Below are positions 1-64,000 of a DNA stretch of 64,000 nucleotides, piece by piece. Made by a program: the position numbers and the translations under genes. The notes under the pieces are model-generated. The model saw only the letters and a list, made by a program, of their open reading frames with translations, ran no database searches and was not told the DNA's origin. This DNA comes from a bacterium SCSIO 12643 (GTDB taxonomy: Bacteria; Bacteroidota; Bacteroidia; Flavobacteriales_G; Salibacteraceae): assembly GCA_024398135.1 (NCBI GenBank), contig CP073750.1, positions 3,658,001-3,722,000 of the forward strand, read 5' to 3'. The first letter of the stretch is position 1. Each line of letters begins with the position of its first letter.

Positions 1-440
1 TTCTTTTTTTGGAGCAAGCAAAAAAAGGACAATAAAATAACTACCATAAAATTAAGGTGAAGTTGATCAAATAATTCAGTAGTTATTCTATTCTTTTTGG
101 CTTGACACTTCGACTTACTTCGACAAGCTCAGCACAAGACGCTCAGCGTCCGACAAAAAGAATCAACCGGAATGGAATGAAGGAAAAGCACACAAATCAA
201 AACTTAAAAGATGTGCTTAAAAAGTTCAAGGCTGAAGAAAGCTTTGTTGAAAGCTAACGCCTTCATTTCGTTATCTCACCCAAACTCGCAAACGACATGA
301 GCGACTTTTCAAGTCGATGTCTGAGCTCAAACATGGGTTCGATGACACTACATTCATCGAGCTTTCTACCAAAACTTCCTAAGGCCGATTCTCACACAAT
401 AAAGTTTTATTGTAAAACATTAAATACGCAATTACAACCT
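1..440. repeat. Gene-free, repeat-like intergenic stretch
   Basis: No convincing gene lies in the first 440 bases; the short open frames have no family features. The stretch holds a perfect 5-bp-stem hairpin GACGC-TCA-GCGTC at 138-150, embedded in the phrase TTCGACAAGCTCAGCACAAG, and ends in poorly coding sequence up to the stop of the neighbouring minus-strand gene. From memory, very similar phrases recur between genes in many Bacteroidota genomes, so I infer a dispersed intergenic repeat. Only one copy is present here, so repetition cannot be shown from this window. Confidence 0.3.
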
Positions 441-1895
441 TTATTCAGTCATTCGAACAGAATACTCCAATTCCTCAAAAGGAATAATACTCTTCACATT
501 ACGACCTACAATAGGCCAGGACTGAAAAATGGTATCCACTTCCAATTTGCGATCCACAATAGCCTGATATAAACCCTCCTGGCGTTTTCCGGCTTTTCGA
601 ATCGGTTGATCTTTGGCCATCCATGTCAAATCATCCTGAAAAAGAAGATGCTCCTGAGGGAAATAATACACCATAAAATCACTGGTATGTGCGGAAATCT
701 CTCCGATCTTAAAGATTTGAATTTCATAGGAACCATCCGAAATATGGATACTATCCTCAACGATTCTGTATTGTCCTGTTTTTTGACTTTGCTGCAATTG
801 ATCCGGATGTAAAGTTCTTGGGGCATCAATGATAAATTGTAGATAATCTACATTTTCAGAAGTACAAATAATCTCAGCTCCGGTATTCACAAAAGGACGA
901 ATACCACCAATAGAGTGCGGATGATGATGCCCTACTATAAAATATTTGATCGGTTTATTCGGGGCAATTTCTTGCGCTTTTGAAATGATGAGTTCTCCGT
1001 TTTCACTATTTAAAGGGGCTTTAGCCAGACATAAGAAATCATCAAATTCAACGACTAACGTTCTATTATCCGCATCTTTTAAATCAATAAAATGAATCCG
1101 ATCGTTGTAATGTGTAATGGTGGCTTCATCCGCAGTAGCTTCAGCTTTTTGAATTTCATATTTAAGAGGCAGGGAAAGAGGAGGTGTAATACCGGATGTA
1201 AATTGAATCTCATCCAAAGTCACCTGATCCTGAATTTTCCCATTGATTCTGGAAATTTCTATTTGTTGAGCGATTGCGATATTTTCTATCGTTTGGTAAT
1301 CGCTATATGCATATGTGGTTACCACATCTCCATAAAGCTTATGATGCGTTAAGAACGTGACTTTATCTATTAGGAGATCACTTTTTTTGATATGGATATT
1401 TGAAATAGACGCGTATAAATTTAAAGTATAAATCGCGAAAGAGTCATTTTCAGTAAATGTAACTTCCTGGGGGTGGTGGATATAATATTGAAGTAACTGA
1501 AATGGTATATATCCGGGATTATGTTGCATATGTTCCAAAACCAATTCTTCGGTGACATCAGAAGCAGAATCAGCACCATAATCCAGATAGGATAAAGTAT
1601 CACTCACGAATTGGGTAATAGAGTTAAAGTTACGCCCTCTGAAATCAATAGAGTCTGTTTTTACGAATGTTTTACTATTGAGTTCAATTCGCCCATTTAT
1701 TTCATATGGAGATTTTAACCAGGGCGTCATGCTATGATGCAGCATGTGCATTTTTTCTTTGAAGGTAAAACGGATGTTTTTCTGTTCGAGAGTGAGTCCT
1801 TGTTTTTCCCAACATTGTTGTAAGTAATCGGTAGGTTTTGAGCATGAATAGGCCATCAAGGCGCAGCCTAATAATAGGTACGTAAATTTTTTCAT
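441..1895 (-). CDS. Lipoprotein with a degenerate metallo-beta-lactamase-like domain
   Basis: The 484-residue product begins with a lipoprotein signal (MKKFTYLLLGCALMAYSC, lipobox Cys about residue 18), so it is probably anchored in an outer or inner membrane leaflet. The C-terminal half resembles a metallo-beta-lactamase fold: a VGHHHPHSIGG loop at about 321-331 stands where active members have THxHxDHxGG, and a later segment reading ISAHTSDFMVYYFPQ, followed by LLFQDDL, resembles the family's third-His strand and metal-bridging Asp. At the core motif the Asp and last His are replaced by His327 and Ser328, so zinc site 2 looks lost. The N-terminal 280 residues are not recognised. The gene stands alone, with a DoxX gene upstream on the same strand. 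Substrate unknown; catalytic activity is doubtful. Confidence 0.6.
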   Translation of the reverse strand: MKKFTYLLLGCALMAYSCSKPTDYLQQCWEKQGLTLEQKNIRFTFKEKMHMLHHSMTPWLKSPYEINGRIELNSKTFVKTDSIDFRGRNFNSITQFVSDTLSYLDYGADSASDVTEELVLEHMQHNPGYIPFQLLQYYIHHPQEVTFTENDSFAIYTLNLYASISNIHIKKSDLLIDKVTFLTHHKLYGDVVTTYAYSDYQTIENIAIAQQIEISRINGKIQDQVTLDEIQFTSGITPPLSLPLKYEIQKAEATADEATITHYNDRIHFIDLKDADNRTLVVEFDDFLCLAKAPLNSENGELIISKAQEIAPNKPIKYFIVGHHHPHSIGGIRPFVNTGAEIICTSENVDYLQFIIDAPRTLHPDQLQQSQKTGQYRIVEDSIHISDGSYEIQIFKIGEISAHTSDFMVYYFPQEHLLFQDDLTWMAKDQPIRKAGKRQEGLYQAIVDRKLEVDTIFQSWPIVGRNVKSIIPFEELEYSVRMTE

Positions 1896-2010
1896 ATTGA
1901 TTATATCGAATTAATGTTTGCATCAGGACGCATCTAAAATTCGAATGGTGACGGCTCAAAGTGTATTTAACGCTTTTATAAGAAAACGGAGTTTAGTCAG
2001 ATCTATGAAA

Positions 2011-2040
2011 TAAAAAAGAGGCTTAAAAAGCCCCTTTTAT
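2011..2040 (-). terminator. Intrinsic terminator after the DoxX gene
   Basis: The arms AAAAGAGGCTT and AAGCCCCTTTT form a stem with one A-C mismatch, and T-rich sequence follows on the minus strand. It lies about 20 bases past the stop of the DoxX-like gene. Confidence 0.6.
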
Positions 2041-2061
2041 AAAATGAGATATGAGATGCAC

Positions 2062-2430
2062 TTAATCCATCAAAGCCATAAACTTTTCTTTCCTATTGTA
2101 CATTAAGAAAATGGTAGCGAGTAAAAAGAAAGCTGCTCCACCGATTCCTGCAGGATCTAAAATAACATGGAACCAAAAGGCACAAAACCCTACAGGAGCT
2201 AAGAAAAATAATGCGACACCAGTTTGTTTATTGATTAATAGTAATAAGCCACCAACCACTTCGATTACGCCAACTACAGGCATAATTCCCATTGCCATTA
2301 ATCCTGAAAATGCCGTTAATACATCTCCCTCAGGAGGAGGCATAGGCATAAATTGTAAGAATTTGTTGAGGCCAAAGACCACTAACATCAGTCCGAGGAG
2401 GATTCGGACGATCATTTCTACTTTTTTCAT
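2062..2430 (-). CDS. DoxX-like integral membrane protein
   Basis: This 122-residue protein has four predicted hydrophobic segments (about 7-27, 38-63, 70-88, 94-112). Its opening, VRILLGLMLVVFGLNKFLQF, is typical of the DoxX/DUF4870-like family of four-helix inner-membrane proteins. Known members have been tied to thiosulfate-quinone oxidation or thiol and redox stress, but most are uncharacterised. The gene is monocistronic, with its own terminator downstream and a photolyase gene about 120 bp upstream on the same strand. Family assignment rests on topology and the G-x-N-K-F motif. The precise function is unknown. Confidence 0.75.
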   Translation of the reverse strand: MKKVEMIVRILLGLMLVVFGLNKFLQFMPMPPPEGDVLTAFSGLMAMGIMPVVGVIEVVGGLLLLINKQTGVALFFLAPVGFCAFWFHVILDPAGIGGAAFFLLATIFLMYNRKEKFMALMD

Positions 2431-2553
2431 AATAATTTGGATTTTGATTGGTTCTAAAGTTACATATCTTATTCATTTAAAATGAAATAGGGGATGTGTG
2501 ACTTATGAACAAGATGTTAAGATAGAGAATCATCCAAATTAAACCGGTGTTTT

Positions 2554-3840
2554 CTAACCTTCCTGAATTCCAGATTTATAGGTTTCCAAAGCTCTTTTTC
2601 GGGCAAAAGCATGATCGACCATTGGAGTAGGATAAGCATCGGTCCCAAATTCCGGAATCCATTTTTGGATGTACTTCAAATCCGGATCGAATTTCTTCAA
2701 TTGTTCTGTAGGGTTAAATACTCTAAAATAAGGTGCGGCATCACATCCGGTTCCTGCCGACCATTGCCAGTTGCCGTTGTTGGCTGACAGGTCGTAATCC
2801 AATAGTTTTTGAGCAAAATAGGCTTCACCCCAGGACCAGTGAATCAATAAATGCTTACATAAAAAACCAGCGGTGATCATGCGTACCCGATTATGCATAT
2901 AGCCGGTAGCATTTAACTGGCGCATACCGGCATCCACCATAGGGTACCCGGTTTGTCCATTACACCATTTTTCAAATTCAGATTGATTGTTTCGCCACGG
3001 AATACTATTGTATTTGGGTTTAAAATTTTCTTTCATTACTTGTGGAAAATGAAATAAAATTTGCATAAAGAATTCGCGCCAAATCAGTTCGTTTAAAAAT
3101 GTTTCATTGTCTCGGACTTTCAGAACTATTTCACGGATACTCACTGTACCAAAGCGTAAATGAGGACTGAGGTCACTGGTGCCTTGAATAGAAGGAATAT
3201 CTCTTGTGGCCGCATAATCATCCAGATGCTCCAGCTTGAAATCGTTTACCTTTTGAGTGTTTTTTTCAAAACCTATAGAAGCCAGAGAAGGGAATTCAGT
3301 TTCAATTTCTATCAAGTTGTTGAAAGGTGCATCTTGCTTTGGAAAATGCAAAGATTGGAATACCTGTCGCCACTTATTTTTATAAGGAGTGTAAACCGTA
3401 TAGGGCATTCCATTTGGTTTTACGATCTCACTCTTCTCGAAAATGACCTGATCTTTATGTTTATGAAACGGGATCGAATGCTGATGTAACAAATGTTTAA
3501 TTTGTGTATCCCTTTTTCGGGCATAAGGTTCATAATCCCGATTCGCATGTACGGATTGAATATCGTATTCAGCCAGTAGTTTATTCCAGATCTCAACAGG
3601 AGTACCGTGGTGAATTAAAATGCCGGAATGAGGCGCCAATTTTTTATGGATCTCATCAAGTTGGCTATGAATAAAGCCAACACGCGCATCATCTTTAGGA
3701 AGCTCATCCAAAATATTTTGATCAAAAATAAACAGAAGCAATACCGGATGTTTTTCTTTCAAAGCCTGGATCAGCCCGGTGTTATCATGTAGTCTAAGGT
3801 CTCTTCTAAACCAAAAAATGGATACTTTCTTCTTATTCAA
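2554..3840 (-). CDS. phrB: Deoxyribodipyrimidine photolyase (cryptochrome/photolyase family)
   Basis: It repairs UV-induced cyclobutane pyrimidine dimers using blue light and FAD. The 428-residue product opens with the photolyase N-terminal domain motif VSIFWFRRDLRLHDN (about 6-20). The C-terminal FAD-binding domain carries TGYPMVDAGMRQL, then MHNRVRMITAGFL, and LLDYDLSANNGNWQW, including conserved Trp residues of the electron-transfer chain. These are hallmarks of class I CPD photolyases. It is slightly shorter than the E. coli enzyme (about 470 residues), mostly at the C-terminus. A cryptochrome-type photoreceptor role or (6-4) specificity cannot be excluded, but the motif set fits CPD repair best. 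Confidence 0.9.
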   Translation of the reverse strand: MNKKKVSIFWFRRDLRLHDNTGLIQALKEKHPVLLLFIFDQNILDELPKDDARVGFIHSQLDEIHKKLAPHSGILIHHGTPVEIWNKLLAEYDIQSVHANRDYEPYARKRDTQIKHLLHQHSIPFHKHKDQVIFEKSEIVKPNGMPYTVYTPYKNKWRQVFQSLHFPKQDAPFNNLIEIETEFPSLASIGFEKNTQKVNDFKLEHLDDYAATRDIPSIQGTSDLSPHLRFGTVSIREIVLKVRDNETFLNELIWREFFMQILFHFPQVMKENFKPKYNSIPWRNNQSEFEKWCNGQTGYPMVDAGMRQLNATGYMHNRVRMITAGFLCKHLLIHWSWGEAYFAQKLLDYDLSANNGNWQWSAGTGCDAAPYFRVFNPTEQLKKFDPDLKYIQKWIPEFGTDAYPTPMVDHAFARKRALETYKSGIQEG

Positions 3841-4034
3841 TGCGCTAGGTTTTGTGTGAAATGAAAGATGAAATTAGTAAAATCCCGTCTATTATTGGCT
3901 GAATCTGGAAGGAATTTTTTGTGCAAAACTTTTTTTCATAGAAGCATATTTCTCTTCTTTAAATTCAACTCAAATCCCTAATTTGTAACCTTCCAAAAAT
4001 GAGGTTCAACATCATTTAATTTTCTGATTAGCAA

Positions 4035-7000
4035 ATGTTTTTAATTTACGATACCGAGACAACCGGGTTGCCAAGAGATTGGAATGCGCCTTTAACTGAC
4101 TTTGACAATTGGCCCAGGATGGTTCAATTGGCCTGGCAGATTCATGATGAAAATGGGGAGCTGGTTGAAGTAAAAAACTTTATCGTAAAACCGGAAGGGT
4201 ATAATATTCCATTTGCTTCACAGAAGATCCATGGAATTTCCACGGAGCGTGCCCAGAAAGAAGGGATGCCTCTGGATTATGTGTTGAATGAGTTTAACGA
4301 AGCACTAGGCAAGGCAGAATTCGTTATTGGACACAATATTGAGTTTGATATCAATATTGCAGGTTGTGAGTATCTCAGAAAAGAGATAGACTCACCATTG
4401 ACTGAAATGGCTACCATTGATACGAAGGATGAAGCGACAGAGTATTGTGCGATTCCCGGGGGGCGTGGAGGTAAATTTAAATGGCCTACACTGACAGAGC
4501 TTTATGTGAAGTTATTCCAAACCGGATTTGATGAAGCGCATAATGCAAGTGCCGATGTGGAGGCGACTACACGTGCATTTTTGGAGTTGATTCGTATCGG
4601 AGTTATTACCGGACAACGATTAGGAAAAGAAGAAGCTTTTATTCAAAACTTCAAAGCCAAAAACCCGCAACCATTTGAGTTAATTGGTTTAAATATTGAA
4701 CCATACAAACCACTGGATGCAGATGAGGAAGAAGTAGAAACGGATACCAGTAAGGATGTAGGTGTTGCAACTAGAACGGTTTCTGAGGAGGACTTAAATG
4801 ACTTTGTCCATTTCCATGTGCATACCCAATTTTCCATTTTGGAAGCGGTGGGTCAGCCCGCTGATTATGTTTCCAGAGCTAAAGAAATTGGAATGAATGC
4901 TTTGGGAATTACCGATGTAGGAAATATGATGGGTGCTTTTGCATTTGTGAATGCATGTAATAAAGCCGGAATCAAACCTATTGTAGGTACCGATATTTAT
5001 GTGTGTAAAGACCATACGAACCATACGGTAAAAGACAATGGATACCAGCAGGTACTAATTGCGAAGAATAAAAAAGGATATCATAATCTGGCCAAAATAT
5101 CTTCGGTGTCCTACACGGAAGGAAAGTATTATGTGCCTAGAGTAAGCAAACCAATCATAGAACAATACCATGAAGAAATCATGGCCACCACGGGTGGACT
5201 TTGGGCAGAGATTCCGAGTTTGATTCTGAATGTAGGTGAAAAAGAAGCAGAAGAAGCATTCCAATGGTGGCATAACCTATTTGGAGATGATTTCTATGTA
5301 GAGTTGACCCGTCACGGCCTGGAAGAAGAAGATGTGGTGAACGAGACTTTACTGCGATTTGCGAAGAAATACAATGTCAAATATTTTGCTTCTAACAATG
5401 TGTATTATCCAACTAAATCCGGTGCCGATGCATTGGATGTATTGCTTTGTGTCAAAGACAACAAACTGGTTTCTACACCAAAGACATTTTTAGGGAAGAA
5501 AGGAAGAGAATTCCGTTTTGGTTTCCCAAATGACGAATGGTACCTGAAATCTCCGCAAGAAATGTTGGAGCGCTTTAAGGATTTACCGGAAGCGATTGAA
5601 ACGGCTGCAGAAATGGGGCGTAAGTGTACCGGGTTTGAATTGGCCCGTGACGTACTGTTACCCGCGTTTGATATCCCGGAAGAGTTTGTGGACCCTAATG
5701 ATGAAATCAACGGAACCAAAAATGGGGAGAATGCATTCTTAAGACATTTGACCTATGTAGGAGCTGAAAAGCGTTATGATGAAATTACGGATGATATTCG
5801 CGAACGTTTGGATTTTGAATTGTCGGTGATTGAAAAAACAGGATATCCGGGTTATTTCCTGATTGTACAGGATTTCACTACCGAAGCCCGAAATATGGGC
5901 GTATCGGTAGGGCCGGGAAGGGGATCGGCTGCAGGTTCAGCCGTAGCATATTGTATTGGAATTACCAATGTGGATCCAATTAAGTATGATCTGCTTTTTG
6001 AGCGTTTCCTGAATCCGGAAAGGGTATCCATGCCCGATATTGATATCGATTTTGATGATGAGGGGCGTCAACGTGTGATCGATTATGTGGTAGATAAATA
6101 TGGAGCCAATCAGGTGGCACAAATTATCACATATGGTTCCATGGCAGCTAAATCCAGTATTCGAGATGTATCCCGTGTTTTGGATTTACCATTGGCAGAT
6201 TCTGATCAGATTGCGAAGTTGGTTCCATTCGGAATGTCATTAAAGAAGATTTTCGGATTAAGCGAAAAAGACCTGAAAGCCAAGTTACGCGCAGAAGATC
6301 TGGCCATGGCTGAGGAATTGAAAAAGATTTCTCAGGACAACAATGATAGAGCCGCAGCTTTAAATAAAGCACGAACTTTAGAAGGTTCCATGCGGAATAC
6401 AGGAATTCACGCCTGTGGGGTAATTATTACGCCAAGTGATATTACAGAGCACGTTCCGGTAGCGGTTGCTAAAGATTCTGATTTGTGGGTCACACAATTT
6501 GATAACTCGGTGGTGGAATCTGCAGGGTTGTTGAAAATGGACTTCCTGGGATTAAAAACGTTGAGTATTATTAAGGATGCTATTGAAATTGCGGAACGGA
6601 GACACGATGTGAAAATCGATCCGGACGAAATTCCACTGGATGATGAAACCACATATGAGCTTTTTCAAAGTGGACAAACCAAGGGGCTGTTCCAGTTTGA
6701 GTCGCCTGGAATGCAGAAGCATCTAATCAATCTAAAACCTGATAAGTTTGATGATTTGATTGCGATGAATGCATTGTATCGTCCGGGACCTTTGGAATAT
6801 ATCCCAAACTTTATTGCCCGTAAACATGGAGAAGAGGAGATTGTTTACGATTTGGACGATATGGAAGACTTGCTGGGAGAGACCTATGGAATTACGGTCT
6901 ACCAGGAGCAAGTAATGCTTTTGTCTCAGAAGCTGGCAGGTTTTACCAAAGGTGAAGCCGATTCATTGCGTAAGGCAATGGGAAAGAAGAAGAAAGATAT

Positions 7001-8366
7001 TATTGATCAATTACGTCCTAAGTTTATTGCAGGATGTGAGGAGAGAGGTCATGATAAAGATAAAGCAGGTAAGGTTTGGAAAGACTGGGAAGCATTTGCA
7101 GCCTATGCATTTAACAAATCGCACTCTACATGTTATTCTGTAGTAGCGTTCCAAACAGCTTACCTAAAAGCCAATTACCCTGCAGCATATATGGCATCGG
7201 TGCTGACACACAACCTGAATGACATTACCAAAGTAACGGAGTTTATGGAGGAATGTAAACGTATGGGAATTGTGGTATTGGGGCCAGATGTAAATGAATC
7301 CGAACAAAAGTTTACTGTAAACCAGAAAGGAGAAATTCGTTTTGGTTTGGCGGCAATGAAAGGTATTGGAACCAGTGCGGTACAATCTTTAATTCGAGAA
7401 AGGGAAGAGAATGGTAATTATACATCCGTTTTTGATCTGGTAAAAAGGGTCGAGCTCCGTTCCGTAAATAGAAAGTCCATCGAAACATTGGTTTTAGGCG
7501 GGGCGTTTGATTCTATGGGCGTGCGTAGAGAACAATTCTTTGCCGTGGATCCTAAGGGACGTACGTTTTTGGAAACTGTTGTGAAGTTTGGTGCCAGACA
7601 CCAGGAAAATGCGAATTCCGCACAAGTATCGTTATTTGGCGAGAGTTCGGAAATTTCACTTCCGGAACCTGTGATTCCTCCGGCAGAAGAATGGATGATT
7701 CTGGAGAAATTCAATCGTGAGAAAGAGGTAGTAGGTGTATATATATCTGGGCATCCATTGGATGATTATAAAGTCGATATCGATAACTTCTGTAATGTTA
7801 CCGTAGATAAAATGCAAAACCCTGATAGAAGTCTTGTGGGGCCTGAATTGAAGTTTGGAGGAATGGTAACCGGATTCCGTCATATGGTCGCTAAGAATGG
7901 AAATCCCTGGGGAATTTTAACGATTTCGGATTATACCGGTTCGATGGATGTACGTTTGTTCAAGGAGGATTACTTGAAATTTAAGGATTTCTTTCATCAA
8001 AATTTATATCTGTTTTTTCAAGCAAAATTCAATGTGCCAAGTTGGATTCCGGATGGAGAGCCACGTTTAAAAATTACCCAAATGGAATTTTTAAATGAGG
8101 TACGTGAGAAGTTTGCAAAACATCTAAATATCAGGGTTGATATGGCTGGTTTAAATACCACACTTCTTGATGATATTGAGGTATTGTTTGCAGATCATCC
8201 GGGAAATACGCAAATTAATTTGCAGTTTGTTACACAGAATGAAGGCAAGGAAATCAGTATAAGTGCTGCAGTACGTCAATTTAGGATTGATCCGAACAAT
8301 ACATTTATGAAAGAGTTGAGTACCTTACCTTATATTGAATATACCTTAAGTAAAAGTAAGGCTTAA
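4035..8366 (+). CDS. dnaE: DNA polymerase III alpha subunit with fused N-terminal proofreading exonuclease
   Basis: This is the replicative polymerase catalytic subunit, 1443 residues. Residues 1-190 form a DnaQ-like DEDDh exonuclease: D6 and E8 in YDTETTG, D105 in HNIEFD, H169 and D174 in HNASAD. The PHP domain starts near 257 (HFHVHTQFS) but reads GITDVGNMMG at 291-300, so the usual metal-binding His after Asp294 is Val. The polymerase core holds GPGRGSAAGSAVAY and the catalytic PDIDIDFD (D668, D670, D672), followed by helix-hairpin-helix and an OB-fold near 1280-1360. The fused exonuclease probably replaces a separate epsilon subunit for proofreading, and the PHP domain looks inactive. The ATG directly begins the exonuclease strand. 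The gene is single, about 190 bp from the divergent photolyase gene. Confidence 0.96.
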   Translation: MFLIYDTETTGLPRDWNAPLTDFDNWPRMVQLAWQIHDENGELVEVKNFIVKPEGYNIPFASQKIHGISTERAQKEGMPLDYVLNEFNEALGKAEFVIGHNIEFDINIAGCEYLRKEIDSPLTEMATIDTKDEATEYCAIPGGRGGKFKWPTLTELYVKLFQTGFDEAHNASADVEATTRAFLELIRIGVITGQRLGKEEAFIQNFKAKNPQPFELIGLNIEPYKPLDADEEEVETDTSKDVGVATRTVSEEDLNDFVHFHVHTQFSILEAVGQPADYVSRAKEIGMNALGITDVGNMMGAFAFVNACNKAGIKPIVGTDIYVCKDHTNHTVKDNGYQQVLIAKNKKGYHNLAKISSVSYTEGKYYVPRVSKPIIEQYHEEIMATTGGLWAEIPSLILNVGEKEAEEAFQWWHNLFGDDFYVELTRHGLEEEDVVNETLLRFAKKYNVKYFASNNVYYPTKSGADALDVLLCVKDNKLVSTPKTFLGKKGREFRFGFPNDEWYLKSPQEMLERFKDLPEAIETAAEMGRKCTGFELARDVLLPAFDIPEEFVDPNDEINGTKNGENAFLRHLTYVGAEKRYDEITDDIRERLDFELSVIEKTGYPGYFLIVQDFTTEARNMGVSVGPGRGSAAGSAVAYCIGITNVDPIKYDLLFERFLNPERVSMPDIDIDFDDEGRQRVIDYVVDKYGANQVAQIITYGSMAAKSSIRDVSRVLDLPLADSDQIAKLVPFGMSLKKIFGLSEKDLKAKLRAEDLAMAEELKKISQDNNDRAAALNKARTLEGSMRNTGIHACGVIITPSDITEHVPVAVAKDSDLWVTQFDNSVVESAGLLKMDFLGLKTLSIIKDAIEIAERRHDVKIDPDEIPLDDETTYELFQSGQTKGLFQFESPGMQKHLINLKPDKFDDLIAMNALYRPGPLEYIPNFIARKHGEEEIVYDLDDMEDLLGETYGITVYQEQVMLLSQKLAGFTKGEADSLRKAMGKKKKDIIDQLRPKFIAGCEERGHDKDKAGKVWKDWEAFAAYAFNKSHSTCYSVVAFQTAYLKANYPAAYMASVLTHNLNDITKVTEFMEECKRMGIVVLGPDVNESEQKFTVNQKGEIRFGLAAMKGIGTSAVQSLIREREENGNYTSVFDLVKRVELRSVNRKSIETLVLGGAFDSMGVRREQFFAVDPKGRTFLETVVKFGARHQENANSAQVSLFGESSEISLPEPVIPPAEEWMILEKFNREKEVVGVYISGHPLDDYKVDIDNFCNVTVDKMQNPDRSLVGPELKFGGMVTGFRHMVAKNGNPWGILTISDYTGSMDVRLFKEDYLKFKDFFHQNLYLFFQAKFNVPSWIPDGEPRLKITQMEFLNEVREKFAKHLNIRVDMAGLNTTLLDDIEVLFADHPGNTQINLQFVTQNEGKEISISAAVRQFRIDPNNTFMKELSTLPYIEYTLSKSKA

Positions 8367-8397
8367 TATTTGTGAATTAGTCTTTTAAGTAGGGATG

Positions 8398-8427
8398 TTG
8401 GATTTTGATTTTTAAATAGTATATTCG
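8398..8427 (+). promoter_or_regulatory. Bacteroidota-type promoter for the 1336-residue secreted protein
   Basis: TTG at 8398-8400 is separated by exactly 19 bases from TATATTCG at 8420-8427, which differs from the Bacteroidota -7 consensus TANNTTTG at one position. The predicted start lies about 35-40 bases before the ATG. Confidence 0.5.
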
Positions 8428-8470
8428 TTCAGGGTCAATTTACACCGATCAATATATTTATTTAAATCCT

Positions 8471-11400
8471 ATGAAGTCAATTTACAAATCAACAATCCTA
8501 GTTATATGTCTATTATTTACTTGGAACATTTCTAAAGCAACGCACATTGCGGGGCAGGACATTAGTTATACCTGTGTGGGACAGGATTCTTTTTTAGTCA
8601 CGATTCGATTATACAGAAACTGTTCTGGTATTGCTGCACCTGCTACGTTAACGGCCAATTTTGCAAGTACCTGTGGTTCTTTGAGTGCGGTTTTAAATCA
8701 AGCTGGAGGAGGTGCAGGAGTAGAAGTATCTCAATTATGTCCAACCAGTATGTCTACCTCTTCATGTAATGGAGGTTCCAATCCCGGGTTAATGCTACAT
8801 ACCTATACCGGTATGGTGGTTTTGACTCCATGCAATGACTGGGTCATATCCTATTCTACATGTTGTCGAAATAGTTCAGTGAATTTGGTAGGGCAGCAGG
8901 GTATCTATCTCAGTGCTGATTTGAACAATGACAATGGACAATGTAATAGTACGCCAACATTTACTTCAAGACCAAATCCATATTTCTGTATCAATCAGCA
9001 GGCATATTATAATCTGGGAGCTACCGAGCCGGATGGGGATAGTTTAGTGTATACGTTAGTAAGTCCATATACAGCAGCAGCTACTAGTGTGAATTATAAT
9101 GTGGGATATTCAGCATCTGCACCAATATCCGGAATCACTTTGAATTCAGCTACCGGAGAATTGAGTTTTACACCAACTATAGTAGGATACTTTGCTATGG
9201 CAATTCAAATATCGGAGTACGAATATGGAACAGGAACATTTAAAGGTTCCAATATGGTCGATTTTCAAATTATCGTTGTAAACTGTGGCGCGAATAGCCA
9301 ACCAACCGTTCCGGGAATTTCAAATGTGACCGGAAATGCTTCTGTGATAAATTCTAAAACATTAGGTGTTTGTGGAGGTAATAATTTAACTTTTGATATT
9401 GTATTTACCGATGCGAATGCGACAGATACAGTGACTTTAGCCTCTAATTTAGGAACTATACTTCCAAATGCCAATATTACAATGACGGCAGGAAATCCGG
9501 CTACTATGCATGTGGATTGGACACCGGGACCAAACGCACTGAATAGAGTGATTTTTGTGGTGGTCGGTTCAGATGATAATTGTCCGATAATAGGCGAGAA
9601 CTATGGTACATATACAATAATTGTGAATAAGGGAGTGGCCACCATTCAAGATGATACTATTTGTGCGGGTTCGCAATGGATTGATTTGACCACTTCGGGT
9701 GGATTTAATTATACCTGGTCGGTCATATCCGGTTCACCAATAGATACTGTAGTTGGTTCCAGCACTTATAATATGACTTGTTTTAATTGTGAGTCTCCAT
9801 CGGTTTCTCCGCAAACAACAACCGTTTATCAAGTGGCATCAACCGGGGTAGGGTTATGTCAGGTAACTGATACAGTGACAATCACGGTCGCACCAAATTT
9901 TGATATCACTATGCCGGGTGATTCTGTCTTGTGTTCAATTGCATCATATCCTTTAAATGTGACAACGACACAGCCATCGTTTACATATACATATCATTGG
10001 ACACCGTCTACAGGATTAAGTAATGATACCATAGCCAATCCGATCGCTTCTCCATCTCAAAATACAACATACTTTCTGACCATGACCTCAAGTGATGGCT
10101 GTTCGAAAACGGGCGATGTTACTGTGGGACTATCGGCTCCATTTCCAAGTAATTCATATGTTACTGGTGATACCGTTTTATGTTCTGGGCAATCCACGCA
10201 GTTAGAAGTCCATTTAGGTGATGTGGATATTACCACTTGTGGAACTTCCAATAATGGTTGTTTGGGAACTGTTCAAAATGGTGATATCGGTACCGCAACG
10301 ACTACCAATTCTGTGAATAATTATCCTGCAGTTTACGGTATCAGTAGTTCCGGAGCTAAGCATCAAATTATTTATACAGCATCAGAACTTCAGGCGTTGG
10401 GAATGACTTTAGGAGGTGCTATTAATACCATTTCATTTTACAATAATGCAGTGAGTAGTAATGTTACCACGAATAACTTCAGAATTAAAATGGGATGTAC
10501 GTCTCAATCTGATTTAACCAATGGTTGGATCACCGGACTTCAGGAAGTCGTAGGTCCTACTACACATACGATGACCACCGGTTGGAATCATCATAATTTA
10601 CCAGTATCATATTTATGGGATGGTACATCAAATTTAGTGGTAGAAGTATCATTTGAAAATACCAGCGCATTTTTCAATTCCAATGCGCAAACCAGATTTA
10701 CGGCAGTCACATCTTCTCGCGTATTATATTTCGCAGATAATGTACAGGGGGTTTCTCAATACTATCCACCGATCGGAACAGGGACTGGGGATGCGAAATT
10801 GAGTACGTATAGACCGAATACCAAGTTTAATTTCTGCTCAGGTGCAAATCCAGCTGCATTCTCTTATACATGGACACCTTCAGCAGGATTATCCGGAACA
10901 ACCATATCTAATCCTACAGCGGCACCAGGTACATCAACTACATATCAGGTAGTGATTAGTGATACGCTGGGAGGATGTTCAGATACCATTACCCATTTTG
11001 TGGATGTGGTAAGTCAATTCGATGCAGGGTTTAATTTTGATGATCCAATTTGTGTGAATGAAGCACCGATTACTTTGGCGCCAAATGTAGCCGGAGGAGT
11101 ATTTACAGGTAGTGGAGTTACATCTTCGGGTGTTTTTGATCCGTCATTAGCAGGCGCAGGAACCTGGCCAATTACATATAGTATTTCTTCTCCAACTTTA
11201 TGTGCGAATGATTCGACTATGTTGATTCAGGTATTGCCATTGAGTAATACCGCAATTACCTATGTGGAAATATGTGAAGGAAGCGGAACTGTGAATTTAA
11301 CTGCGGCAACTCCCGGAGGAAATTGGGGTGGAGCACAAATCACAGATTCTGTAAATGGCGTATTTGATGCGACAGGACTGACCGCAGGGTATTATCCGGT

Positions 11401-12481
11401 TACGTATACCATTTCACAGCCATGTTTAAGTGTGGATACAATGGACATTAAAGTTATAGAGCCTTATAGCTTTACATTTAGCCAAAATCAAATCAATGTA
11501 TGTCAGGATGCATCTGTAAATCTGGGGAGTAATTATGTATTATCTAATGGTCCAAATCAAGGTTCCGGTCCGGTAACCGCAGTATGGTCAGATGTGAATG
11601 GATATATTTCTGCTTCCGGTGTGTTTGATGCTATGGGAGTTCCGCAAGGAAGTTATACAGTAACTTTAAGCATTTCTGGTCCGAATGGTAGCTGTGGAAG
11701 TTCAGAAGATATGATAGTGAATGTAATTAAAACAGATTATCCAACGTTCCCGAATAGTTTGAGTTTTTGCGATGCATCAACAAATGCTGTTATTAATGTA
11801 AATCCATGGTTATTTGGTAATGGAACGGGTTATGTGCAAACACCAATTAGTCCACTAAATCCAAATGATACGCTGGATATCCAACCATTTGGAAGTAATG
11901 GGAAATTCGATCCGTCCGTATTGGGTGCAGGTAGCTGGAGTTTAACAGTATATTATACCAATTTAAATGGATGTACCGGAATTTCTACCGATACAATTCA
12001 TGTGTTGCCAACACCAGGAAATGGGGTGACTTTAAATGGAACTACTTTAACCGCAAATGCTTCGGGAGCATATACCTATCAATGGTTCGATTGTAACAAT
12101 GGTAATTCACCAATATCAGGTGCGACCAGTCAATCATACACACCTACGGTTAGCGGAACATATGGCGTGAGTATTAGTGCCGGAAGTTGTACATCTACTT
12201 CTGCATGTACTGATGTGACCATAGTAGGGGTTGAAGAGTTAGAAAATGGATTGGGCGTGATGTTATATCCAAATCCTGTAGTAGATGTGTTGAAAATTGA
12301 TCGTGGAAATAATGATGCGTTAACCATCGTAATCACGAACAGCTCAGGTAAACAGATGTATAAAACTTCTGCGATTGAGCAAATCACAGAGTTAGACTTA
12401 TCAAACTATTCATCAGGAGTATATTTTGTTAAAGTGAGTAACGAAACAAATTCACAAATTGTAAGAATTGTCAAGATGTAA
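8471..12481 (+). CDS. Large T9SS-secreted PKD/Ig-like surface protein
   Basis: The 1336-residue protein has a Sec signal peptide (about 1-23, ending in ISKA). An N-terminal domain starting THIAGQDISYTC is of a kind common in Bacteroidota gliding or adhesion proteins. PKD/Ig-like beta modules follow, with the recurring pattern W-T-P-S-x-G-L-S (about 517 and 800), where 'SNPTAAPGTSTTY' and 'ANPIASPSQNTTY' are paralogous. The last 75 residues are a type A T9SS sorting domain: VMLYPNPVVDVLKID, then SSGKQMY and SGVYFVKV. I infer export across both membranes and attachment to the surface or release. The protein is Thr/Ser/Asn-rich with many Cys. No enzymatic domain is seen. A strong terminator follows, so it is probably transcribed alone. 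Confidence 0.85.
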   Translation: MKSIYKSTILVICLLFTWNISKATHIAGQDISYTCVGQDSFLVTIRLYRNCSGIAAPATLTANFASTCGSLSAVLNQAGGGAGVEVSQLCPTSMSTSSCNGGSNPGLMLHTYTGMVVLTPCNDWVISYSTCCRNSSVNLVGQQGIYLSADLNNDNGQCNSTPTFTSRPNPYFCINQQAYYNLGATEPDGDSLVYTLVSPYTAAATSVNYNVGYSASAPISGITLNSATGELSFTPTIVGYFAMAIQISEYEYGTGTFKGSNMVDFQIIVVNCGANSQPTVPGISNVTGNASVINSKTLGVCGGNNLTFDIVFTDANATDTVTLASNLGTILPNANITMTAGNPATMHVDWTPGPNALNRVIFVVVGSDDNCPIIGENYGTYTIIVNKGVATIQDDTICAGSQWIDLTTSGGFNYTWSVISGSPIDTVVGSSTYNMTCFNCESPSVSPQTTTVYQVASTGVGLCQVTDTVTITVAPNFDITMPGDSVLCSIASYPLNVTTTQPSFTYTYHWTPSTGLSNDTIANPIASPSQNTTYFLTMTSSDGCSKTGDVTVGLSAPFPSNSYVTGDTVLCSGQSTQLEVHLGDVDITTCGTSNNGCLGTVQNGDIGTATTTNSVNNYPAVYGISSSGAKHQIIYTASELQALGMTLGGAINTISFYNNAVSSNVTTNNFRIKMGCTSQSDLTNGWITGLQEVVGPTTHTMTTGWNHHNLPVSYLWDGTSNLVVEVSFENTSAFFNSNAQTRFTAVTSSRVLYFADNVQGVSQYYPPIGTGTGDAKLSTYRPNTKFNFCSGANPAAFSYTWTPSAGLSGTTISNPTAAPGTSTTYQVVISDTLGGCSDTITHFVDVVSQFDAGFNFDDPICVNEAPITLAPNVAGGVFTGSGVTSSGVFDPSLAGAGTWPITYSISSPTLCANDSTMLIQVLPLSNTAITYVEICEGSGTVNLTAATPGGNWGGAQITDSVNGVFDATGLTAGYYPVTYTISQPCLSVDTMDIKVIEPYSFTFSQNQINVCQDASVNLGSNYVLSNGPNQGSGPVTAVWSDVNGYISASGVFDAMGVPQGSYTVTLSISGPNGSCGSSEDMIVNVIKTDYPTFPNSLSFCDASTNAVINVNPWLFGNGTGYVQTPISPLNPNDTLDIQPFGSNGKFDPSVLGAGSWSLTVYYTNLNGCTGISTDTIHVLPTPGNGVTLNGTTLTANASGAYTYQWFDCNNGNSPISGATSQSYTPTVSGTYGVSISAGSCTSTSACTDVTIVGVEELENGLGVMLYPNPVVDVLKIDRGNNDALTIVITNSSGKQMYKTSAIEQITELDLSNYSSGVYFVKVSNETNSQIVRIVKM

Positions 12482-12500
12482 ATACTTTGAAATGAGATAT

Positions 12501-12534
12501 AAAAAAAGCCGGTTGATATCAACCGGCTTTTTTA
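12501..12534. terminator. Bidirectional intrinsic terminator
   Basis: The 20-bp perfect palindrome GCCGGTTGATATCAACCGGC (12508-12527) is flanked by A-rich and T-rich tracts on both sides. It sits between two convergent genes and can end transcription of both. Confidence 0.85.
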
Positions 12535-12557
12535 TTGAGATTATTAAGAGTATAACA

Positions 12558-12713
12558 TTATGCCATTATTGGAAGTAAAGGACATCTTTTACAGTACTTG
12601 CCCTTTTTGTTAATCTTGTCACAACATTTAGACTTACGTTTTTGGGATTTTTGTTGAAATCCAAGAACGTGAACACGCAAATCTTTCGATGCTTTACGAT
12701 GAATCATGACCAT
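12558..12713 (-). CDS. 51-residue Cys-rich basic protein (putative small zinc-binding protein)
   Basis: This small gene reads MVMIHRKASKDLRVHVLGFQ at the start and ends in SKCCDKINKKGKYCKRCP plus seven residues. The Cys arrangement CC-x9-C-x2-C within a Lys-rich tail suggests a small zinc-binding or nucleic-acid-binding module. Two Met codons (first and third) could start translation. The gene ends just past the shared bidirectional terminator, as expected for a real convergent gene. From memory, Bacteroidota genomes contain similar short KCC...CKxCP proteins of unknown role; I cannot verify homology here. Function unknown. Confidence 0.55.
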   Translation of the reverse strand: MVMIHRKASKDLRVHVLGFQQKSQKRKSKCCDKINKKGKYCKRCPLLPIMA

Positions 12714-12845
12714 GTGGCAAATTAATGAGACATTGCAAAAGCGTACAATACCTAAAAGTGGGTAATTGAATTGGGTGGAGACATAGTCAAATTTTATGAG
12801 ACTATTAGTTTTTTATGTTTTGATCACAATGTAATTGTCTCCATA

Positions 12846-12880
12846 TTTGCAGAAATAATGAATCCGTTACATTAAATTTG
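12846..12880 (+). promoter_or_regulatory. Possible trxA promoter
   Basis: TAAATTTG at 12873-12880 fits the -7 consensus TANNTTTG exactly. A TTTG at 12846-12849 lies 23 bases upstream, wider than the usual 19-21, so only the -7 element is well supported. The ATG of trxA is 45 bases downstream. Confidence 0.35.
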
Positions 12881-12924
12881 TCCCGGTTTTTAAAATTGAT
12901 ACGTTAAATACAAAATATAAGATT

Positions 12925-13245
12925 ATGGCAGTAGAAATCACAGACGCAAACTTCGAGGAAATGGTAATGAACAGTGATAAACCAGTTTTACTAGATTTTT
13001 GGGCTGAATGGTGTGGTCCTTGTAGATTAATTGGACCTTTAGTAGAAGAGATTGCAAATGAGCAAGGCGATAAAGCGGTTGTGGGTAAAGTAAATGTGGA
13101 TGAAAATCCTCAAGCTGCAATGAAATTTGGAATTAGAAATATTCCTACAATTTTATACGTAAAAAATGGAGAGGTTGTTGACAAACAAGTTGGTGCAACT
13201 TCTAAAGATGTAATCGAAGGTAAATTAACTGCTTTGATGAACTAA
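12925..13245 (+). CDS. trxA: Thioredoxin
   Basis: This 106-residue cytoplasmic thiol-disulfide reductant has the classical active site WAEWCGPCR (Cys residues near 31 and 34). The cis-Pro segment IRNIPTILYVKNGEVV follows near 72-87. The length and the absence of a signal peptide match housekeeping thioredoxin, which reduces ribonucleotide reductase, peroxiredoxins and methionine sulfoxide reductases at the expense of thioredoxin reductase. It has its own -7 element upstream and a strong terminator 20 bases downstream, so it is monocistronic. Confidence 0.95.
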   Translation: MAVEITDANFEEMVMNSDKPVLLDFWAEWCGPCRLIGPLVEEIANEQGDKAVVGKVNVDENPQAAMKFGIRNIPTILYVKNGEVVDKQVGATSKDVIEGKLTALMN

Positions 13246-13265
13246 TAAACATCTGTTTATAATAT

Positions 13266-13300
13266 TAAAAAGGCTTTGGAAATTTCCAAAGCCTTTTTTT
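13266..13300 (+). terminator. trxA intrinsic terminator
   Basis: The arms AAGGCTTTGGAAAT and TTCCAAAGCCTT form a long stem followed by seven T residues, immediately after the trxA stop. Confidence 0.85.
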
Positions 13301-13338
13301 ATGCGCTATATTTTAATGAAAGATGTGGTCTAAAAGAT

Positions 13339-13418
13339 AAAAAGCACCGAGATGCTATCTCGATGCCTTTTTAGTTTTAAGTAATCAGGTTAAGTGTTTA
13401 TGAACTTTATTTCCTATC
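13339..13418 (-). ncRNA. Candidate small RNA A (about 80 nt)
   Basis: On the minus strand a TACATTTG -7 element (13432-13425) is followed, about 80 bases downstream, by an intrinsic terminator. Its stem GCATCGAGAT / ATCTCGGTGC (one G-U pair, loop AGC) spans 13344-13366 and is followed by TTTTT. No ATG-initiated frame lies between. A second locus (about 23.9 kb) has the same promoter, the same upstream sites at the same spacing and the shared transcript word TAACCTG-n-TACTTAAA, also ending in a stem-loop. Two paralogous, terminated, non-coding units argue for a small regulatory RNA family. Targets are unknown; the 5' end is predicted from promoter spacing. Confidence 0.55.
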
Positions 13419-13424
13419 CGAGAT

Positions 13425-13512
13425 CAAATGTATGGGGCGAAAACCACTTAAATTGGGAGGTTTTGTTAAACGAATGTTTGAGTTAGTAAAGAGGCGATTC
13501 GGCTTTGTGAAG
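13425..13512 (-). promoter_or_regulatory. Promoter of small RNA A with three 21-bp-phased repeats
   Basis: TACATTTG (minus strand, 13432-13425) matches the Bacteroidota -7 box. Three related words ending at 13470, 13491 and 13512 (GTTAAA, GTAAAG, GTGAAG on the plus strand) are spaced exactly 21 bp apart. The 15-mer GAGGTTTTGTTAAAC (13457-13471) and the 12-mer TCAAATGTATGG (13424-13435) are identical to those at the small RNA B promoter, with the same 32-bp offset. A 21-bp period is typical of tandem sites for AraC-type and LytTR regulators. The array also lies upstream of the divergent HTCS gene, so autoregulation is possible. Confidence 0.6.
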
Positions 13513-13595
13513 TATATTTCGTTATTTGTGAATCTCAAATAATTCTAATCAGTGATTTTAGTTTACTTTTAGTTAATCCCTCTGGAATCAAATGA

Positions 13596-13603
13596 TATAT
13601 TTG
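13596..13603 (+). promoter_or_regulatory. -7 element of the HTCS gene
   Basis: TATATTTG is a perfect TANNTTTG match. It predicts a very short 5' untranslated leader before the ATG at 13621. No clear -33 TTG is seen, which would fit an activator-dependent promoter. Confidence 0.45.
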
Positions 13604-13620
13604 TTTGATCCCTTGTAACA

Positions 13621-16600
13621 ATGTTGAGGCCATTGGAACATTTGAATACTAACATATCCGGATTTAGAAAATGGTTGGTTTTGACCCTTTTTTGCCTTGT
13701 GTATTTCATTGGAAATGCATCTAATCAAAATCATTTATTAAACACATATAGTCTGCATAACTGGAATACCGAGGATCAATTACCTCAGAGTTCTGTAAAT
13801 ACGATTATGCAATCTTCCGATGGTTACTTATGGATAGGTACATTTGGTGGAATTGCCAGATTTGACGGATTAACTTTTGAGCATATCAAACACCCTCAAT
13901 TGATGTATGAGCGTGTGATTAGTTTGTTTGAAGATCAAGATGGATATATCTGGATCGGTTCGGAGAACAATGGACTATATCGCTATAAAAATGGTAAAGT
14001 CAAACATTATAATCTGGAAAATGGATTTCCGGGTGTTGGGATCACCAGTATCTTCCAATATGGTGATCGGGTAGGCGTTTTGATTCAGGGAAAGGGAGTT
14101 GCTGCGATATCTGGAGATGAGATAGAATTTCATCAAAGTAAAGTGTTGGATGGAGAACTTCTGGAACAAGCGATTATTGATGCAAATGGTGATATCTGGA
14201 TTGTTTCATCCAAAGGAGTGTTTTTACAAAAGGATCTTAGAACGGAACCTGTTTATATTGAGAATAGTTTTCACGAAGAAGATGGATTTGCTATAGACAT
14301 AGGGAAAGATCAGGAATTGTATTTCGGAAATCAGGATGGTTTTTACCGAATCAATAAAACAGCATTAAAAGCAGAATATTTATTTGATCATCAAATTGGC
14401 TTTTTATCTCAGCAGTTTTGTATAAGCAATAATGGCACATTCTGGTATGGAGGTAAAGGAAATGAATTGCATTGTAAAACATCCGAATGGTCGTTGAAAT
14501 GGGGGCGAGAAGATGGTGTGCCAAATGGAGAAATTTCATGTATTTATGAAGATCGATCTGGAAACATTTGGGTAGGTTTAAATGGAGGGGGATTAATCGA
14601 GTTTTATCAAAACCAGGTGAATGTACTGGCGCATGAAACCGAATTAGGCCAAAAGATTTTTTTAGCCATTCATCCGGATGATCAGGGAAGATTGTGGATG
14701 GCGACTAATAATGGCGGCTTCTTTTCATTAGACACAGCTACACAAACGCTTAAGTCTTATGATGAGCGACATAACATCACAGCGGATATTTGGTCATTGG
14801 CATCTAATGCTAATGGAGAGTTATGGGGTGGTACATTTGGCAATGGAATCTTTTATGTAAATACCAATAAAACAGACGTATTTACACGTATTGATGATTG
14901 GGGCGGAGGTAGCAAGGTGATTTTGGCTATGATTTATGACACCGTTTACGATAGGCTTTTAATCGGTTCTGATCAGGGAGGTGTTTTTCAATTTAAGGAT
15001 AACGAATGGAGTAATATTATTCCGGATCATATAGATCATGACAGAATTACAAAATTCACATTGTCTCCAAATGGAGATATGTACGTTTCTACCCAGGGCA
15101 ATGGTATTCGAATGATTCGTGATAAAGAAGTTACGAGTTTAGACGAAAACAATGGCTTACCTTCAAACACGATTAGGGATGTGTTTTTTGATTCAGAGGG
15201 TGTCATGTGGTTAGGTTCGTATGGGAGTGGGATTATAGTGAATTTAGATGGACAGTTTGTAACTATAGATAAAAGTCTGGGGCTTTTCGATAATCTAATT
15301 TCTACCATTCGTGAAGATCAATTGGGTTATTTATGGATGAGCTGTAATTCCGGGGTATTTAGAGCGAAGAGGCAAGATCTAATTCAGGTGGCCCGAGGTG
15401 AATTGGATAAAGTACAATGTCAGGTTTTCAATAAATCCCACGGAATGGGGCATTCAGAGACAAATGGTGGGTTCCAATCGTCTAGCATTCAGTTTGGCGA
15501 TGGGACATTGTTATATCCAACAATGAAAGGGGTGGCCGTTTTTAATCCGGAGAAACTCCAGGGACATGATACATTATCTAATGTATTGATTAGTGCCATT
15601 TCTTATGGTAATACTCTTATAGAATCGACAGATAAAATAGTGGTGCCAGCAGAATATAGAGATGTGGAATTTGCCTATACTGCGCCTACATTTTTTGCTC
15701 CCGAACTGATCACTTTTGAATATTACTTAGAAGGTTACGAGCAGGAATGGAGTACTATAGGCAGAAACAGAAATGCTGTCTATAAAAAGTTGAAACCGGG
15801 AACTTATACATTTAAGGTAAGAGCAAGAAATAGCCAGGGAATTTTGAGCCATACATATGCGGCTCAGGAAATAACCATTGAGCCGTATTTTTATGAAACC
15901 ACAGCGTTTAGATGGATTTTAGGTGCGTTTATCCTGCTGGTTATATTCGGAACCTATGCGTGGCAAAACATCAATGCAGAGAGGAGAGAAGTGGAATTAA
16001 AAAGAATAGTTTCCGAGCGTACTATTGATTTAGAAAATGAAAAGAAACTGACCGAGGAAGCTTTGCAGAAGGTAGAAGAACAGTCTGTAGAGATTCAAAA
16101 GATGAGTATGGCAAAAGCCGATTTCTTTCAAAGCATTTCTCACGAATTAAAAACTCCGTTAACTCTCATCAAAGGGCCTGTAGAGGCCTTGTTGGATTCT
16201 GATGAGGTAAATCTGGAATCAGAAGTTAGAGAAGATTTAGGCCTGGTAAAAAAGCAAGCCAATTACCTGACCGACCTGATTTCCCAGTTGTTGGATATTG
16301 CACGATCGGAAGATGGATACTTAAAGAAACAAGAAGAGCCCGTAGATATCATCGATTTAATGCAAAAGGTCATTTCCTCAGTAGATTCCTGGATCCAACA
16401 GAAAGAAATCAACTTTGAGTCCTATGTGCGCTTACAACGTGTAAAAGGGTTAACAGATATAGACTTTGTAGAAAAGATCATTAAGAATTTATTGACGAAT
16501 GCCATTAAGTTTACCCCACCCAAAGGAGTGATTGATTTGAGTCTGGGAGAAATTGGTGATGATTTACTGATTACCGTATCCGATAGTGGTAAAGGGATTG

Positions 16601-17634
16601 ATGAGGATGATCTCCCGTATATTTTTGATCGTTACTATACCAAAGGTTCTCAGGAAAATGGAAATACTGCGGGTACCGGGATTGGATTGGCGCTTGTAAA
16701 AGAGTTTATCCAATTATTAGATGGCGAAATCAAAGTGGGAAAATCTGGATTATATGGAGGAGCAGAATTTGTATGTCGAATTCCGTTTTTTAGATTGGAT
16801 GATTTAGAAGTCCCAACAGAGATTCCAAAGGAATTGACTTTGAGTCAGACTATCATCAATGTAAATGGAGAATTGGAAGAAACAGAATTAGATGATCAAA
16901 AGAAAGTCGTTTTAGTCGTGGATGATCACAGTGATATTCGAACTTTTATCAAGAGATCATTGAAGCCGAATTATAGAATTGAAGAGGCTGAGAATGGGGA
17001 AGAAGGATTGGCAAAAGCCCTGAATATAAACCCGGACGTGATCATTTCGGATGTAAACATGCCTCAAAAAGACGGATTGGAAATGTTAAGCGAATTAAAG
17101 TCGAATTCAAAAACAGATTACATTCCAGTGTTATTACTTACCGCCAGAGGGTCTGAAAAGATAAAGGTCCAAGGATGGGATGAAGGTGCAGATGGATATA
17201 TGGCTAAACCATTTAATGCCAATGAGCTTTCAGCCAGAGTCAATGGGATTATAGAAAATCGTAAGAAGTTAAGACGAAGAATAGAACAAGAACTAAGTAC
17301 TTCCGATTTTGAAAGTGACGGTAAGTCTGATTTTGAAAAACAATTTGAAAATCTGGTACATTCAAAACTGACCCATCCGGAGTATAGCTTTAACGAAAGT
17401 CTGGGAGATTTTGCCATGAGTTTGTCTAAATTTCAGCGTACGGTTAAAGAGCATTACGGAATGACTCCGCAGGTATATCTAAGACTTCAACGATTGGATA
17501 TGGCCAAAAATCTAATTGAGAAAAATAGAGGTTCTATCTCTGAAATCGCATATGCATGTGGTTTCAATAGTGTGTCTTACTTTAATCGTGTATTTAAAAA
17601 AACGTATCAAATTACGCCTTCAGATTTGATTTAA
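13621..17634 (+). CDS. Hybrid two-component system (HTCS) sensor kinase / AraC-type regulator
   Basis: This 1337-residue one-protein signalling system has the domain order usual for Bacteroidota HTCS. There is a signal anchor (about 17-34), a periplasmic double beta-propeller of two-component regulator repeats (about 40-680; recurring DGYLWIGT, GYIWIGS, GNIWVGL), a Y_Y_Y domain (about 690-755), and a transmembrane helix (about 763-781). Next come a HisKA domain with phospho-acceptor His841 in SISHELKTPL, a HATPase with NLLTNAIKF and GTGIGLAL, a receiver domain with Asp1144 in ISDVNMPQKDG, and a C-terminal AraC-type HTH (about 1243-1337). It probably senses a periplasmic ligand, often a glycan breakdown product in this family. 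Neighbours here are giant surface proteins rather than SusCD genes, so the ligand is unclear. Confidence 0.92.
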   Translation: MLRPLEHLNTNISGFRKWLVLTLFCLVYFIGNASNQNHLLNTYSLHNWNTEDQLPQSSVNTIMQSSDGYLWIGTFGGIARFDGLTFEHIKHPQLMYERVISLFEDQDGYIWIGSENNGLYRYKNGKVKHYNLENGFPGVGITSIFQYGDRVGVLIQGKGVAAISGDEIEFHQSKVLDGELLEQAIIDANGDIWIVSSKGVFLQKDLRTEPVYIENSFHEEDGFAIDIGKDQELYFGNQDGFYRINKTALKAEYLFDHQIGFLSQQFCISNNGTFWYGGKGNELHCKTSEWSLKWGREDGVPNGEISCIYEDRSGNIWVGLNGGGLIEFYQNQVNVLAHETELGQKIFLAIHPDDQGRLWMATNNGGFFSLDTATQTLKSYDERHNITADIWSLASNANGELWGGTFGNGIFYVNTNKTDVFTRIDDWGGGSKVILAMIYDTVYDRLLIGSDQGGVFQFKDNEWSNIIPDHIDHDRITKFTLSPNGDMYVSTQGNGIRMIRDKEVTSLDENNGLPSNTIRDVFFDSEGVMWLGSYGSGIIVNLDGQFVTIDKSLGLFDNLISTIREDQLGYLWMSCNSGVFRAKRQDLIQVARGELDKVQCQVFNKSHGMGHSETNGGFQSSSIQFGDGTLLYPTMKGVAVFNPEKLQGHDTLSNVLISAISYGNTLIESTDKIVVPAEYRDVEFAYTAPTFFAPELITFEYYLEGYEQEWSTIGRNRNAVYKKLKPGTYTFKVRARNSQGILSHTYAAQEITIEPYFYETTAFRWILGAFILLVIFGTYAWQNINAERREVELKRIVSERTIDLENEKKLTEEALQKVEEQSVEIQKMSMAKADFFQSISHELKTPLTLIKGPVEALLDSDEVNLESEVREDLGLVKKQANYLTDLISQLLDIARSEDGYLKKQEEPVDIIDLMQKVISSVDSWIQQKEINFESYVRLQRVKGLTDIDFVEKIIKNLLTNAIKFTPPKGVIDLSLGEIGDDLLITVSDSGKGIDEDDLPYIFDRYYTKGSQENGNTAGTGIGLALVKEFIQLLDGEIKVGKSGLYGGAEFVCRIPFFRLDDLEVPTEIPKELTLSQTIINVNGELEETELDDQKKVVLVVDDHSDIRTFIKRSLKPNYRIEEAENGEEGLAKALNINPDVIISDVNMPQKDGLEMLSELKSNSKTDYIPVLLLTARGSEKIKVQGWDEGADGYMAKPFNANELSARVNGIIENRKKLRRRIEQELSTSDFESDGKSDFEKQFENLVHSKLTHPEYSFNESLGDFAMSLSKFQRTVKEHYGMTPQVYLRLQRLDMAKNLIEKNRGSISEIAYACGFNSVSYFNRVFKKTYQITPSDLI

Positions 17635-17660
17635 CCTTCTTTTATTTAGTTGTTTACGAT

Positions 17661-17724
17661 ATAGTTCAACGACTTAACGAAATAGTTCAATAACCCGGTC
17701 TTAGGCTACATGCATATTTGTTAA
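17661..17724 (+). promoter_or_regulatory. 21-bp-spaced direct repeats and -7-like box upstream of the SprB/HYR protein
   Basis: ATAGTTCAA occurs at 17661-17669 and, as the same core TAGTTCAA, at 17683-17690; the cores are exactly 21 bp apart. CATATTTG (17717-17724) is a near -7 box, 31 bases before the ATG. Nine-bp repeats with a 12-bp spacer are the layout known for LytTR-domain regulators, and 21-bp tandem half-sites also fit AraC-type proteins such as the HTCS encoded just upstream. Which regulator binds is inference. Confidence 0.45.
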
Positions 17725-17754
17725 TAGATAAATTTAACAAACAATATTTCAGAA

Positions 17755-20700
17755 ATGAAAAAGTCTATTCTCGTTCTTTTGGTCGCTATTTGGCCGACCA
17801 TTTTATTTTCACAACTCACAGCGCCATTTTGTAATCCATCATTTACTGGGCACCAGGCTTTCTTTCAGCTAGGTATAAAAAGAGTAATTTTTGGTACAAT
17901 AGATAATTCAACTAGTGTTCCGGGGCAGGGAGATCCACTTATTCATGACTTTACTGCTACCAAACAAACCACAATTGTACAGGGAGTACCCAAGTCTATT
18001 ACCGTAACTAATTTTACTCATAATCAGGAAGACGTTAAGGTGTATATCGATTGGAATAATGATGGTGACTTTAATGATGCTGGAGAGTTGGCTTTTAGTA
18101 GTGATAAAAAAATATCGCATACCGGATCAATTACAGCTCCGGTAACATCAGTAATTGATACTTTGATAAGAATGAGGGTATTATCCGATTTTTTCGATAA
18201 TGGTATTAGTGGTCCCTGCGAGAATATTGATTTCGGGCAGGTTGAAGAATATGCCGTTCGGGTATATCCTAATTTGGAAATACCAATTACAATTGATAGT
18301 AGTGTAACCTGTGGCGGTCTTACGAATGGAGGCTTAACAGTAAATCCAACCGGATATGCTGGACCTTTTTCTTATTCCTGGAGTAATGGTGATACAACAG
18401 CTTCAATAACAGGGTTGGGAGCTGGAACATATACTGTAACGGTTTCTACAACTTCCGGATTTTCAATAACATCAACAAATTCAAAGACAGTTACTGTTCA
18501 GGATGTAACCGCTCCAACGATCACAGTATGTGCATCTACACCTGGCAATATTACAGCAAACGGTTCTTGTCAGGGAAGTGCACCAGATTTAACGGGTGGA
18601 GTAACCGCCACAGATAATTGTGGTCCACCAGCAATTACTCAAAGCCCTGCTGCAGGAGCGATTTTAGGCTTAGGTACTACAACCATTACTTTAATCGCCA
18701 CTGATGCGGTGGGGAATACCGCCACATGTACAGTAAATCAAACCGTAGTAGATAATACAGCTCCTGTAATTACCATATGTGCATCAACACCGAGTAATAT
18801 TTCGGCCAATAGTTTCTGTCAGGGAAGTGCACCAGATTTAACGGGGTCAGTAACTGCCACAGATAATTGCACGGGTTCACCAACAATTACACAAAGTCCG
18901 GCATCAGGTGCCACATTAGGTTTAGGAACGACTACCATTACATTAACCGCGACTGATGGTTCAGGAAACACAGCAACCTGTACAGTAAATCAAACGGTGG
19001 TAGATGATACAGCTCCAACGATTACAGTATGTGCATCAACACCGAGTAACATTTCTGCGAATAGTTTTTGTCAGGGAAGTGCACCAGATTTAACAGGTTC
19101 AGTAACTGCTACAGATAATTGTACGAGTTCACCAACGATTACCCAAAGTCCGGCATCAGGTGCCACATTAGGTTTAGGAACGACTACCATTACATTAACC
19201 GCGACTGATGGTTCAGGAAATACTGCGACTTGTACAGTAAATCAAACTGTAATAGATAATACCGCGCCAACAATTACGGTATGTGCATCAACACCAAGTA
19301 ATATTTCTGCGAATAGTTTTTGTCAGGGAAGTGCCCCAGATTTAACGGGATCAGTAACTGCCACAGATAATTGCACGGGTTCACCAACGATTACCCAAAG
19401 TCCGGCATCAGGTGCCACATTAGGTTTAGGAACGACTACTATTACGTTAACCGCAACAGATGGTTCAGGAAATACCGCCACGTGTACGGTGAATCAAACG
19501 GTGGTAGATGATACAGCTCCAGTAATTACGGTATGTGCATCTACACCAAGTAATATTATGGCAAGTAATTCATGTACGGGTACTGCACCGGATTTAACTG
19601 GTGGAGTAACTGCCACAGATAATTGTACGAGTTCACCCACAATTACGCAAAGTCCTGCGTCAGGTGCAACCTTAGGACTAGGGACGACTACTATTACATT
19701 AACCGCGACTGATGGATCAGGAAATACTGCGACTTGTACGGTAAACCAAACGGTGATAGATAATACGGCACCAACAATTACGGTATGTGCGTCTACAAGT
19801 AATATTTCGGCCAATGGCTTTTGTCAGGGAACCGCCCCGGATTTAACAGGTGGAGTAACGGCCACAGATAATTGTACAAGTTCACCAGTCATTACCCAAA
19901 GTCCGGCATCAGGAGCGACTTTAGGATTAGGAACGACTACCATTACATTAACTGCAACAGATGGTTCAGGAAATACTGCCACGTGTACAGTGAATCAAAC
20001 AGTGGTAGATGATACCGCACCAACGATTACAGTTTGTGCATCCACGCCAACTACAATTGTTGCAAATAATCTAAATCAAGCTTCAACACCGGATTTAACG
20101 GGAGGAGTAACTGCTACTGATAATTGTACGGGTTCACCAGCGATAACACAAAGTCCGGCATCAGGAGCAACTTTAGGACTAGGAACCACAACTATTACGT
20201 TGATTGCAACTGATGGTTCCGGGAATACGGCCACTTGTACAGTAAATCAAACAGTAATTAGCCCGTTCTCATCCAGTATATCAGCTCAAACCAATGCAAG
20301 TTGTAATGGTTTTTCAGATGGAAGTTTAACAGTTTCATCAACCAATGGAACACCACCTTATAGTTATTTATGGAGTAATGGTGGAACAACAGCAACCATA
20401 TCCAGTTTAGTTGCTGGAACATATGCGGTTACCATGACTGATGATAATGGATTGACTGCTACGTCATCATCTACAATTACAGAACCTGCAGTACTGGTTG
20501 CCGCAACAGTTGTAGATAGTAATACTACATGTAACGGGTATTCTGATGGAGGTGCAACGGCTTCAGCTACAGGTGGTACAGTTGCCTATTCATATGCGTG
20601 GAGTAATGGGGCGACAACTGCTTCAATCACAGGTGTGGTTGCAGGATCATATCATGTAACGATCACCGATGCGAATGGATGCACCGCGACAAGCTCAGTG

Positions 20701-23700
20701 ATCATTACCGAGCCTGCTGCTCTTGTTGCAGCTACTGTTGTTGATTCTAATTCTTCTTGTAATGGTTCCTCTGATGGAGGTGTTTCGGCTTCAGCTTCCG
20801 GGGGAACTGGAGCTTATTCATATGCATGGAGTAATGGGGCAACTTCAGCTTCAATTACCGGAGTAGTGGCAGGAACATATACAGTAACGGTTACTGATGC
20901 GAATGGTTGTACTGCAATAAATAATGGTGAGGTAACAGAACCGGCTTCAGTTATAGCTTCTATCGCTGTAGATAGCAATGTAAGTTGTAATGGATTGTCT
21001 GATGGAGGTTTGACTGTTTCAGCTACAGGAGGAACCGGAGCCTATACTTATGGATGGGGAATTGGAGCGTCTACGGCTTCAATCATTGGTTTAGCAGCAG
21101 GAAATTATTCGGTTGTGATTACCGATGCGAATGGATGTTCAGATTTTACTTCAGGTACAGTAACAGAGCCAGCAATATTGACATCAAGTGTAACGGTAGA
21201 TAGTAATGTGACATGTAATGGATTTTCAAACGGTGGTGCAACAGTGTCTGCAACCGGTGGAACTTCGCCTTATACTTACGCATGGAGTAATGGGGCAACT
21301 AACGCTTCAATTACCGGAGTAGTGGCAGGGTCTTACTCAGTAACAGTTACTGATGCAAATGGGTGTACTTCAGTGAGCAATGGAATTGTAACAGAGCCAG
21401 CTGTATTAGTGGCCAGCACAGTGGTAGATAGTAATGTAACCTGTAATGGGTATTTAAATGGAGGAGCAAGTGCATCCGCCACCGGAGGAACTGGAACATA
21501 TACCTATGTCTGGAATAATGGCGCTACAACAATGTCTATTACAGGAGTAGCGGCAGGATCATATACCGTAACTGTAACGGATGCGAATGGATGTACATCA
21601 ACGAATTCATCAATAATTACAGAACCTGCATCCATTACTGCATCGATAGTGGTAGATAGCAATGTAAGCTGTAATGGATTATCAGACGGAGGAGTGACCG
21701 TATCTGTATCTGGAGGAACCGGAGCCTATTCTTATGGATGGGGAACCGGAGCAACTACGGCATCCATTACAGGTTTGGCAGCTGGAAGTTATTCAGTGGC
21801 AATTACTGATGCGAATGGATGTTCAGGTTCTGCTTTCGGAACAGTAACAGAGCCGATGGTATTGACTTCAAGTATTGCCGTAGATAGTAATGTCACTTGT
21901 AATGGTTTATCAAATGGAGGTGCAACGGCTTCAGCTATTGGTGGTACGGTTGCTTATTCATATATATGGAGTAACGGTGCAACGACTGCTACTATCACAG
22001 GTGTTGCCGCAGGAACGTATACTGTAACGGTAACTGATGCAAATGGTTGTACATCATCCAGTTCAACAACAATTACAGAGCCATCTGTTTTAACCTCAAA
22101 TGTTGTTGTAGATAGTAACGTGACCTGTAATGGTTTTGCGAACGGAGGTTTAACTGCATCTGCCGCAGGTGGAACAACGACTTATTCATTTGACTGGAAT
22201 AATTCAGCGACTACAGCTTCAATTACAGGAGTGGTGGCAGGGACTTATACTGTAACGGTAACGGATGCAAATGGATGTACTTCTGTAAGTAATGGTACGG
22301 TAACGGAACCTACATTATTAGTAGCAAGTACTGTAATTGATAGTAATGTAACTTGTAATGGTTTATTGGACGGTGGAGCTACTGCTTCTGCAACGGGAGG
22401 AACGGGAACGTATACTTACGATTGGAACAACAGTGCTATTACTGCTTCAATTACCGGAGTATCGGCAGGATCATATACTGTAACCGTGACAGATGCAAAC
22501 GGTTGTACATCAACGAACACGGGAGTAGTGACCGAACCTGCTGTATTGGTAGCGAATGCAGTTATTGATTCAAATGTGACCTGCTATAATGGTGCTGATG
22601 GAGGCGCTTCTGTTCAGGTAACCGGAGGAACCACAGCATATTCATATGTATGGGATAATATGGCCACAACATCTGTGATCTCTGGATTGACGATGGGAAC
22701 TTATGAAGTAACTGTAACCGATGCGAATGGTTGTTCAGATACTTCTATGGTAAGTATTACAGAGCCAGCTCCAATCGTGATTAATTTAGGTAACGATACT
22801 TCAATTTGTTTTGGAGGAAGTTTAACACTTGATCCGGGTGCCGGATTCCATTCTTACGTATGGAGTGATAATTCAACAAATGCTACATTGAATGTGAATT
22901 CAGCTGTAGCAGGTGCAATGGATTATTCGGTAACTGTAACAAACACAGATGGCTGTGAAGGTATAGATACTATAAATGTAAATGTTTTTGTTGCCACAGG
23001 TGTAACGATTTCAGGAGCGAATGATTTATGTGCTTATGAAGTGGATACTTTGATAGCTTCATCTGGATTTGTAAGCTATGTATGGAATACTACAGAGACC
23101 ACAACAGATATTCTTGTGGATGCAAATGCATTAAGTGGAGGAACATATTCATATGCGGTAACTGCTACAGATAGTAATGGTTGTTTATCGGATGATATGG
23201 TCACCTTTACTGTATTTGACCCGGTACTGGTAGACCTGGGGCAGGATACTTCTATTGTTTGGATTGATGGTATTACAACGGAATACACATTAGATGCAGG
23301 AGCAGGATTTAGCTCTTATCTATGGAGTGATTTATCATCTACTTCTCAAACGTATGTAGTAGACTTAACAAACATGGGAAATGTAAGCGTTACGGTTACA
23401 GATGGAAATGGATGTAAAGGATCAGATACGGTATTTGTTGATTTCATTTTGGATGTCCCAAGTTTAGAAGCTGCAAAAATTAGTGTTTATCCAAATCCAG
23501 CACATGATGTAGTTAGAGTAGAAGTAGAAGGAAATATCTCCGGTGAAATGGAAATGAGCTTACTTTCAATGAATGGTAAGTTGGTTGAAAAACAAATTCT
23601 AAATCCGGCCGACATGCAAAATCAGGTTCAATTTGATGTGCAGCATTTGGCAAGAGGAGTCTATTTCATACGAATGGTTCACGGAGCGCAACAAGAGATT

Positions 23701-23721
23701 ATGAGGTTAGTAATTCAGTAA
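17755..23721 (+). CDS. Giant T9SS-secreted adhesin-like protein with GEVED, HYR and SprB repeats
   Basis: The 1988-residue protein has a Sec signal (about 1-19) and a GEVED domain around 85-165 (VYIDWNNDGDFNDAGELAF). A SprB-like unit (about 180-240) follows, then seven HYR-type repeats of 84 residues (about 252-835; TAPTITVCASTP... NTATCTVNQTV) and eleven SprB-type repeats of about 74 residues (about 840-1675; VDSNVTCNGxSxGG...TVTDANGC). Further Ig-like modules lead to a type A T9SS sorting tail (ISVYPNPAHDVVRVEVEG ... ARGVYFIRMV). SprB of gliding flavobacteria is a mobile surface adhesin, so I infer a cell-surface adhesion role. One HYR unit lacks a Pro codon (CASTSN). A clean terminator follows. 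Confidence 0.88.
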   Translation: MKKSILVLLVAIWPTILFSQLTAPFCNPSFTGHQAFFQLGIKRVIFGTIDNSTSVPGQGDPLIHDFTATKQTTIVQGVPKSITVTNFTHNQEDVKVYIDWNNDGDFNDAGELAFSSDKKISHTGSITAPVTSVIDTLIRMRVLSDFFDNGISGPCENIDFGQVEEYAVRVYPNLEIPITIDSSVTCGGLTNGGLTVNPTGYAGPFSYSWSNGDTTASITGLGAGTYTVTVSTTSGFSITSTNSKTVTVQDVTAPTITVCASTPGNITANGSCQGSAPDLTGGVTATDNCGPPAITQSPAAGAILGLGTTTITLIATDAVGNTATCTVNQTVVDNTAPVITICASTPSNISANSFCQGSAPDLTGSVTATDNCTGSPTITQSPASGATLGLGTTTITLTATDGSGNTATCTVNQTVVDDTAPTITVCASTPSNISANSFCQGSAPDLTGSVTATDNCTSSPTITQSPASGATLGLGTTTITLTATDGSGNTATCTVNQTVIDNTAPTITVCASTPSNISANSFCQGSAPDLTGSVTATDNCTGSPTITQSPASGATLGLGTTTITLTATDGSGNTATCTVNQTVVDDTAPVITVCASTPSNIMASNSCTGTAPDLTGGVTATDNCTSSPTITQSPASGATLGLGTTTITLTATDGSGNTATCTVNQTVIDNTAPTITVCASTSNISANGFCQGTAPDLTGGVTATDNCTSSPVITQSPASGATLGLGTTTITLTATDGSGNTATCTVNQTVVDDTAPTITVCASTPTTIVANNLNQASTPDLTGGVTATDNCTGSPAITQSPASGATLGLGTTTITLIATDGSGNTATCTVNQTVISPFSSSISAQTNASCNGFSDGSLTVSSTNGTPPYSYLWSNGGTTATISSLVAGTYAVTMTDDNGLTATSSSTITEPAVLVAATVVDSNTTCNGYSDGGATASATGGTVAYSYAWSNGATTASITGVVAGSYHVTITDANGCTATSSVIITEPAALVAATVVDSNSSCNGSSDGGVSASASGGTGAYSYAWSNGATSASITGVVAGTYTVTVTDANGCTAINNGEVTEPASVIASIAVDSNVSCNGLSDGGLTVSATGGTGAYTYGWGIGASTASIIGLAAGNYSVVITDANGCSDFTSGTVTEPAILTSSVTVDSNVTCNGFSNGGATVSATGGTSPYTYAWSNGATNASITGVVAGSYSVTVTDANGCTSVSNGIVTEPAVLVASTVVDSNVTCNGYLNGGASASATGGTGTYTYVWNNGATTMSITGVAAGSYTVTVTDANGCTSTNSSIITEPASITASIVVDSNVSCNGLSDGGVTVSVSGGTGAYSYGWGTGATTASITGLAAGSYSVAITDANGCSGSAFGTVTEPMVLTSSIAVDSNVTCNGLSNGGATASAIGGTVAYSYIWSNGATTATITGVAAGTYTVTVTDANGCTSSSSTTITEPSVLTSNVVVDSNVTCNGFANGGLTASAAGGTTTYSFDWNNSATTASITGVVAGTYTVTVTDANGCTSVSNGTVTEPTLLVASTVIDSNVTCNGLLDGGATASATGGTGTYTYDWNNSAITASITGVSAGSYTVTVTDANGCTSTNTGVVTEPAVLVANAVIDSNVTCYNGADGGASVQVTGGTTAYSYVWDNMATTSVISGLTMGTYEVTVTDANGCSDTSMVSITEPAPIVINLGNDTSICFGGSLTLDPGAGFHSYVWSDNSTNATLNVNSAVAGAMDYSVTVTNTDGCEGIDTINVNVFVATGVTISGANDLCAYEVDTLIASSGFVSYVWNTTETTTDILVDANALSGGTYSYAVTATDSNGCLSDDMVTFTVFDPVLVDLGQDTSIVWIDGITTEYTLDAGAGFSSYLWSDLSSTSQTYVVDLTNMGNVSVTVTDGNGCKGSDTVFVDFILDVPSLEAAKISVYPNPAHDVVRVEVEGNISGEMEMSLLSMNGKLVEKQILNPADMQNQVQFDVQHLARGVYFIRMVHGAQQEIMRLVIQ
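18508..20258 (+). repeat. Seven tandem 252-bp coding repeats (HYR units)
   Basis: The period is 252 bp, for example GCATCAACACCGAGTAA at 18781 and GCATCAACACCGAGTAA again at 19033. Units 2-4 are almost identical, while units 1 and 7 are more diverged. This is typical of array growth by unequal recombination within the gene. Confidence 0.9.
20270..22776 (+). repeat. Eleven tandem SprB-type coding repeats of about 222-228 bp
   Basis: Each unit carries VDSN-x-x-CNG, GG-T-x-Y-x-Y-x-W-x-x-x-A and VTDANGC. Units 4-6 (starting SVIASIAVDSN, ILTSSVTVDSN, VLVASTVVDSN) correspond to units 7, 8 and 10 (SITASIVVDSN, VLTSSIAVDSN, LLVASTVIDSN), which indicates an older multi-unit duplication. Confidence 0.85.
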
Positions 23722-23751
23722 GGTAGAGTTTGATTAATTACTAGCACAAAG

Positions 23752-23780
23752 AAAAGGCATCCAATTGGATGCCTTTTTTG
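23752..23780 (+). terminator. Terminator of the giant repeat protein gene
   Basis: AAAAGGCATCC-AATT-GGATGCCTTTT forms a perfect 11-bp stem followed by T residues, about 30 bases past the stop. Confidence 0.85.
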
Positions 23781-23867
23781 TTTTGGAATATAAACGAACC
23801 AAAACTAACAAAACATACGGTAAGGGAGTGTACTGTGGTGGTACACGTAAGTAGATTGTAGAAGAAG

Positions 23868-23981
23868 AATTTGCAAAGCTTCGGGAAGAGTTTCCCGAAG
23901 CTATTATTGTGGTTTAAGTACAGGTTATTTGAGCGTGTTAATAAAAGAGTTTTTATGAGTTATGTTGTGTTTTTTATTTCA
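23868..23981 (-). ncRNA. Candidate small RNA B (about 110 nt), paralogue of small RNA A
   Basis: On the minus strand, TACATTTG (23994-23987) is followed by a non-coding stretch without ATG, and then by a perfect 11-bp stem AGCTTCGGGAA / TTCCCGAAGCT (23877-23902, 4-base loop). The T-tract after the stem is weak (TTTGCAAATTCTT). The transcript shares TAACCTG-TACTTAAA with unit A and has about 25 extra bases near its 5' half. It lies between the convergent ends of the giant adhesin and tryptophanase genes, a place where a chance promoter-terminator pair is unlikely. Function unknown. Confidence 0.5.
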
Positions 23982-23986
23982 CGATT

Positions 23987-24074
23987 CAAATGTATGGCAT
24001 CATGAAAGCTTAAAATGAGAGGTTTTGTTAAACACGAAATCGAGTTGGTGAAAATGCGTTTTTGATTTGTGAAA
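23987..24074 (-). promoter_or_regulatory. Promoter of small RNA B with three 21-bp-phased repeats
   Basis: The -7 box TACATTTG sits inside the 12-mer TCAAATGTATGG (23986-23997). The 15-mer GAGGTTTTGTTAAAC occupies 24019-24033. Hexamers GTTAAA, GTGAAA and GTGAAA end at 24032, 24053 and 24074, exactly 21 bp apart. All offsets equal those of the small RNA A promoter. Confidence 0.6.
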
Positions 24075-24130
24075 AAAATCGATGAATTTAAATAGGGGAG
24101 AATGCTACAATGAAATGCGAAATAAAGGCA

Positions 24131-24162
24131 TAAAAAAAGCACTCCGTTTGGAGCGCTTTTGA
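24131..24162 (-). terminator. Tryptophanase gene terminator
   Basis: AAAGCACTCC-GTTT-GGAGCGCTTT forms a stem with one A-C mismatch, flanked on the minus-strand exit side by a run of T residues. It lies about 45 bases after the stop. Confidence 0.65.
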
Positions 24163-24204
24163 GGTAAACAGATGGTTAAATCTAAATAGAAAAGAAATAT
24201 GTAA

Positions 24205-25587
24205 TTAATCATTAATCACTTCAAAGTGAGCCGTAAAGTGACGTAAGAATTTGGGTTCTTTGGTAATTCGTATTCCTTTAGCCTGATCTTTTTCTTTAAT
24301 CAATTCCTGGAATACCTCTAAGATATATTCTACATGACTTTGTGTATATACTCGTCTTGGCATGGCCAAGCGAACCAATTCCATTGGTGAAGGAATAAGT
24401 TTACCGTCAGAATCGTATTTACCAAACATGACGGAACCAATCTCAACCGCACGAATTCCACCTTTTTTATAAAGATCTAAAACCAGAGCTTGTCCCGGAT
24501 ATTGATCTACCGGAATATGTGAGTAAAACGCTTTGGCATCAATATAAACCGCGTGACCACCGGTTGGACGCATAATTGGCACTCCCATTTTATGAAGATT
24601 ATCCCCTAAAAAACCAGTGCTTTTAATGCGGTACTGTAAGTAGTCCGGTCTGAAAACTTCTTTTAACCCTTGAGCAATGGCTTCCATATCTCTTCCTGAT
24701 AAACCTCCGTAAGTAGCAAAGCCTTCCGTAATAATCAATAAGTTTTTGCACGCTTCAGCCAGTTCAGGATCTTTCAATGCGATAAAACCTCCCATATTTA
24801 CCAGTCCGTCTTTCTTCAAGCTCATTACCGAACCATCGGTTAAACGATACATTTCTTTGGCAATATCTTTATAGGTGTGATTTTCAAAACCTTCCTCTCT
24901 ATGTTTAATGAAATAGGCATTTTCAGCTATTCTACATGAATCCAGTACAAATAGAACATCATATTTTTTACAGACTTCACCTACCGATTTAGCATTTGCC
25001 ATACTCACAGGTTGACCACCACCACTGTTATTAGTAACGGTAAGGATGACTGCTCCGATATTTTCTGGTTTGTGTTGTAGGATAAGTTCTTCCAATTTGG
25101 CGACATCCATATTCCCTTTAAATGGGTGTTCTAAGGACGGGTCTTTACCTTCTTCAATAGGTATATCATATGCGGTTGAGCCCGAAAATTCAATATTAGC
25201 TCTTGTGGTATCAAAATGCGTATTACTAATAAATACTTTGCCCGGACTTCCCAGGTGTCCATATAATATTCGTTCTCCGGCACGTCCCTGATGGGTTGGA
25301 AGTACATATTTGCATCCGGTTTGTTCCTGAATTTCGCTTTCCATTTTTAACCAGGAGTGAGAACCTGCATAAGATTCATCACCTTCCATCACTCCAGCCC
25401 ATTGTTTTGCACTCATCGCTGATGTTCCACTGTCAGTAAGGAGGTCAATGATAACGTTTTCAGACTTTAACAAAAACGGGTTATTATGCGCTATTTCCAA
25501 ATATTCTTTTCTTTCTTCTTCGGAACTCATGCGAATAGGTTCAACCATTTTGATTTTAAAAGGTTCAATGATCGTTTTTATAGCCAT
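24205..25587 (-). CDS. tnaA: Tryptophanase (PLP-dependent beta-eliminating lyase)
   Basis: It converts L-tryptophan to indole, pyruvate and ammonia in the cytoplasm. The 460-residue protein aligns throughout with the tryptophanase / tyrosine phenol-lyase family: IDLLTDSGTSAMS near 46, VLPTHQGRAGE, TNNSGGGQPVS, and the PLP-lysine region MSLKKDGLVNMGG. Some stretches look closer to tyrosine phenol-lyase (KQWAGVMEGDESYAGS, GGLSGRDMEA). However, two substrate-defining positions fit tryptophanase: Asp in HFDTTR (Thr in tyrosine phenol-lyase) and His in LRHFTAHF (equivalent of E. coli TnaA His463). The gene stands alone without a visible tnaC-type leader. Indole may act as a signal; whether this organism uses it so is inference. 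Confidence 0.85.
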   Translation of the reverse strand: MAIKTIIEPFKIKMVEPIRMSSEEERKEYLEIAHNNPFLLKSENVIIDLLTDSGTSAMSAKQWAGVMEGDESYAGSHSWLKMESEIQEQTGCKYVLPTHQGRAGERILYGHLGSPGKVFISNTHFDTTRANIEFSGSTAYDIPIEEGKDPSLEHPFKGNMDVAKLEELILQHKPENIGAVILTVTNNSGGGQPVSMANAKSVGEVCKKYDVLFVLDSCRIAENAYFIKHREEGFENHTYKDIAKEMYRLTDGSVMSLKKDGLVNMGGFIALKDPELAEACKNLLIITEGFATYGGLSGRDMEAIAQGLKEVFRPDYLQYRIKSTGFLGDNLHKMGVPIMRPTGGHAVYIDAKAFYSHIPVDQYPGQALVLDLYKKGGIRAVEIGSVMFGKYDSDGKLIPSPMELVRLAMPRRVYTQSHVEYILEVFQELIKEKDQAKGIRITKEPKFLRHFTAHFEVIND

Positions 25588-25607
25588 AGTCTAATTTTTG
25601 TTTTGTG

Positions 25608-25615
25608 CGAAACTA
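25608..25615 (-). promoter_or_regulatory. Possible -7 box of tnaA
   Basis: TAGTTTCG on the minus strand matches TANNTTTG at seven of eight positions, about 20 bases upstream of the start codon. No clear -33 element is seen. Confidence 0.3.
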
Positions 25616-25821
25616 CGCGAACACTATTGTGATTTAAATGATTTCCGTCAGGGCAAGAGGTGATATGCATGAGTGTTTTTAAATGGTGTGCCTGTGGTAA
25701 GTGTTTTAAAATTAAAGGTCTATAAAATGGTGGTTAACGAATGAATGAGAATATGGAAAAGTCACTGAAATAAATCAATACATTCCTATCGAATAGACTA
25801 TTAAATACATTAAGAAATGGT

Positions 25822-25829
25822 TATTTTTG
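25822..25829 (+). promoter_or_regulatory. -7 box of the helicase gene
   Basis: TATTTTTG is an exact TANNTTTG match. Transcription predicted to start about 25836 excludes an in-frame TTG at 25827 as the translation start and supports the ATG at 25860. Confidence 0.45.
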
Positions 25830-25859
25830 CGAAATTTTCAGGGAAAAAGCAATCAAATT

Positions 25860-27365
25860 ATGTCGGTAAATCTAATTGAGGAAAAAGCAGTAAAACAATT
25901 ATATCCGTATCAACAACAGGCTATTGACCAAATTATTGGGAAGTTAAATGATGAGGAAGATGGCTTTAATTTGCTGTATCAATTACCAACAGGAGGAGGG
26001 AAGACGGTTATTTTTTCGGAAATTGCCAAAAGATTTATCGAGGAGCATAAAAAGAAAGTTTTAATCCTTACGCATAGAATCGAGCTTTGTAATCAAACAT
26101 CCAAAATGTTAACGGATTTTGATGTGAAGAATATGATTTTCGATAGTAAGGTAAAACATATTCCATTTGAAGAAGATTACGTTTCGTTTGTAGCGATGGT
26201 GGAAACACTAAACAACCGTCTACGTGATAATGAAACCAATGTAGATAATATTGGTTTGGTAATTATCGATGAGGCGCACTACAACTCGTTTAGAAAATTA
26301 TTTAAATACTTTGAAAACGCTTCTATTCTTGGGGTGACTGCTACACCTTTAAGTTCAAATATGAAGTTACCAATGAAAGATAACTATGATCAGTTGATCG
26401 TTGGTGAAAGTATTGCTTCTCTGATTAAGAATCGTTACCTGGCAAATGCAGTCACGACTACTTTACAAGTGAATTTAAGTTCTCTGAAAGTAGGTGCGAA
26501 TGGTGACTATACTGTGGCTTCCTCTGAGCGCTTGTATGGCAATTTTATCATGCAAGAGAAATTATTGAATATCTATGAAGAAAAGTCTTTAGGTAAAAAG
26601 ACTTTGATTTTCAATAACGGTATTCAAACTTCAAAGCATGTTTTAGAAACGTTCAAACATGCAGGTTATGATGTAAGACATTTAGATAATACATATACCG
26701 GTCAGGAACGTAAGGATATCATTCACTGGTTTAAAGTGACTCCAAATGCGGTTTTAACTTCGGTAGGGATTTTGACTACAGGTTTTGATGAACCTACGGT
26801 AGAAACCATTATTTTGAACAGAGCGACAAAATCTTTGACATTATATTATCAAATGATTGGTCGTGGTTCGCGTATCATTCCTGGAAAGAATGAGTTTCAG
26901 GTGATTGATTTGGGGAATAATGTGGCGCGTTTTGGTTTATGGGGCGCAGATATTGACTGGCAACGAATTTTTAGATCACCACTTCATTATTTGAATAATA
27001 TCATGAATGATGAGGAGATTCAAAGGAATTTCGTTTATGAAATGCCGGAAGAGTTGAGAAAACACTTTAGTAAATCTAAAGAAGTACATTTCGATATTGA
27101 GGCCGCATACAAACAAGCCATTCATGAGTGTTTAAGACCGAAGGTAGCTTTGGAAAGATCAATTGAGCAACAAACTCAAATTTGTGTGGAGAATAGTGAG
27201 GATTTATTTGATGCGCTATATCTAACAAGATTCTTGAAAGATGACATAGATGCACGTATTAAGAAATACTCATATTGTATTTGTAATAGTACTGTAAACT
27301 ATTTAAAATGGTTAACAGAAGATTATTCCAGAAAGTTGGAAGCGAGTATCCGTTCGCGATTCTAA
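25860..27365 (+). CDS. DEAD/DEAH-box superfamily 2 helicase
   Basis: This is an ATP-dependent nucleic acid helicase of about 501 residues from the chosen ATG. It has a Q-like LYPYQQQAID, Walker A LPTGGGKTVIF, motif Ia THRIELC, Walker B IIDEAHYNS, motif III GVTATPL, and motifs V and VI TTGFDEPTVETII and YYQMIGRGSR. The motif VI form is typical of the COG1061/SSL2-like group (XPB and restriction-type helicases) rather than RNA-specific DEAD-box proteins. The C-terminal 120 residues carry no recognised domain. The gene is alone between tryptophanase (divergent) and the radical SAM operon. The substrate, DNA or RNA, is not determinable here. Confidence 0.85.
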   Translation: MSVNLIEEKAVKQLYPYQQQAIDQIIGKLNDEEDGFNLLYQLPTGGGKTVIFSEIAKRFIEEHKKKVLILTHRIELCNQTSKMLTDFDVKNMIFDSKVKHIPFEEDYVSFVAMVETLNNRLRDNETNVDNIGLVIIDEAHYNSFRKLFKYFENASILGVTATPLSSNMKLPMKDNYDQLIVGESIASLIKNRYLANAVTTTLQVNLSSLKVGANGDYTVASSERLYGNFIMQEKLLNIYEEKSLGKKTLIFNNGIQTSKHVLETFKHAGYDVRHLDNTYTGQERKDIIHWFKVTPNAVLTSVGILTTGFDEPTVETIILNRATKSLTLYYQMIGRGSRIIPGKNEFQVIDLGNNVARFGLWGADIDWQRIFRSPLHYLNNIMNDEEIQRNFVYEMPEELRKHFSKSKEVHFDIEAAYKQAIHECLRPKVALERSIEQQTQICVENSEDLFDALYLTRFLKDDIDARIKKYSYCICNSTVNYLKWLTEDYSRKLEASIRSRF

Positions 27366-27487
27366 ATGATTTTCAAAATATTATCCACTTAACACTTCAT
27401 TTTACTTTAGTATTAGAGTAAATTTCCATTAAGAAAAGTAGAGGAAAAGCGCGCGAAATTATTTTAGATAATTAGTTTTACGCTTAC

Positions 27488-28918
27488 ATGGCTAGATTAC
27501 TATTTCTTCAAAATTTGGATTACGAGTTTTTAGGCCCGATGTATATATCCTCCATTTTGAAGCAAAATGGTCATGATTGCAAAATGCTTATTGGACATAA
27601 GCTGGCAGATTTTGAGCGCGAAATTCAGGCGTTTAAACCCGATCTGGTAGGCTTTTCCATCATGAGTGGAAGTCATAATTGGGCTTTGCAAATGGCGCGT
27701 GAAATCAAGACGAAGTATAGTGTAAAGAACATTTTTGGCGGAGCCCATCCTACTTTTTTTAGAGACTTTATAAAAGAAGAAGGGGTCGATTATATTGTAA
27801 AGGGTGAAGGAGAGGAGACGATGGTGGAGATTATGAATCGTTTAGATCTTCAGGAGTCCTTTACGGAAGTTTCCAATTTATCTTATATCGATTCAGATAA
27901 TCAGGTACAACATAATCCTTTGAGAAATCTGGCAAAACGAATGGATGATTATCCTTTTCCAGATCGGTTTTTGTATGGTCAATTAGATTCTCGATTAGAT
28001 AGATCAGTTCGTAATGTGATAACCTCCCGCGGATGTCCCTTTCATTGTAGCTTTTGTTTTGAAGATGCCATGCGCGACTTATACAAAGGAAAGGGGAAAT
28101 ACGTCCGAATTCGCGAAATGGATGAGGTGATTGCAGAGTGTAAGGAATTAGTGCAAAACACCGATGTGAAAGTTATCTATTTTGCAGATGATGTTTTTGG
28201 GATGAGTCGCAGCTGGTTGTATGAGTTTTTGGAAATCTATAAACGTGAAGTCGGACTAGAGTTTATTTGTTTGGTACGGGCCGATTTGGTTGCAGCTGAT
28301 GAAGCTTATGCATTTAAACTTGCAGAAGCTGGTTGTAAATCTGTGTTTTTTGGAATAGAATCAGGAAATGAAGATTTAAGAAATCAGATTTTAAAAAAGC
28401 AGCTCACTGATACGCAAATCGTAAAAGCAGCGGAATTGTTACACAAGGCAGGAATCAAATTCAGAACATATAATATACTTGGATTGCCAGACGAAACCCT
28501 GGCGGATGCTTTTTCCACTTTGGAATTAAATATCAAAATAAAAGCAGATTATCCGTGGTGTTCTTTGTTTTCTCCTTTTCCGGGAACTGAGTTAACGGAT
28601 TATGCGTTTGCCAAAGGCTATTTAAGCCCGACATTTGATTACGAAAAATTAACCAAGTCTTTCTTTACGGAAAGTAAATTGGAAATTCCGAATATTCGAG
28701 AGATGCAAAATCTGCAGAAGTTTTTTCAAACTGCAGTTTTATGGCCATGGACGTATCCTGTGGTGAAGCAATTGATTAAACTACCGCCAAATCTACTGTT
28801 TCAGGCCTGGTTTGGCTTGATTTATTTTCATGTCTACATTAGAAGTGAGAAAAGAAGTTTTTGGTCTACTTTAATGTTTGCGTTTAAAAACTATAAACAC
28901 GTATTAACTAAGCAGTAA
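27488..28918 (+). CDS. B12-binding-type radical SAM protein (first gene of operon)
   Basis: The 476-residue protein has an N-terminal cobalamin-binding-like Rossmann domain (about 1-135; PDLVGFSIMSGSHNWAL, FGGAHPTFF, VKGEGEETM). A radical SAM domain follows, with the cluster motif CPFHCSFC near 187 (CxxxCxxC) and typical FADDVFGM and FGIESGNEDLRN strands. The classical DxHxxG B12 ligand is not evident. This family (BchE-like) performs methylations and rearrangements on unactivated carbons of lipids, pigments or natural products. It starts a compact four-gene plus-strand set: 15 bp to the next gene, which is another radical SAM enzyme. Substrate unknown. Confidence 0.85.
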   Translation: MARLLFLQNLDYEFLGPMYISSILKQNGHDCKMLIGHKLADFEREIQAFKPDLVGFSIMSGSHNWALQMAREIKTKYSVKNIFGGAHPTFFRDFIKEEGVDYIVKGEGEETMVEIMNRLDLQESFTEVSNLSYIDSDNQVQHNPLRNLAKRMDDYPFPDRFLYGQLDSRLDRSVRNVITSRGCPFHCSFCFEDAMRDLYKGKGKYVRIREMDEVIAECKELVQNTDVKVIYFADDVFGMSRSWLYEFLEIYKREVGLEFICLVRADLVAADEAYAFKLAEAGCKSVFFGIESGNEDLRNQILKKQLTDTQIVKAAELLHKAGIKFRTYNILGLPDETLADAFSTLELNIKIKADYPWCSLFSPFPGTELTDYAFAKGYLSPTFDYEKLTKSFFTESKLEIPNIREMQNLQKFFQTAVLWPWTYPVVKQLIKLPPNLLFQAWFGLIYFHVYIRSEKRSFWSTLMFAFKNYKHVLTKQ

Positions 28919-28933
28919 ACCTACAGATAACGC

Positions 28934-30337
28934 ATGGATCAAAATGGAATAAAGGTATTGTTTTTAAACCCTCCCGGGAAGGAAATTTATATACGTGATT
29001 ATTATTGTTCCAAAGTATCCAAGGCGTATTACTTACCGCAACCGGTTGATCTCGTAATTCAATCTAGTTTTTTCAACGGCCCCAATTTTGAATGTCTGGT
29101 GTGCGATGCGATTGCAGAGAAATTATCCATACCACAAACCATAGATATGGCGGTTGGTTTTCAGCCAGAACTAATTATTACACAGTGTGGTTCGGTTTCT
29201 ATTGAGGAGGATGAGACATTCTTTAAAATGCTCAATCATAAACTCCCGAAGGCTAAGATTTTGTCTACCGGAGATTTGTTTTTAGAAAATGCAACAGAGT
29301 ATTTAAAAGAAACAGATTGGTTGGACGGAATTATCACTGATTTCTTTGATAGTGGGCCATTACATTTCATACTAAACAATCCGGAAGAAATAAATGGACT
29401 GACTTATAAAAGTAATGGCGGTATTATAACACGTCCGAGTAGTAAACAAACTAAAGGAATTGAGTTGGCCGTACCACAACATCATTTGTTTAAGAATGAA
29501 TTGTATAGAATGCCATTTGCAAATAAATACCCAATGGCTACGGTATTGACCAACTATGCTTGCCCATATCCATGTACATTTTGCATTATGTCGTTCCTGA
29601 ACTTTAAACAACGTAGTGCTGAGAGTGTAAAGCAGGAATTGCTGCAATTGAAAGATTTAGGGGTAAAATATCTGTATTTCTCAGATCAAACTTTTTATAA
29701 GAATAACAAGGTAACATCAGAAATCTTAGATTTTATGATTTCGGAGAACTTTGGATTTAATTGGGTTTGTTTTTCCAGGGTAGATGTTTTGGATGTGAAG
29801 AAACTTCAGAAGATGAAAGCAGCCGGATGTAACACGATTATGTTTGGAGTGGAGTGGGCCGAAGACGATTTGTGTGATAAGTATAAAAAACAATACACCA
29901 CCGCTCAGGTTAGAGCGACATTTGAGTTAGTCAAAAAGGTAGGGATAAAAAGGATGGGAACTTTCTTAATTGGAGTGCCAGGGCAAACTGAGGCATCTAT
30001 TAGAAATACGGTAGATTTTGCGATTGAGATTGATGCGGACTATGCCTCGTTTAATGTAGCAGTACCAAGAGTTCAAACGTCTTTTAGAGAGGAGGCTTTG
30101 GAAATGGGGCTGATTACTGATAACCAGAAGGAAATGGATCAATCCGGGAGTTTTATTGCGATGGGAACAGGAGAGGTATCTGCAGAAGGTTTAATGCGCT
30201 TAAAAAAAGAGGCCTATCGTAGATTTTACTTGCGACCAGGGTATATCTGGAAAAGGGTCTATGCATTAAAAAACTGGGAAGAATTGAAAACGCATACAAG
30301 AGAAGCTTATTTTGTGGTTAAAAATATTTTTTCCTGA
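28934..30337 (+). CDS. B12-binding-type radical SAM protein (second gene of operon)
   Basis: The 467-residue protein begins VLFLNPPGKEIYIRDYYCSK, a start typical of cobalamin-type radical SAM enzymes. It carries the cluster motif CPYPCTFC near 214 and the radical SAM strands YLYFSDQTFYKNN and IMFGVEWAEDD. The stop overlaps the start of the glycosyltransferase gene by one base (TGATG), which suggests translational coupling. It differs clearly from the preceding radical SAM protein, so the two probably catalyse separate steps. The likely substrate class (lipid, polyprenyl-glycan or secondary metabolite) is inferred only from the membrane glycosyltransferase next to it. Confidence 0.83.
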   Translation: MDQNGIKVLFLNPPGKEIYIRDYYCSKVSKAYYLPQPVDLVIQSSFFNGPNFECLVCDAIAEKLSIPQTIDMAVGFQPELIITQCGSVSIEEDETFFKMLNHKLPKAKILSTGDLFLENATEYLKETDWLDGIITDFFDSGPLHFILNNPEEINGLTYKSNGGIITRPSSKQTKGIELAVPQHHLFKNELYRMPFANKYPMATVLTNYACPYPCTFCIMSFLNFKQRSAESVKQELLQLKDLGVKYLYFSDQTFYKNNKVTSEILDFMISENFGFNWVCFSRVDVLDVKKLQKMKAAGCNTIMFGVEWAEDDLCDKYKKQYTTAQVRATFELVKKVGIKRMGTFLIGVPGQTEASIRNTVDFAIEIDADYASFNVAVPRVQTSFREEALEMGLITDNQKEMDQSGSFIAMGTGEVSAEGLMRLKKEAYRRFYLRPGYIWKRVYALKNWEELKTHTREAYFVVKNIFS

Positions 30338-31551
30338 TGGAGCACCTCCGAAAATATTTCCCAAAACTATTGCTGGTTGTACTATCAGTAGGTGTATTAT
30401 GGAAAGGAATCTTACCTGGGTTTAACCAGATTAACTGGGATTTTCCAAACTACTATATTGCTGCACAATTGTTTAGTGAAGGGCATGATGTGGCTTTGTT
30501 TTATGATAATGACTGGTTTTTAGAACAGGCAGATAAGTATGATGGAATTTACGCGAAGTTCACTCCGTTTCCTCCATCAACTGTTTTTATCATGTATCCG
30601 TTGAGTGGGTTTTCAATGTTGTTGGCTAAGCAAATCTGGACGGTACTTAATGCGTGTGTGTTAATAGGTTTAATTGCAATCATCCGAAAAATAACACTAT
30701 GGTCGTGGATAAATGCGACTTTGATAGTAGTGCTTTCAGGTTTTTCGTTGATTAATAATTTCTATTTAGGTCAATTCTATCTGATTTTGACTTTCCTATT
30801 GTTTCTGGGGTATTATTGGGATCAACATGGAAAATCGTTGTTGTCGGGGAGTATGTTTGCTCTGGGGATTCTGTTTAAATATCTACCTGTAGTGTATTTG
30901 CCCATCTATCTTTTGAAAAATCGCAGCACATTTTTTTTAGCTCTGGGAACCTTGTTGGTGATGATGGGAGTTGTCATTGGAGTGGTGGGTTGGAATGCTA
31001 CGATTACCTTTATTGATCAGGTGTTTTTAGCTCACTTACAGGGTGAAATCGCAGGACAGGAAAGTCAATCCATTGCTTTTCAATCCTGGGGTGCTTTGTT
31101 TAAGAATTTATTTGAACTGGAAAAAGCTAAAATCTTAACATATGTGGTTACCGGTGGAGTTCTCGTGATTTATTTATTGATGATTGAACGATTATGGAAG
31201 GTGAAAGCACATTACAATTACTTGTTGGCATTTACAGGATGTACTTTTATGCTGCTTTTACCAGCAAGTGCCAGTTATCATTTTCTGTTATTGATTTTTC
31301 CAATTGTGGTGCTATTAGCTCAACTTCAAAGCGATCGTTTAGATCCACCAATAAAGGTGATTTTGATATTGTATATTGCTATTGGATGGTTTAATATTGG
31401 GTATACCAGAATTTTATGGGACTCAGATCATTTTTTAGCCATATTGGGGAGTTTTCCAAGATTGTGGTTGATGTTTGGGTTGTGGATGTATGTTTTTTAT
31501 GTTTTAAAAAGAAATGTTTTAGATGCTTACAAGGTTAAAATCTCTCAATAA
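30337..31551 (+). CDS. Polytopic membrane glycosyltransferase (GT87 / DUF2029-like)
   Basis: This 404-residue integral membrane protein has about nine to ten hydrophobic helices. After the first helix it carries a lumenal or periplasmic loop, INWDFPNYYIAAQLFSEG, and then KFTPFPPSTVFIMYPLS. Such D-F-x-x-Y-Y and PP-x-x-x-x-x-x-P-L patterns fit the GT87 family of polyprenyl-phosphate-dependent mannosyl- or hexosyltransferases (GT-C fold). It is translationally coupled to the radical SAM gene upstream and overlaps the SPASM gene downstream by 29 bp. I infer transfer of a sugar onto a lipid-linked or surface acceptor that the radical SAM enzymes also modify. Confidence 0.75.
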   Translation: MEHLRKYFPKLLLVVLSVGVLWKGILPGFNQINWDFPNYYIAAQLFSEGHDVALFYDNDWFLEQADKYDGIYAKFTPFPPSTVFIMYPLSGFSMLLAKQIWTVLNACVLIGLIAIIRKITLWSWINATLIVVLSGFSLINNFYLGQFYLILTFLLFLGYYWDQHGKSLLSGSMFALGILFKYLPVVYLPIYLLKNRSTFFLALGTLLVMMGVVIGVVGWNATITFIDQVFLAHLQGEIAGQESQSIAFQSWGALFKNLFELEKAKILTYVVTGGVLVIYLLMIERLWKVKAHYNYLLAFTGCTFMLLLPASASYHFLLLIFPIVVLLAQLQSDRLDPPIKVILILYIAIGWFNIGYTRILWDSDHFLAILGSFPRLWLMFGLWMYVFYVLKRNVLDAYKVKISQ

Positions 31552-32602
31552 AAGATTGCATCCAACTAAACTGTACTTTGATCCCGATTGGATGGTTTTG
31601 GGAGTCAACAATGTATGTAATCTTCATTGTAAAATGTGCGATGTAGGTAATCAGAATCTGGAAAGCAATTTTGCGCAAAACCTGGTAGGCTCTCATCCCA
31701 TTAATATGCCTTTAGAGCTGATTTATAAAGTAATTGACGAAACAGCGTTATACTTTCCAAATACCAAATTGGCTTACGCGTTTACAGAGCCATTGGTATA
31801 TCCATATCTGATAGACTCTTTGAAGTATGCAAATGAAAAAGGTTTGTACACCACGGTAACCACCAATGCTTTGACGTTAAAACAGAAGGCACAAGGATTG
31901 TCAGAATCAGGGCTAAACGAACTGTTTGTTTCACTGGATGGTCCACAAGATATTCATAACGAAATCCGTGGGAATAAAAAATCGTTTCAAAAAGCGGTTG
32001 AAGGAATTAGAGTGTTAGCCTATCAGGATGTAGTTCCTGAAGTTTCGATTATTTGTGCCATAACAGAGTGGAACGTAGGTCACTTGCAGCAACTTTTAGA
32101 AGAATTAGATGGGCTTCCAATCAAGGAGGTTGGATTTATGCATACGCAGTTTACCACAAAAAAAGCGGCTGAACTACATAACATGAGTAAGTGGGGACCG
32201 ATTTATCCGGCAGTAGATTCCAATGTTGATGAAATTGATTTTTCTAACATGGATTTAGAAAAACTATTGGAGGAAATAAATGAACTACAAAAAGGCACAA
32301 GCAAAATTCCGGTCTTCTTTTCACCTAAAATAGATACACTTAAAGACCTTCAAACCTATTATTTAGAACCGGAAAAAATCATTGGGAATTATTGTAATGC
32401 CATTTTTACCAATATTATGGTAAAGTCAGATGGTAGTGTGATTCCGGCTCATGGAAGGTGTTTCAACCTGGACATTGGAAATGTATATGAAACGTCACTC
32501 AATGAAATCTGGAATTCACCCGTAGTCGGTAAGTTGAGATCGGATGTGATGCGTGCTGGAGGTTTGTTCTCGGCATGTTCGAGGTGTTGTAGTGGGTTTT
32601 AA
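31523..32602 (+). CDS. Radical SAM/SPASM-domain protein
   Basis: The 359-residue protein has the radical SAM cluster motif CNLHCKMC (Cys near 33, 37 and 40) after GVNNV, a substrate-domain core (YAFTEPLVYPY, LFVSLDGPQDIHNEI), and a C-terminal SPASM-type auxiliary cluster region (SDGSVIPAHGRC, LDIGNVYETSLNEIWNSP, CSRCCSGF). SPASM enzymes modify peptides, proteins or sugars; this short form with a GT neighbour may belong to cell-surface glycan or lipid pathways. The start overlaps the previous gene by 29 bp. A decayed minus-strand copy of this gene lies at about 38.7-38.9 kb. Substrate unknown. Confidence 0.85.
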   Translation: MLTRLKSLNKRLHPTKLYFDPDWMVLGVNNVCNLHCKMCDVGNQNLESNFAQNLVGSHPINMPLELIYKVIDETALYFPNTKLAYAFTEPLVYPYLIDSLKYANEKGLYTTVTTNALTLKQKAQGLSESGLNELFVSLDGPQDIHNEIRGNKKSFQKAVEGIRVLAYQDVVPEVSIICAITEWNVGHLQQLLEELDGLPIKEVGFMHTQFTTKKAAELHNMSKWGPIYPAVDSNVDEIDFSNMDLEKLLEEINELQKGTSKIPVFFSPKIDTLKDLQTYYLEPEKIIGNYCNAIFTNIMVKSDGSVIPAHGRCFNLDIGNVYETSLNEIWNSPVVGKLRSDVMRAGGLFSACSRCCSGF

Positions 32603-32614
32603 CGTTCTGGAATA

Positions 32615-33091
32615 TTAAAGCTTTTCAAATATAGAAGCTACAGCAGGACAGATGGCCGCATTTTTTGTGGTCAATGCCAGGATTCCAATTTGGTTTACTT
32701 GATCCGTATGTGGGTATGCGGCACATGCCTTTGGACGAACATCATAGATACCGCAGTAATTATCATCTCCAAGAAAAGGGCAGGGCACTTGTTGTAAAAC
32801 GAAATCCTGATCTTCATCGATCCTTAAATATTGCGCAATAAACTCTGCTTCTTTAAGATTCAAATGCTTTGAGATTCTAGCGATATCGCGATCTGTGAAT
32901 AGAGGACCTGTAGTTTTACAGCAATTTGCGCACTGTAAACAATCAATATGTTCAAATGTCTCTTCGTGTAAAGGGTGAATAATATTATCTACAGCGCCTT
33001 TGCGCATTTTGCGCAGCTTTTGCACTTTCTTTTTTATAGACTTCTTGTTGGTCTTGGCTTGTTGGAGAGCCTCCTGATAATCGGGACGCAT
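32615..33091 (-). CDS. YkgJ-type cysteine cluster protein
   Basis: The 158-residue protein has the CxxCxxCC signature (CLQCANCC near 54-61) followed by CPFLGDDNYCGIYDVRPKACAAYP. Together these form the eight-Cys YkgJ/UPF0153 motif thought to bind zinc or an iron-sulfur cluster. The N-terminus is basic (KKSIKKKVQKLRKMRKG). It lies 2 bp downstream of the beta-barrel gene on the same strand, so the two are probably cotranscribed. The biochemical role of the family is unsettled. Confidence 0.85.
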   Translation of the reverse strand: MRPDYQEALQQAKTNKKSIKKKVQKLRKMRKGAVDNIIHPLHEETFEHIDCLQCANCCKTTGPLFTDRDIARISKHLNLKEAEFIAQYLRIDEDQDFVLQQVPCPFLGDDNYCGIYDVRPKACAAYPHTDQVNQIGILALTTKNAAICPAVASIFEKL

Positions 33092-33092
33092 A

Positions 33093-33998
33093 CTAATCGA
33101 TATGATATCTGTAAATCAGTTTTACACGAAAGATCATGCCGTCAGCGAAGTCCGCATTCAGTTGTTTACGATCATCTCCAAATTTGAAAGCAGAAAGTCC
33201 CCATGTGATCTTGTCTTGAGTATCATAAACTCTGTAATTACGCCCAATAGAGTAGCCCACTTTGGCCTGAAGTAAAATGCTTTTTTTAACGTGATATTGA
33301 AGATATCCATACACCTCATTTGTAGTTTTAGCCAAATAGTTGTTTGGATTGCCTTGATATGGTTCGTTTAAGTGATAGGTACGGACAAACGCAAAAAAGT
33401 TCATACCGGCTCTAAATTTATCGTTAAACGCGTAATTGGCATCAGCTGAAATAGGAAGTGCCAGATTCACCTCGAACTTCTTATTATCACTCAGGTAATA
33501 TAAACCTAAGATGGGAACGAAAAACGGACCGAATAATTCGCCATTATAATACATCCCGAATTTGTACTTGAAGTAGTCATGCTTTTTGTATTTGAAAAGT
33601 GCAAAAGCTCCTAATTGAAAATCTTTGCTACCAATAGCTTTAAAATCCGAAGAGAGTTTAGGAAGTAAAACATATGTTCCTTCCCATTTGTCACCATATT
33701 TGAAGTTCATTCCCAGTTTAATATTAGCAGTATAAACTGATGATAAATTGGAATTTTGAGGAGATACTTTGGTAGAGATAGATTCAGCATACAGTCCGGT
33801 AATGATTGCGTTGCCATTTTCTAATACCAGTGGTAGAGTAAGATCTAACCCGAATTCCTGTACACGTGTGCCATTTGTTGTGCTATCAAATTGGTTTACG
33901 GGTGTGTTTGCATAATGAAATTTAGCCAGGTCTACATAGTCCTGAGCTTGAATTTGCCAAACTAAAAATGAAAATAACAGCGTAAAAATTAATCTCAT
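33093..33998 (-). CDS. Outer membrane beta-barrel protein (DUF6268-like)
   Basis: I place the start at the ATG giving a signal peptide MRLIFTLLFSFLVWQIQAQ; a longer frame reaching 34028 adds ten residues before it and is less likely. The mature part alternates polar and hydrophobic residues in about a dozen strands (for example LDLTLPLVLENGNAIITGLY, ANIKLGMNFKYG, FKYKFGMYYNG) and ends in the aromatic-rich strand IFRVKLIYRYHID, as expected of outer membrane barrels. The resemblance to DUF6268 is from memory. Its partner downstream is the YkgJ-type gene. No transport or enzymatic role can be assigned. Confidence 0.7.
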   Translation of the reverse strand: MRLIFTLLFSFLVWQIQAQDYVDLAKFHYANTPVNQFDSTTNGTRVQEFGLDLTLPLVLENGNAIITGLYAESISTKVSPQNSNLSSVYTANIKLGMNFKYGDKWEGTYVLLPKLSSDFKAIGSKDFQLGAFALFKYKKHDYFKYKFGMYYNGELFGPFFVPILGLYYLSDNKKFEVNLALPISADANYAFNDKFRAGMNFFAFVRTYHLNEPYQGNPNNYLAKTTNEVYGYLQYHVKKSILLQAKVGYSIGRNYRVYDTQDKITWGLSAFKFGDDRKQLNADFADGMIFRVKLIYRYHID

Positions 33999-34082
33999 AA
34001 GCACATTGAATGGAATCAAATACAACAAATAAGCGCCAATGATAGTAAATTAACTTTTAAATGTAAAAGAAGGGGGCGGGAT

Positions 34083-34670
34083 TTAGTTTAATCCCGGATT
34101 AGAAGGGAAGTTAGACATTAGGGCAAACTCTTTACCCAGGCCAACCATGATCTCTTTCCAGTACTCTTCAGAGTCGCTCATGACCTGATCTGGTGTAATA
34201 GTAGCAATGATCCAGGAATTTTCTTTGATTTCCTGATCGAGTTGATCCGGGTCCCATCCCGAATAACCAACAAAAAAACGAACCTGATCCGCATTTGCCA
34301 AACCGTTGTTTAACATGAATTCCAGATGCTTAAGATCTCCTCCTAAATATAACCCATCCATAATTTTTTGAGATTGAGCCAATTCCTCTCCAAGTGTATG
34401 GATGAAGAATAATTGATCGTTCCCTACAGGGCCACCTATGAAAATTGGAAGGTTCTTAACTGAGAATTCAGGTAAAACATTGTCGACATCAACAATACTC
34501 ATATGATTGAGTACGAAACCCAGAGATCCTTCTTCATCATGTTGCGTCAATAAAACCACAGATCTGAAGAAATTTGGATCGGGGAGCATAGGTTCTGAAA
34601 CCAGAATTTTGCCTTTTCCTGGTTCAGTAGTTTTGAAATTGATGTTATTTAAAAAATTATCTGAAGTCAT
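34083..34670 (-). CDS. YqgE/AlgH family protein
   Basis: The 195-residue cytoplasmic protein has the YqgE/AlgH (DUF179) landmarks: GKILVSEPMLPDPNFFRSVVL near 20, GSLGFVLNHM, IFIGGPVGNDQLFFIH near 77, LYLGGDLKHL and FFVGYSGWDPDQLDQEI. The family adopts a compact alpha/beta fold. In Pseudomonas AlgH affects alginate regulation, but its molecular function is unresolved. It is flanked by the radical SAM gene upstream and the barrel gene downstream on the same strand, with gaps of about 50-70 bp, so operon membership is uncertain. Confidence 0.9.
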   Translation of the reverse strand: MTSDNFLNNINFKTTEPGKGKILVSEPMLPDPNFFRSVVLLTQHDEEGSLGFVLNHMSIVDVDNVLPEFSVKNLPIFIGGPVGNDQLFFIHTLGEELAQSQKIMDGLYLGGDLKHLEFMLNNGLANADQVRFFVGYSGWDPDQLDQEIKENSWIIATITPDQVMSDSEEYWKEIMVGLGKEFALMSNFPSNPGLN

Positions 34671-34742
34671 TCTGTATTTGTACGGATAATTGCCACTAAT
34701 TTACACCTTTTTCCGGGGAAATATTGATTAAAAAATGTCATA

Positions 34743-36929
34743 TCATAACATTAATAAACCATTTTCTCGTAACTCTGTAATAGTGAGTTCATTCCAGAAT
34801 AATAAAAAGTAACCCAGTTCCTGATCATTAAATTCATTCTCCAAATCACCGTAGGTATACGAGGAATTATTGCTGTAATGTGATTCTTTTAAAATACGTG
34901 TTAACCACTCAGCTTGTTTCAAGGGAAGGGTAAAAGTGAGCGTTTTATTTAAATTATTAATTTGAATTGTAGCTTTTTTTGAGTTTTTCTTTGAGAGTTT
35001 AATGTGTTTATTACCAGTCCAAATAATCTTTTTACTTGAAGTTGTTTTTTGAAATGAATTGGCTTCCAGGTATTTTAGAATGAGGTCTTTCTGTATGGTG
35101 GTTTTAGGAACCTTAAAATCGAACCATTCGCTTAAATTGAAATCAAAACCAACACCATGCATATAGTTGAAAAGGGCCTTTTTTAACCCATCTCCAAACT
35201 TATAATGGTCAGTTCCTTTAGGATCTGTATGCACCAGATCGTTATTGGCAAAAGCCCCTAATTCATTATTTTCTCGGATCACTTCAAATTCTTCAGGGTT
35301 TAAACCTATTGGACTATGTGCGGTCATTGAAAATAAATGCCAGTATGCAGAATTAACAATTCCTGCTTGAAATAACTGACGGACAACTTCCAGAGAATCA
35401 ATTGTTTCCTGAGTAGTTTGGGTAGGGAAACCATACATCAGGTAGGCATGTACCATAATTCCGGCATCTGTAAGATTTTGTGTTACTTGAGAGACTTTCT
35501 CAATACTTACACCTTTTTTGATGCGTTTTAGAAGTCGGTCGGAAGCGACCTCGAGTCCACCTGAAACTGCGATACAACCGGAAAGCTTCATCAATTTTGC
35601 TAAATCAGAAGTAAAGCTTTTTTCGAATCTGATATTGGTCCACCAGGTAACGGTAAGATTACGCTTTAGAATCTCTAAAGACAAGTCCCGAAGTAGCGCA
35701 GGAGGTGCAGCTTCGTCTACAAAATGGAATCCGTTTTCTCCAGTTTGCTGAATCATCGTTTCCATCCGGTCGCATAGAATTTCAGCGGTAACAGGCTGAT
35801 ATCTTTTGATATAATCCAAACTGATATCGCAAAAAGTACATTTACCCCAGTAGCAACCATGTGCTAAAGTAAGTTTATTCCAACGTCCATCGCTCCATAA
35901 GCGATGCATAGGATTAGCGATTTCAATTACCGAAATGTACTTGTCTAACTGAAGTCCTTCATAATCAGGTGTACCTACTTCTGCATGTGCGAAATCAGGT
36001 TCAGGAGCTCCATTAAAGTATTGGACTTTATGATCAACTAAAGCGAAGGTGCGTTTAAGAGACTTTAAATTCCTATGACCATTAATATGTTCTAATAGAA
36101 TGGATAACGGAGCCTCACCGTCATCTAAAGTGATGAAGTCCGTGTATTTAAAAACTCTGGAATCAGATAAAGATCGTAACTCTGTGTTAGGGTATCCACC
36201 ACCCATAGTGATTTTGATCTTGGGATAATGGGCTTTGATGTATTGTCCACATTTTAAGGCGCCATAAAGGTTTCCCGGAAAAGGAATAGAAATAGCAATT
36301 ACTTTTGGTTGGTGCTTTGTTATTGATTTTTCTAGCTCTTCGGTAAGTAAGGCATCTATCAAATTATCATCTTCTTCCAGATGATTATGGATTTCGTCAA
36401 AGCTACTGGCAGCTACTGCAATTTTTTCAGCATATCGGCTAAAACCGAAGTATGGGTCGATCGTTTCAACGATTAAATCAGCTATATCTTCCAAATAAAG
36501 CGTTGCAATGTGTTTTGCCTGGTCCTTGATCCCCAATTCTCCAAAAGCCCATTCCAGGTCTTGTAAATCGTTAAAACGAGAAGATTCCGGTAGATAATTC
36601 CGAGAGATGATGCGATAGGCGAGTGTGGGGTTCTTTCCTTGTAAAAATTGTATCGTATCATCAATAGTTTTAATGTATTCATTTTGAAGTGATACGATTC
36701 GTGATGCATTTTCGGATAAATCAAAGTCATATGCATCGATCAATTGAAATATGTCTTTAAATCCTTCGCGACTAAATAGTCGTAAAGTAACATCAATTCC
36801 AAGGTCAATTTGTTCTGTGTGAATATTTTGTGTGTTAAAGAATCCTTTTAGATAAGCAGTAGCAGGATAGGGGGTGTTGAGTTGTGTAAATGGTGGTGTG
36901 ATGAATAATATATCCGTTTGATGCTCCAA
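34743..36929 (-). CDS. Large B12-binding-type radical SAM protein (728 residues)
   Basis: The N-terminus DILFITPPFTQLNTPYPATAYLKG and a long segment ending in ITMGGGYPNTEL form a cobalamin-type domain, larger than usual (about 1-270). The radical SAM core has the cluster motif CYWGKCTFC near 356, then FVDEAAPPAL and VSGGLEVASDRLL. About 200 further residues follow with no known domain. It is on the opposite strand from the radical SAM operon 2 kb away and may act in the same pathway. The length and extra domains resemble BchE- and methyltransferase-type enzymes that work on large hydrophobic substrates. Reaction unknown. Confidence 0.82.
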   Translation of the reverse strand: MEHQTDILFITPPFTQLNTPYPATAYLKGFFNTQNIHTEQIDLGIDVTLRLFSREGFKDIFQLIDAYDFDLSENASRIVSLQNEYIKTIDDTIQFLQGKNPTLAYRIISRNYLPESSRFNDLQDLEWAFGELGIKDQAKHIATLYLEDIADLIVETIDPYFGFSRYAEKIAVAASSFDEIHNHLEEDDNLIDALLTEELEKSITKHQPKVIAISIPFPGNLYGALKCGQYIKAHYPKIKITMGGGYPNTELRSLSDSRVFKYTDFITLDDGEAPLSILLEHINGHRNLKSLKRTFALVDHKVQYFNGAPEPDFAHAEVGTPDYEGLQLDKYISVIEIANPMHRLWSDGRWNKLTLAHGCYWGKCTFCDISLDYIKRYQPVTAEILCDRMETMIQQTGENGFHFVDEAAPPALLRDLSLEILKRNLTVTWWTNIRFEKSFTSDLAKLMKLSGCIAVSGGLEVASDRLLKRIKKGVSIEKVSQVTQNLTDAGIMVHAYLMYGFPTQTTQETIDSLEVVRQLFQAGIVNSAYWHLFSMTAHSPIGLNPEEFEVIRENNELGAFANNDLVHTDPKGTDHYKFGDGLKKALFNYMHGVGFDFNLSEWFDFKVPKTTIQKDLILKYLEANSFQKTTSSKKIIWTGNKHIKLSKKNSKKATIQINNLNKTLTFTLPLKQAEWLTRILKESHYSNNSSYTYGDLENEFNDQELGYFLLFWNELTITELRENGLLML

Positions 36930-37065
36930 AATGATCTGCTTTTAACTCTGGTGCAAGATTAATGGAAAATATGGAATGTATAGGTTTAAATGCCAGGATA
37001 AGTTTACGAGATTTTAGGATAAAAAAGTACTTTCGCGGCTTGTTTAAATCAACTCTAATTTTGTT

Positions 37066-38652
37066 ATGAAAAAGTTTGCTCTAGTGTTCATGGTTTGTAT
37101 GTCAAATATGCTCTCAGCTTATACCCAGCCACAAAAAATTCAGTTAAGTAAGGATTATAATATTGAAAAGCAGAAGCCTCCTATGGTTATAAGTGAGGAT
37201 GAAAAAGGATTGGTTGCCTACCATACTTTTTTGAAAGATGAAAAGATCATTTTAGAATTGGGGTATTTAAACAATGAGTTTGAATGGGGTGAAAGTGTAA
37301 AGGTTAATTTAGAATCTAATTTTGATTCACCATCTATTGAGAATGTCATTTTTAAAGATGGTGAGTTTTTGATTTTTGTTTCAGAGTGGTTAATCAAAAA
37401 CCCGGATGAAGTAGTAAGCGCTAAAGATTTGAACGGTAGTAATATTGCGGTAAGTGTATTTAAGGTTAATTTAAAGACGGGTAAGAATTCGAAAATTACC
37501 GAGGTTTTGGCGTATGAATTCAAGTTTGAATCAGGTCTGTATGCTATGTTTCCTGAAATAGTGATATCAGATAACAAAGATTTTTTTTGCATTTCATATC
37601 AGGAGGTCAAATATAGAGAAAGCGCAAAAATTATCGGAGTGACAGTGAATTATGATATGGAAATTGTGAATCATTTTACTCATTTTGAAGAGCAGCGTGC
37701 TGTAATGGAGATGGAAATCTATGATGTAGATATATCTAATGCTGGAGCAGTATCATTTTTAGTAAGAAGTAGGTTTTCTCCAGTTCGGAGAATGAGAGAT
37801 GAGGATTATATATCTGTAGTTTATTTTGATGTAGAATCTGAGAAAGGTAAAAGGTTTGATGTGAAATTTGAGGATAAATCACTTTTTGTATCAGAGAAAG
37901 GATGTTTGAAAAACTTTGATGATAATGGAAATATTATTCTGGCAGGTACATATAGTCAAGGAACTAAATATCATCCTTTAGGTACTTTTTATGTCTTGGT
38001 TAATGTAGAAGAAAATACGATTGAATTCAAGCATCTGGGATCGTTTAGTCAACAAATCGTTTTGAGATGGTTTGATGACAATGAAAAGGCTAAACAAAAA
38101 GCTATAAAGAGTCTCGCTAAAAATAAAGGGGTCCCTTTACGTAAATTAGAAGCGGAAAAATGTATTCTAAATAAGGATGGGTCTTTAACGTTGGTTCTGA
38201 CACAAGAATATTCAGTTAACTATGGTGGTCTAGACAAAATCAACGGTAATTTGATTCTTGTAAAAATGTCTGCAGATGGAAGTGAAGTTCATTGGGAATA
38301 TCTGCTTAAAAAGACGCAGTCGTTTAATGTAAATGATGATTTTTCTGAGGCTGTTAAACCAAGTGTTGAGATTAATGATGACGGGGATTGTTTTGTAATT
38401 TACAATGAGGGAGATTATTTTGATGAAATTAATCTGGATGAGCCTGAAGAAAATGGTGAGCATTCAATTCCGAATTTGGTATTGGTTAAAATCAGTGCTT
38501 TAGGAAAAGAAGAGTTTAATGATGTGATATTGAAAAGTGAGGAGGAGGGTGTGATTTTTGATCCTGCTTCATTAAGGATGGTGGGGAATGAGAAGATTTA
38601 CTTTTGGGGTAAATATAGTAGTAATGGTGTGTTTGCAATTATAGATATATAA
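37066..38652 (+). CDS. Secreted protein of unknown function
   Basis: The 528-residue product has a signal peptide (MKKFALVFMVCMSNMLSAYT) and then a repetitive beta-rich sequence in which short strands alternate with acidic turns (DGEFLIFVSEW, DKDFFCISYQEVK-like, NILVLVKISALG-like). This suggests a beta-propeller fold. No T9SS sorting tail or catalytic motif is recognised. A box TACTTTCG at 37028-37035 differs from the -7 consensus at one position and is about 30 bases upstream. It is probably a single gene, followed immediately by the relic radical SAM fragment on the other strand. Confidence 0.7.
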   Translation: MKKFALVFMVCMSNMLSAYTQPQKIQLSKDYNIEKQKPPMVISEDEKGLVAYHTFLKDEKIILELGYLNNEFEWGESVKVNLESNFDSPSIENVIFKDGEFLIFVSEWLIKNPDEVVSAKDLNGSNIAVSVFKVNLKTGKNSKITEVLAYEFKFESGLYAMFPEIVISDNKDFFCISYQEVKYRESAKIIGVTVNYDMEIVNHFTHFEEQRAVMEMEIYDVDISNAGAVSFLVRSRFSPVRRMRDEDYISVVYFDVESEKGKRFDVKFEDKSLFVSEKGCLKNFDDNGNIILAGTYSQGTKYHPLGTFYVLVNVEENTIEFKHLGSFSQQIVLRWFDDNEKAKQKAIKSLAKNKGVPLRKLEAEKCILNKDGSLTLVLTQEYSVNYGGLDKINGNLILVKMSADGSEVHWEYLLKKTQSFNVNDDFSEAVKPSVEINDDGDCFVIYNEGDYFDEINLDEPEENGEHSIPNLVLVKISALGKEEFNDVILKSEEEGVIFDPASLRMVGNEKIYFWGKYSSNGVFAIIDI

Positions 38653-38657
38653 TAAAA

Positions 38658-38884
38658 TTAAAAACCACTACAGCGTCTGGAACATGCGGGGAATAAACCT
38701 TCACTTTCATTAAGTTCGTACGTAGTCTCCCTATGATGGGTGAGTTCCAACCGGGTTTTGTGCGAAGTTGCTTTCGAAATTCTTGCCCCCAACATCACGC
38801 ATTTTACAATGTAAATTAAATCCATTGTTGACACCCATGTAAATCCATTCCTGGGTAAAATAGTGATGTTGCTGATGTATTTTT
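38658..38884 (-). pseudogene. Internally deleted relic of a SPASM radical SAM gene
   Basis: Translating the minus strand gives EWIYMGVNNGFNLHCKMRD and FESNFAQNPVGTHPS, then a stop. These match DWMVLGVNNVCNLHCKMCD and LESNFAQNLVGSHPI of the intact gene at 31523-32602. In another frame just downstream comes GLFPACSRRCSGF and a stop at 38658, matching GLFSACSRCCSGF, the last residues of the same protein. About 280 codons between are missing. The cluster motif has lost two of its three Cys (to Phe and Arg), there is a frameshift, and stop codons lie upstream. This is a dead paralogue of the nearby gene. Confidence 0.85.
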
Positions 38885-38933
38885 ATTTACAGTTTTTAGT
38901 GTTCTAGTAATCAAAATCTAAAACTCGAGAAAT

Positions 38934-38960
38934 AAAAAAGGAGCCTATACAGCTCCTTTT
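38934..38960 (-). terminator. Terminator of the formate dehydrogenase operon
   Basis: AAAAGGAGC-CTATACA-GCTCCTTTT forms a stem, and the minus-strand exit reads TTTTTT. It lies just past the stop of the alpha-subunit gene. Confidence 0.75.
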
Positions 38961-38965
38961 CTAAT

Positions 38966-41704
38966 TTACTTTTCAATAAGTTCTCCAGCCTTACGCAGAT
39001 GCGTGTTTTTGGCTTTTCTGAAATTTACGGCAACTACTTTGTATTCCGGACATTTAGCTTCGCTATCATGCACGTCTCCGGTGAGGTTGTTCACCATAAT
39101 CTCTGGGAAATGGAATGTGGTACTTAACACTCCGGGTCTTACTGCATCTGTAACCGATGCACGAATGTCAACTTTTCCACGAGGGGATTCCACGCAGACC
39201 ATATCACCATCCGAAATACCTTTTTCAGCAGCATCCGCAGGATTCATTTGTAGTACATCTTCTGTATGGATCAATACATTATTGGTCCTTCTGGTCATTG
39301 CGCCACAGTTATAATGTTCTAAGTCTCTGTTTGTGGTAATGATATATGGATATTCCTTTTGGTGTTCTATGATTTCTTCAGACTCTCTCCAGTCAAAATA
39401 CGCCAGGTTTCCTTTACCATTCTTAAATTCAGAGGCATGAAGAATTTGTGTGTCTGTGCCGTCTTCCATGACCGGCCACTGCAATCCATTCTCGCCTAAT
39501 CTATCCCAGGTAATTCCTTTGAAGAATGGTACAATTTGATTGATTTCCTCCAGCATAGTTGCAGCATCATAATCCGGTTGGTCATATCCCATTCGGTTCA
39601 TGATATCCACAATGATTTGTCCATCTGCTTTTGCATTACCGATAGGCTCCACAACTTTTTGCACACGTTGAACTCTTCTTTCACCGTTGGTAAATGTACC
39701 ACTCTTTTCCAAGAATGAAGCACCCGGTAAAATGATATCTGCATGTTTTGCAGTTTCGGTCATAAACAACTCTTGTACAATAAGTAAGTCTAGGCTATTT
39801 AAAGCTTTAATTACCTTTTGTGTATTTGGATCAGTCTGTACCACATCCTCACCAATAATCCACATAGACTTTAATGAACCATCTAATGCAGCATCAAACA
39901 TTTCCGGAATTTTATATCCAACTTCCTGCGGAACAGATACTCCGTAAAAATCATGATACAATGCATTGATATCTGAATTTGTCACATCTAAATATCCGGC
40001 TCCCTGATGTGGTTGAACTCCCATATCGGCAGAACCCTGAACGTTATTTTGTCCACGTAAAGGATTTACCCCTACACCTGGGCGTCCAATATTTCCGGTA
40101 AGCATGGCTAAATCGGCAATTTGTTGCACTGTAAATGTTCCCTGCGAATGCTCGGTTACACCCAAACCATGGAAACTCATGGCATTTGATGCTGCGGCAT
40201 ATGCTAAAGCAGCTTCGCGAACCAGCTTTTGATCTACACCTGTTACACGCTCCATTTCATCTACATCTAATTGTAGAATACTTTTCTTAAAGTCTTCGTA
40301 ACCATTAGTCCTTTGCGCGATAAACGATGCATCTTCTTTGTTTTCCGAAAGAATGAAATACATCATCATATTAAGTAAAGCGACATTGGTCCCAGGGCGT
40401 AATGGTAGGTGATAAGTCGCATATTTAGCCAATTCCGTACGTCTTGGATCAATCACAATGGTGGTTTTATTCTTCATTGCGAATTGTTTCATTTTCGCTC
40501 CCGTAACCGGGTGACCACTATTTGGATTGGCACCAATTACCATAATACAATCGGTGATCTTTAGGTCTTCAATAGAATTAGTCGCTGCTCCGGTGCCAAA
40601 TGCACGTTGCATACCTAATGCGGTAGGAGAGTGACATACTCTGGCGCAACCATCAATATTGTTTGTACCAACAACTGCACGAATAAACTTCTGCATTAAG
40701 TAATTCTCTTCATTGGTACATCTTGCAGATGAAATTCCAGCAATTGCATCAGATCCAAATTCAGATTTGAGTTCTGTGAATTTGCCAGCTATCAGATCAT
40801 AAGCTTCATCCCATGTTGCTTCTTCAAATTCTCCATTACGTTTAATCAATGGAGTAGTTAATCGCTCCGGATGATTGTAAAATCCAAAGGCATATCGACC
40901 TTTTACACATGTATGGCCTTGATTAACTTCGGCATCAATTGGTGCCTGAATACTTTTTATTTCTCCATCCAGAGTTGAAACTTCCAGATTACAACCTACA
41001 CCACAATATGTACAAATGGTTCTTGTGGTTTCTTTGGTAGCCACACTCTTAGATTCGAATATATCCGATATTGCAGAGGTTGGACAAGCCTGCGCACAAG
41101 CCCCACAAGAAACACAATCAGAATCATTAAATGATTGATCCATTCCTTTGATAATGTGGTTGTCAAACCCACGACCGGCCATACTTAAGACCATTTGTCC
41201 CTGAATTTCATCACACGCTCTGACACAACGGTAACAGTTGATACATTTTGATAAATCAGAGGTCATATAAGGGTGAGACAGGTCTTTTGGTGTGTCTAAA
41301 TGATTCGCACCCTCCGGATATCTCACATCTCTTAAGCCTACTTCGGCAGCTACATCCTGAAGTTCGCAGTTTCCACTAACCTCACAGGTTAAACAAAGTA
41401 ATGGGTGATCTGAAATCACTAATTCTACAATGTTTTTACGAAGCTTTTGAATGTTTGGAGTATCCGGATAGATATGTAGTCCCTCAGAGATAGGAGTGTG
41501 GCAGGAAGCCATGGCTTTGGTTTTGCCATCTTTTTCTAAGGCTACGTCCACACTACACACTCTACAAGACCCGAATGGATCCAAATTTGGTGCATCACAT
41601 AATGTAGGAACAGGTTTTTCACCGATGTGGCGTTTCATAAACGCCAACATGGTTTCTCCTTCTTGAATTTCGTATGGTTGATTATTTATATATGCTACTT
41701 TCAT
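38966..41704 (-). CDS. fdhA: NAD-linked formate dehydrogenase alpha (molybdopterin) subunit
   Basis: The 912-residue catalytic subunit oxidises formate to CO2 with Mo/W-bis-MGD. It starts with a NuoG-like electron-entry module: a [2Fe-2S] domain (PTLCDAPNLDPFGSCRVCSV), a His-Cys cluster region (HPLLCLTCEVSGNCELQ) and two [4Fe-4S] ferredoxin motifs (CINCYRCVRAC; CVSCGACAQACP). The molybdopterin domain follows, with TICTYCGVGCNLEV and the active-site motif ARVCHSPT, where Cys357 takes the place of selenocysteine. This layout matches cytoplasmic FdsA-type enzymes. The beta-subunit gene lies 37 bp upstream on the same strand. No fdhD chaperone gene is in the window. Confidence 0.9.
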   Translation of the reverse strand: MKVAYINNQPYEIQEGETMLAFMKRHIGEKPVPTLCDAPNLDPFGSCRVCSVDVALEKDGKTKAMASCHTPISEGLHIYPDTPNIQKLRKNIVELVISDHPLLCLTCEVSGNCELQDVAAEVGLRDVRYPEGANHLDTPKDLSHPYMTSDLSKCINCYRCVRACDEIQGQMVLSMAGRGFDNHIIKGMDQSFNDSDCVSCGACAQACPTSAISDIFESKSVATKETTRTICTYCGVGCNLEVSTLDGEIKSIQAPIDAEVNQGHTCVKGRYAFGFYNHPERLTTPLIKRNGEFEEATWDEAYDLIAGKFTELKSEFGSDAIAGISSARCTNEENYLMQKFIRAVVGTNNIDGCARVCHSPTALGMQRAFGTGAATNSIEDLKITDCIMVIGANPNSGHPVTGAKMKQFAMKNKTTIVIDPRRTELAKYATYHLPLRPGTNVALLNMMMYFILSENKEDASFIAQRTNGYEDFKKSILQLDVDEMERVTGVDQKLVREAALAYAAASNAMSFHGLGVTEHSQGTFTVQQIADLAMLTGNIGRPGVGVNPLRGQNNVQGSADMGVQPHQGAGYLDVTNSDINALYHDFYGVSVPQEVGYKIPEMFDAALDGSLKSMWIIGEDVVQTDPNTQKVIKALNSLDLLIVQELFMTETAKHADIILPGASFLEKSGTFTNGERRVQRVQKVVEPIGNAKADGQIIVDIMNRMGYDQPDYDAATMLEEINQIVPFFKGITWDRLGENGLQWPVMEDGTDTQILHASEFKNGKGNLAYFDWRESEEIIEHQKEYPYIITTNRDLEHYNCGAMTRRTNNVLIHTEDVLQMNPADAAEKGISDGDMVCVESPRGKVDIRASVTDAVRPGVLSTTFHFPEIMVNNLTGDVHDSEAKCPEYKVVAVNFRKAKNTHLRKAGELIEK

Positions 41705-41741
41705 AATTTCCTAAAATTTAATTGAACCTCTCACGCTAAGA

Positions 41742-43400
41742 CTATTTATTGGTAAAATATTCTTTCAGTTCATCATCAAAGTACATGAGCGCATTTTTAA
41801 CCGGAAGTGGAAGACCTCCACCTAAAGCGCATAAAGAACCTTGCTGTAGCGTTTCTAATAAATCTGTAAATAATTCGTAATCAATTTTGTAATCTTCGGT
41901 TCTGGCTTTGTGAAGCAATTCTTCTCCTCGTTTAGAACCCAATCTACAGGGGAAACATTTACCACAACTTTCAAAGGAGGTGAATTCAAATAAATGTTCC
42001 AGATATTCAATCATTGGAAAAGATTCAGGAATACACACGATAGTGGCATGTCCGAGTAAGAATCCATTTTCAGCAAATGATTCAAAATCCAATGTTAGAT
42101 CGTCAATTTTAGTCACCGGAACCAGACCACCTAAAGGACCTCCGGTATGCATGGCTTTCACAGGCATTTTAAACCCACCACCCAGATCATCAATGATCGT
42201 GCGCAGTGGTGTACCCATTTCAACTTCATAAATTCCAGGCTTTACGAAGTGTCCGTCTAAAGAAACAAGCTTGGTTCCTTTTGATTTTTCCGTACCTAAT
42301 GAAGCGTAATGTGCACCGCTGGTTTCAAAGATGTGATAAAGTGCCGCCAGAGTTTCCACGTTGTTAACGACTGTTGGTTTACCAAATAAACCTTCTTGAG
42401 TAGGGTATGGCGGACGAATTCTAACTTCTGGTCTCTGTCCTTCAATAGAGGATAATAAAGCGGTTTCTTCTCCACAGATATAAGCACCTTGTGCTTTTAT
42501 AATTTTAAAATGAAAATCAAATCCGCTATCCAAAATATTATGGCCAATTAATCCCATTTTGGTCATTTCATCAATGGCATTCTGAATAATCACCGGAGAA
42601 TCCGGGTATTCTGCCCGGATATATAGGACACCCCAACTGGAACCAATGGCATAACCCGCGGTAATCATTCCAAACAATACCTGATAAGGTTGTTTTTCCA
42701 TTAAATATCTATCGGAATATGCTCCAGGATCGCCTTCATCAGCATTACATACTACATAACGGATATCGGAAGGGGTGTCTTTGGCACTTTTAAGTTTGAT
42801 TCCCATGGGGAATCCAGCGCCACCACGACCACGAACTTGAGAGGTTATGATTTCATTCAGACATTCATCCGGTGTCATGTCCAACACCTTGCCCAAAAGA
42901 CCTTTCAGATAATCCATCCCATCAAATGGTTTGGTTAATGCAGGCTCACAGCATGATTCAATGTGATAGGAGTCTTCATGAGGAATGGACTCTTCTTTTA
43001 CAATTTGCGCAATTTCATCCGCAGATTTGGCAGAGTAGTTTTGGCCATTATAATTGAAAGCACCATTTTCATGACATCGCCCTAAACAGGTCATATGTCC
43101 AATCTCATTGACATCCAGATGTTTTTCCAGTTCAGTTTGGACTTCATCCTGGGTTCCGGCACATAAACATGCCGACCCGTTACATACATAAGCTTTCTTC
43201 CCCTTATTCTCGGGTTTCATGAAATCATAAAATGTAGCGGTACCAAAAGTGTTCGCATCTCCTATTAAAAACTCTTTAGAAAGTTCCTTCAGTTTTTCTT
43301 TATCCGGAGTTCCGGTTTCTAAAGAGAGTTTTCCGAGCTTATCAAATAAGTTGTCTTCTAGGCCTTTACGAGCCGATAGATGTCGTAAGTTTTTTGACAT
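41742..43400 (-). CDS. fdhB: NAD-linked formate dehydrogenase beta subunit (fused NuoE/NuoF-like)
   Basis: The 552-residue diaphorase subunit passes electrons from formate to NAD+. The N-terminal part is a thioredoxin-like [2Fe-2S] domain of NuoE/FdsG type (VCNGSACLCAG near 70, then MTCLGRCHENG). A NuoF/FdsB core follows with GRGGAGFPMGIK, the FMN/NADH-site sequence CNADEGDPGAYSDR, GAYICGEETALLSS, and the [4Fe-4S] motif SCGKCFPCRLGSKRG near the C-terminus. The usual separate gamma subunit is therefore fused. It is the first gene of a two-gene operon with the alpha subunit. Confidence 0.9.
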   Translation of the reverse strand: MSKNLRHLSARKGLEDNLFDKLGKLSLETGTPDKEKLKELSKEFLIGDANTFGTATFYDFMKPENKGKKAYVCNGSACLCAGTQDEVQTELEKHLDVNEIGHMTCLGRCHENGAFNYNGQNYSAKSADEIAQIVKEESIPHEDSYHIESCCEPALTKPFDGMDYLKGLLGKVLDMTPDECLNEIITSQVRGRGGAGFPMGIKLKSAKDTPSDIRYVVCNADEGDPGAYSDRYLMEKQPYQVLFGMITAGYAIGSSWGVLYIRAEYPDSPVIIQNAIDEMTKMGLIGHNILDSGFDFHFKIIKAQGAYICGEETALLSSIEGQRPEVRIRPPYPTQEGLFGKPTVVNNVETLAALYHIFETSGAHYASLGTEKSKGTKLVSLDGHFVKPGIYEVEMGTPLRTIIDDLGGGFKMPVKAMHTGGPLGGLVPVTKIDDLTLDFESFAENGFLLGHATIVCIPESFPMIEYLEHLFEFTSFESCGKCFPCRLGSKRGEELLHKARTEDYKIDYELFTDLLETLQQGSLCALGGGLPLPVKNALMYFDDELKEYFTNK

Positions 43401-43570
43401 AAAAATCCTGTTTTTTGCGTCTCACAATATATCAAAAAAAATCGTTCAATCCTTATTTGGTCATAGTATTGTCAAATTTTTTTTCCACTGTAAATAGTAC
43501 TCCTGAATAAACATTTTTTTGGAGTTTTGGCCGGCTTTAAAAAAGCCTTAAAAAACTAATGAAATCTTAA

Positions 43571-45865
43571 ATGATAAAAAGAACAAATGCACAACCTCCG
43601 GTAAAATTTACGGGGCTTAAATCTGGAGAGATGGAATCTACAGCGGCTGGTGTTAAGGCCGTTACTTCTGCGGTAAAACATGTATTGGATGAAATGGCTT
43701 TACCGAGAGCTTTAAAGGTGTTAAATAAAATGAATCAAAAGAATGGTTTTGATTGTTCTGGTTGCGCCTGGCCTGATCCGGATGGACATCGTTCCGGACT
43801 TGGGGAATATTGTGAGAATGGGGCAAAAGCTATCGCAGAAGAGGCGACCACCAAAAAAGTAGATCCTGCATTCTTTGCAAAACATTCTGTGGAAGAAATA
43901 GGGAGTTGGTCCGATTATCAGATTGGTAAGTCGGGAAGGATTACTCATCCAATGGTTTTAAGAGCTGGAGATACCCATTATCAACCCATTGAATGGAAAG
44001 AAGCATTTGATCTGATAGGGAGTGAATTAAATCATCTGAATTCTCCAAATGAAGCGGTATTCTATACCTCCGGAAGAACCAGTAACGAAGCAGCTTACTT
44101 GTATCAACTTTTTGCACGTGAGTTTGGAACGAATAATTTACCGGATTGTTCGAATATGTGTCACGAATCCAGTGGTGCCGGTTTGATTGAGACTTTAGGT
44201 ATTGGAAAAGGGTCAGTGACTCTTGAAGATTTTAAACATGCTGAAGTGGTGATTGTGATGGGGCAAAACCCGGGAACAAATCACCCCAGAATGTTATCTG
44301 CTTTGGAGGATACCAAAAAGAATGGAGGTAAGATCATCTCTGTGAATCCTTTGATAGAGGCCGGGTTGATGAATTTTAAACATCCACAAAAACCGAAACA
44401 CTTATTAGGTAAAGGAGTTCAGCTTACGGATATTTTCTTACAGGTACGAATCAATAGTGATGTGGCCTTGTTAAAAGCTTTGATGATGCTATTACTAGAG
44501 GCGGAGGAAGAAAACAAAGGACAGGTATTAGATCAGGAATTTATATCACAAAAGACGAAAGGGTTTGAAGATTTAAAAGCCGATTTAGAAAAACAAGATT
44601 TTAACAATTTGGTTTCCCAAACCGGATTGGATGAAAGCCAAATTCGAGAAGCAGCCCAATTGCTGATTGAAAAGAAAAAGATCATTGTGTGTTGGGCTAT
44701 GGGGTTAACACAGCATAAAAATGGTGTTCATAACATTAGAGAAGTGGTTAATCTTCTTTTAATGAAAGGTAGTGTAGGTAAAAAAGGCGCAGGCACCTGT
44801 CCGGTACGTGGCCATAGTAATGTACAGGGAGATCGTACCATGGGAATTTGGGAAAAACCAAAAGCTGGATTTTTGGATAACCTACAACGTGAATTTCAAT
44901 TTGATCCCCCGAGAGCCCATGGTTTTGATGTTGTAGAGGCCATTGAAGCTATGCACCAAAACAAAGCCAAAGTATTTATTGGAATGGGAGGGAATTTCAT
45001 TTCAGCCACACCTGATACGGAGTTAACAGGAAAGGCTTTGAGACAATGTAATTTGACTGTTCAGGTTTCCACCAAATTAAACAGAAGTCATGTGGTACAT
45101 GGAAAAACGTCATTGATATTACCATGTATCACACGATCTGAAAGAGATCTGCAAAACGGAAAGGCGCAGTTTGTGAGTGTAGAAGATTCAATGGGTGTGG
45201 TGCATGGATCACAGGGAAATTTGAAACCATTGTCACAGCATTTGAAGAGTGAGCCGACCATTATCGCTGAAATAGCGCAGGCCACTTTAAAATCGAATAC
45301 AAAAACCGATTGGGGAAGTTTTAAAACCAATTATGACCTGATCCGAGATAAAATTGAAGCAACGATTCCTGGGTTTGATAATTTCAATACGCGTGTGCGT
45401 CAGTTGGGAGGTTTTTATTTACCAAACAACTCCAGAGCTGGAGACTTTACTCCAACACACACAGGTAAAGCTAATTTCACGGTAAATAAAGCTTCGGAAA
45501 TAAAGATTGCAGATGATGAGTTTTTGATGATGACCATTCGAACACATGATCAGTTCAATACCACCATCTATGGATTACATGACCGTTACAGAGGAATCTA
45601 TAACGAACGGAGAGTGATCTTGATGAACGCAAATGATATTGAAAAACAGGGTTTACAGGCGAATGACATTGTGGATATAATTTGTGAGGATGATAATGAA
45701 ATCCGCGTAGCAGAGAAGTTTATTGTTTATCCATATAATATTCCTGAAAAGTGTACGGCAACATACTTCCCTGAAGCCAATGTTTTAGTATCTTTAAAAA
45801 ATAAAGCGGAGATCAGTAATACTCCGGCATCTAAATCCATAATCGTGAAGCTCAGAAAGAGCTGA
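43571..45865 (+). CDS. FdhF/YdeP-family molybdopterin oxidoreductase
   Basis: The 764-residue enzyme has the YdeP-type N-terminus FDCSGCAWPDPDGHRSGLGE, so only part of the usual iron-sulfur motif is present. VFYTSGRTSNEAAYLYQLFAREF and SNMCHESSGAGL then mark the molybdopterin pocket, followed by VIVMGQNPGTNHPRML and a C-terminal MGD-binding beta domain (MTIRTHDQFNTTIYG). In E. coli YdeP is linked to acid resistance, and its substrate is unknown. It is divergent from the formate dehydrogenase operon across a 170-bp gap and is followed after 5 bp by the NAD(P)HX repair gene, so those two are probably cotranscribed. Confidence 0.88.
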   Translation: MIKRTNAQPPVKFTGLKSGEMESTAAGVKAVTSAVKHVLDEMALPRALKVLNKMNQKNGFDCSGCAWPDPDGHRSGLGEYCENGAKAIAEEATTKKVDPAFFAKHSVEEIGSWSDYQIGKSGRITHPMVLRAGDTHYQPIEWKEAFDLIGSELNHLNSPNEAVFYTSGRTSNEAAYLYQLFAREFGTNNLPDCSNMCHESSGAGLIETLGIGKGSVTLEDFKHAEVVIVMGQNPGTNHPRMLSALEDTKKNGGKIISVNPLIEAGLMNFKHPQKPKHLLGKGVQLTDIFLQVRINSDVALLKALMMLLLEAEEENKGQVLDQEFISQKTKGFEDLKADLEKQDFNNLVSQTGLDESQIREAAQLLIEKKKIIVCWAMGLTQHKNGVHNIREVVNLLLMKGSVGKKGAGTCPVRGHSNVQGDRTMGIWEKPKAGFLDNLQREFQFDPPRAHGFDVVEAIEAMHQNKAKVFIGMGGNFISATPDTELTGKALRQCNLTVQVSTKLNRSHVVHGKTSLILPCITRSERDLQNGKAQFVSVEDSMGVVHGSQGNLKPLSQHLKSEPTIIAEIAQATLKSNTKTDWGSFKTNYDLIRDKIEATIPGFDNFNTRVRQLGGFYLPNNSRAGDFTPTHTGKANFTVNKASEIKIADDEFLMMTIRTHDQFNTTIYGLHDRYRGIYNERRVILMNANDIEKQGLQANDIVDIICEDDNEIRVAEKFIVYPYNIPEKCTATYFPEANVLVSLKNKAEISNTPASKSIIVKLRKS

Positions 45866-45870
45866 TTGAC

Positions 45871-47376
45871 ATGAAAATATTCACAGCAAAACAAATTCGA
45901 AAGGCGGATCAGTTTACGATAGAGCATGAGCCTATCTCTTCATTGGATTTGATGGAAAGAGCAGCTACAAATGCTTTTCATTGGATTCAAAAGAAGTTCA
46001 ATACGCAAACGACTTTCAATGTGTTTTGCGGAATGGGGAATAATGGTGGTGATGGTTTGGTGATTGCACGATTGCTGAATGAGAGCGGATATCAGGTTTC
46101 CGTGTACGAAGTTAAACTTGGAAATAGGTATAGTGCGGATTATTTAGCCAATAAAAGCAGGCTACAACAGTTGGATATCCATATTCAGGTATTGGAATCT
46201 GAAGAAGCGTTTGGAAACATTGGAAATGCGCATGTAACCATTGATGCGATTCTTGGTTCCGGTTTGTCAAAACCAGTCGAAGGGTGGTGTGGGGCTTTGA
46301 TGGAGAAATTGAATCAAAGTGTTCAGCCTAAAATTGCGATTGATATTGCATCCGGTTTGTTTGCCGAGGATAATGATGAGAATAATGGGATAATCTTTCA
46401 ACCGGATTATACCTTGACTTTCGAATTTCCCAAGTTAGCGTTTATGTTCCCTGAGAATTATCAAAATGTCGGAGAACTCATCGTGATTCCAATTGGGATT
46501 AGTGAAGAGTTTGTTTTACACGAATCTACAGAGTATTTCACCATTGAAAAGTTTACGGCACAGTTGATTCATCAATCCGGTAGTAAGTTTGATTATAAAG
46601 GTGTCTATGGACATGCATTCATTGCAGCAGGTAGTTTAGGTAAAATGGGAGCTGCTGTGTTGGCATCAAAAGCCGCTTTGAAATCAGGTGCGGGTTGGGT
46701 GACGACACAGGTGCCGAAATGCGGTGTAGATATCTTGCAAACAGCTATTCCTGAGGTGATGGTTGTGCCGGATGCCCATGATGAATATCTGACTTCCCAT
46801 TCTCACTTAAATGATACGCAAACTTTAGGGATAGGCCCAGGAATAGGACAGGATAACGCGACTAAAATAGCTCTAAAAAATATTTTAGATGAAGCTAAAT
46901 CACCTGTTGTCATTGATGCAGACGCCTTAAATATCTGTGCAGAGGATGAATCAACACTTGGAACGATTCCCTCTAAATCTATTTTAACACCACACCTTGG
47001 AGAATGGAAAAGATTACACCCGAAACCATCCAGAGGCGCTTTTGAACGATTGCAACAGGCAAAAAAGTTTGCAATGACCCAAGATGTTTTTGTGATTTTA
47101 AAAGGCGCGCATACTGCGGTAATTTGTCCGGATGGAGAAGTGTTTTTTAATACGACCGGAAACCCGGGAATGGCGTCCGCAGGAAGTGGCGATGTGTTGA
47201 CCGGAATTTTAACCGGATTATTGGCACAAAAGTATGGCCCTAAACAAGCTGCTATTTTAGGGGTTTATATTCATGGACTTGCTGGAGATTTAGCCTTACA
47301 TACAGAGAGCAGAGAGAGTTTAACTGCAATGAATATTATAGACCATTTAGGGCAGGCTTTTAAAACTATTGCGTAA
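45871..47376 (+). CDS. nnr: Bifunctional NAD(P)HX epimerase / ADP-dependent dehydratase
   Basis: The 501-residue metabolite-repair enzyme restores hydrated NADH and NADPH. The N-terminal YjeF epimerase domain (about 1-215) has FCGMGNNGGDGLVIAR and AILGSGLSKPVEG. The C-terminal kinase-like dehydratase domain has AAGSLGKMGAAVLAS, GIGPGIGQDN, VIDADALN, LTPHLGEWKRL and the signature NPGMASAGSGDVLTGILTG. Length and two-domain order match E. coli Nnr. It follows the YdeP-type gene by 5 bp. Confidence 0.95.
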   Translation: MKIFTAKQIRKADQFTIEHEPISSLDLMERAATNAFHWIQKKFNTQTTFNVFCGMGNNGGDGLVIARLLNESGYQVSVYEVKLGNRYSADYLANKSRLQQLDIHIQVLESEEAFGNIGNAHVTIDAILGSGLSKPVEGWCGALMEKLNQSVQPKIAIDIASGLFAEDNDENNGIIFQPDYTLTFEFPKLAFMFPENYQNVGELIVIPIGISEEFVLHESTEYFTIEKFTAQLIHQSGSKFDYKGVYGHAFIAAGSLGKMGAAVLASKAALKSGAGWVTTQVPKCGVDILQTAIPEVMVVPDAHDEYLTSHSHLNDTQTLGIGPGIGQDNATKIALKNILDEAKSPVVIDADALNICAEDESTLGTIPSKSILTPHLGEWKRLHPKPSRGAFERLQQAKKFAMTQDVFVILKGAHTAVICPDGEVFFNTTGNPGMASAGSGDVLTGILTGLLAQKYGPKQAAILGVYIHGLAGDLALHTESRESLTAMNIIDHLGQAFKTIA

Positions 47377-47519
47377 AGCAATTTATATTTAGCCTCACCT
47401 TTACATTTGATCTTTCGTTAATAGTATAGTTAGTTAACTTGTTTTGAATGAGATTGTTCTTGTTTAATAACATAAGAGAACTACATAAAATCAATAACCG
47501 AACGAAACAAAACTATACT

Positions 47520-48653
47520 ATGAAAACCAGAATTCTTACGCTGTTCCTATTGATCAATGGGATGTTATTTTCACAAAATGTAACCACACTGGTAGGACCC
47601 AACTCAGGAATTAACGATGCTATCGTAGTAGATAGTCTGGGCAATATTTACGGATCAGACTTTGGCGTATCCACCACAGGAGGATCATCTGTATATAAAA
47701 TTGATACAGCGGGTAATGTTTCCACATTCTCAACAGGTTATAGTTCCTGCAATGGATTGGCATTTGATCACCAAGGAAACTTATATGTGGTGGATTTTAC
47801 TTCATCCAATCAAGATCATCAAGTCTATAAATTAGACCAAAATGGGGCGAAAACTGCTTATGGGCCCAAAATTCCAGGAGCTTCCGGGATTATTTTTGAT
47901 CCGTTTAGCGACACATTATATGTGAGTCAATACACCAGTTCCTCCAATAGCATTAGCAAACTGGCCCCTGATGGAACGGTTTCGCTTTATTGCAATCATT
48001 CATTGTTAAATGGCCCGGTAGGAATGGCGTATGATGATCAGTATAATTTATACGTAGCCAATTTTTCGGATGGTGAGATATATAAAGTTACACACGCAGG
48101 AGATAGTTTAGAATTCATCGGTAAAGTACCTAAGTCAGGATCATGGGGGATTGGTTTTTTAACGTATGCTTCCGGATACCTATATGCCACAGGGATTGGA
48201 GTCCATAAGATTTATCAAATCAGTACCAATGGAGTGGTGACGGAGTTTGCCGGAACCGGAAATCCTGGAAATACAAATGGTAATGCGCAGAATGCAGAGT
48301 TTAACAGACCCAATGGGATTGCTACCAATAAGAATCAGGATAAGCTTTATATTTCTGATTACGGAACTAAAAATATTCGATTAATCTCTGACATCATATC
48401 CGATGTCGATGATTTAGACAAGGAGGTCCAATGGTCTGTATATCCAAATCCCGTTTCAAATCTGATTACGATTGAATTCTCAGATCTTCAAAGTCGTCAA
48501 CAAATTCAAATCTATAATGCCAATGGACAATTGGTAAAAACAGCGACTATTTATTCTCAGGTACCTTTAGATGTATCTGATTTGCCTTCCGGGTTGTATT
48601 TGATTCGGATGGTAAACAAACGGAATTCCAGATTGAAGTTTATTAAAGAATAA
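47520..48653 (+). CDS. T9SS-secreted NHL/SMP-30-like beta-propeller protein
   Basis: The ATG at 47520 gives a clean signal peptide (MKTRILTLFLLINGMLFSQ); the frame opens 72 bp earlier but that extension lacks signal features. Six propeller-like repeats follow, with the pattern G-N-[IL]-Y-V-x-D/N-F (GNIYGSDF, GNLYVVDF, YNLYVANF, GYLYATGI, DKLYISDYG). The C-terminal 75 residues are a type A T9SS tail (WSVYPNPVSNLITIEF ... SGLYLIRMV). About 377 residues. NHL propellers bind ligands or hydrolyse lactones; no catalytic metal site could be assigned by eye. Confidence 0.85.
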   Translation: MKTRILTLFLLINGMLFSQNVTTLVGPNSGINDAIVVDSLGNIYGSDFGVSTTGGSSVYKIDTAGNVSTFSTGYSSCNGLAFDHQGNLYVVDFTSSNQDHQVYKLDQNGAKTAYGPKIPGASGIIFDPFSDTLYVSQYTSSSNSISKLAPDGTVSLYCNHSLLNGPVGMAYDDQYNLYVANFSDGEIYKVTHAGDSLEFIGKVPKSGSWGIGFLTYASGYLYATGIGVHKIYQISTNGVVTEFAGTGNPGNTNGNAQNAEFNRPNGIATNKNQDKLYISDYGTKNIRLISDIISDVDDLDKEVQWSVYPNPVSNLITIEFSDLQSRQQIQIYNANGQLVKTATIYSQVPLDVSDLPSGLYLIRMVNKRNSRLKFIKE

Positions 48654-48712
48654 CGCAAAAGATAAAGGTACCAGAGGGATTGACTAGAAGTCAATTGTCT
48701 CTATGCCTCAAT

Positions 48713-51700
48713 TCATACCAACTCTCCTCCCAAATCCCCACTTCCGGGGCCAAGTTTAATAATATGGTGGGCGGATTCAATTAATGTGCAATGATGTTCA
48801 ATAAAAAGTACAGTATGCCCATCATGAACCAGTTTTTGGAAAACTTCAATGAGCGGTAATAAGTCGAAGTAATGTAATCCGGTGCTGGGTTCATCAAACA
48901 GGTATAAGGTTTTCCCTTTTTTTGATTGTTTGCTACACATAGATTTGGCCAACTTTAAACGTTGTGCTTCTCCGGTAGAAAGCGTATTTCCGGCTTGCCC
49001 CAGATGTAAATGACCTAAGCCTACCCGGAGTAAGATTTTGAGTTGTGCGACAATGGATTTCTCTTCAAAAAAAGTGGCAGCTTCCTGAATGGTCATTTGA
49101 AGTAAATCCCCAATGGAATGCCCCTGGAACTTACATTCCAGAATGGATGGGTGATAACGTTGCCCATGGCATGCGTCACAGGTTAACCACAGATCACTCA
49201 TAAAATCCATACTGGTTTTGATCTTTCCATTTCCATTACACGTAGGACATTTCCCTTTTTTACTTTGATAGGAAAAATCCGCTTTTTTGAAACCTAGAGT
49301 TTTGGCAGTTTCGGTTTTTGCAAAAAGTGTTTTTAAACCGTCCAGAATTCCGGTATAGGAGAGAGGTGTACTCAATCGATTTAAAGCAACGGTTTCCTGA
49401 TCAATCAAAATAACCTCATCAAATTGTTCGAATCCGTAGGTAGCATTACAGTGAACAGCTTTGTGTTTAACCCATGATTGATGTAGGACATCTTTAATCA
49501 AACTGGATTTACCACTTCCCGAAACTCCTGTAATAGCAATAATCTGTTGTCCGTGAAATTCAACATCAATTGATTTTAGATTGTGTGCAGAGGCGCCCTG
49601 TAGACCAAAGAGTTTTCCTCTTGGTGTTGTGGTTTTCGTTGGGGAAAGCTGAGTTTTTTGCATCATTTGGTAAGTCACCGAATGAGGTGCATGTTCCAAT
49701 CCATCTAATTGTCCCTGATAGATCACTTCACCACCTAAAACTCCTGCGCCCGGGCCCATTTCAATTAAATAGTCAGCAGTTTGAATAAATGACGGATCAT
49801 GTTCTACCACAACAACCGTATTTCCATTGGCTACAATTTGTTTCAATATGTTAGATAGAACAGAAACCTGACCAGCATCTAACCCAATGGTAGGTTCATC
49901 CAACACGTAAGTAACGCCAAAGAGATGAGTCGCCAATTGTCCGGCTAGTGTGATTCGTTGCCTTTCACCACCGGATAAAGTATTTACCGACCGATCCAGA
50001 TTTAAGTATCCCAATCCCAAATCCTGAATGGTTTGCAACGATTGAATTACCGGAGGCAGTACCACTTTACTGATGGCATGTGTGGTGGTATCCATTTGAG
50101 CTCCTTCATTTGTTAGTAAATCTAAACATGCAGTAATACTTAGCTGCGTGAGCTCATGGATATTTTTACCTAGAAATTTAGTGTGTAATAACTCTGGCTT
50201 TAAGCGACTCCCATTACATATCTCACAAGTCACATGGTGTTGTAAGTCTAATAAAGGCTGAATGTTTTTATTGTGACGTCTTCTTTGAAATTCATCATCG
50301 ATATAACGACAAAGTCCTAACCATTTAGCTTTTAATTGCTGAGTTCCGGAACTGGTTTTGGTGACATATTTCCAGGTCACATCCCATTCAGTATCTCCGG
50401 TACCATAGAGAATGGTTTCCTGAATTTCAGGTTCCAAATGATTCCATGAGCGTTCGATATTCCAGTTTTTCTGTAGAGCAACTTCACGAAGAGTGGCCAT
50501 AAATTGCCCATTTGGATCGGCATAATAAGCAATAGCTTTATTGGTAGAAATCGCACCATCCCAAATGGATTTATCAGGTGAAACAATGATTTCATCCGGA
50601 TCACATTTCTGGATTTCACCAAAACCTTCACAGGCCGGACAAGCGCCTAAATGATGATTAAAAGAGTAGTGTTGGGCGGTATAGATTTCTCCTGCTTGTT
50701 GTGCCATTCGAGAATACAATAACCTAAATGCATCATAAATTCCGGAGAGTGTTCCAACAGTAGATCTGGGTGAAGCAGCGCCTCCTTTTCGATGAATACC
50801 AATGGCAGGCCCTAATCCAGAAAACGAATCAATCACAGCTTCACTGTTTTGTTGCAAAAAGCTTCGATGGTACGTAGATAAAGATTCGGTGAATCGTGCA
50901 TTAGACTCTGCGAATAGCGTATCATATACCAATGAAGATTTACCGCTACCAGAAAGCCCGGTGACTACAGTCAGTTGGTTTTTTGGAATGCGTATATCAA
51001 TGTTTTTAAGTCCATGGGTACGCACACCATTTAACACGATCTCGTTGGATTTGACATCTGTAGTATCATGCGAAATAGGAGACTGCGAGTGGCTGGTTGG
51101 TTTTGGAATACCTTGATGGATAATTTCTCCACCGGCAGAACCACTTTGTGGCCCCAATTCAATGTGCCAATCGCTCCAACCTATAATAGTTTCGTTTTGT
51201 TCCAGGCAGACGATAGTATTGCCTTGCTTTTTGATACGATCGAATAAATTTAAGAGCGATTGTACGTCACTGGCATGAAGCCCTATACTTGGTTCTATAA
51301 CGACATATAGCGTATCTCCCGTATCTTTCTTTTGTAGTTGATTGGCAATTTTAATCCGTTGGGCTTCACCACCTGAAAGTGTGGTGGAGGATTGTCCTAA
51401 TTGAAGATATCCAAGCCCAATTTCCTGTAACACTTTTAGTCCGGTTTGAAGTTTCTTTTGATCTTCAAAAAAGGTGAGCGCTTCATCTACGGATAATCGA
51501 TAGATATCTGCAATAGACAATCCTTTGAATTTAATTTCAAGCGTTTCTGCATTGAATCGATCTCCATTACAGGTGCCACAAATCAAATCTACATTTCCCA
51601 AAAAGTGCATGCCGATCTGAGTTTTCCCTGCACCCTGACAGGTTTCGCAACGGCCGCCTTTGGAATTAAATGAAAAACGAGATTTGGTATACTTTCTTTC

Positions 51701-53485
51701 TTTGGCTTCTGGGAGACTGGCAAACAAATCCCGGATATGATCTGATAAACCCAAATATGTAGTAGGATTACTCCGTGGGGTTTTACCAATAGGAGAATGG
51801 TCTACAAAAATGAGTTTATTAATGGCATCCAGATTCCGATGGCCTTTGATTTTAGTAGGTGTTCCTTGTTCCAATCCTAAATGTTGACGTACCGTTCGAA
51901 GCAAGGTGTCTTTTACTAAACTGGATTTCCCAACTCCGGAACGACCACTGACCACATTGAGTTTACCCAACTGAAACGTCACGTCAATGTTTTTAAGGTT
52001 TCTTTCGCTACAGCCCAATAATGTAATAGCTGTATTATTTACTACTGGAGCAGAGACCGATTGATGTGCTACATATTGGTTTTCTAACGCCTGTAAAGTT
52101 GGGCTTGTGGTGCGTAGTTCTTTTTGTTTTCTAAATTCAGAATAAGCCCCATTAAAAATCACTTCACCACCACGAATTCCGGCCTTAGGGCCAATTTCAA
52201 TGATATGATCTGCACTGGAAATGGTATCCAGATCATGTTCCACAACAATGACCGTATTTCCTTTTTGAACCAGCTGTTTCAGATGGTAGATCAGACGTTT
52301 GTTTTCTTCATGATGCAAACCAATAGATGGTTCGTCAAAGACATATAAGACATCGCTTAAGGGCACCAAAAGTTGATTAGCTACCCGAATCCGTTGGATT
52401 TCACTGGCTCGAAGGGTATTTGCTGGTCGGTCCAGACTTAAATGCCCCAAACCCAAATCTGTCAACAGATCTACCTGAGTCAGGATTTTTTGAATGATTT
52501 CATGCGCTATCGGTTCCCAGTTATGAGAGGTGATCCAGTTTTTTAATTGGTGTAACTCCCGCTGTACGATTTTCGCAATGGATTGCCCTTGAATGGTTAC
52601 GCTTAATGCGTCTGAATTCAAACGTGCGCCCTGACATTCGGGACAAGTTACGGAATGGACATACTTCAAAATATTGGCATTTCGATCTCTACGCAGAATA
52701 TCCGACATAATCGGAATCATGCCTTTGTAAAACCCTTCTTCTCTGGGTTTGGCTTTAATTCCAGTCCATTTGAGTCTGGATTCTAAACTGTGTTTACCAA
52801 ATGGAACTTTGATTTTTTCACTGCCATATAGAATGACTTTCTGCTGTTTTGCAGTGAGTTGATTCCATGGAATGTCTACGTTAAATCCTTCAGCTTCGCA
52901 CACCTGATTAAGCACATCAATAGTCACTTGCGAATACATGATATACCCATTGGGGAGTGTAGGCGCCAAAGCACCTTCTCTAAGCGTTTTTTCGGGATGT
53001 ACAACTAAACGATTCAGATCAATTTCTTCCTTTTTGCCAATCCCATTACATTGCGAACATTTTCCAACCTCTGAATTAAAAGAGAATAGTGCGCGCGAAA
53101 GTGAAATATCTGCTTCGGTTTTCCCGGTACGTGCAAACAACAAACGCAACAAATCGTATAGATCAGATAAAGTCCCTACCGTAGAACGGGCATGCATGCC
53201 GGTAGTACGCTGACCAATGGCAATCACAGGGGATAAACCTTCAATTTCGTCCACATCCGGACGGTTGAGTTTCCCCATAAACTGACGCGCAAAAGAGGGG
53301 AGGGTTTCAAAATATCTCCGTTGCCCTTCCTGAGCGATAATTTCAAATACCAAACTCGATTTCCCGGAACCGGAAATCCCTGTCACCACAATAAAATGAT
53401 TATGCGGGATTTTTAATGATACGTTTTTAAGATTGTTGGTCTTCGCGCCCTGAATTACGATTTCCGAAGGTGTACCTGCGTTCAT
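48713..53485 (-). CDS. Double-length UvrA-like protein with four ABC ATPase modules
   Basis: The 1590-residue protein consists of two UvrA-like halves in tandem, each with two ABC ATPase modules and zinc-finger CxxC pairs. Walker A motifs are GISGSGKSS (36-44), SGRSGVGKSS (about 515), TGLSGSGKSS (about 843) and TGVSGSGKSS (about 1320). Signature motifs are NTLRASEIQRIR (degenerate), TTLSGGEAQRIK, NTLSGGERQRIT and NTLSTGEAQRLK. Walker B in module 2 reads VVIEPSIGLH, with Ile where Asp is expected. A normal UvrA is about 940 residues and dimerises; tandem UvrA is known from Chlamydia. It may act as a pseudo-dimer in DNA damage recognition or as an antibiotic-type or self-resistance UvrA variant. 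The first half is partly degenerate. Confidence 0.85.
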   Translation of the reverse strand: MNAGTPSEIVIQGAKTNNLKNVSLKIPHNHFIVVTGISGSGKSSLVFEIIAQEGQRRYFETLPSFARQFMGKLNRPDVDEIEGLSPVIAIGQRTTGMHARSTVGTLSDLYDLLRLLFARTGKTEADISLSRALFSFNSEVGKCSQCNGIGKKEEIDLNRLVVHPEKTLREGALAPTLPNGYIMYSQVTIDVLNQVCEAEGFNVDIPWNQLTAKQQKVILYGSEKIKVPFGKHSLESRLKWTGIKAKPREEGFYKGMIPIMSDILRRDRNANILKYVHSVTCPECQGARLNSDALSVTIQGQSIAKIVQRELHQLKNWITSHNWEPIAHEIIQKILTQVDLLTDLGLGHLSLDRPANTLRASEIQRIRVANQLLVPLSDVLYVFDEPSIGLHHEENKRLIYHLKQLVQKGNTVIVVEHDLDTISSADHIIEIGPKAGIRGGEVIFNGAYSEFRKQKELRTTSPTLQALENQYVAHQSVSAPVVNNTAITLLGCSERNLKNIDVTFQLGKLNVVSGRSGVGKSSLVKDTLLRTVRQHLGLEQGTPTKIKGHRNLDAINKLIFVDHSPIGKTPRSNPTTYLGLSDHIRDLFASLPEAKERKYTKSRFSFNSKGGRCETCQGAGKTQIGMHFLGNVDLICGTCNGDRFNAETLEIKFKGLSIADIYRLSVDEALTFFEDQKKLQTGLKVLQEIGLGYLQLGQSSTTLSGGEAQRIKIANQLQKKDTGDTLYVVIEPSIGLHASDVQSLLNLFDRIKKQGNTIVCLEQNETIIGWSDWHIELGPQSGSAGGEIIHQGIPKPTSHSQSPISHDTTDVKSNEIVLNGVRTHGLKNIDIRIPKNQLTVVTGLSGSGKSSLVYDTLFAESNARFTESLSTYHRSFLQQNSEAVIDSFSGLGPAIGIHRKGGAASPRSTVGTLSGIYDAFRLLYSRMAQQAGEIYTAQHYSFNHHLGACPACEGFGEIQKCDPDEIIVSPDKSIWDGAISTNKAIAYYADPNGQFMATLREVALQKNWNIERSWNHLEPEIQETILYGTGDTEWDVTWKYVTKTSSGTQQLKAKWLGLCRYIDDEFQRRRHNKNIQPLLDLQHHVTCEICNGSRLKPELLHTKFLGKNIHELTQLSITACLDLLTNEGAQMDTTTHAISKVVLPPVIQSLQTIQDLGLGYLNLDRSVNTLSGGERQRITLAGQLATHLFGVTYVLDEPTIGLDAGQVSVLSNILKQIVANGNTVVVVEHDPSFIQTADYLIEMGPGAGVLGGEVIYQGQLDGLEHAPHSVTYQMMQKTQLSPTKTTTPRGKLFGLQGASAHNLKSIDVEFHGQQIIAITGVSGSGKSSLIKDVLHQSWVKHKAVHCNATYGFEQFDEVILIDQETVALNRLSTPLSYTGILDGLKTLFAKTETAKTLGFKKADFSYQSKKGKCPTCNGNGKIKTSMDFMSDLWLTCDACHGQRYHPSILECKFQGHSIGDLLQMTIQEAATFFEEKSIVAQLKILLRVGLGHLHLGQAGNTLSTGEAQRLKLAKSMCSKQSKKGKTLYLFDEPSTGLHYFDLLPLIEVFQKLVHDGHTVLFIEHHCTLIESAHHIIKLGPGSGDLGGELV

Positions 53486-53614
53486 GGCGTGAAAGTAATA
53501 TTATTTACGGTTAAGAATAGAGGGAAACTGTGAAGTTGTATTACAGATAAAAACAGTTTAAATTAGTTTCATTCTTCTGATGAGTTATTGACCGTTAATA
53601 AGCAGACATACGAA

Positions 53615-54193
53615 TTGAAAAAAATCGTTTTAATATTGATCATCTTAAGCCCTTATTTGGTTTATGCTAAGCATAATAGTTGGGGTTTTAAGGATGTCAC
53701 TTTGCAGGTGGGACAGCAGTTTAATATTCAGGAAAGAACTTTGTGGTCATTTGAAATACAATTTGATAAGTATACTCGGAGCAGTTTAACCCGTTTACCT
53801 TATTGGGGCTTTGGGATACTGTACAATCACAGTGAAAGTCAAACTGAATTTGGAATAAAAGGTATCTTAAACCCAGTAAGGTATTCTCTAACAAGAGGGA
53901 ATTCAACCTATTTTATTCCATATGTATACGGTCAGGGAAATTATGTTCAAACCAAATCAATGAATTCAGAAGATGAGGTCTTTCTAAACAATAGCAATTT
54001 CCGAACAGGAGTTGGGGTAACAGGAAAATTTAGAAGTAATCAGGCCCTCTTTATTACTTCAACAGCCCAATTGGGGTATAACTTTTATTTTGAGGATAAA
54101 ATCGAAGATCGTGCATCTTTTGTTTTCGAGTTTAGAATAGGAGTAGGCATTGATATAGGTTATTTGAAACGAAAGAAACATTTGAAGGAATAA
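53615..54193 (+). CDS. Small secreted barrel-like protein, TTG start
   Basis: The frame has no early ATG. The TTG at 53615 gives KKIVLILIILSPYLVYA, a good signal peptide; another TTG at 53588 adds nine residues. The mature protein of about 175 residues is rich in alternating strands (ERTLWSFEIQFDKYTR, GFGILYNHSESQTEFGIKG, FIPYVYGQGNYVQTK) and ends FVFEFRIGVGIDIGYL. This fits an outer-membrane-associated small barrel. It lies next to the AT-rich island that begins about 54.2 kb. No family is recognised. Confidence 0.55.
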   Translation: MKKIVLILIILSPYLVYAKHNSWGFKDVTLQVGQQFNIQERTLWSFEIQFDKYTRSSLTRLPYWGFGILYNHSESQTEFGIKGILNPVRYSLTRGNSTYFIPYVYGQGNYVQTKSMNSEDEVFLNNSNFRTGVGVTGKFRSNQALFITSTAQLGYNFYFEDKIEDRASFVFEFRIGVGIDIGYLKRKKHLKE

Positions 54194-54289
54194 CTGGGTG
54201 CATATTAAATGACTTAAGGGTTATTTAAAATGTTAAAAACTATATCCATATTAGTCATTCACGGGACAAGTGAAATTTGTACTTTCATA

Positions 54290-54472
54290 CTTCCAATTAC
54301 CCTATGGTAAATCTCCCAGTTATCATATTGTTGGAAGTAATAACCGCTTTTAAATGCTTATAAGTATTTATTGTTGGTTAGGTGTGTAGGGCGCTATACT
54401 TAAAACGAAATATAGGAATAAAAGATATAGTGGAGGTATGTGTACTGGTACATATACACTTACGTTGTGCGC
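54290..54472 (+). other. Structured non-coding leader and left boundary of the RT/polymerase unit
   Basis: The 300 bases before the RT gene have no gene. They contain nested inverted repeats: CTTCCAA (54290) pairs with TTGGAAG (54331), enclosing the hairpin TTACC-CTAT-GGTAA (54297-54310). A second set, TTAGGTGTGTA / TATACACTTA and GCGCTATACTT / AAGATATAGTGG, has an inner hairpin GTATGTGTAC-TG-GTACATATAC. A box GAAATTTG (54272-54279) is one base off the -7 consensus. The stretch ends in GTTGTGCGC (54464-54472), whose exact reverse complement follows the polymerase gene. It could encode an RNA used by the RT, or be a recombination site. Confidence 0.45.
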
Positions 54473-54494
54473 AAGGTAAAGAAACATTGAGAAA

Positions 54495-56186
54495 TTGAAG
54501 AAACAAATTGAACTAGACGAAATAGACCTATCAAAAGTTAAGATTGGTGGAATTGAATATAACTTAGATATTGCTCTAAAAAGACTTAAACAAGATTTAA
54601 GAGATGATTGGTTTCCCGACTTTTTAGAATTTAGGGATATTTTCGAAAATAAAACATACTTCTCAGAGCAATTAAAAAAATATACTGAATCAAATGAATT
54701 GTACGAACCAAGTCCTGCGCTACATTTTGACATTCCAAAACCAGGATATACAATTAGGTATTCCAGCGAAACAAATATTATTGATAGATTAATTTATCAA
54801 GCTTGTGTCGACTTTATAGCTCCTGAACTTGATAAAATTCACTCAGCATCTATCTATTCACATAGAGTAAATTCAGATTGGAGTAACAAATATTTTTTTA
54901 AATATGCGGTTGATGAGTGGAATAAATTTTTATCTGATACTAAGATAGAATTAGATAAAGAAGAAAATGAAGTTTTACTAATTACCGATTTATCGAACTA
55001 CTATGAATCCATTAGTATTAAAGATTTAAACAATACTCTAAATTTCCAAATTGGAAACTTAACTATTGACTCAAAAAAGAAAAAGGAATTCAAGAAAGTT
55101 TCAAGTCAACTTAATAAATTACTTTCTAATTGGTGCCAGCCAGATACTAAAAGAGGAATTCCTCAAAACCGAGACGCATCCTCATTCTTGTCAAATATTT
55201 TTTTAAATCCTGTTGATGATATAATGATCAAATCTGGTTATAAATATTTCAGGTATATGGATGATATTAGAATTGTCTGCAAAAATAAATTTGAGGGAAG
55301 AAAAGCACTTAAATTATTAGTAAAGGAATTAAGAAAAAAAGGGTTAAATGTTAATTCAAAAAAAACTCAAATATTAGATTTAAACAATTCAGAACATAGA
55401 CCTATCGCAAATGAAGCATTACAAAAAAGTGACAAGCAAATTGATCAAATTGAGAGTTTATTAAAGTCCAAAAAAGCTAGAGGTGTACAAATAGCTGTAC
55501 CTATGCTAAGGAAAAAAACTATATCACTTATAGAAAGTGGAGGAACATTAGAAAGACATTTCAGGTTTTGTGTTAATCGCCTTGAAAGGCTCGTAAGAAT
55601 ACCTGAATTAAAAGCTAGGTTAGAACTGGATGAAATTACAAATGCCATAATTTCCGAGTTAATTAACCAACCTTGGTCAACTGACTCATTTGCAAGATAT
55701 TTAATTAGTGTACCTCTTACAGAAAATCAACTACAGAGAATTGTAAATATTCTTTTAGATGATGAAAAAAACATTTACGAATGGCAAGAGTACCATATTT
55801 GGAGAATTCTAATTAATCGCAATTACAAAAGTTCGCAATTATTAGACAAAGCAAGGGAGAATTTAATTCATCGAGCAACTGACATACCTATTATTGGTGG
55901 GTCAGCACTATATTTATGTGCAATTGGTGATGGGAATGATAGAAAACAAATAGCTGACAATTTTCAAAACCTTAATAATTTCTTTGTGCAAAGAATTGCT
56001 TTGATTGGTATTAAAAATTTAGACTATAGTACTATTATTAAGGGATCTGTAGAGAAATTCTTAGACAAAACACATAAGGGAACATATAAAGTCTTAAATA
56101 CAAACTACAATGACATATACTGCTTAACTCCTTCAAAACTCAATTTCAAGGATTTTTATGATGAATTACCTGAATTTATATCATAA
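54495..56186 (+). CDS. Reverse transcriptase with C-terminal helical domain (putative defence RT)
   Basis: The 563-residue protein has an RT fingers-palm domain: the entry motif ALHFDIPKPGYTIRYSS near 75, motif A TDLSNYYESIS (Asp165), the QNRDASSFLSNIFL region, and the catalytic YMDD box (Tyr254, Asp256, Asp257), then KKGLNVNSKKTQILD. About 230 mainly helical residues follow without a known enzymatic domain, as in abortive-infection and unknown-group (UG) RTs. There is no maturase X domain, no DGR repeats and no retron msr/msd-like pair that I could recognise. Translation apparently starts at TTG. The gene is very AT-rich and directly abuts a family A polymerase gene (TAAATG), so the two proteins probably work together. 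Confidence 0.85.
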   Translation: MKKQIELDEIDLSKVKIGGIEYNLDIALKRLKQDLRDDWFPDFLEFRDIFENKTYFSEQLKKYTESNELYEPSPALHFDIPKPGYTIRYSSETNIIDRLIYQACVDFIAPELDKIHSASIYSHRVNSDWSNKYFFKYAVDEWNKFLSDTKIELDKEENEVLLITDLSNYYESISIKDLNNTLNFQIGNLTIDSKKKKEFKKVSSQLNKLLSNWCQPDTKRGIPQNRDASSFLSNIFLNPVDDIMIKSGYKYFRYMDDIRIVCKNKFEGRKALKLLVKELRKKGLNVNSKKTQILDLNNSEHRPIANEALQKSDKQIDQIESLLKSKKARGVQIAVPMLRKKTISLIESGGTLERHFRFCVNRLERLVRIPELKARLELDEITNAIISELINQPWSTDSFARYLISVPLTENQLQRIVNILLDDEKNIYEWQEYHIWRILINRNYKSSQLLDKARENLIHRATDIPIIGGSALYLCAIGDGNDRKQIADNFQNLNNFFVQRIALIGIKNLDYSTIIKGSVEKFLDKTHKGTYKVLNTNYNDIYCLTPSKLNFKDFYDELPEFIS

Positions 56187-57773
56187 ATGAAATTGTTTCT
56201 ATCACATAAAATAGATATTTATGATTTCTCCGAATCTATATACATTGGTGTATTTGAAAATGGAACAATTCAAAGGTTCAGTATTCAAGAAATAATCGAT
56301 TATCCAAACGAGATAGTAACATATGAGGTAAGATATTTATTAAATCAGATAAGAAAGAATTACAAAGGAAAAATCCCAAAAATAACCGACTTAGGTCAAA
56401 TTGTAAAAATAAACGCTGGAAGATCAAAAAAATCATATCCAAAAGGTAAATATCCTTGGATTTTTTGGAATAGAATAAATAGAGATATTGGTACAGAAGA
56501 GTCCAAAAATTTATATGCTAAGTTAAGAGAAGAAACTAGTGAAGATGAAATAATACCTTCCCTTGAATTTCTTGCTAAGAAATTAAAAGCATATTATGAT
56601 GATTCAATTGTGAAAATTCAAGAATCTAATCAATTAGATAGATTCAATGACTTAGAAAATGAAATTCAACAAATACTTCACAAAAGACAAATAGAAGGTA
56701 TTCACATTGACGAAGCAATTCTTAAAGATTTAGTAAATAAATTAGAAGTAAATAAAAATGCTTTAATCAATAAACTAAGATATAAATACAACCTCATTGA
56801 TTTAAATTATAAATCAATAAGACTATTTCTAATAGATAAAGGTTTTAAAATCTCTAGAAAAGACTATAATTACTTCAACCTTCTTAGCTTCTTAAAGACC
56901 ACTAAAATCACTTCTGAAATTTGTAAGGATATTTATATCACATTAAGAGTTAAATCAGATTATGAAAAGCTTAAACAATATATCACAGAAGAGGGGAATT
57001 TAATTTACCCAGAATTCGATTGTATTGGAACAATAACATCAAGAATATTAATTAATTACCCACATATTCAACAGCTAAAAAAAGAGAATAGAGTAATTTT
57101 CAAAGCTAAAGAAGGCTTTACACTTTTATATTGTGATTTTAATCAGTTTGAACCTGGCATTCTTGCATCATTTTCAAAAGATGATGTAATGATTGATTTA
57201 TATAATAGTGAAGATATTTATACTAATTTTAGCGAGTATATTTTTGGTACTAAAGCATTAAGAAAAGAAGCTAAAGTTCTTTTTCTATCTTATTTATATG
57301 GAATGTCAAATAAAAAATTGATTAGCTCCATAGAAAATGTGATAAAAACCAAAGGCCTTACTAAAAACACATCTGCCACAGATTTTTTCTCGAAGTTTAA
57401 AAACTTAGAGAAATTCAAGGTTTCAGAATCCGAAAAGGCGGTAGAGTCTGCTTATATTCAATCTGAAACAACTCTTAGACGAAATATAAGAAAAACTAAT
57501 GCTGGTAAAGGAAAGAAATCTGAAACTAGATTCGTTTTAAGTCAACTGATTCAAGGAGCAGCATCTTATATTTTAAAGAAATCAATTATAGATGTTTCTA
57601 AAGATCCAGAAATTGAATTTTTAATTCCAATGCACGATGCTGTTCTCTATCAGGTTCCAACAGAAAAATTAGAAGAAAAGAAAAAGTTTATAGAAGAATG
57701 TTTTATCGGAAATTATTCGAAACTATGCCCAGATATAAATGCAACCGTTGATTTTAAACCATTTGAAGATTAA
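56187..57773 (+). CDS. Family A DNA polymerase domain protein coupled to the reverse transcriptase
   Basis: The C-terminal half of this 528-residue protein matches the Pol I palm and fingers. Motif A is YCDFNQFEPGILASFS (Asp317). Motif B is R359-xxx-K363-xxxxxxx-Y371-G372 (Klenow R754, K758, Y766), with Leu at the F762 position. Motif C is MHDAVLY (His483, Asp484), with Ala for the usual Glu. Both catalytic Asp are kept. No 5' nuclease or DEDD exonuclease is seen; residues 1-230 are unrecognised. The ATG follows the RT stop without a gap. I infer second-strand synthesis on, or extension of, RT-made DNA. It is not the housekeeping PolA, which is about 900 residues or more. Confidence 0.8.
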   Translation: MKLFLSHKIDIYDFSESIYIGVFENGTIQRFSIQEIIDYPNEIVTYEVRYLLNQIRKNYKGKIPKITDLGQIVKINAGRSKKSYPKGKYPWIFWNRINRDIGTEESKNLYAKLREETSEDEIIPSLEFLAKKLKAYYDDSIVKIQESNQLDRFNDLENEIQQILHKRQIEGIHIDEAILKDLVNKLEVNKNALINKLRYKYNLIDLNYKSIRLFLIDKGFKISRKDYNYFNLLSFLKTTKITSEICKDIYITLRVKSDYEKLKQYITEEGNLIYPEFDCIGTITSRILINYPHIQQLKKENRVIFKAKEGFTLLYCDFNQFEPGILASFSKDDVMIDLYNSEDIYTNFSEYIFGTKALRKEAKVLFLSYLYGMSNKKLISSIENVIKTKGLTKNTSATDFFSKFKNLEKFKVSESEKAVESAYIQSETTLRRNIRKTNAGKGKKSETRFVLSQLIQGAASYILKKSIIDVSKDPEIEFLIPMHDAVLYQVPTEKLEEKKKFIEECFIGNYSKLCPDINATVDFKPFED

Positions 57774-57779
57774 AACCCA

Positions 57780-57914
57780 GCGCACAACAATGTATAAAAA
57801 TAATAGCGGTTTAATTGCTAAAACAAAAATAAGTAAATATAAAAAAGGTCTCTGTTTAACCGAAAAGTTAGTGTCTATAAATCCGCTACTATTCTTATAC
57901 TAGACCGTTATAAG
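57780..57914 (+). repeat. Long imperfect palindrome downstream of the RT/polymerase unit (attC-like)
   Basis: It begins GCGCACAAC, the exact reverse complement of GTTGTGCGC at 54464-54472, and ends GTTATAAG. The arms TATAAAAATAATAGCGGTTT (57793 onward) and the reverse complement of AAATCCGCTACTATTCTTAT (ending 57898) match except for a few bases. About 50 unpaired bases lie between. An inverse core matching the unit's own left end, a long folded middle and a terminal GTT are how integron cassette sites are built. The core does not fit the classical GTTRRRY exactly. Confidence 0.5.
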
Positions 57915-57926
57915 TAATTAATAAGA

Positions 57927-58373
57927 ATGGAAGAAAACGAATACAAAATTGAATTAAGAAAAGTACTGGATGAAAATTCATCAAATGCAGTAAAGAATCT
58001 AAATGAAACAATACAATCTTTACCTGAAAAGACGAAAAGAATTGATTTAACGATTTTTCCAGACCAAGATGGAGAAGGTACTTTTGGAGTTAGAGTATCT
58101 TTATCAGGTCCTGATTTGTATGTTTTGAATAAAGCAATTGAAAAATCAGCTGATTTAATTAATGTGATTCATACTCCAGAAGGTTTAAGCCCAAACGTTC
58201 CCCTTATGGATTCCTTTGATTCTAGTTTCGAAGTAAATGATGTACTATCTGATGTGGTTGGGGATTGGTTAAAATCTATTTGGAATCAGGTGGATCACAA
58301 AAGTATTAATCTACCAGTCGCAATTATAGCTGATGAAGACTATGGTATAACGTTACCGATTGAACTAAATTAG
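57927..58373 (+). CDS. Conserved hypothetical protein (DUF6389-like)
   Basis: The 148-residue soluble acidic protein starts MEENEYKIELRKVLDENSSN and continues with LTIFPDQDGEGTFGVRVSLS and VGDWLKSIWNQV. There is no signal peptide. The resemblance to DUF6389 is from memory and unverified; the function of that family is unknown. It is followed after 3 bp by another small gene and lies in the second cassette-like interval (57907-58802), so the two are probably cotranscribed. It could be immunity- or defence-associated given its neighbours, but nothing in the sequence shows this. Confidence 0.65.
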   Translation: MEENEYKIELRKVLDENSSNAVKNLNETIQSLPEKTKRIDLTIFPDQDGEGTFGVRVSLSGPDLYVLNKAIEKSADLINVIHTPEGLSPNVPLMDSFDSSFEVNDVLSDVVGDWLKSIWNQVDHKSINLPVAIIADEDYGITLPIELN

Positions 58374-58376
58374 AAT

Positions 58377-58775
58377 ATGAAACTTGATTACGATATAATT
58401 AAAGCCTTTTTAAATGGATTTCAAGATAGCAAAAAGCCGACTTTGAATACTTTAGAGGTTTTCACGTCTCTTAATTATGATCATAATGTTAAGACAGATT
58501 TCAATTTGGTTTGGCATTATTTAAAATTGTTAAATGATCAAAATCTCATTGAGTGCATTGGAGATAATAATGGAGATTTAGGGATTTCATTCACTGGTTC
58601 GGGTGAACCAATAATAAGTGTTAAACATTTCAGATTAACTATGTTAGGACATCAAGCTTTGGAAGCAATGAATAACAATAAAGTTTGGGAAAAAATAAAG
58701 AGCGGAGTAGATAAAATTGGAATAGCAGGTTTGAAACAAATTCCCGGATTGGCGATTAAAATACTGACAGAGTAA
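58377..58775 (+). CDS. Small DUF2513-like protein
   Basis: The 132-residue protein contains WHYLKLLNDQNLIECI and HFRLTMLGHQALEAMNNNKV followed by WEKIK. This arrangement recalls DUF2513 phage and mobile-element proteins, in which a winged-helix-like part precedes an LTWEGHEFL-type motif. The C-terminal GVDKIGIAGLKQIPGLAIKI is moderately hydrophobic. It is 3 bp downstream of the previous gene. The family's function is unknown; a DNA-binding or phage-related role is inference. Confidence 0.6.
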   Translation: MKLDYDIIKAFLNGFQDSKKPTLNTLEVFTSLNYDHNVKTDFNLVWHYLKLLNDQNLIECIGDNNGDLGISFTGSGEPIISVKHFRLTMLGHQALEAMNNNKVWEKIKSGVDKIGIAGLKQIPGLAIKILTE

Positions 58776-58776
58776 T

Positions 58777-58802
58777 ACGGGCTATCAACTATGACAGCCC
58801 GT
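58777..58802. repeat. Short hairpin after the DUF2513-like gene
   Basis: ACGGGCT (58777-58783) pairs perfectly with AGCCCGT (58796-58802), and the right arm runs into GTTAAAG. There is no T-tract, so it is a poor terminator. The GTTA ending echoes the GTTGTGCGC and GTTATAAG ends at 54464 and 57907, but the expected reverse complement of GTTATAAG is not present at its left side. Confidence 0.4.
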
Positions 58803-58810
58803 TAAAGAAA

Positions 58811-59092
58811 TTAAGATTTTCCCATCTGCTCCAATCCTTCCCACAAGATTTTTAAATTAAAAAGTGCTTTCTTTTCGTTCGTATCAAAACATAAATCTGT
58901 GTGATACAAAGCAAAGTCGTGAATCATTTTGAGCGATTCAACGAATTCACCAATTCCGTGAAATTTGACATAATCAAGAAACTCTGCTTCCGAAGAATTT
59001 AAGAGTATTGTGACTTTTGGTTCGGTTGAACCATTAACCGTTTTCAAAAAGCTGTCATTCAGACAAACATTTTGACCATTTGTGTTTCGCAT
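58811..59092 (-). CDS. Small hypothetical protein with structured leader
   Basis: The 93-residue soluble protein starts MRNTNGQNVCLNDSFL and continues KVTILLNSSEAEFLDYVKFH and ALFNLKILWEGLEQMGKS. No family is recognised. Its start codon lies inside TGCGAAACACA, which is perfectly complementary to TGTGTTTCGCA about 41 bases upstream in the mRNA, next to a larger folded element. Translation may therefore be controlled by RNA structure. It is oriented against the preceding plus-strand cassette-like genes. Confidence 0.55.
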   Translation of the reverse strand: MRNTNGQNVCLNDSFLKTVNGSTEPKVTILLNSSEAEFLDYVKFHGIGEFVESLKMIHDFALYHTDLCFDTNEKKALFNLKILWEGLEQMGKS

Positions 59093-59121
59093 AATTGTAA
59101 TGGATTAAATGAATAAAAAGA

Positions 59122-59194
59122 GGATAGGTCACTGCGAAACACATCAAAGCAACGCCTTGAACGGTCTGTGGGACTTGCACCCATATGCCTATCC
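59122..59194 (-). promoter_or_regulatory. Folded 73-nt leader element, possible cis-regulatory RNA
   Basis: Read on the minus strand, GGATAGG (59194-59188) pairs with CCTATCC (59128-59122), and TCTTTTTATTC follows, as in an intrinsic terminator. Inside is the hairpin TGGG-TGCAAGT-CCCA. The segment TGTGTTTCGCA (59143-59133) can instead pair with the start-codon region of the gene at 58811-59092, giving two mutually exclusive folds. The phrase GGGACTTGCACCC recurs, from memory, in many flavobacterial intergenic regions. Confidence 0.4.
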
Positions 59195-59331
59195 AAGATT
59201 TTCTGTTTAAGCCGAATTTTGATTTTTGGCGTCATTTAATAAAGTATGATGTATTTCGCACTTCAAAGATAAGACTAAAAATGATACGAGGGAAGAGCAA
59301 GCCGATAAGACTATATAAAGCAATCTCATAG

Positions 59332-59361
59332 CGGTTTGGGTTTGCGTCCGAACCGTTTTTT
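59332..59361 (+). terminator. Strong plus-strand terminator without an upstream gene
   Basis: The stem CGGTTTGGG / TCCGAACCG (nine pairs including wobbles, loop TTTGCG) is followed by six T residues. The nearest plus-strand gene ends at 58775, more than 550 bases upstream, so it may end an unannotated short transcript. The gene-free stretch 59195-59331 shows nothing else I can support. Confidence 0.6.
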
Positions 59362-59458
59362 GTTAAATCCGGATTTATACATGGCTAGTTAAAAGACTAA
59401 AAAACGAATTAAAATTGATTCGTTAACATATGTGATCGCGTAGGTATATTGGATCATC

Positions 59459-59466
59459 TAATTTTG
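59459..59466 (+). promoter_or_regulatory. -7 box of the S41 peptidase gene
   Basis: TAATTTTG matches TANNTTTG exactly, 23 bases before the ATG. No clear -33 element is present. Confidence 0.4.
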
Positions 59467-59488
59467 CCCATTAAAATCGTGATACCAC

Positions 59489-60799
59489 ATGATGAAAATA
59501 CTATTATCCAGTTTAATTTTCCTATTCACTCAACAAGTCTTTGCACAATCTGACAGATATGATGTCGATGAGGTATTATCTAAAGCGGCCTATTTAGAAG
59601 ATTTGAACCAATTAGTAGACTCTATACAAACGTATCATCCACAACCTTATGAATTCATTTCAAAAGATGACTTTGAGCGGTTTGTTCATCAAAAAAAAGA
59701 TGCCATCACAGATTCAACCACCATAGGTGAGTTTTCATGGATTTGCAATGCCATTGCTGCGAAGGTCGGTTGTGTACACACCTATACCTCAGCAGGAAAC
59801 ATATTAAACTTTTCTCCGGAAATGTTTTTTCCTGTAAAGGTGCAATACATCGATTCTAAACTCTATATCACAGATACATATGCACCTCATACGGAGTTAA
59901 AACCAGGGGTGGAAATATTGAAAATAAATGGGATGGATGTACTAGATCTCAAAACAAAAATTGCAGCTCATATTTCATCAGATGGTTACAACAAAAAATA
60001 TACAGATGCTCGAACGAATAGGAGTTTTGGATATTTCTGTGCCTATCAGCTCAACTTTCCAAAAGTCTACAAGATTGAAATTCTGGAAAATGGGGTTCAA
60101 AAAGAGGTGGTACTTCATAGGGAATTGCCAAATAAGGCGCAACAAGCTTCAAATACACCAACAGAAAATTTAAACTTCACCCTCAAGACTTCTGAAAATT
60201 TAGCCATTGTGACCATTAAAAGTTTTGTGTATTATCATGATCAGCTTCCAGTTTTTAAATCTTTTATAGATAGTTGTTTTAATCAAATTAAGCTGCACGA
60301 TATCGAAAATGTGGTGGTTGACCTCCGGGGTAATGGAGGAGGAGACCCTTACTGCGCAGTACATTTATTGCAATACATTTCAAATGACCCTTTCCGGTAT
60401 TATAAAAAAGGCACGACAACCTATTACAAAGATCTGGAAGAGGAAATTATACCATTTGAAAATAACTTCTCGGGGAAACTTTATGTATTCATGAATTCCT
60501 TATGTACTTCTACTACAGGACATCTGTGTTCCATCTTAAAACAAAACAACCTGGGAACATTAATCGGCAGTGAAACGGGAGCAACGTATAGCTGCAATGC
60601 CAATACCATTAATTTCGCATTAAAAAATACGGGTATTCATGCCTCCGTAGCAACAAAAACGTATCAGACAGATGTTACTGGTTTTACAAAGAACAGAGGG
60701 ATCATTCCAGACTATCAAACCCATATAAATCTTGCCGATATTTTAGATAAAAAAGACGTAGAGCTTGAAAAAGCAATGGAGTTAATACTTGATAAATGA
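59489..60799 (+). CDS. Secreted S41-family peptidase
   Basis: The 436-residue exported protein has a signal peptide (MMKILLSSLIFLFTQQVFAQ; either Met may start). An N-terminal helical part (PQPYEFISKDDFERFV) precedes a PDZ-like segment (LKPGVEILKINGMDVLDL). The C-terminal S41 protease core has VVVDLRGNGGGDPYCA, LYVFMNSLCTSTTGHLC with the probable nucleophile Ser, GSETGATYSC, and KNRGIIPDYQ. This is the periplasmic or outer-membrane tail-processing-like family common in Bacteroidota; the substrate is unknown. The stop overlaps the start of the next lipoprotein gene by four bases (ATGA), so the two are coupled. Confidence 0.88.
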   Translation: MMKILLSSLIFLFTQQVFAQSDRYDVDEVLSKAAYLEDLNQLVDSIQTYHPQPYEFISKDDFERFVHQKKDAITDSTTIGEFSWICNAIAAKVGCVHTYTSAGNILNFSPEMFFPVKVQYIDSKLYITDTYAPHTELKPGVEILKINGMDVLDLKTKIAAHISSDGYNKKYTDARTNRSFGYFCAYQLNFPKVYKIEILENGVQKEVVLHRELPNKAQQASNTPTENLNFTLKTSENLAIVTIKSFVYYHDQLPVFKSFIDSCFNQIKLHDIENVVVDLRGNGGGDPYCAVHLLQYISNDPFRYYKKGTTTYYKDLEEEIIPFENNFSGKLYVFMNSLCTSTTGHLCSILKQNNLGTLIGSETGATYSCNANTINFALKNTGIHASVATKTYQTDVTGFTKNRGIIPDYQTHINLADILDKKDVELEKAMELILDK

Positions 60800-61647
60800 G
60801 AAATAAATGGATGCTTAAAATGGGAAAACGAATAAGTCTGGTTGGGAACATTTTAGTCTTGCTGGTTTTTATGGGCTGTTCAAATAGTCAGAGTGATTCA
60901 AAGTCGGTTGAGTTGAGCGGATGGGAAAAAGAAGGACAGGTTTTAAAATCAATCGCAAATATAAATTTCAATTTCCCTGATCATGGATTTGCTTTTGAGA
61001 GTAGAAATGATCTTATAGAAGAGTGCTTTGATGCTATGCAAAGTGATATCCAAATCATTGATATGGATGAATTTACTGACACCATTCGAATACGATTCTT
61101 AAAAACAAGAAATGATATGAATGTCATGACGGGAATGTATGCCACGGGCATGGCTTATCCACATAATAAAACACTTTATGTGGTTGCGGACTCATCTGAA
61201 AAAGTAAAACCACCTATTAAACATGAATTAATGCATCTGATCGCAATGCTTGAATGGGGTTATCCGCATAATACCTCTACCTGGATAAATGAGGGACTTG
61301 CTACGTATGCAGAGGACAATTGTAATGGATATAGTGTTTCTGAGATTTACAGATACTTTTTGGATGCCGATCAACTAATTCATATAGATTCTTTAACCAC
61401 AGATTTTTATCATCAACCGGAAATGGTCGGTTATCATCAATCGGCTTATGTGGTTGAGTATCTTCTAAACAATTATAGCATCAACCAATTTAAAAGACTT
61501 TGGAAAGAAGGCTTCTATAGTTTTGAATCTATTTATAGCGTCAGCTTTCAAGAAATGAAAAAGCAATTGGATGAGTCAGTTCAGAAAGAGCACCCGGAAG
61601 TTCCAAATATTGACTGGGACACATTTAAAGAAGGCTGTATCAAATAA
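60796..61647 (+). CDS. Lipoprotein with HExxH metallopeptidase motif
   Basis: The 283-residue protein has a lipoprotein signal (GNILVLLVFMGCSNS, Cys near 28). It carries the zinc motif HELMH near 146 followed by WINEGLATYAED about 20 residues later, the gluzincin arrangement in which Glu is the third ligand. It is therefore probably an envelope-anchored zinc peptidase of the peptidase MA-like group. The ATG overlaps the TGA of the S41 gene, so both peptidases are likely made together. Substrates unknown. Confidence 0.8.
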   Translation: MRNKWMLKMGKRISLVGNILVLLVFMGCSNSQSDSKSVELSGWEKEGQVLKSIANINFNFPDHGFAFESRNDLIEECFDAMQSDIQIIDMDEFTDTIRIRFLKTRNDMNVMTGMYATGMAYPHNKTLYVVADSSEKVKPPIKHELMHLIAMLEWGYPHNTSTWINEGLATYAEDNCNGYSVSEIYRYFLDADQLIHIDSLTTDFYHQPEMVGYHQSAYVVEYLLNNYSINQFKRLWKEGFYSFESIYSVSFQEMKKQLDESVQKEHPEVPNIDWDTFKEGCIK

Positions 61648-61683
61648 TCTGTACACAACAAGTCATATGTAAAAATATTAAAC

Positions 61684-61770
61684 ACCCGGCATAGTGGCCA
61701 CTACATCCATCTTGGAGAACCTGAATGGGTGATCACTGAATTAGAAGTGTATCTTAAAAGTTTAAAATAG
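61684..61770 (+). pseudogene. C-terminal relic of an alpha/beta hydrolase
   Basis: The frame reads TRHSGHYIHLGEPEWVITEL and ends EVYLKSLK-stop. S-G-H-Y-I-H-L-x-x-P-E-x-V-I is the typical C-terminus of alpha/beta hydrolases, including the catalytic His. No start codon or remaining body is present; the lipoprotein gene ends at 61647. I infer a deletion remnant. Confidence 0.6.
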
Positions 61771-61844
61771 TTTTTATCGCGGTGTATATTGTATATCTTT
61801 CGGGATACGAACCATTCACGGTACGTGTTGGACAATAACCAAAT

Positions 61845-62300
61845 ATGATGAATTCAATTTTCTTAATTTTTCTCTTTTTAATCCAAAACTGGAGCCAAAT
61901 ACCAAAGGAAAATATTAAAATAGAAACCAAATATTTTATGTTCTCTCATGAAGAAGAGCTTTCAAAAAAAAACTATGGCAAATTAAATGTTCTTGGTGCT
62001 TGTGGAGGAACAGGGGCATTAGGATTTGATACGCTTGATATAAAATATAGTCAGGAAGAAAATAAGATTAAAATATACGCGGAATTAATCGATAAAGAAA
62101 CAAATGAAAAATACCTATTTCCGAGAATGATTTTAGCAACTGTAAGAGAAGACAATGATATATACATACCTAAATCTAAAATCATTAAACAACTGGATGC
62201 GACAAATGTGATTGCGGGGGAATTTAACTATACTTCTAATCAAAATATTTATATCTGGGGTTTAGGTTCAACTGTTCTGGAAATCAATATTGAAATTTAA
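61845..62300 (+). CDS. Small secreted protein of unknown function
   Basis: The 151-residue product has a signal peptide (MMNSIFLIFLFLIQNWSQ) and a beta-rich body (IKIETKYFMFSHEEEL, LNVLGACGGTGALGFDTLDI, IYIWGLGSTVLEINI). No family is recognised. The gene is AT-rich compared with the housekeeping genes. Its stop is followed by GGGCTAACAACAATG, which resembles the ACAACAATG after the polymerase gene. Confidence 0.55.
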   Translation: MMNSIFLIFLFLIQNWSQIPKENIKIETKYFMFSHEEELSKKNYGKLNVLGACGGTGALGFDTLDIKYSQEENKIKIYAELIDKETNEKYLFPRMILATVREDNDIYIPKSKIIKQLDATNVIAGEFNYTSNQNIYIWGLGSTVLEINIEI

Positions 62301-62409
62301 AAAAGGGCTAACAACAATGATCAAAAATGGACCTTTTATTGTTTTTTACCTTTATGATGGTTTGGTAGACAAAATCTCCGTAATCGATGGTTATCAATAA
62401 AACAGAACT

Positions 62410-63180
62410 ATGAATAAAATACTTACCATAATTTTAATTTTCTTGTTGGTCGTTTCTTGTGCTAAGAAAAACGAAAAAAACAAAATTCTGTTCATAGCCA
62501 CCAATGTCAGTGAAATGAAAAAAGAGCCCAATGGAACTTATCTCGTTGAATTGGCTATTCCATTTAATCAATTTGCAAAGAGTGGGTATTCCATAGATAT
62601 CGTATCTCCAAAGGGTGGAGACATCCCGATTTATCATAGTGGAGATACCACTAGCGAGGTAAAATCAATCATTGAAAGTGATTTGTTTCAAAACAAAACA
62701 GAGCACAGTTTAAAGCCTTCGGAGATCAATCCGGAAGAGTATCTGGCTGTTATAATTCCAGGTGGATATGGACAGTTTTGGGACACGCATAAGAACCAGG
62801 AGATTCTCGAAATTATTTCAAGAGTATATGATGCAGGTGGAGCTATTGGAACAATTGGGCATGGTGCGGCAACACTTATGGATGTGAAGTTGAAATCCGG
62901 AGCATATTTGGTGAAGGATAAAACGATGACCAGTTTTCCGAGTTGGAATGAAAAAAACATTATGAAACAGTCTGACTTTGGAGCGTTACTACCGTATGAT
63001 ATGGAAGTAGAGTTACAAAAAAGAGGAGCCAACCTAAAAGTGTATAATCGCGAAAAGAAAATCAACTATGAAATCGTAGATGCTAAAAATAGGCTGGTTA
63101 CCGCATCATTTTCAACGGGAGGAGAATTTGTATCGAATGAAGTTTTAAAATTGATTACACCTGATACAACTGAGGAATGA
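62410..63180 (+). CDS. DJ-1/PfpI-like lipoprotein lacking the nucleophilic Cys
   Basis: The 256-residue protein starts with a lipoprotein signal (MNKILTIILIFLLVVSC). A class I glutamine amidotransferase-like DJ-1/PfpI domain follows: ILFIATNVSEM, FAKSGYSIDIVSPKGGDIP, LAVIIPGGYGQFWD, then AIGTIGHGAATLMDVKL. In active members the elbow reads A-x-C-H-G; here the Cys is Gly, so amidase, glyoxalase or chaperone activity using that Cys is unlikely. The last codons overlap the next small gene (ATGA). Confidence 0.75.
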   Translation: MNKILTIILIFLLVVSCAKKNEKNKILFIATNVSEMKKEPNGTYLVELAIPFNQFAKSGYSIDIVSPKGGDIPIYHSGDTTSEVKSIIESDLFQNKTEHSLKPSEINPEEYLAVIIPGGYGQFWDTHKNQEILEIISRVYDAGGAIGTIGHGAATLMDVKLKSGAYLVKDKTMTSFPSWNEKNIMKQSDFGALLPYDMEVELQKRGANLKVYNREKKINYEIVDAKNRLVTASFSTGGEFVSNEVLKLITPDTTEE

Positions 63181-63317
63181 TACTAATCGAATGGATATTA
63201 GATGCTTTAGTGTGGTTTTTTGAAGAAATCATAATTGAGGGATTTATCTATGTGTTTTATAGATTACCAAAGAAAGGATTCAGATATTTGAGAACAAAAT
63301 TTTCAAAGAAAAGTTGA
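63177..63317 (+). CDS. 46-residue hydrophobic-aromatic small protein
   Basis: The ATG overlaps the stop of the DJ-1-like gene (ATGA), a sign of translational coupling. The protein begins MILIEWILDALVWFFEEIII and continues EGFIYVFYRLPKKGF, with an acidic-aromatic amphipathic helix and a basic tail (RTKFSKKS). It is probably membrane-associated. No family is recognised; support is the overlap plus the composition. Confidence 0.4.
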   Translation: MILIEWILDALVWFFEEIIIEGFIYVFYRLPKKGFRYLRTKFSKKS

Positions 63318-63360
63318 ACTTTTTGAAATGACAGAATCTCAATTGGTAACGACCCAATAA

Positions 63361-63639
63361 ATGAACAATTTAAATCAAAGACTAGAATTCCATCCGGAAA
63401 TGAATCTATATAGCCAATATGTACACCTGAAGCATGAAGAGAGTTTTGTGGAAGTTGGAGATTATGTCCAATCTGAACAAGCCATAGGTCTTTCAGGAAA
63501 AACGGATCAAACCGACATGGAACATCTTCATTTCAATGTGTTAAAACCAAATGATTCCGGGATGGAATCTACACCCATTGAATTTGTTGGCGGTCATAAA
63601 GGTGCTGATTTTAAAAAAGGCGATTGGATTAAAAAATAA
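63361..63639 (+). pseudogene. N-terminally truncated M23-type peptidase fragment
   Basis: The 92-residue frame contains SQYVHLKHEESFVEVGDYVQ, AIGLSGKTDQ and MEHLHFNVLK. These are the second half of an M23/LytM endopeptidase domain with its HxH zinc motif (HLH). The first zinc-binding half (H-x-G-x-D) is absent, and only about 40 bases separate it from the previous gene. Translation from the ATG at 63361 is possible, but the product could not fold as a complete peptidase. Confidence 0.6.
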
Positions 63640-63765
63640 TGAGTGAAGAACTATAGTACCATAGGAAAATACAAAACCTTATTGATCCATTAGATAGTTT
63701 AATCAACTTATTGACGTCAAAACAAAAGCTTCATTTATACTATGCATCAATACAAAATTTAGAAG

Positions 63766-64000
63766 ATGAGATTTCATACACGTAAATGGGTAAAACCCGA
63801 AGATTTAAATCCAAATGGGACATTGTTTGGTGGTCGTTTATTGGCCTGGATTGATGAAGAGGCTGCATTGTATGCGGTGGTACAATTAGAAAATCAAAGG
63901 GTGGTGACCAAGTTCATGTCCGAAATAAATTTCAACAGTAAAGCTATGCAAGGCGATATTGTAGAAATCGGAATAGAGGTGAAGAAGTTTGGCAAAAGCT
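63766..64000 (+). CDS. Acyl-CoA thioesterase, hotdog fold (partial, cut by window end)
   Basis: The first 78 residues are visible. RFHTRKWVKPEDLNPNGTLF is followed by GGRLLAWIDEEAALYAV and VVTKFMSEINFNSKAMQGDI. This is the YciA/BACH-type hotdog thioesterase start, including N-x-x-G-T-L-F-G-G and the catalytic-helix Asp of WIDE. It hydrolyses acyl-CoA to free acid and CoA. The 3' end lies outside the window. Confidence 0.85.
   Translation, partial: MRFHTRKWVKPEDLNPNGTLFGGRLLAWIDEEAALYAVVQLENQRVVTKFMSEINFNSKAMQGDIVEIGIEVKKFGKS

What the first reader, a model, noticed from the sequence alone, without database searches (positions are those of the whole stretch)
54495..57773. Reverse transcriptase directly coupled to a family A DNA polymerase
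An RT with intact YMDD (Asp165, Asp256, Asp257) is followed without any gap (TAAATG) by a protein with Pol I motifs A, B and C (Asp317, R359/K363/Y371, Asp484) but no nuclease domains. Known bacterial RT systems (retrons, DGRs, group II introns, DRT/Abi types) either work alone or with other partners. An RT plus dedicated DNA polymerase suggests full double-strand cDNA synthesis, perhaps as phage defence. I recall surveys noting RT genes near family A polymerases but cannot verify whether this subgroup has been described or tested.
Basis: partly seen in the sequence, partly recalled or inferred. Interest (0 to 1): 0.9.

Follow-up and report, generated by a model that had tools for sequence, protein, structure and literature searches.

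The report
Reverse transcriptase–DNA polymerase gene cassette
A bacterium carries, as one mobile gene cassette, a reverse transcriptase coupled to its own small DNA polymerase; this pairing (type UG9) is already catalogued as probable phage defence but has no known mechanism, and here it shows up as a self-contained two-protein unit that moves on integrons.

Summary
RT (54495-56186) and PolA (56187-57773) are adjacent at TAAATG, both with intact polymerase catalytic residues, and PolA has no recognisable nuclease. The novelty claim is not right: PADLOC names them RT_UG9_small (E 1e-159) and RTasPolA (1e-112), and a 2021 survey reports a PolA-type gene beside 94% of UG9 RTs. No experiment on UG9 was found in the held papers.

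New constraints: (1) PolA follows the RT in 58 of 61 UG9-like loci from many phyla, usually overlapping by 8 nt, and their divergence is matched (r = 0.98). (2) Homology between relatives mostly stops at the two genes' ends: no conserved adjacent ncRNA, no third partner. (3) The RT folds like Abi/DRT4/DRT6 enzymes. (4) PolA has two invariant active-site departures from Pol I (F762→L, E883→A, E. coli numbers). (5) Here the pair is a gene cassette: attI-like site before, attC-like hairpin after, matching an integron-like locus elsewhere in this genome; related cassettes with canonical attC sites occur in Oceanospirillales.

Best reading: a two-enzyme antiphage DNA-synthesis module in which the RT starts DNA without a dedicated RNA and PolA extends or copies it. 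That division of labour is inferred.

The parts
54495..56186 (+). UG9-type reverse transcriptase, 563 aa: fingers/palm with D165 and YMDD (D256, D257), then an all-helical repeat domain (about 300-540)
   Evidence: RT_UG9_small 1.2e-159; pLDDT 92; best PDB folds DRT4, DRT6, AbiK, Abi-P2
56187..57773 (+). RT-associated family A DNA polymerase (RTasPolA), 528 aa: thumb/palm/fingers; N-terminal ~100 aa fold without a recognisable exonuclease catalytic set; no 5' nuclease
   Evidence: RTasPolA 1.1e-112; DNA_pol_A 4.3e-32; pLDDT 91.5; Bst Pol I large fragment
54424..54464 (+). attI-like palindromic site GATATAGTGGAGGTATGTGTACTGGTACATATACACTTACG ending at the proposed crossover G|TT
   Evidence: core pattern occurs exactly 3 times in the 4.1 Mb genome; the other two follow a full-length and a truncated recombinase gene
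54464..54472 (+). cassette start, R'-type box GTTGTGCGC, complementary to the box at 57780-57788
   Evidence: 9-nt match; shuffled flanks hit in 4 of 200
57780..57909 (+). attC-like site: R'' box GCGCACAAC, 18-position stem with two mismatches, large loop, then ACCG|TT
   Evidence: (covariation with 8 other sites of this genome)
57927..58373 (+). DUF6389 protein, first gene after the attC-like site (next cassette or resident gene)
   Evidence: 5.5e-46; not found in 34 other genomes of the family
58377..58775 (+). DUF2513-like protein, in tandem with DUF6389
   Evidence: 1.1e-07

Best explanation
The pair is a UG9-type defence-associated RT system: a two-protein module, apparently without a dedicated RNA, that works by making DNA. 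Shown: identity as UG9 RT + RTasPolA, translational coupling, strict co-inheritance, intact catalytic residues in both, absence of a conserved neighbouring ncRNA or third gene in most lineages, and packaging as an integron-like gene cassette. Inferred: on phage infection the RT, built like the protein-primed, untemplated Abi/DRT4 enzymes, starts a DNA strand without a dedicated RNA template; the exonuclease-lacking PolA takes that product and extends or copies it (self-primed or from short primers) into long or double-stranded DNA; the product, or the drain on nucleotides and DNA-binding proteins, stops the infection, probably with loss of the cell. The cassette lets the whole module move as one unit between integrons and to attI-like sites outside them. 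Step confidences: identity > 0.95; cassette 0.85; antiphage role 0.7; RT starts and PolA copies 0.35.
For: HMM identity. PolA next to the RT in 58/61 UG9-like loci, typically overlapping 8 nt, window 0 nt; RT and PolA distances correlate r = 0.983, 0/2000 permutations; 0 of 77 other RT loci have such a PolA. Homology of close pairs ends at gene ends (WIN vs L036: 82% core, 17 nt upstream, 0 nt downstream; L050/L051 97% core, none upstream); no Rfam match; no recurrent third neighbour. RT fold closest to DRT4, DRT6, AbiK, Abi-P2. DRT4 makes random ssDNA without template, DRT3 makes dsDNA with two enzymes (PMC13213688, PMC13174585). attI/attC evidence; attC-type flanks in L050-L052, two of those genomes carrying IntI above cut-off. 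Patchy distribution, phage integrases and restriction systems as occasional neighbours.
Against: No activity, product or phage phenotype has been measured here or found in the held papers for UG9. Template independence is a property of structural relatives, not shown for UG9; by sequence profile the RT domain scores higher against CRISPR-associated and group II RTs than against DRT4, and whole-chain TM-scores to DRT4/6 are only 0.55-0.58. Four Rhodobacterales loci share 211-240 nt upstream, so a local RNA in that subgroup is not excluded. RNA elements inside the ORFs or in trans cannot be excluded. Defence genes were seen beside only a few loci, without a background rate.
Confidence: 0.45

Rival explanations
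1. RNA-templated version: the RT copies a host, phage or trans-encoded RNA (or a segment of its own mRNA), and PolA displaces the RNA and makes the second strand, giving a full double-stranded cDNA.
For: RT domain resembles group II and CRISPR-associated RTs by profile; Class 2 DRTs use RNA templates (PMC13174585); a PolA without exonuclease could do strand displacement.
Against: No conserved adjacent ncRNA in most pairs of relatives, no Rfam hit; the fold is nearest to template-independent Class 1 enzymes; neither protein has RNase H or 5' nuclease.
Confidence: 0.2
2. DNA repair module: RT and PolA together fill or join broken DNA ends (as the group II-like G2L4 RT does in double-strand break repair), helping the cell after damage rather than against phage.
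For: The PolA partner is of a gap-filling type; fold matches include DNA polymerase theta; a repair role of the G2L4 RT is published (PMC12337344, abstract).
Against: Rare, patchy and mobile, carried on plasmids and integron cassettes, which fits conflict genes better than housekeeping repair; the RT belongs to UG/Abi, not to G2L.
Confidence: 0.15
3. PolA is not a second-strand polymerase but a binder or controller: its altered active site (Leu for F762, Ala for E883) makes it a poor polymerase that holds the RT or its ssDNA in check, with infection releasing it (toxin-antitoxin-like logic).
For: Both changes are invariant in 47 sequences and sit next to the dNTP and metal sites (alignment to Taq); translational coupling suits a stoichiometric partner.
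Against: Metal-binding D317 and D484, the E322 steric gate, R359, K363 and Y371 are also invariant, as expected for a working polymerase.
Confidence: 0.15
4. Unrelated neighbours that happen to be adjacent.
For: None found.
Against: 58/61 adjacency and r = 0.98 co-divergence.
Confidence: 0.01

Closest known systems
UG9 RT + RTasPolA (PADLOC 'DRT' models RT_UG9_small / RTasPolA; myRT survey PMC8934634: UG9 with PRK14975 in 94% of cases)
   Same: Both proteins match over nearly full length; same adjacency
   Different: Member in Bacteroidota (a 2014 survey, PMC4244168, knew UG9 only from Proteobacteria); here on an integron-like cassette
DRT4 (UG15) and DRT6 (UG12)
   Same: Closest solved folds of the RT: RT plus helical repeat domain
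   Different: Those are single-gene systems; no PolA partner
AbiK / Abi-P2 / AbiA (Class 1 UG/Abi RTs)
   Same: Fold class; no adjacent ncRNA seen
   Different: No polymerase partner; untemplated activity shown for them, not for UG9
DRT3 (Drt3a + Drt3b + ncRNA)
   Same: Two DNA-making enzymes encoded together, there giving dsDNA
   Different: Two RTs and an ncRNA; no family A polymerase
DRT7 (RT-primase-polymerase fusion)
   Same: RT linked to a second, unrelated polymerase; reported duplex-like product (preprint cited in PMC13213688)
   Different: Primase-polymerase fused in one chain, versus a separate family A polymerase
Integron gene cassettes of chromosomal integrons
   Same: attC-type hairpin with covarying stem, G|TT junctions, attI-like site
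   Different: About 3.4 kb and two genes, large for a cassette; the local recombinase matches the IntI profile only in two pieces, short of about 40 residues between them; the cassette sits outside the main array

Membership tests
UG9 RT with RTasPolA | RT best matched by the UG9 profile over full length | tested here: met
   530.6 bits, residues 15-559 of 563; best non-UG9 group is UG21 with 243.5 bits
UG9 RT with RTasPolA | PolA-type gene directly beside the RT | tested here: met
   RTasPolA 375 bits; 0 nt gap
UG9 RT with RTasPolA | Catalytic residues of both polymerases present | tested here: met
   Invariant in 47 relatives
Defence-associated RT (DRT) | Protects against phage | not testable with these tools
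   Needs phage challenge; none found in held papers for UG9
Class 1 UG/Abi RT | RT followed by a helical HEAT-like repeat domain | tested here: met
   Predicted all-helical residues 300-540; top PDB folds DRT4, DRT6, AbiK, Abi-P2. Phylogenetic class placement was not computed
Class 1 UG/Abi RT | Template-independent, protein-primed synthesis | not testable with these tools
   Biochemistry needed
Class 2 UG RT (DRT2/9/10) | Conserved cis-encoded ncRNA | tested here: not met
   Flank homology stops at or near gene ends in most pairs; no Rfam match. Not excluded for a Rhodobacterales subgroup
Group II intron RT | Maturase-family score and intron RNA | tested here: not met
   TIGR04416 77 bits against cut-off 300; no intron RNA match
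Retron | Retron RT family score and msr-msd RNA | tested here: not met
   NF038233 40 bits against 235; no RNA match
Integron gene cassette | attC-type fold at the 3' end, R''/R' boxes complementary across the cassette | tested here: met
   GTTGTGCGC/GCGCACAAC; stem 96% paired with 28 two-sided changes over 9 sites versus 25-42% when slid
Integron gene cassette | Integron integrase in the genome | tested here: inconclusive
   Own-genome recombinase next to an attI-like site and array matches TIGR02249 in two pieces (121 + 91 bits, cut-off 265) and is short of model positions 180-238
Integron gene cassette | Excision/integration activity | not testable with these tools
   Recombination assay needed

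The most novel reading that the evidence does not exclude
UG9 is a further, independent solution to making double-stranded DNA as an immune effector: a Class 1-like RT that starts DNA with no RNA at all, teamed with a specialised family A polymerase whose active site was re-tuned (L at 762, A at 883, E. coli numbers) to copy that product, the whole machine fitting in one integron cassette.
Probability: 0.3. Interest if true: 0.8.

Novelty: new member of a known kind. Interest (0 to 1): 0.5.

Why it matters
UG9 is one of the catalogued antiviral RT groups for which no mechanism was found in the held literature, and it is the one paired with a Pol I-type enzyme. Showing that the complete unit is two proteins in a ~3.4 kb cassette, with no conserved ncRNA, tells experimenters exactly what to clone and which model (RNA-templated or not) to test first. 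Its residence on integron-type cassettes in two distant bacterial groups shows a route by which it spreads.

Tried and rejected
Adjacent ncRNA: sought by flank comparison and Rfam, not found. Third conserved gene: neighbours scanned with PADLOC and Pfam, none recurrent. Phage-borne copies: only distant RTs in named phages; two UG9 loci in IMG/VR; a single-sequence PolA query found none there. Empty insertion site in the same family: DUF6389 not found in 34 genomes, so no comparison was possible. Integrase remnant just upstream of the pair: none by tblastn. End-box test in the other Bacteroidota loci L036, L037, L039: no convincing sign; L038 has an 8-nt TTAGGGGC/GCCCCTAA pair seen by eye in the output, not tested further. 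A simple attC arm scan did not report the gamma-type sites in L051/L052, probably because their arms are offset; they were judged from the sequence and from folding of one site. The main UG/Abi survey (doi 10.1093/nar/gkac467) is not held.

Full report
OBSERVATION. Two ORFs on the + strand, 54495-56186 (563 aa) and 56187-57773 (528 aa), meet as TAAATG. PADLOC identifies them as RT_UG9_small (1.2e-159) and RTasPolA (1.1e-112); Pfam gives RVT_1 and DNA_pol_A. The RT frame is open only from 54480; TTG at 54495 (or ATT at 54486) must serve as start, whereas the closest relative L036 has an in-frame ATG several codons further upstream.

IS IT KNOWN? Yes as a pairing. The myRT survey lists the PolA-type domain PRK14975 beside 94% of UG9 RTs (PMC8934634) and PADLOC has a model for the partner. 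A 2014 survey found UG9 only in Proteobacteria (PMC4244168). Full-text searches for UG9 returned those two surveys and no experiment; the held library is partial and the principal UG/Abi survey is not in it, so 'untested' means 'not found here'.

DISTRIBUTION AND COUPLING. A scan of one genome per species gave about 54 UG9-type loci (L036-L089); record titles name Bacteroidota and relatives, Planctomycetota, Verrucomicrobia, Acidobacteriota-type MAGs, Desulfobacterium and Alpha-, Beta- and Gammaproteobacteria. There are also plasmid copies and two viral-collection contigs. Only 3 of 396 Bacteroidota genomes had a strong hit. With the window, 61 loci were examined: 58 have a PolA directly downstream. 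Of the three without, two have truncated RTs (L079, L085) and one is a distant RT (L098). A few of the 58 have broken frames (L062, L070, L080, L088). The genes overlap by 8 nt in most loci. Pairwise distances of RT and PolA correlate at r = 0.983 (0 of 2000 permutations as high), and none of 77 other RT loci contains such a PolA.

NO RNA, NO THIRD GENE. Between relatives, DNA homology ends at or near the gene ends: window against L036 82.0% over the pair, 17 nt upstream and 0 nt downstream; L050 against L051 97.3%, nothing upstream; in 13 of the 16 pairs it runs under 100 nt beyond either end (also 44). The exception is a set of Rhodobacterales loci that share 211-240 nt upstream. Rfam finds nothing in 53400-59500. 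Among 187 neighbouring proteins no family recurs as a partner; phage integrases are commonest (9), and restriction, Zac and Gabija-type proteins appear in ones and twos.

STRUCTURE. The RT model (pLDDT 92) has a helical repeat domain after the palm; the best solved folds are DRT4/UG15, DRT6, AbiK, Abi-P2, then DRT9 and AbiA. The RT domain alone also scores well against group II and CRISPR-associated RTs by sequence profile, but family cut-offs for group II and retron RTs are far from met. PolA (pLDDT 91.5) matches Bacillus Pol I large fragment (E 4e-22). Aligned to Taq, the O-helix reads RxxxKvlFLsYaYG, so L367 takes the place of the Phe that is F762 in E. coli, and motif C reads PMHDA, so A485 takes the place of the Glu of HDE (E. 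coli E883); both are invariant in 47 sequences. E. coli numbering and the expected effects (altered dNTP handling, weaker catalysis) are from general knowledge of Pol I, not tested. The N-terminal ~100 residues fold but lack an exonuclease catalytic set.

A GENE CASSETTE. Just upstream of the RT is a palindromic site...GTGTACTGGTACATATACACTTACG|TTGTGCGC. The pattern GTACATATACACNTACG occurs exactly three times in this 4.1 Mb genome, plus once with one mismatch: right after a full-length tyrosine recombinase gene at 1.44 Mb, right after a truncated copy of it at 0.657 Mb, and upstream of the RT; the one-mismatch copy is 10 kb further on. The 1.42-1.44 Mb locus is an integron-like array: recombinase, attI-like site, then small-gene cassettes separated by attC-like sites. 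The site after PolA (57780-57909) is one of these: blastn finds two of the array sites at 68-69% identity, nine sites align, and their shared stem is 96% paired with 28 two-sided changes, against 25-42% paired when slid by 1-3 columns. That alignment was made by picking the two arms by hand and leaving out the loop, which favours the stem somewhat. The cassette's two ends carry complementary boxes GTTGTGCGC and GCGCACAAC, as expected if a circular intermediate re-forms attC. In several orthologous recombinase loci of other genomes a palindrome followed by a GTT junction also sits directly 3' of the gene.

Independent support: in Marinospirillum minutulum (L051) and Vreelandella olivaria (L050) the pair is followed by a classical attC-type sequence, and in L051 and a Saccharospirillum MAG (L052) the cassette ends carry complementary boxes GTTATATCG/CGATATAAC. 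The L051 site folds with z = -2.4, and GNAT and ParE-type genes follow there. The genomes of L050 and L052 hold IntI above the curated cut-off; that of L051 only fragments. Whether those IntI genes and the pair are on the same array was not established.

MECHANISM. Shown: a coupled, co-inherited, self-contained two-polymerase unit without a conserved neighbouring RNA, built on an Abi/DRT4-like RT, and mobile. Inferred: the RT initiates DNA without a dedicated template, as DRT4 and the Abi RTs do (PMC13213688, PMC12632851), and PolA extends or copies it. DRT3 (two RTs, dsDNA; PMC13174585) and DRT7 (RT-primase-polymerase; preprint cited in PMC13213688) are precedents for joining two DNA-making activities. 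Rivals are an RNA-templated version, a repair role, and PolA as a controller; see those fields.

VERDICT.

Noticed in passing
L181 (G000:C1:1422500-1442000), recombinase L181:17203-18351(-): Integron-like array with a tyrosine recombinase co-directional with the cassettes and a palindromic attI-like site at its 3' end; the recombinase is short of TIGR02249 positions 180-238. Orthologues of 54-69% identity in about ten other genomes of the class mostly show the same palindrome + GTT layout.
   Followed up: partly
window 53588-54464 and L191:920-1334 (G000:C1:3722.4-3722.8 kb): The 3' end of the beta-barrel-like gene upstream of the RT, its downstream spacer and the attI-like site are duplicated about 10.4 kb downstream, there followed by a CAAX-protease-like gene.
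   Followed up: partly
L192 (G000:C1:656000-664000), 362-740: Truncated copy of the recombinase (about 107 C-terminal residues, 90% identical) with an intact attI-like site and cassettes behind it.
   Followed up: partly
window 48713-53485 (-): Single 1590-aa ORF that reads like UvrA-type ABC repeats fused in tandem; judged by eye from the translation only.
   Followed up: no
L080, L062, L070, L088, L046: UG9 loci with broken or shortened RT or PolA frames, suggesting decay in some hosts.
   Followed up: no
L031, L032, L060, L063 upstream of the RT: 211-240 nt conserved upstream of the RT in these Rhodobacterales loci only; promoter, regulatory element or local RNA unknown.
   Followed up: no
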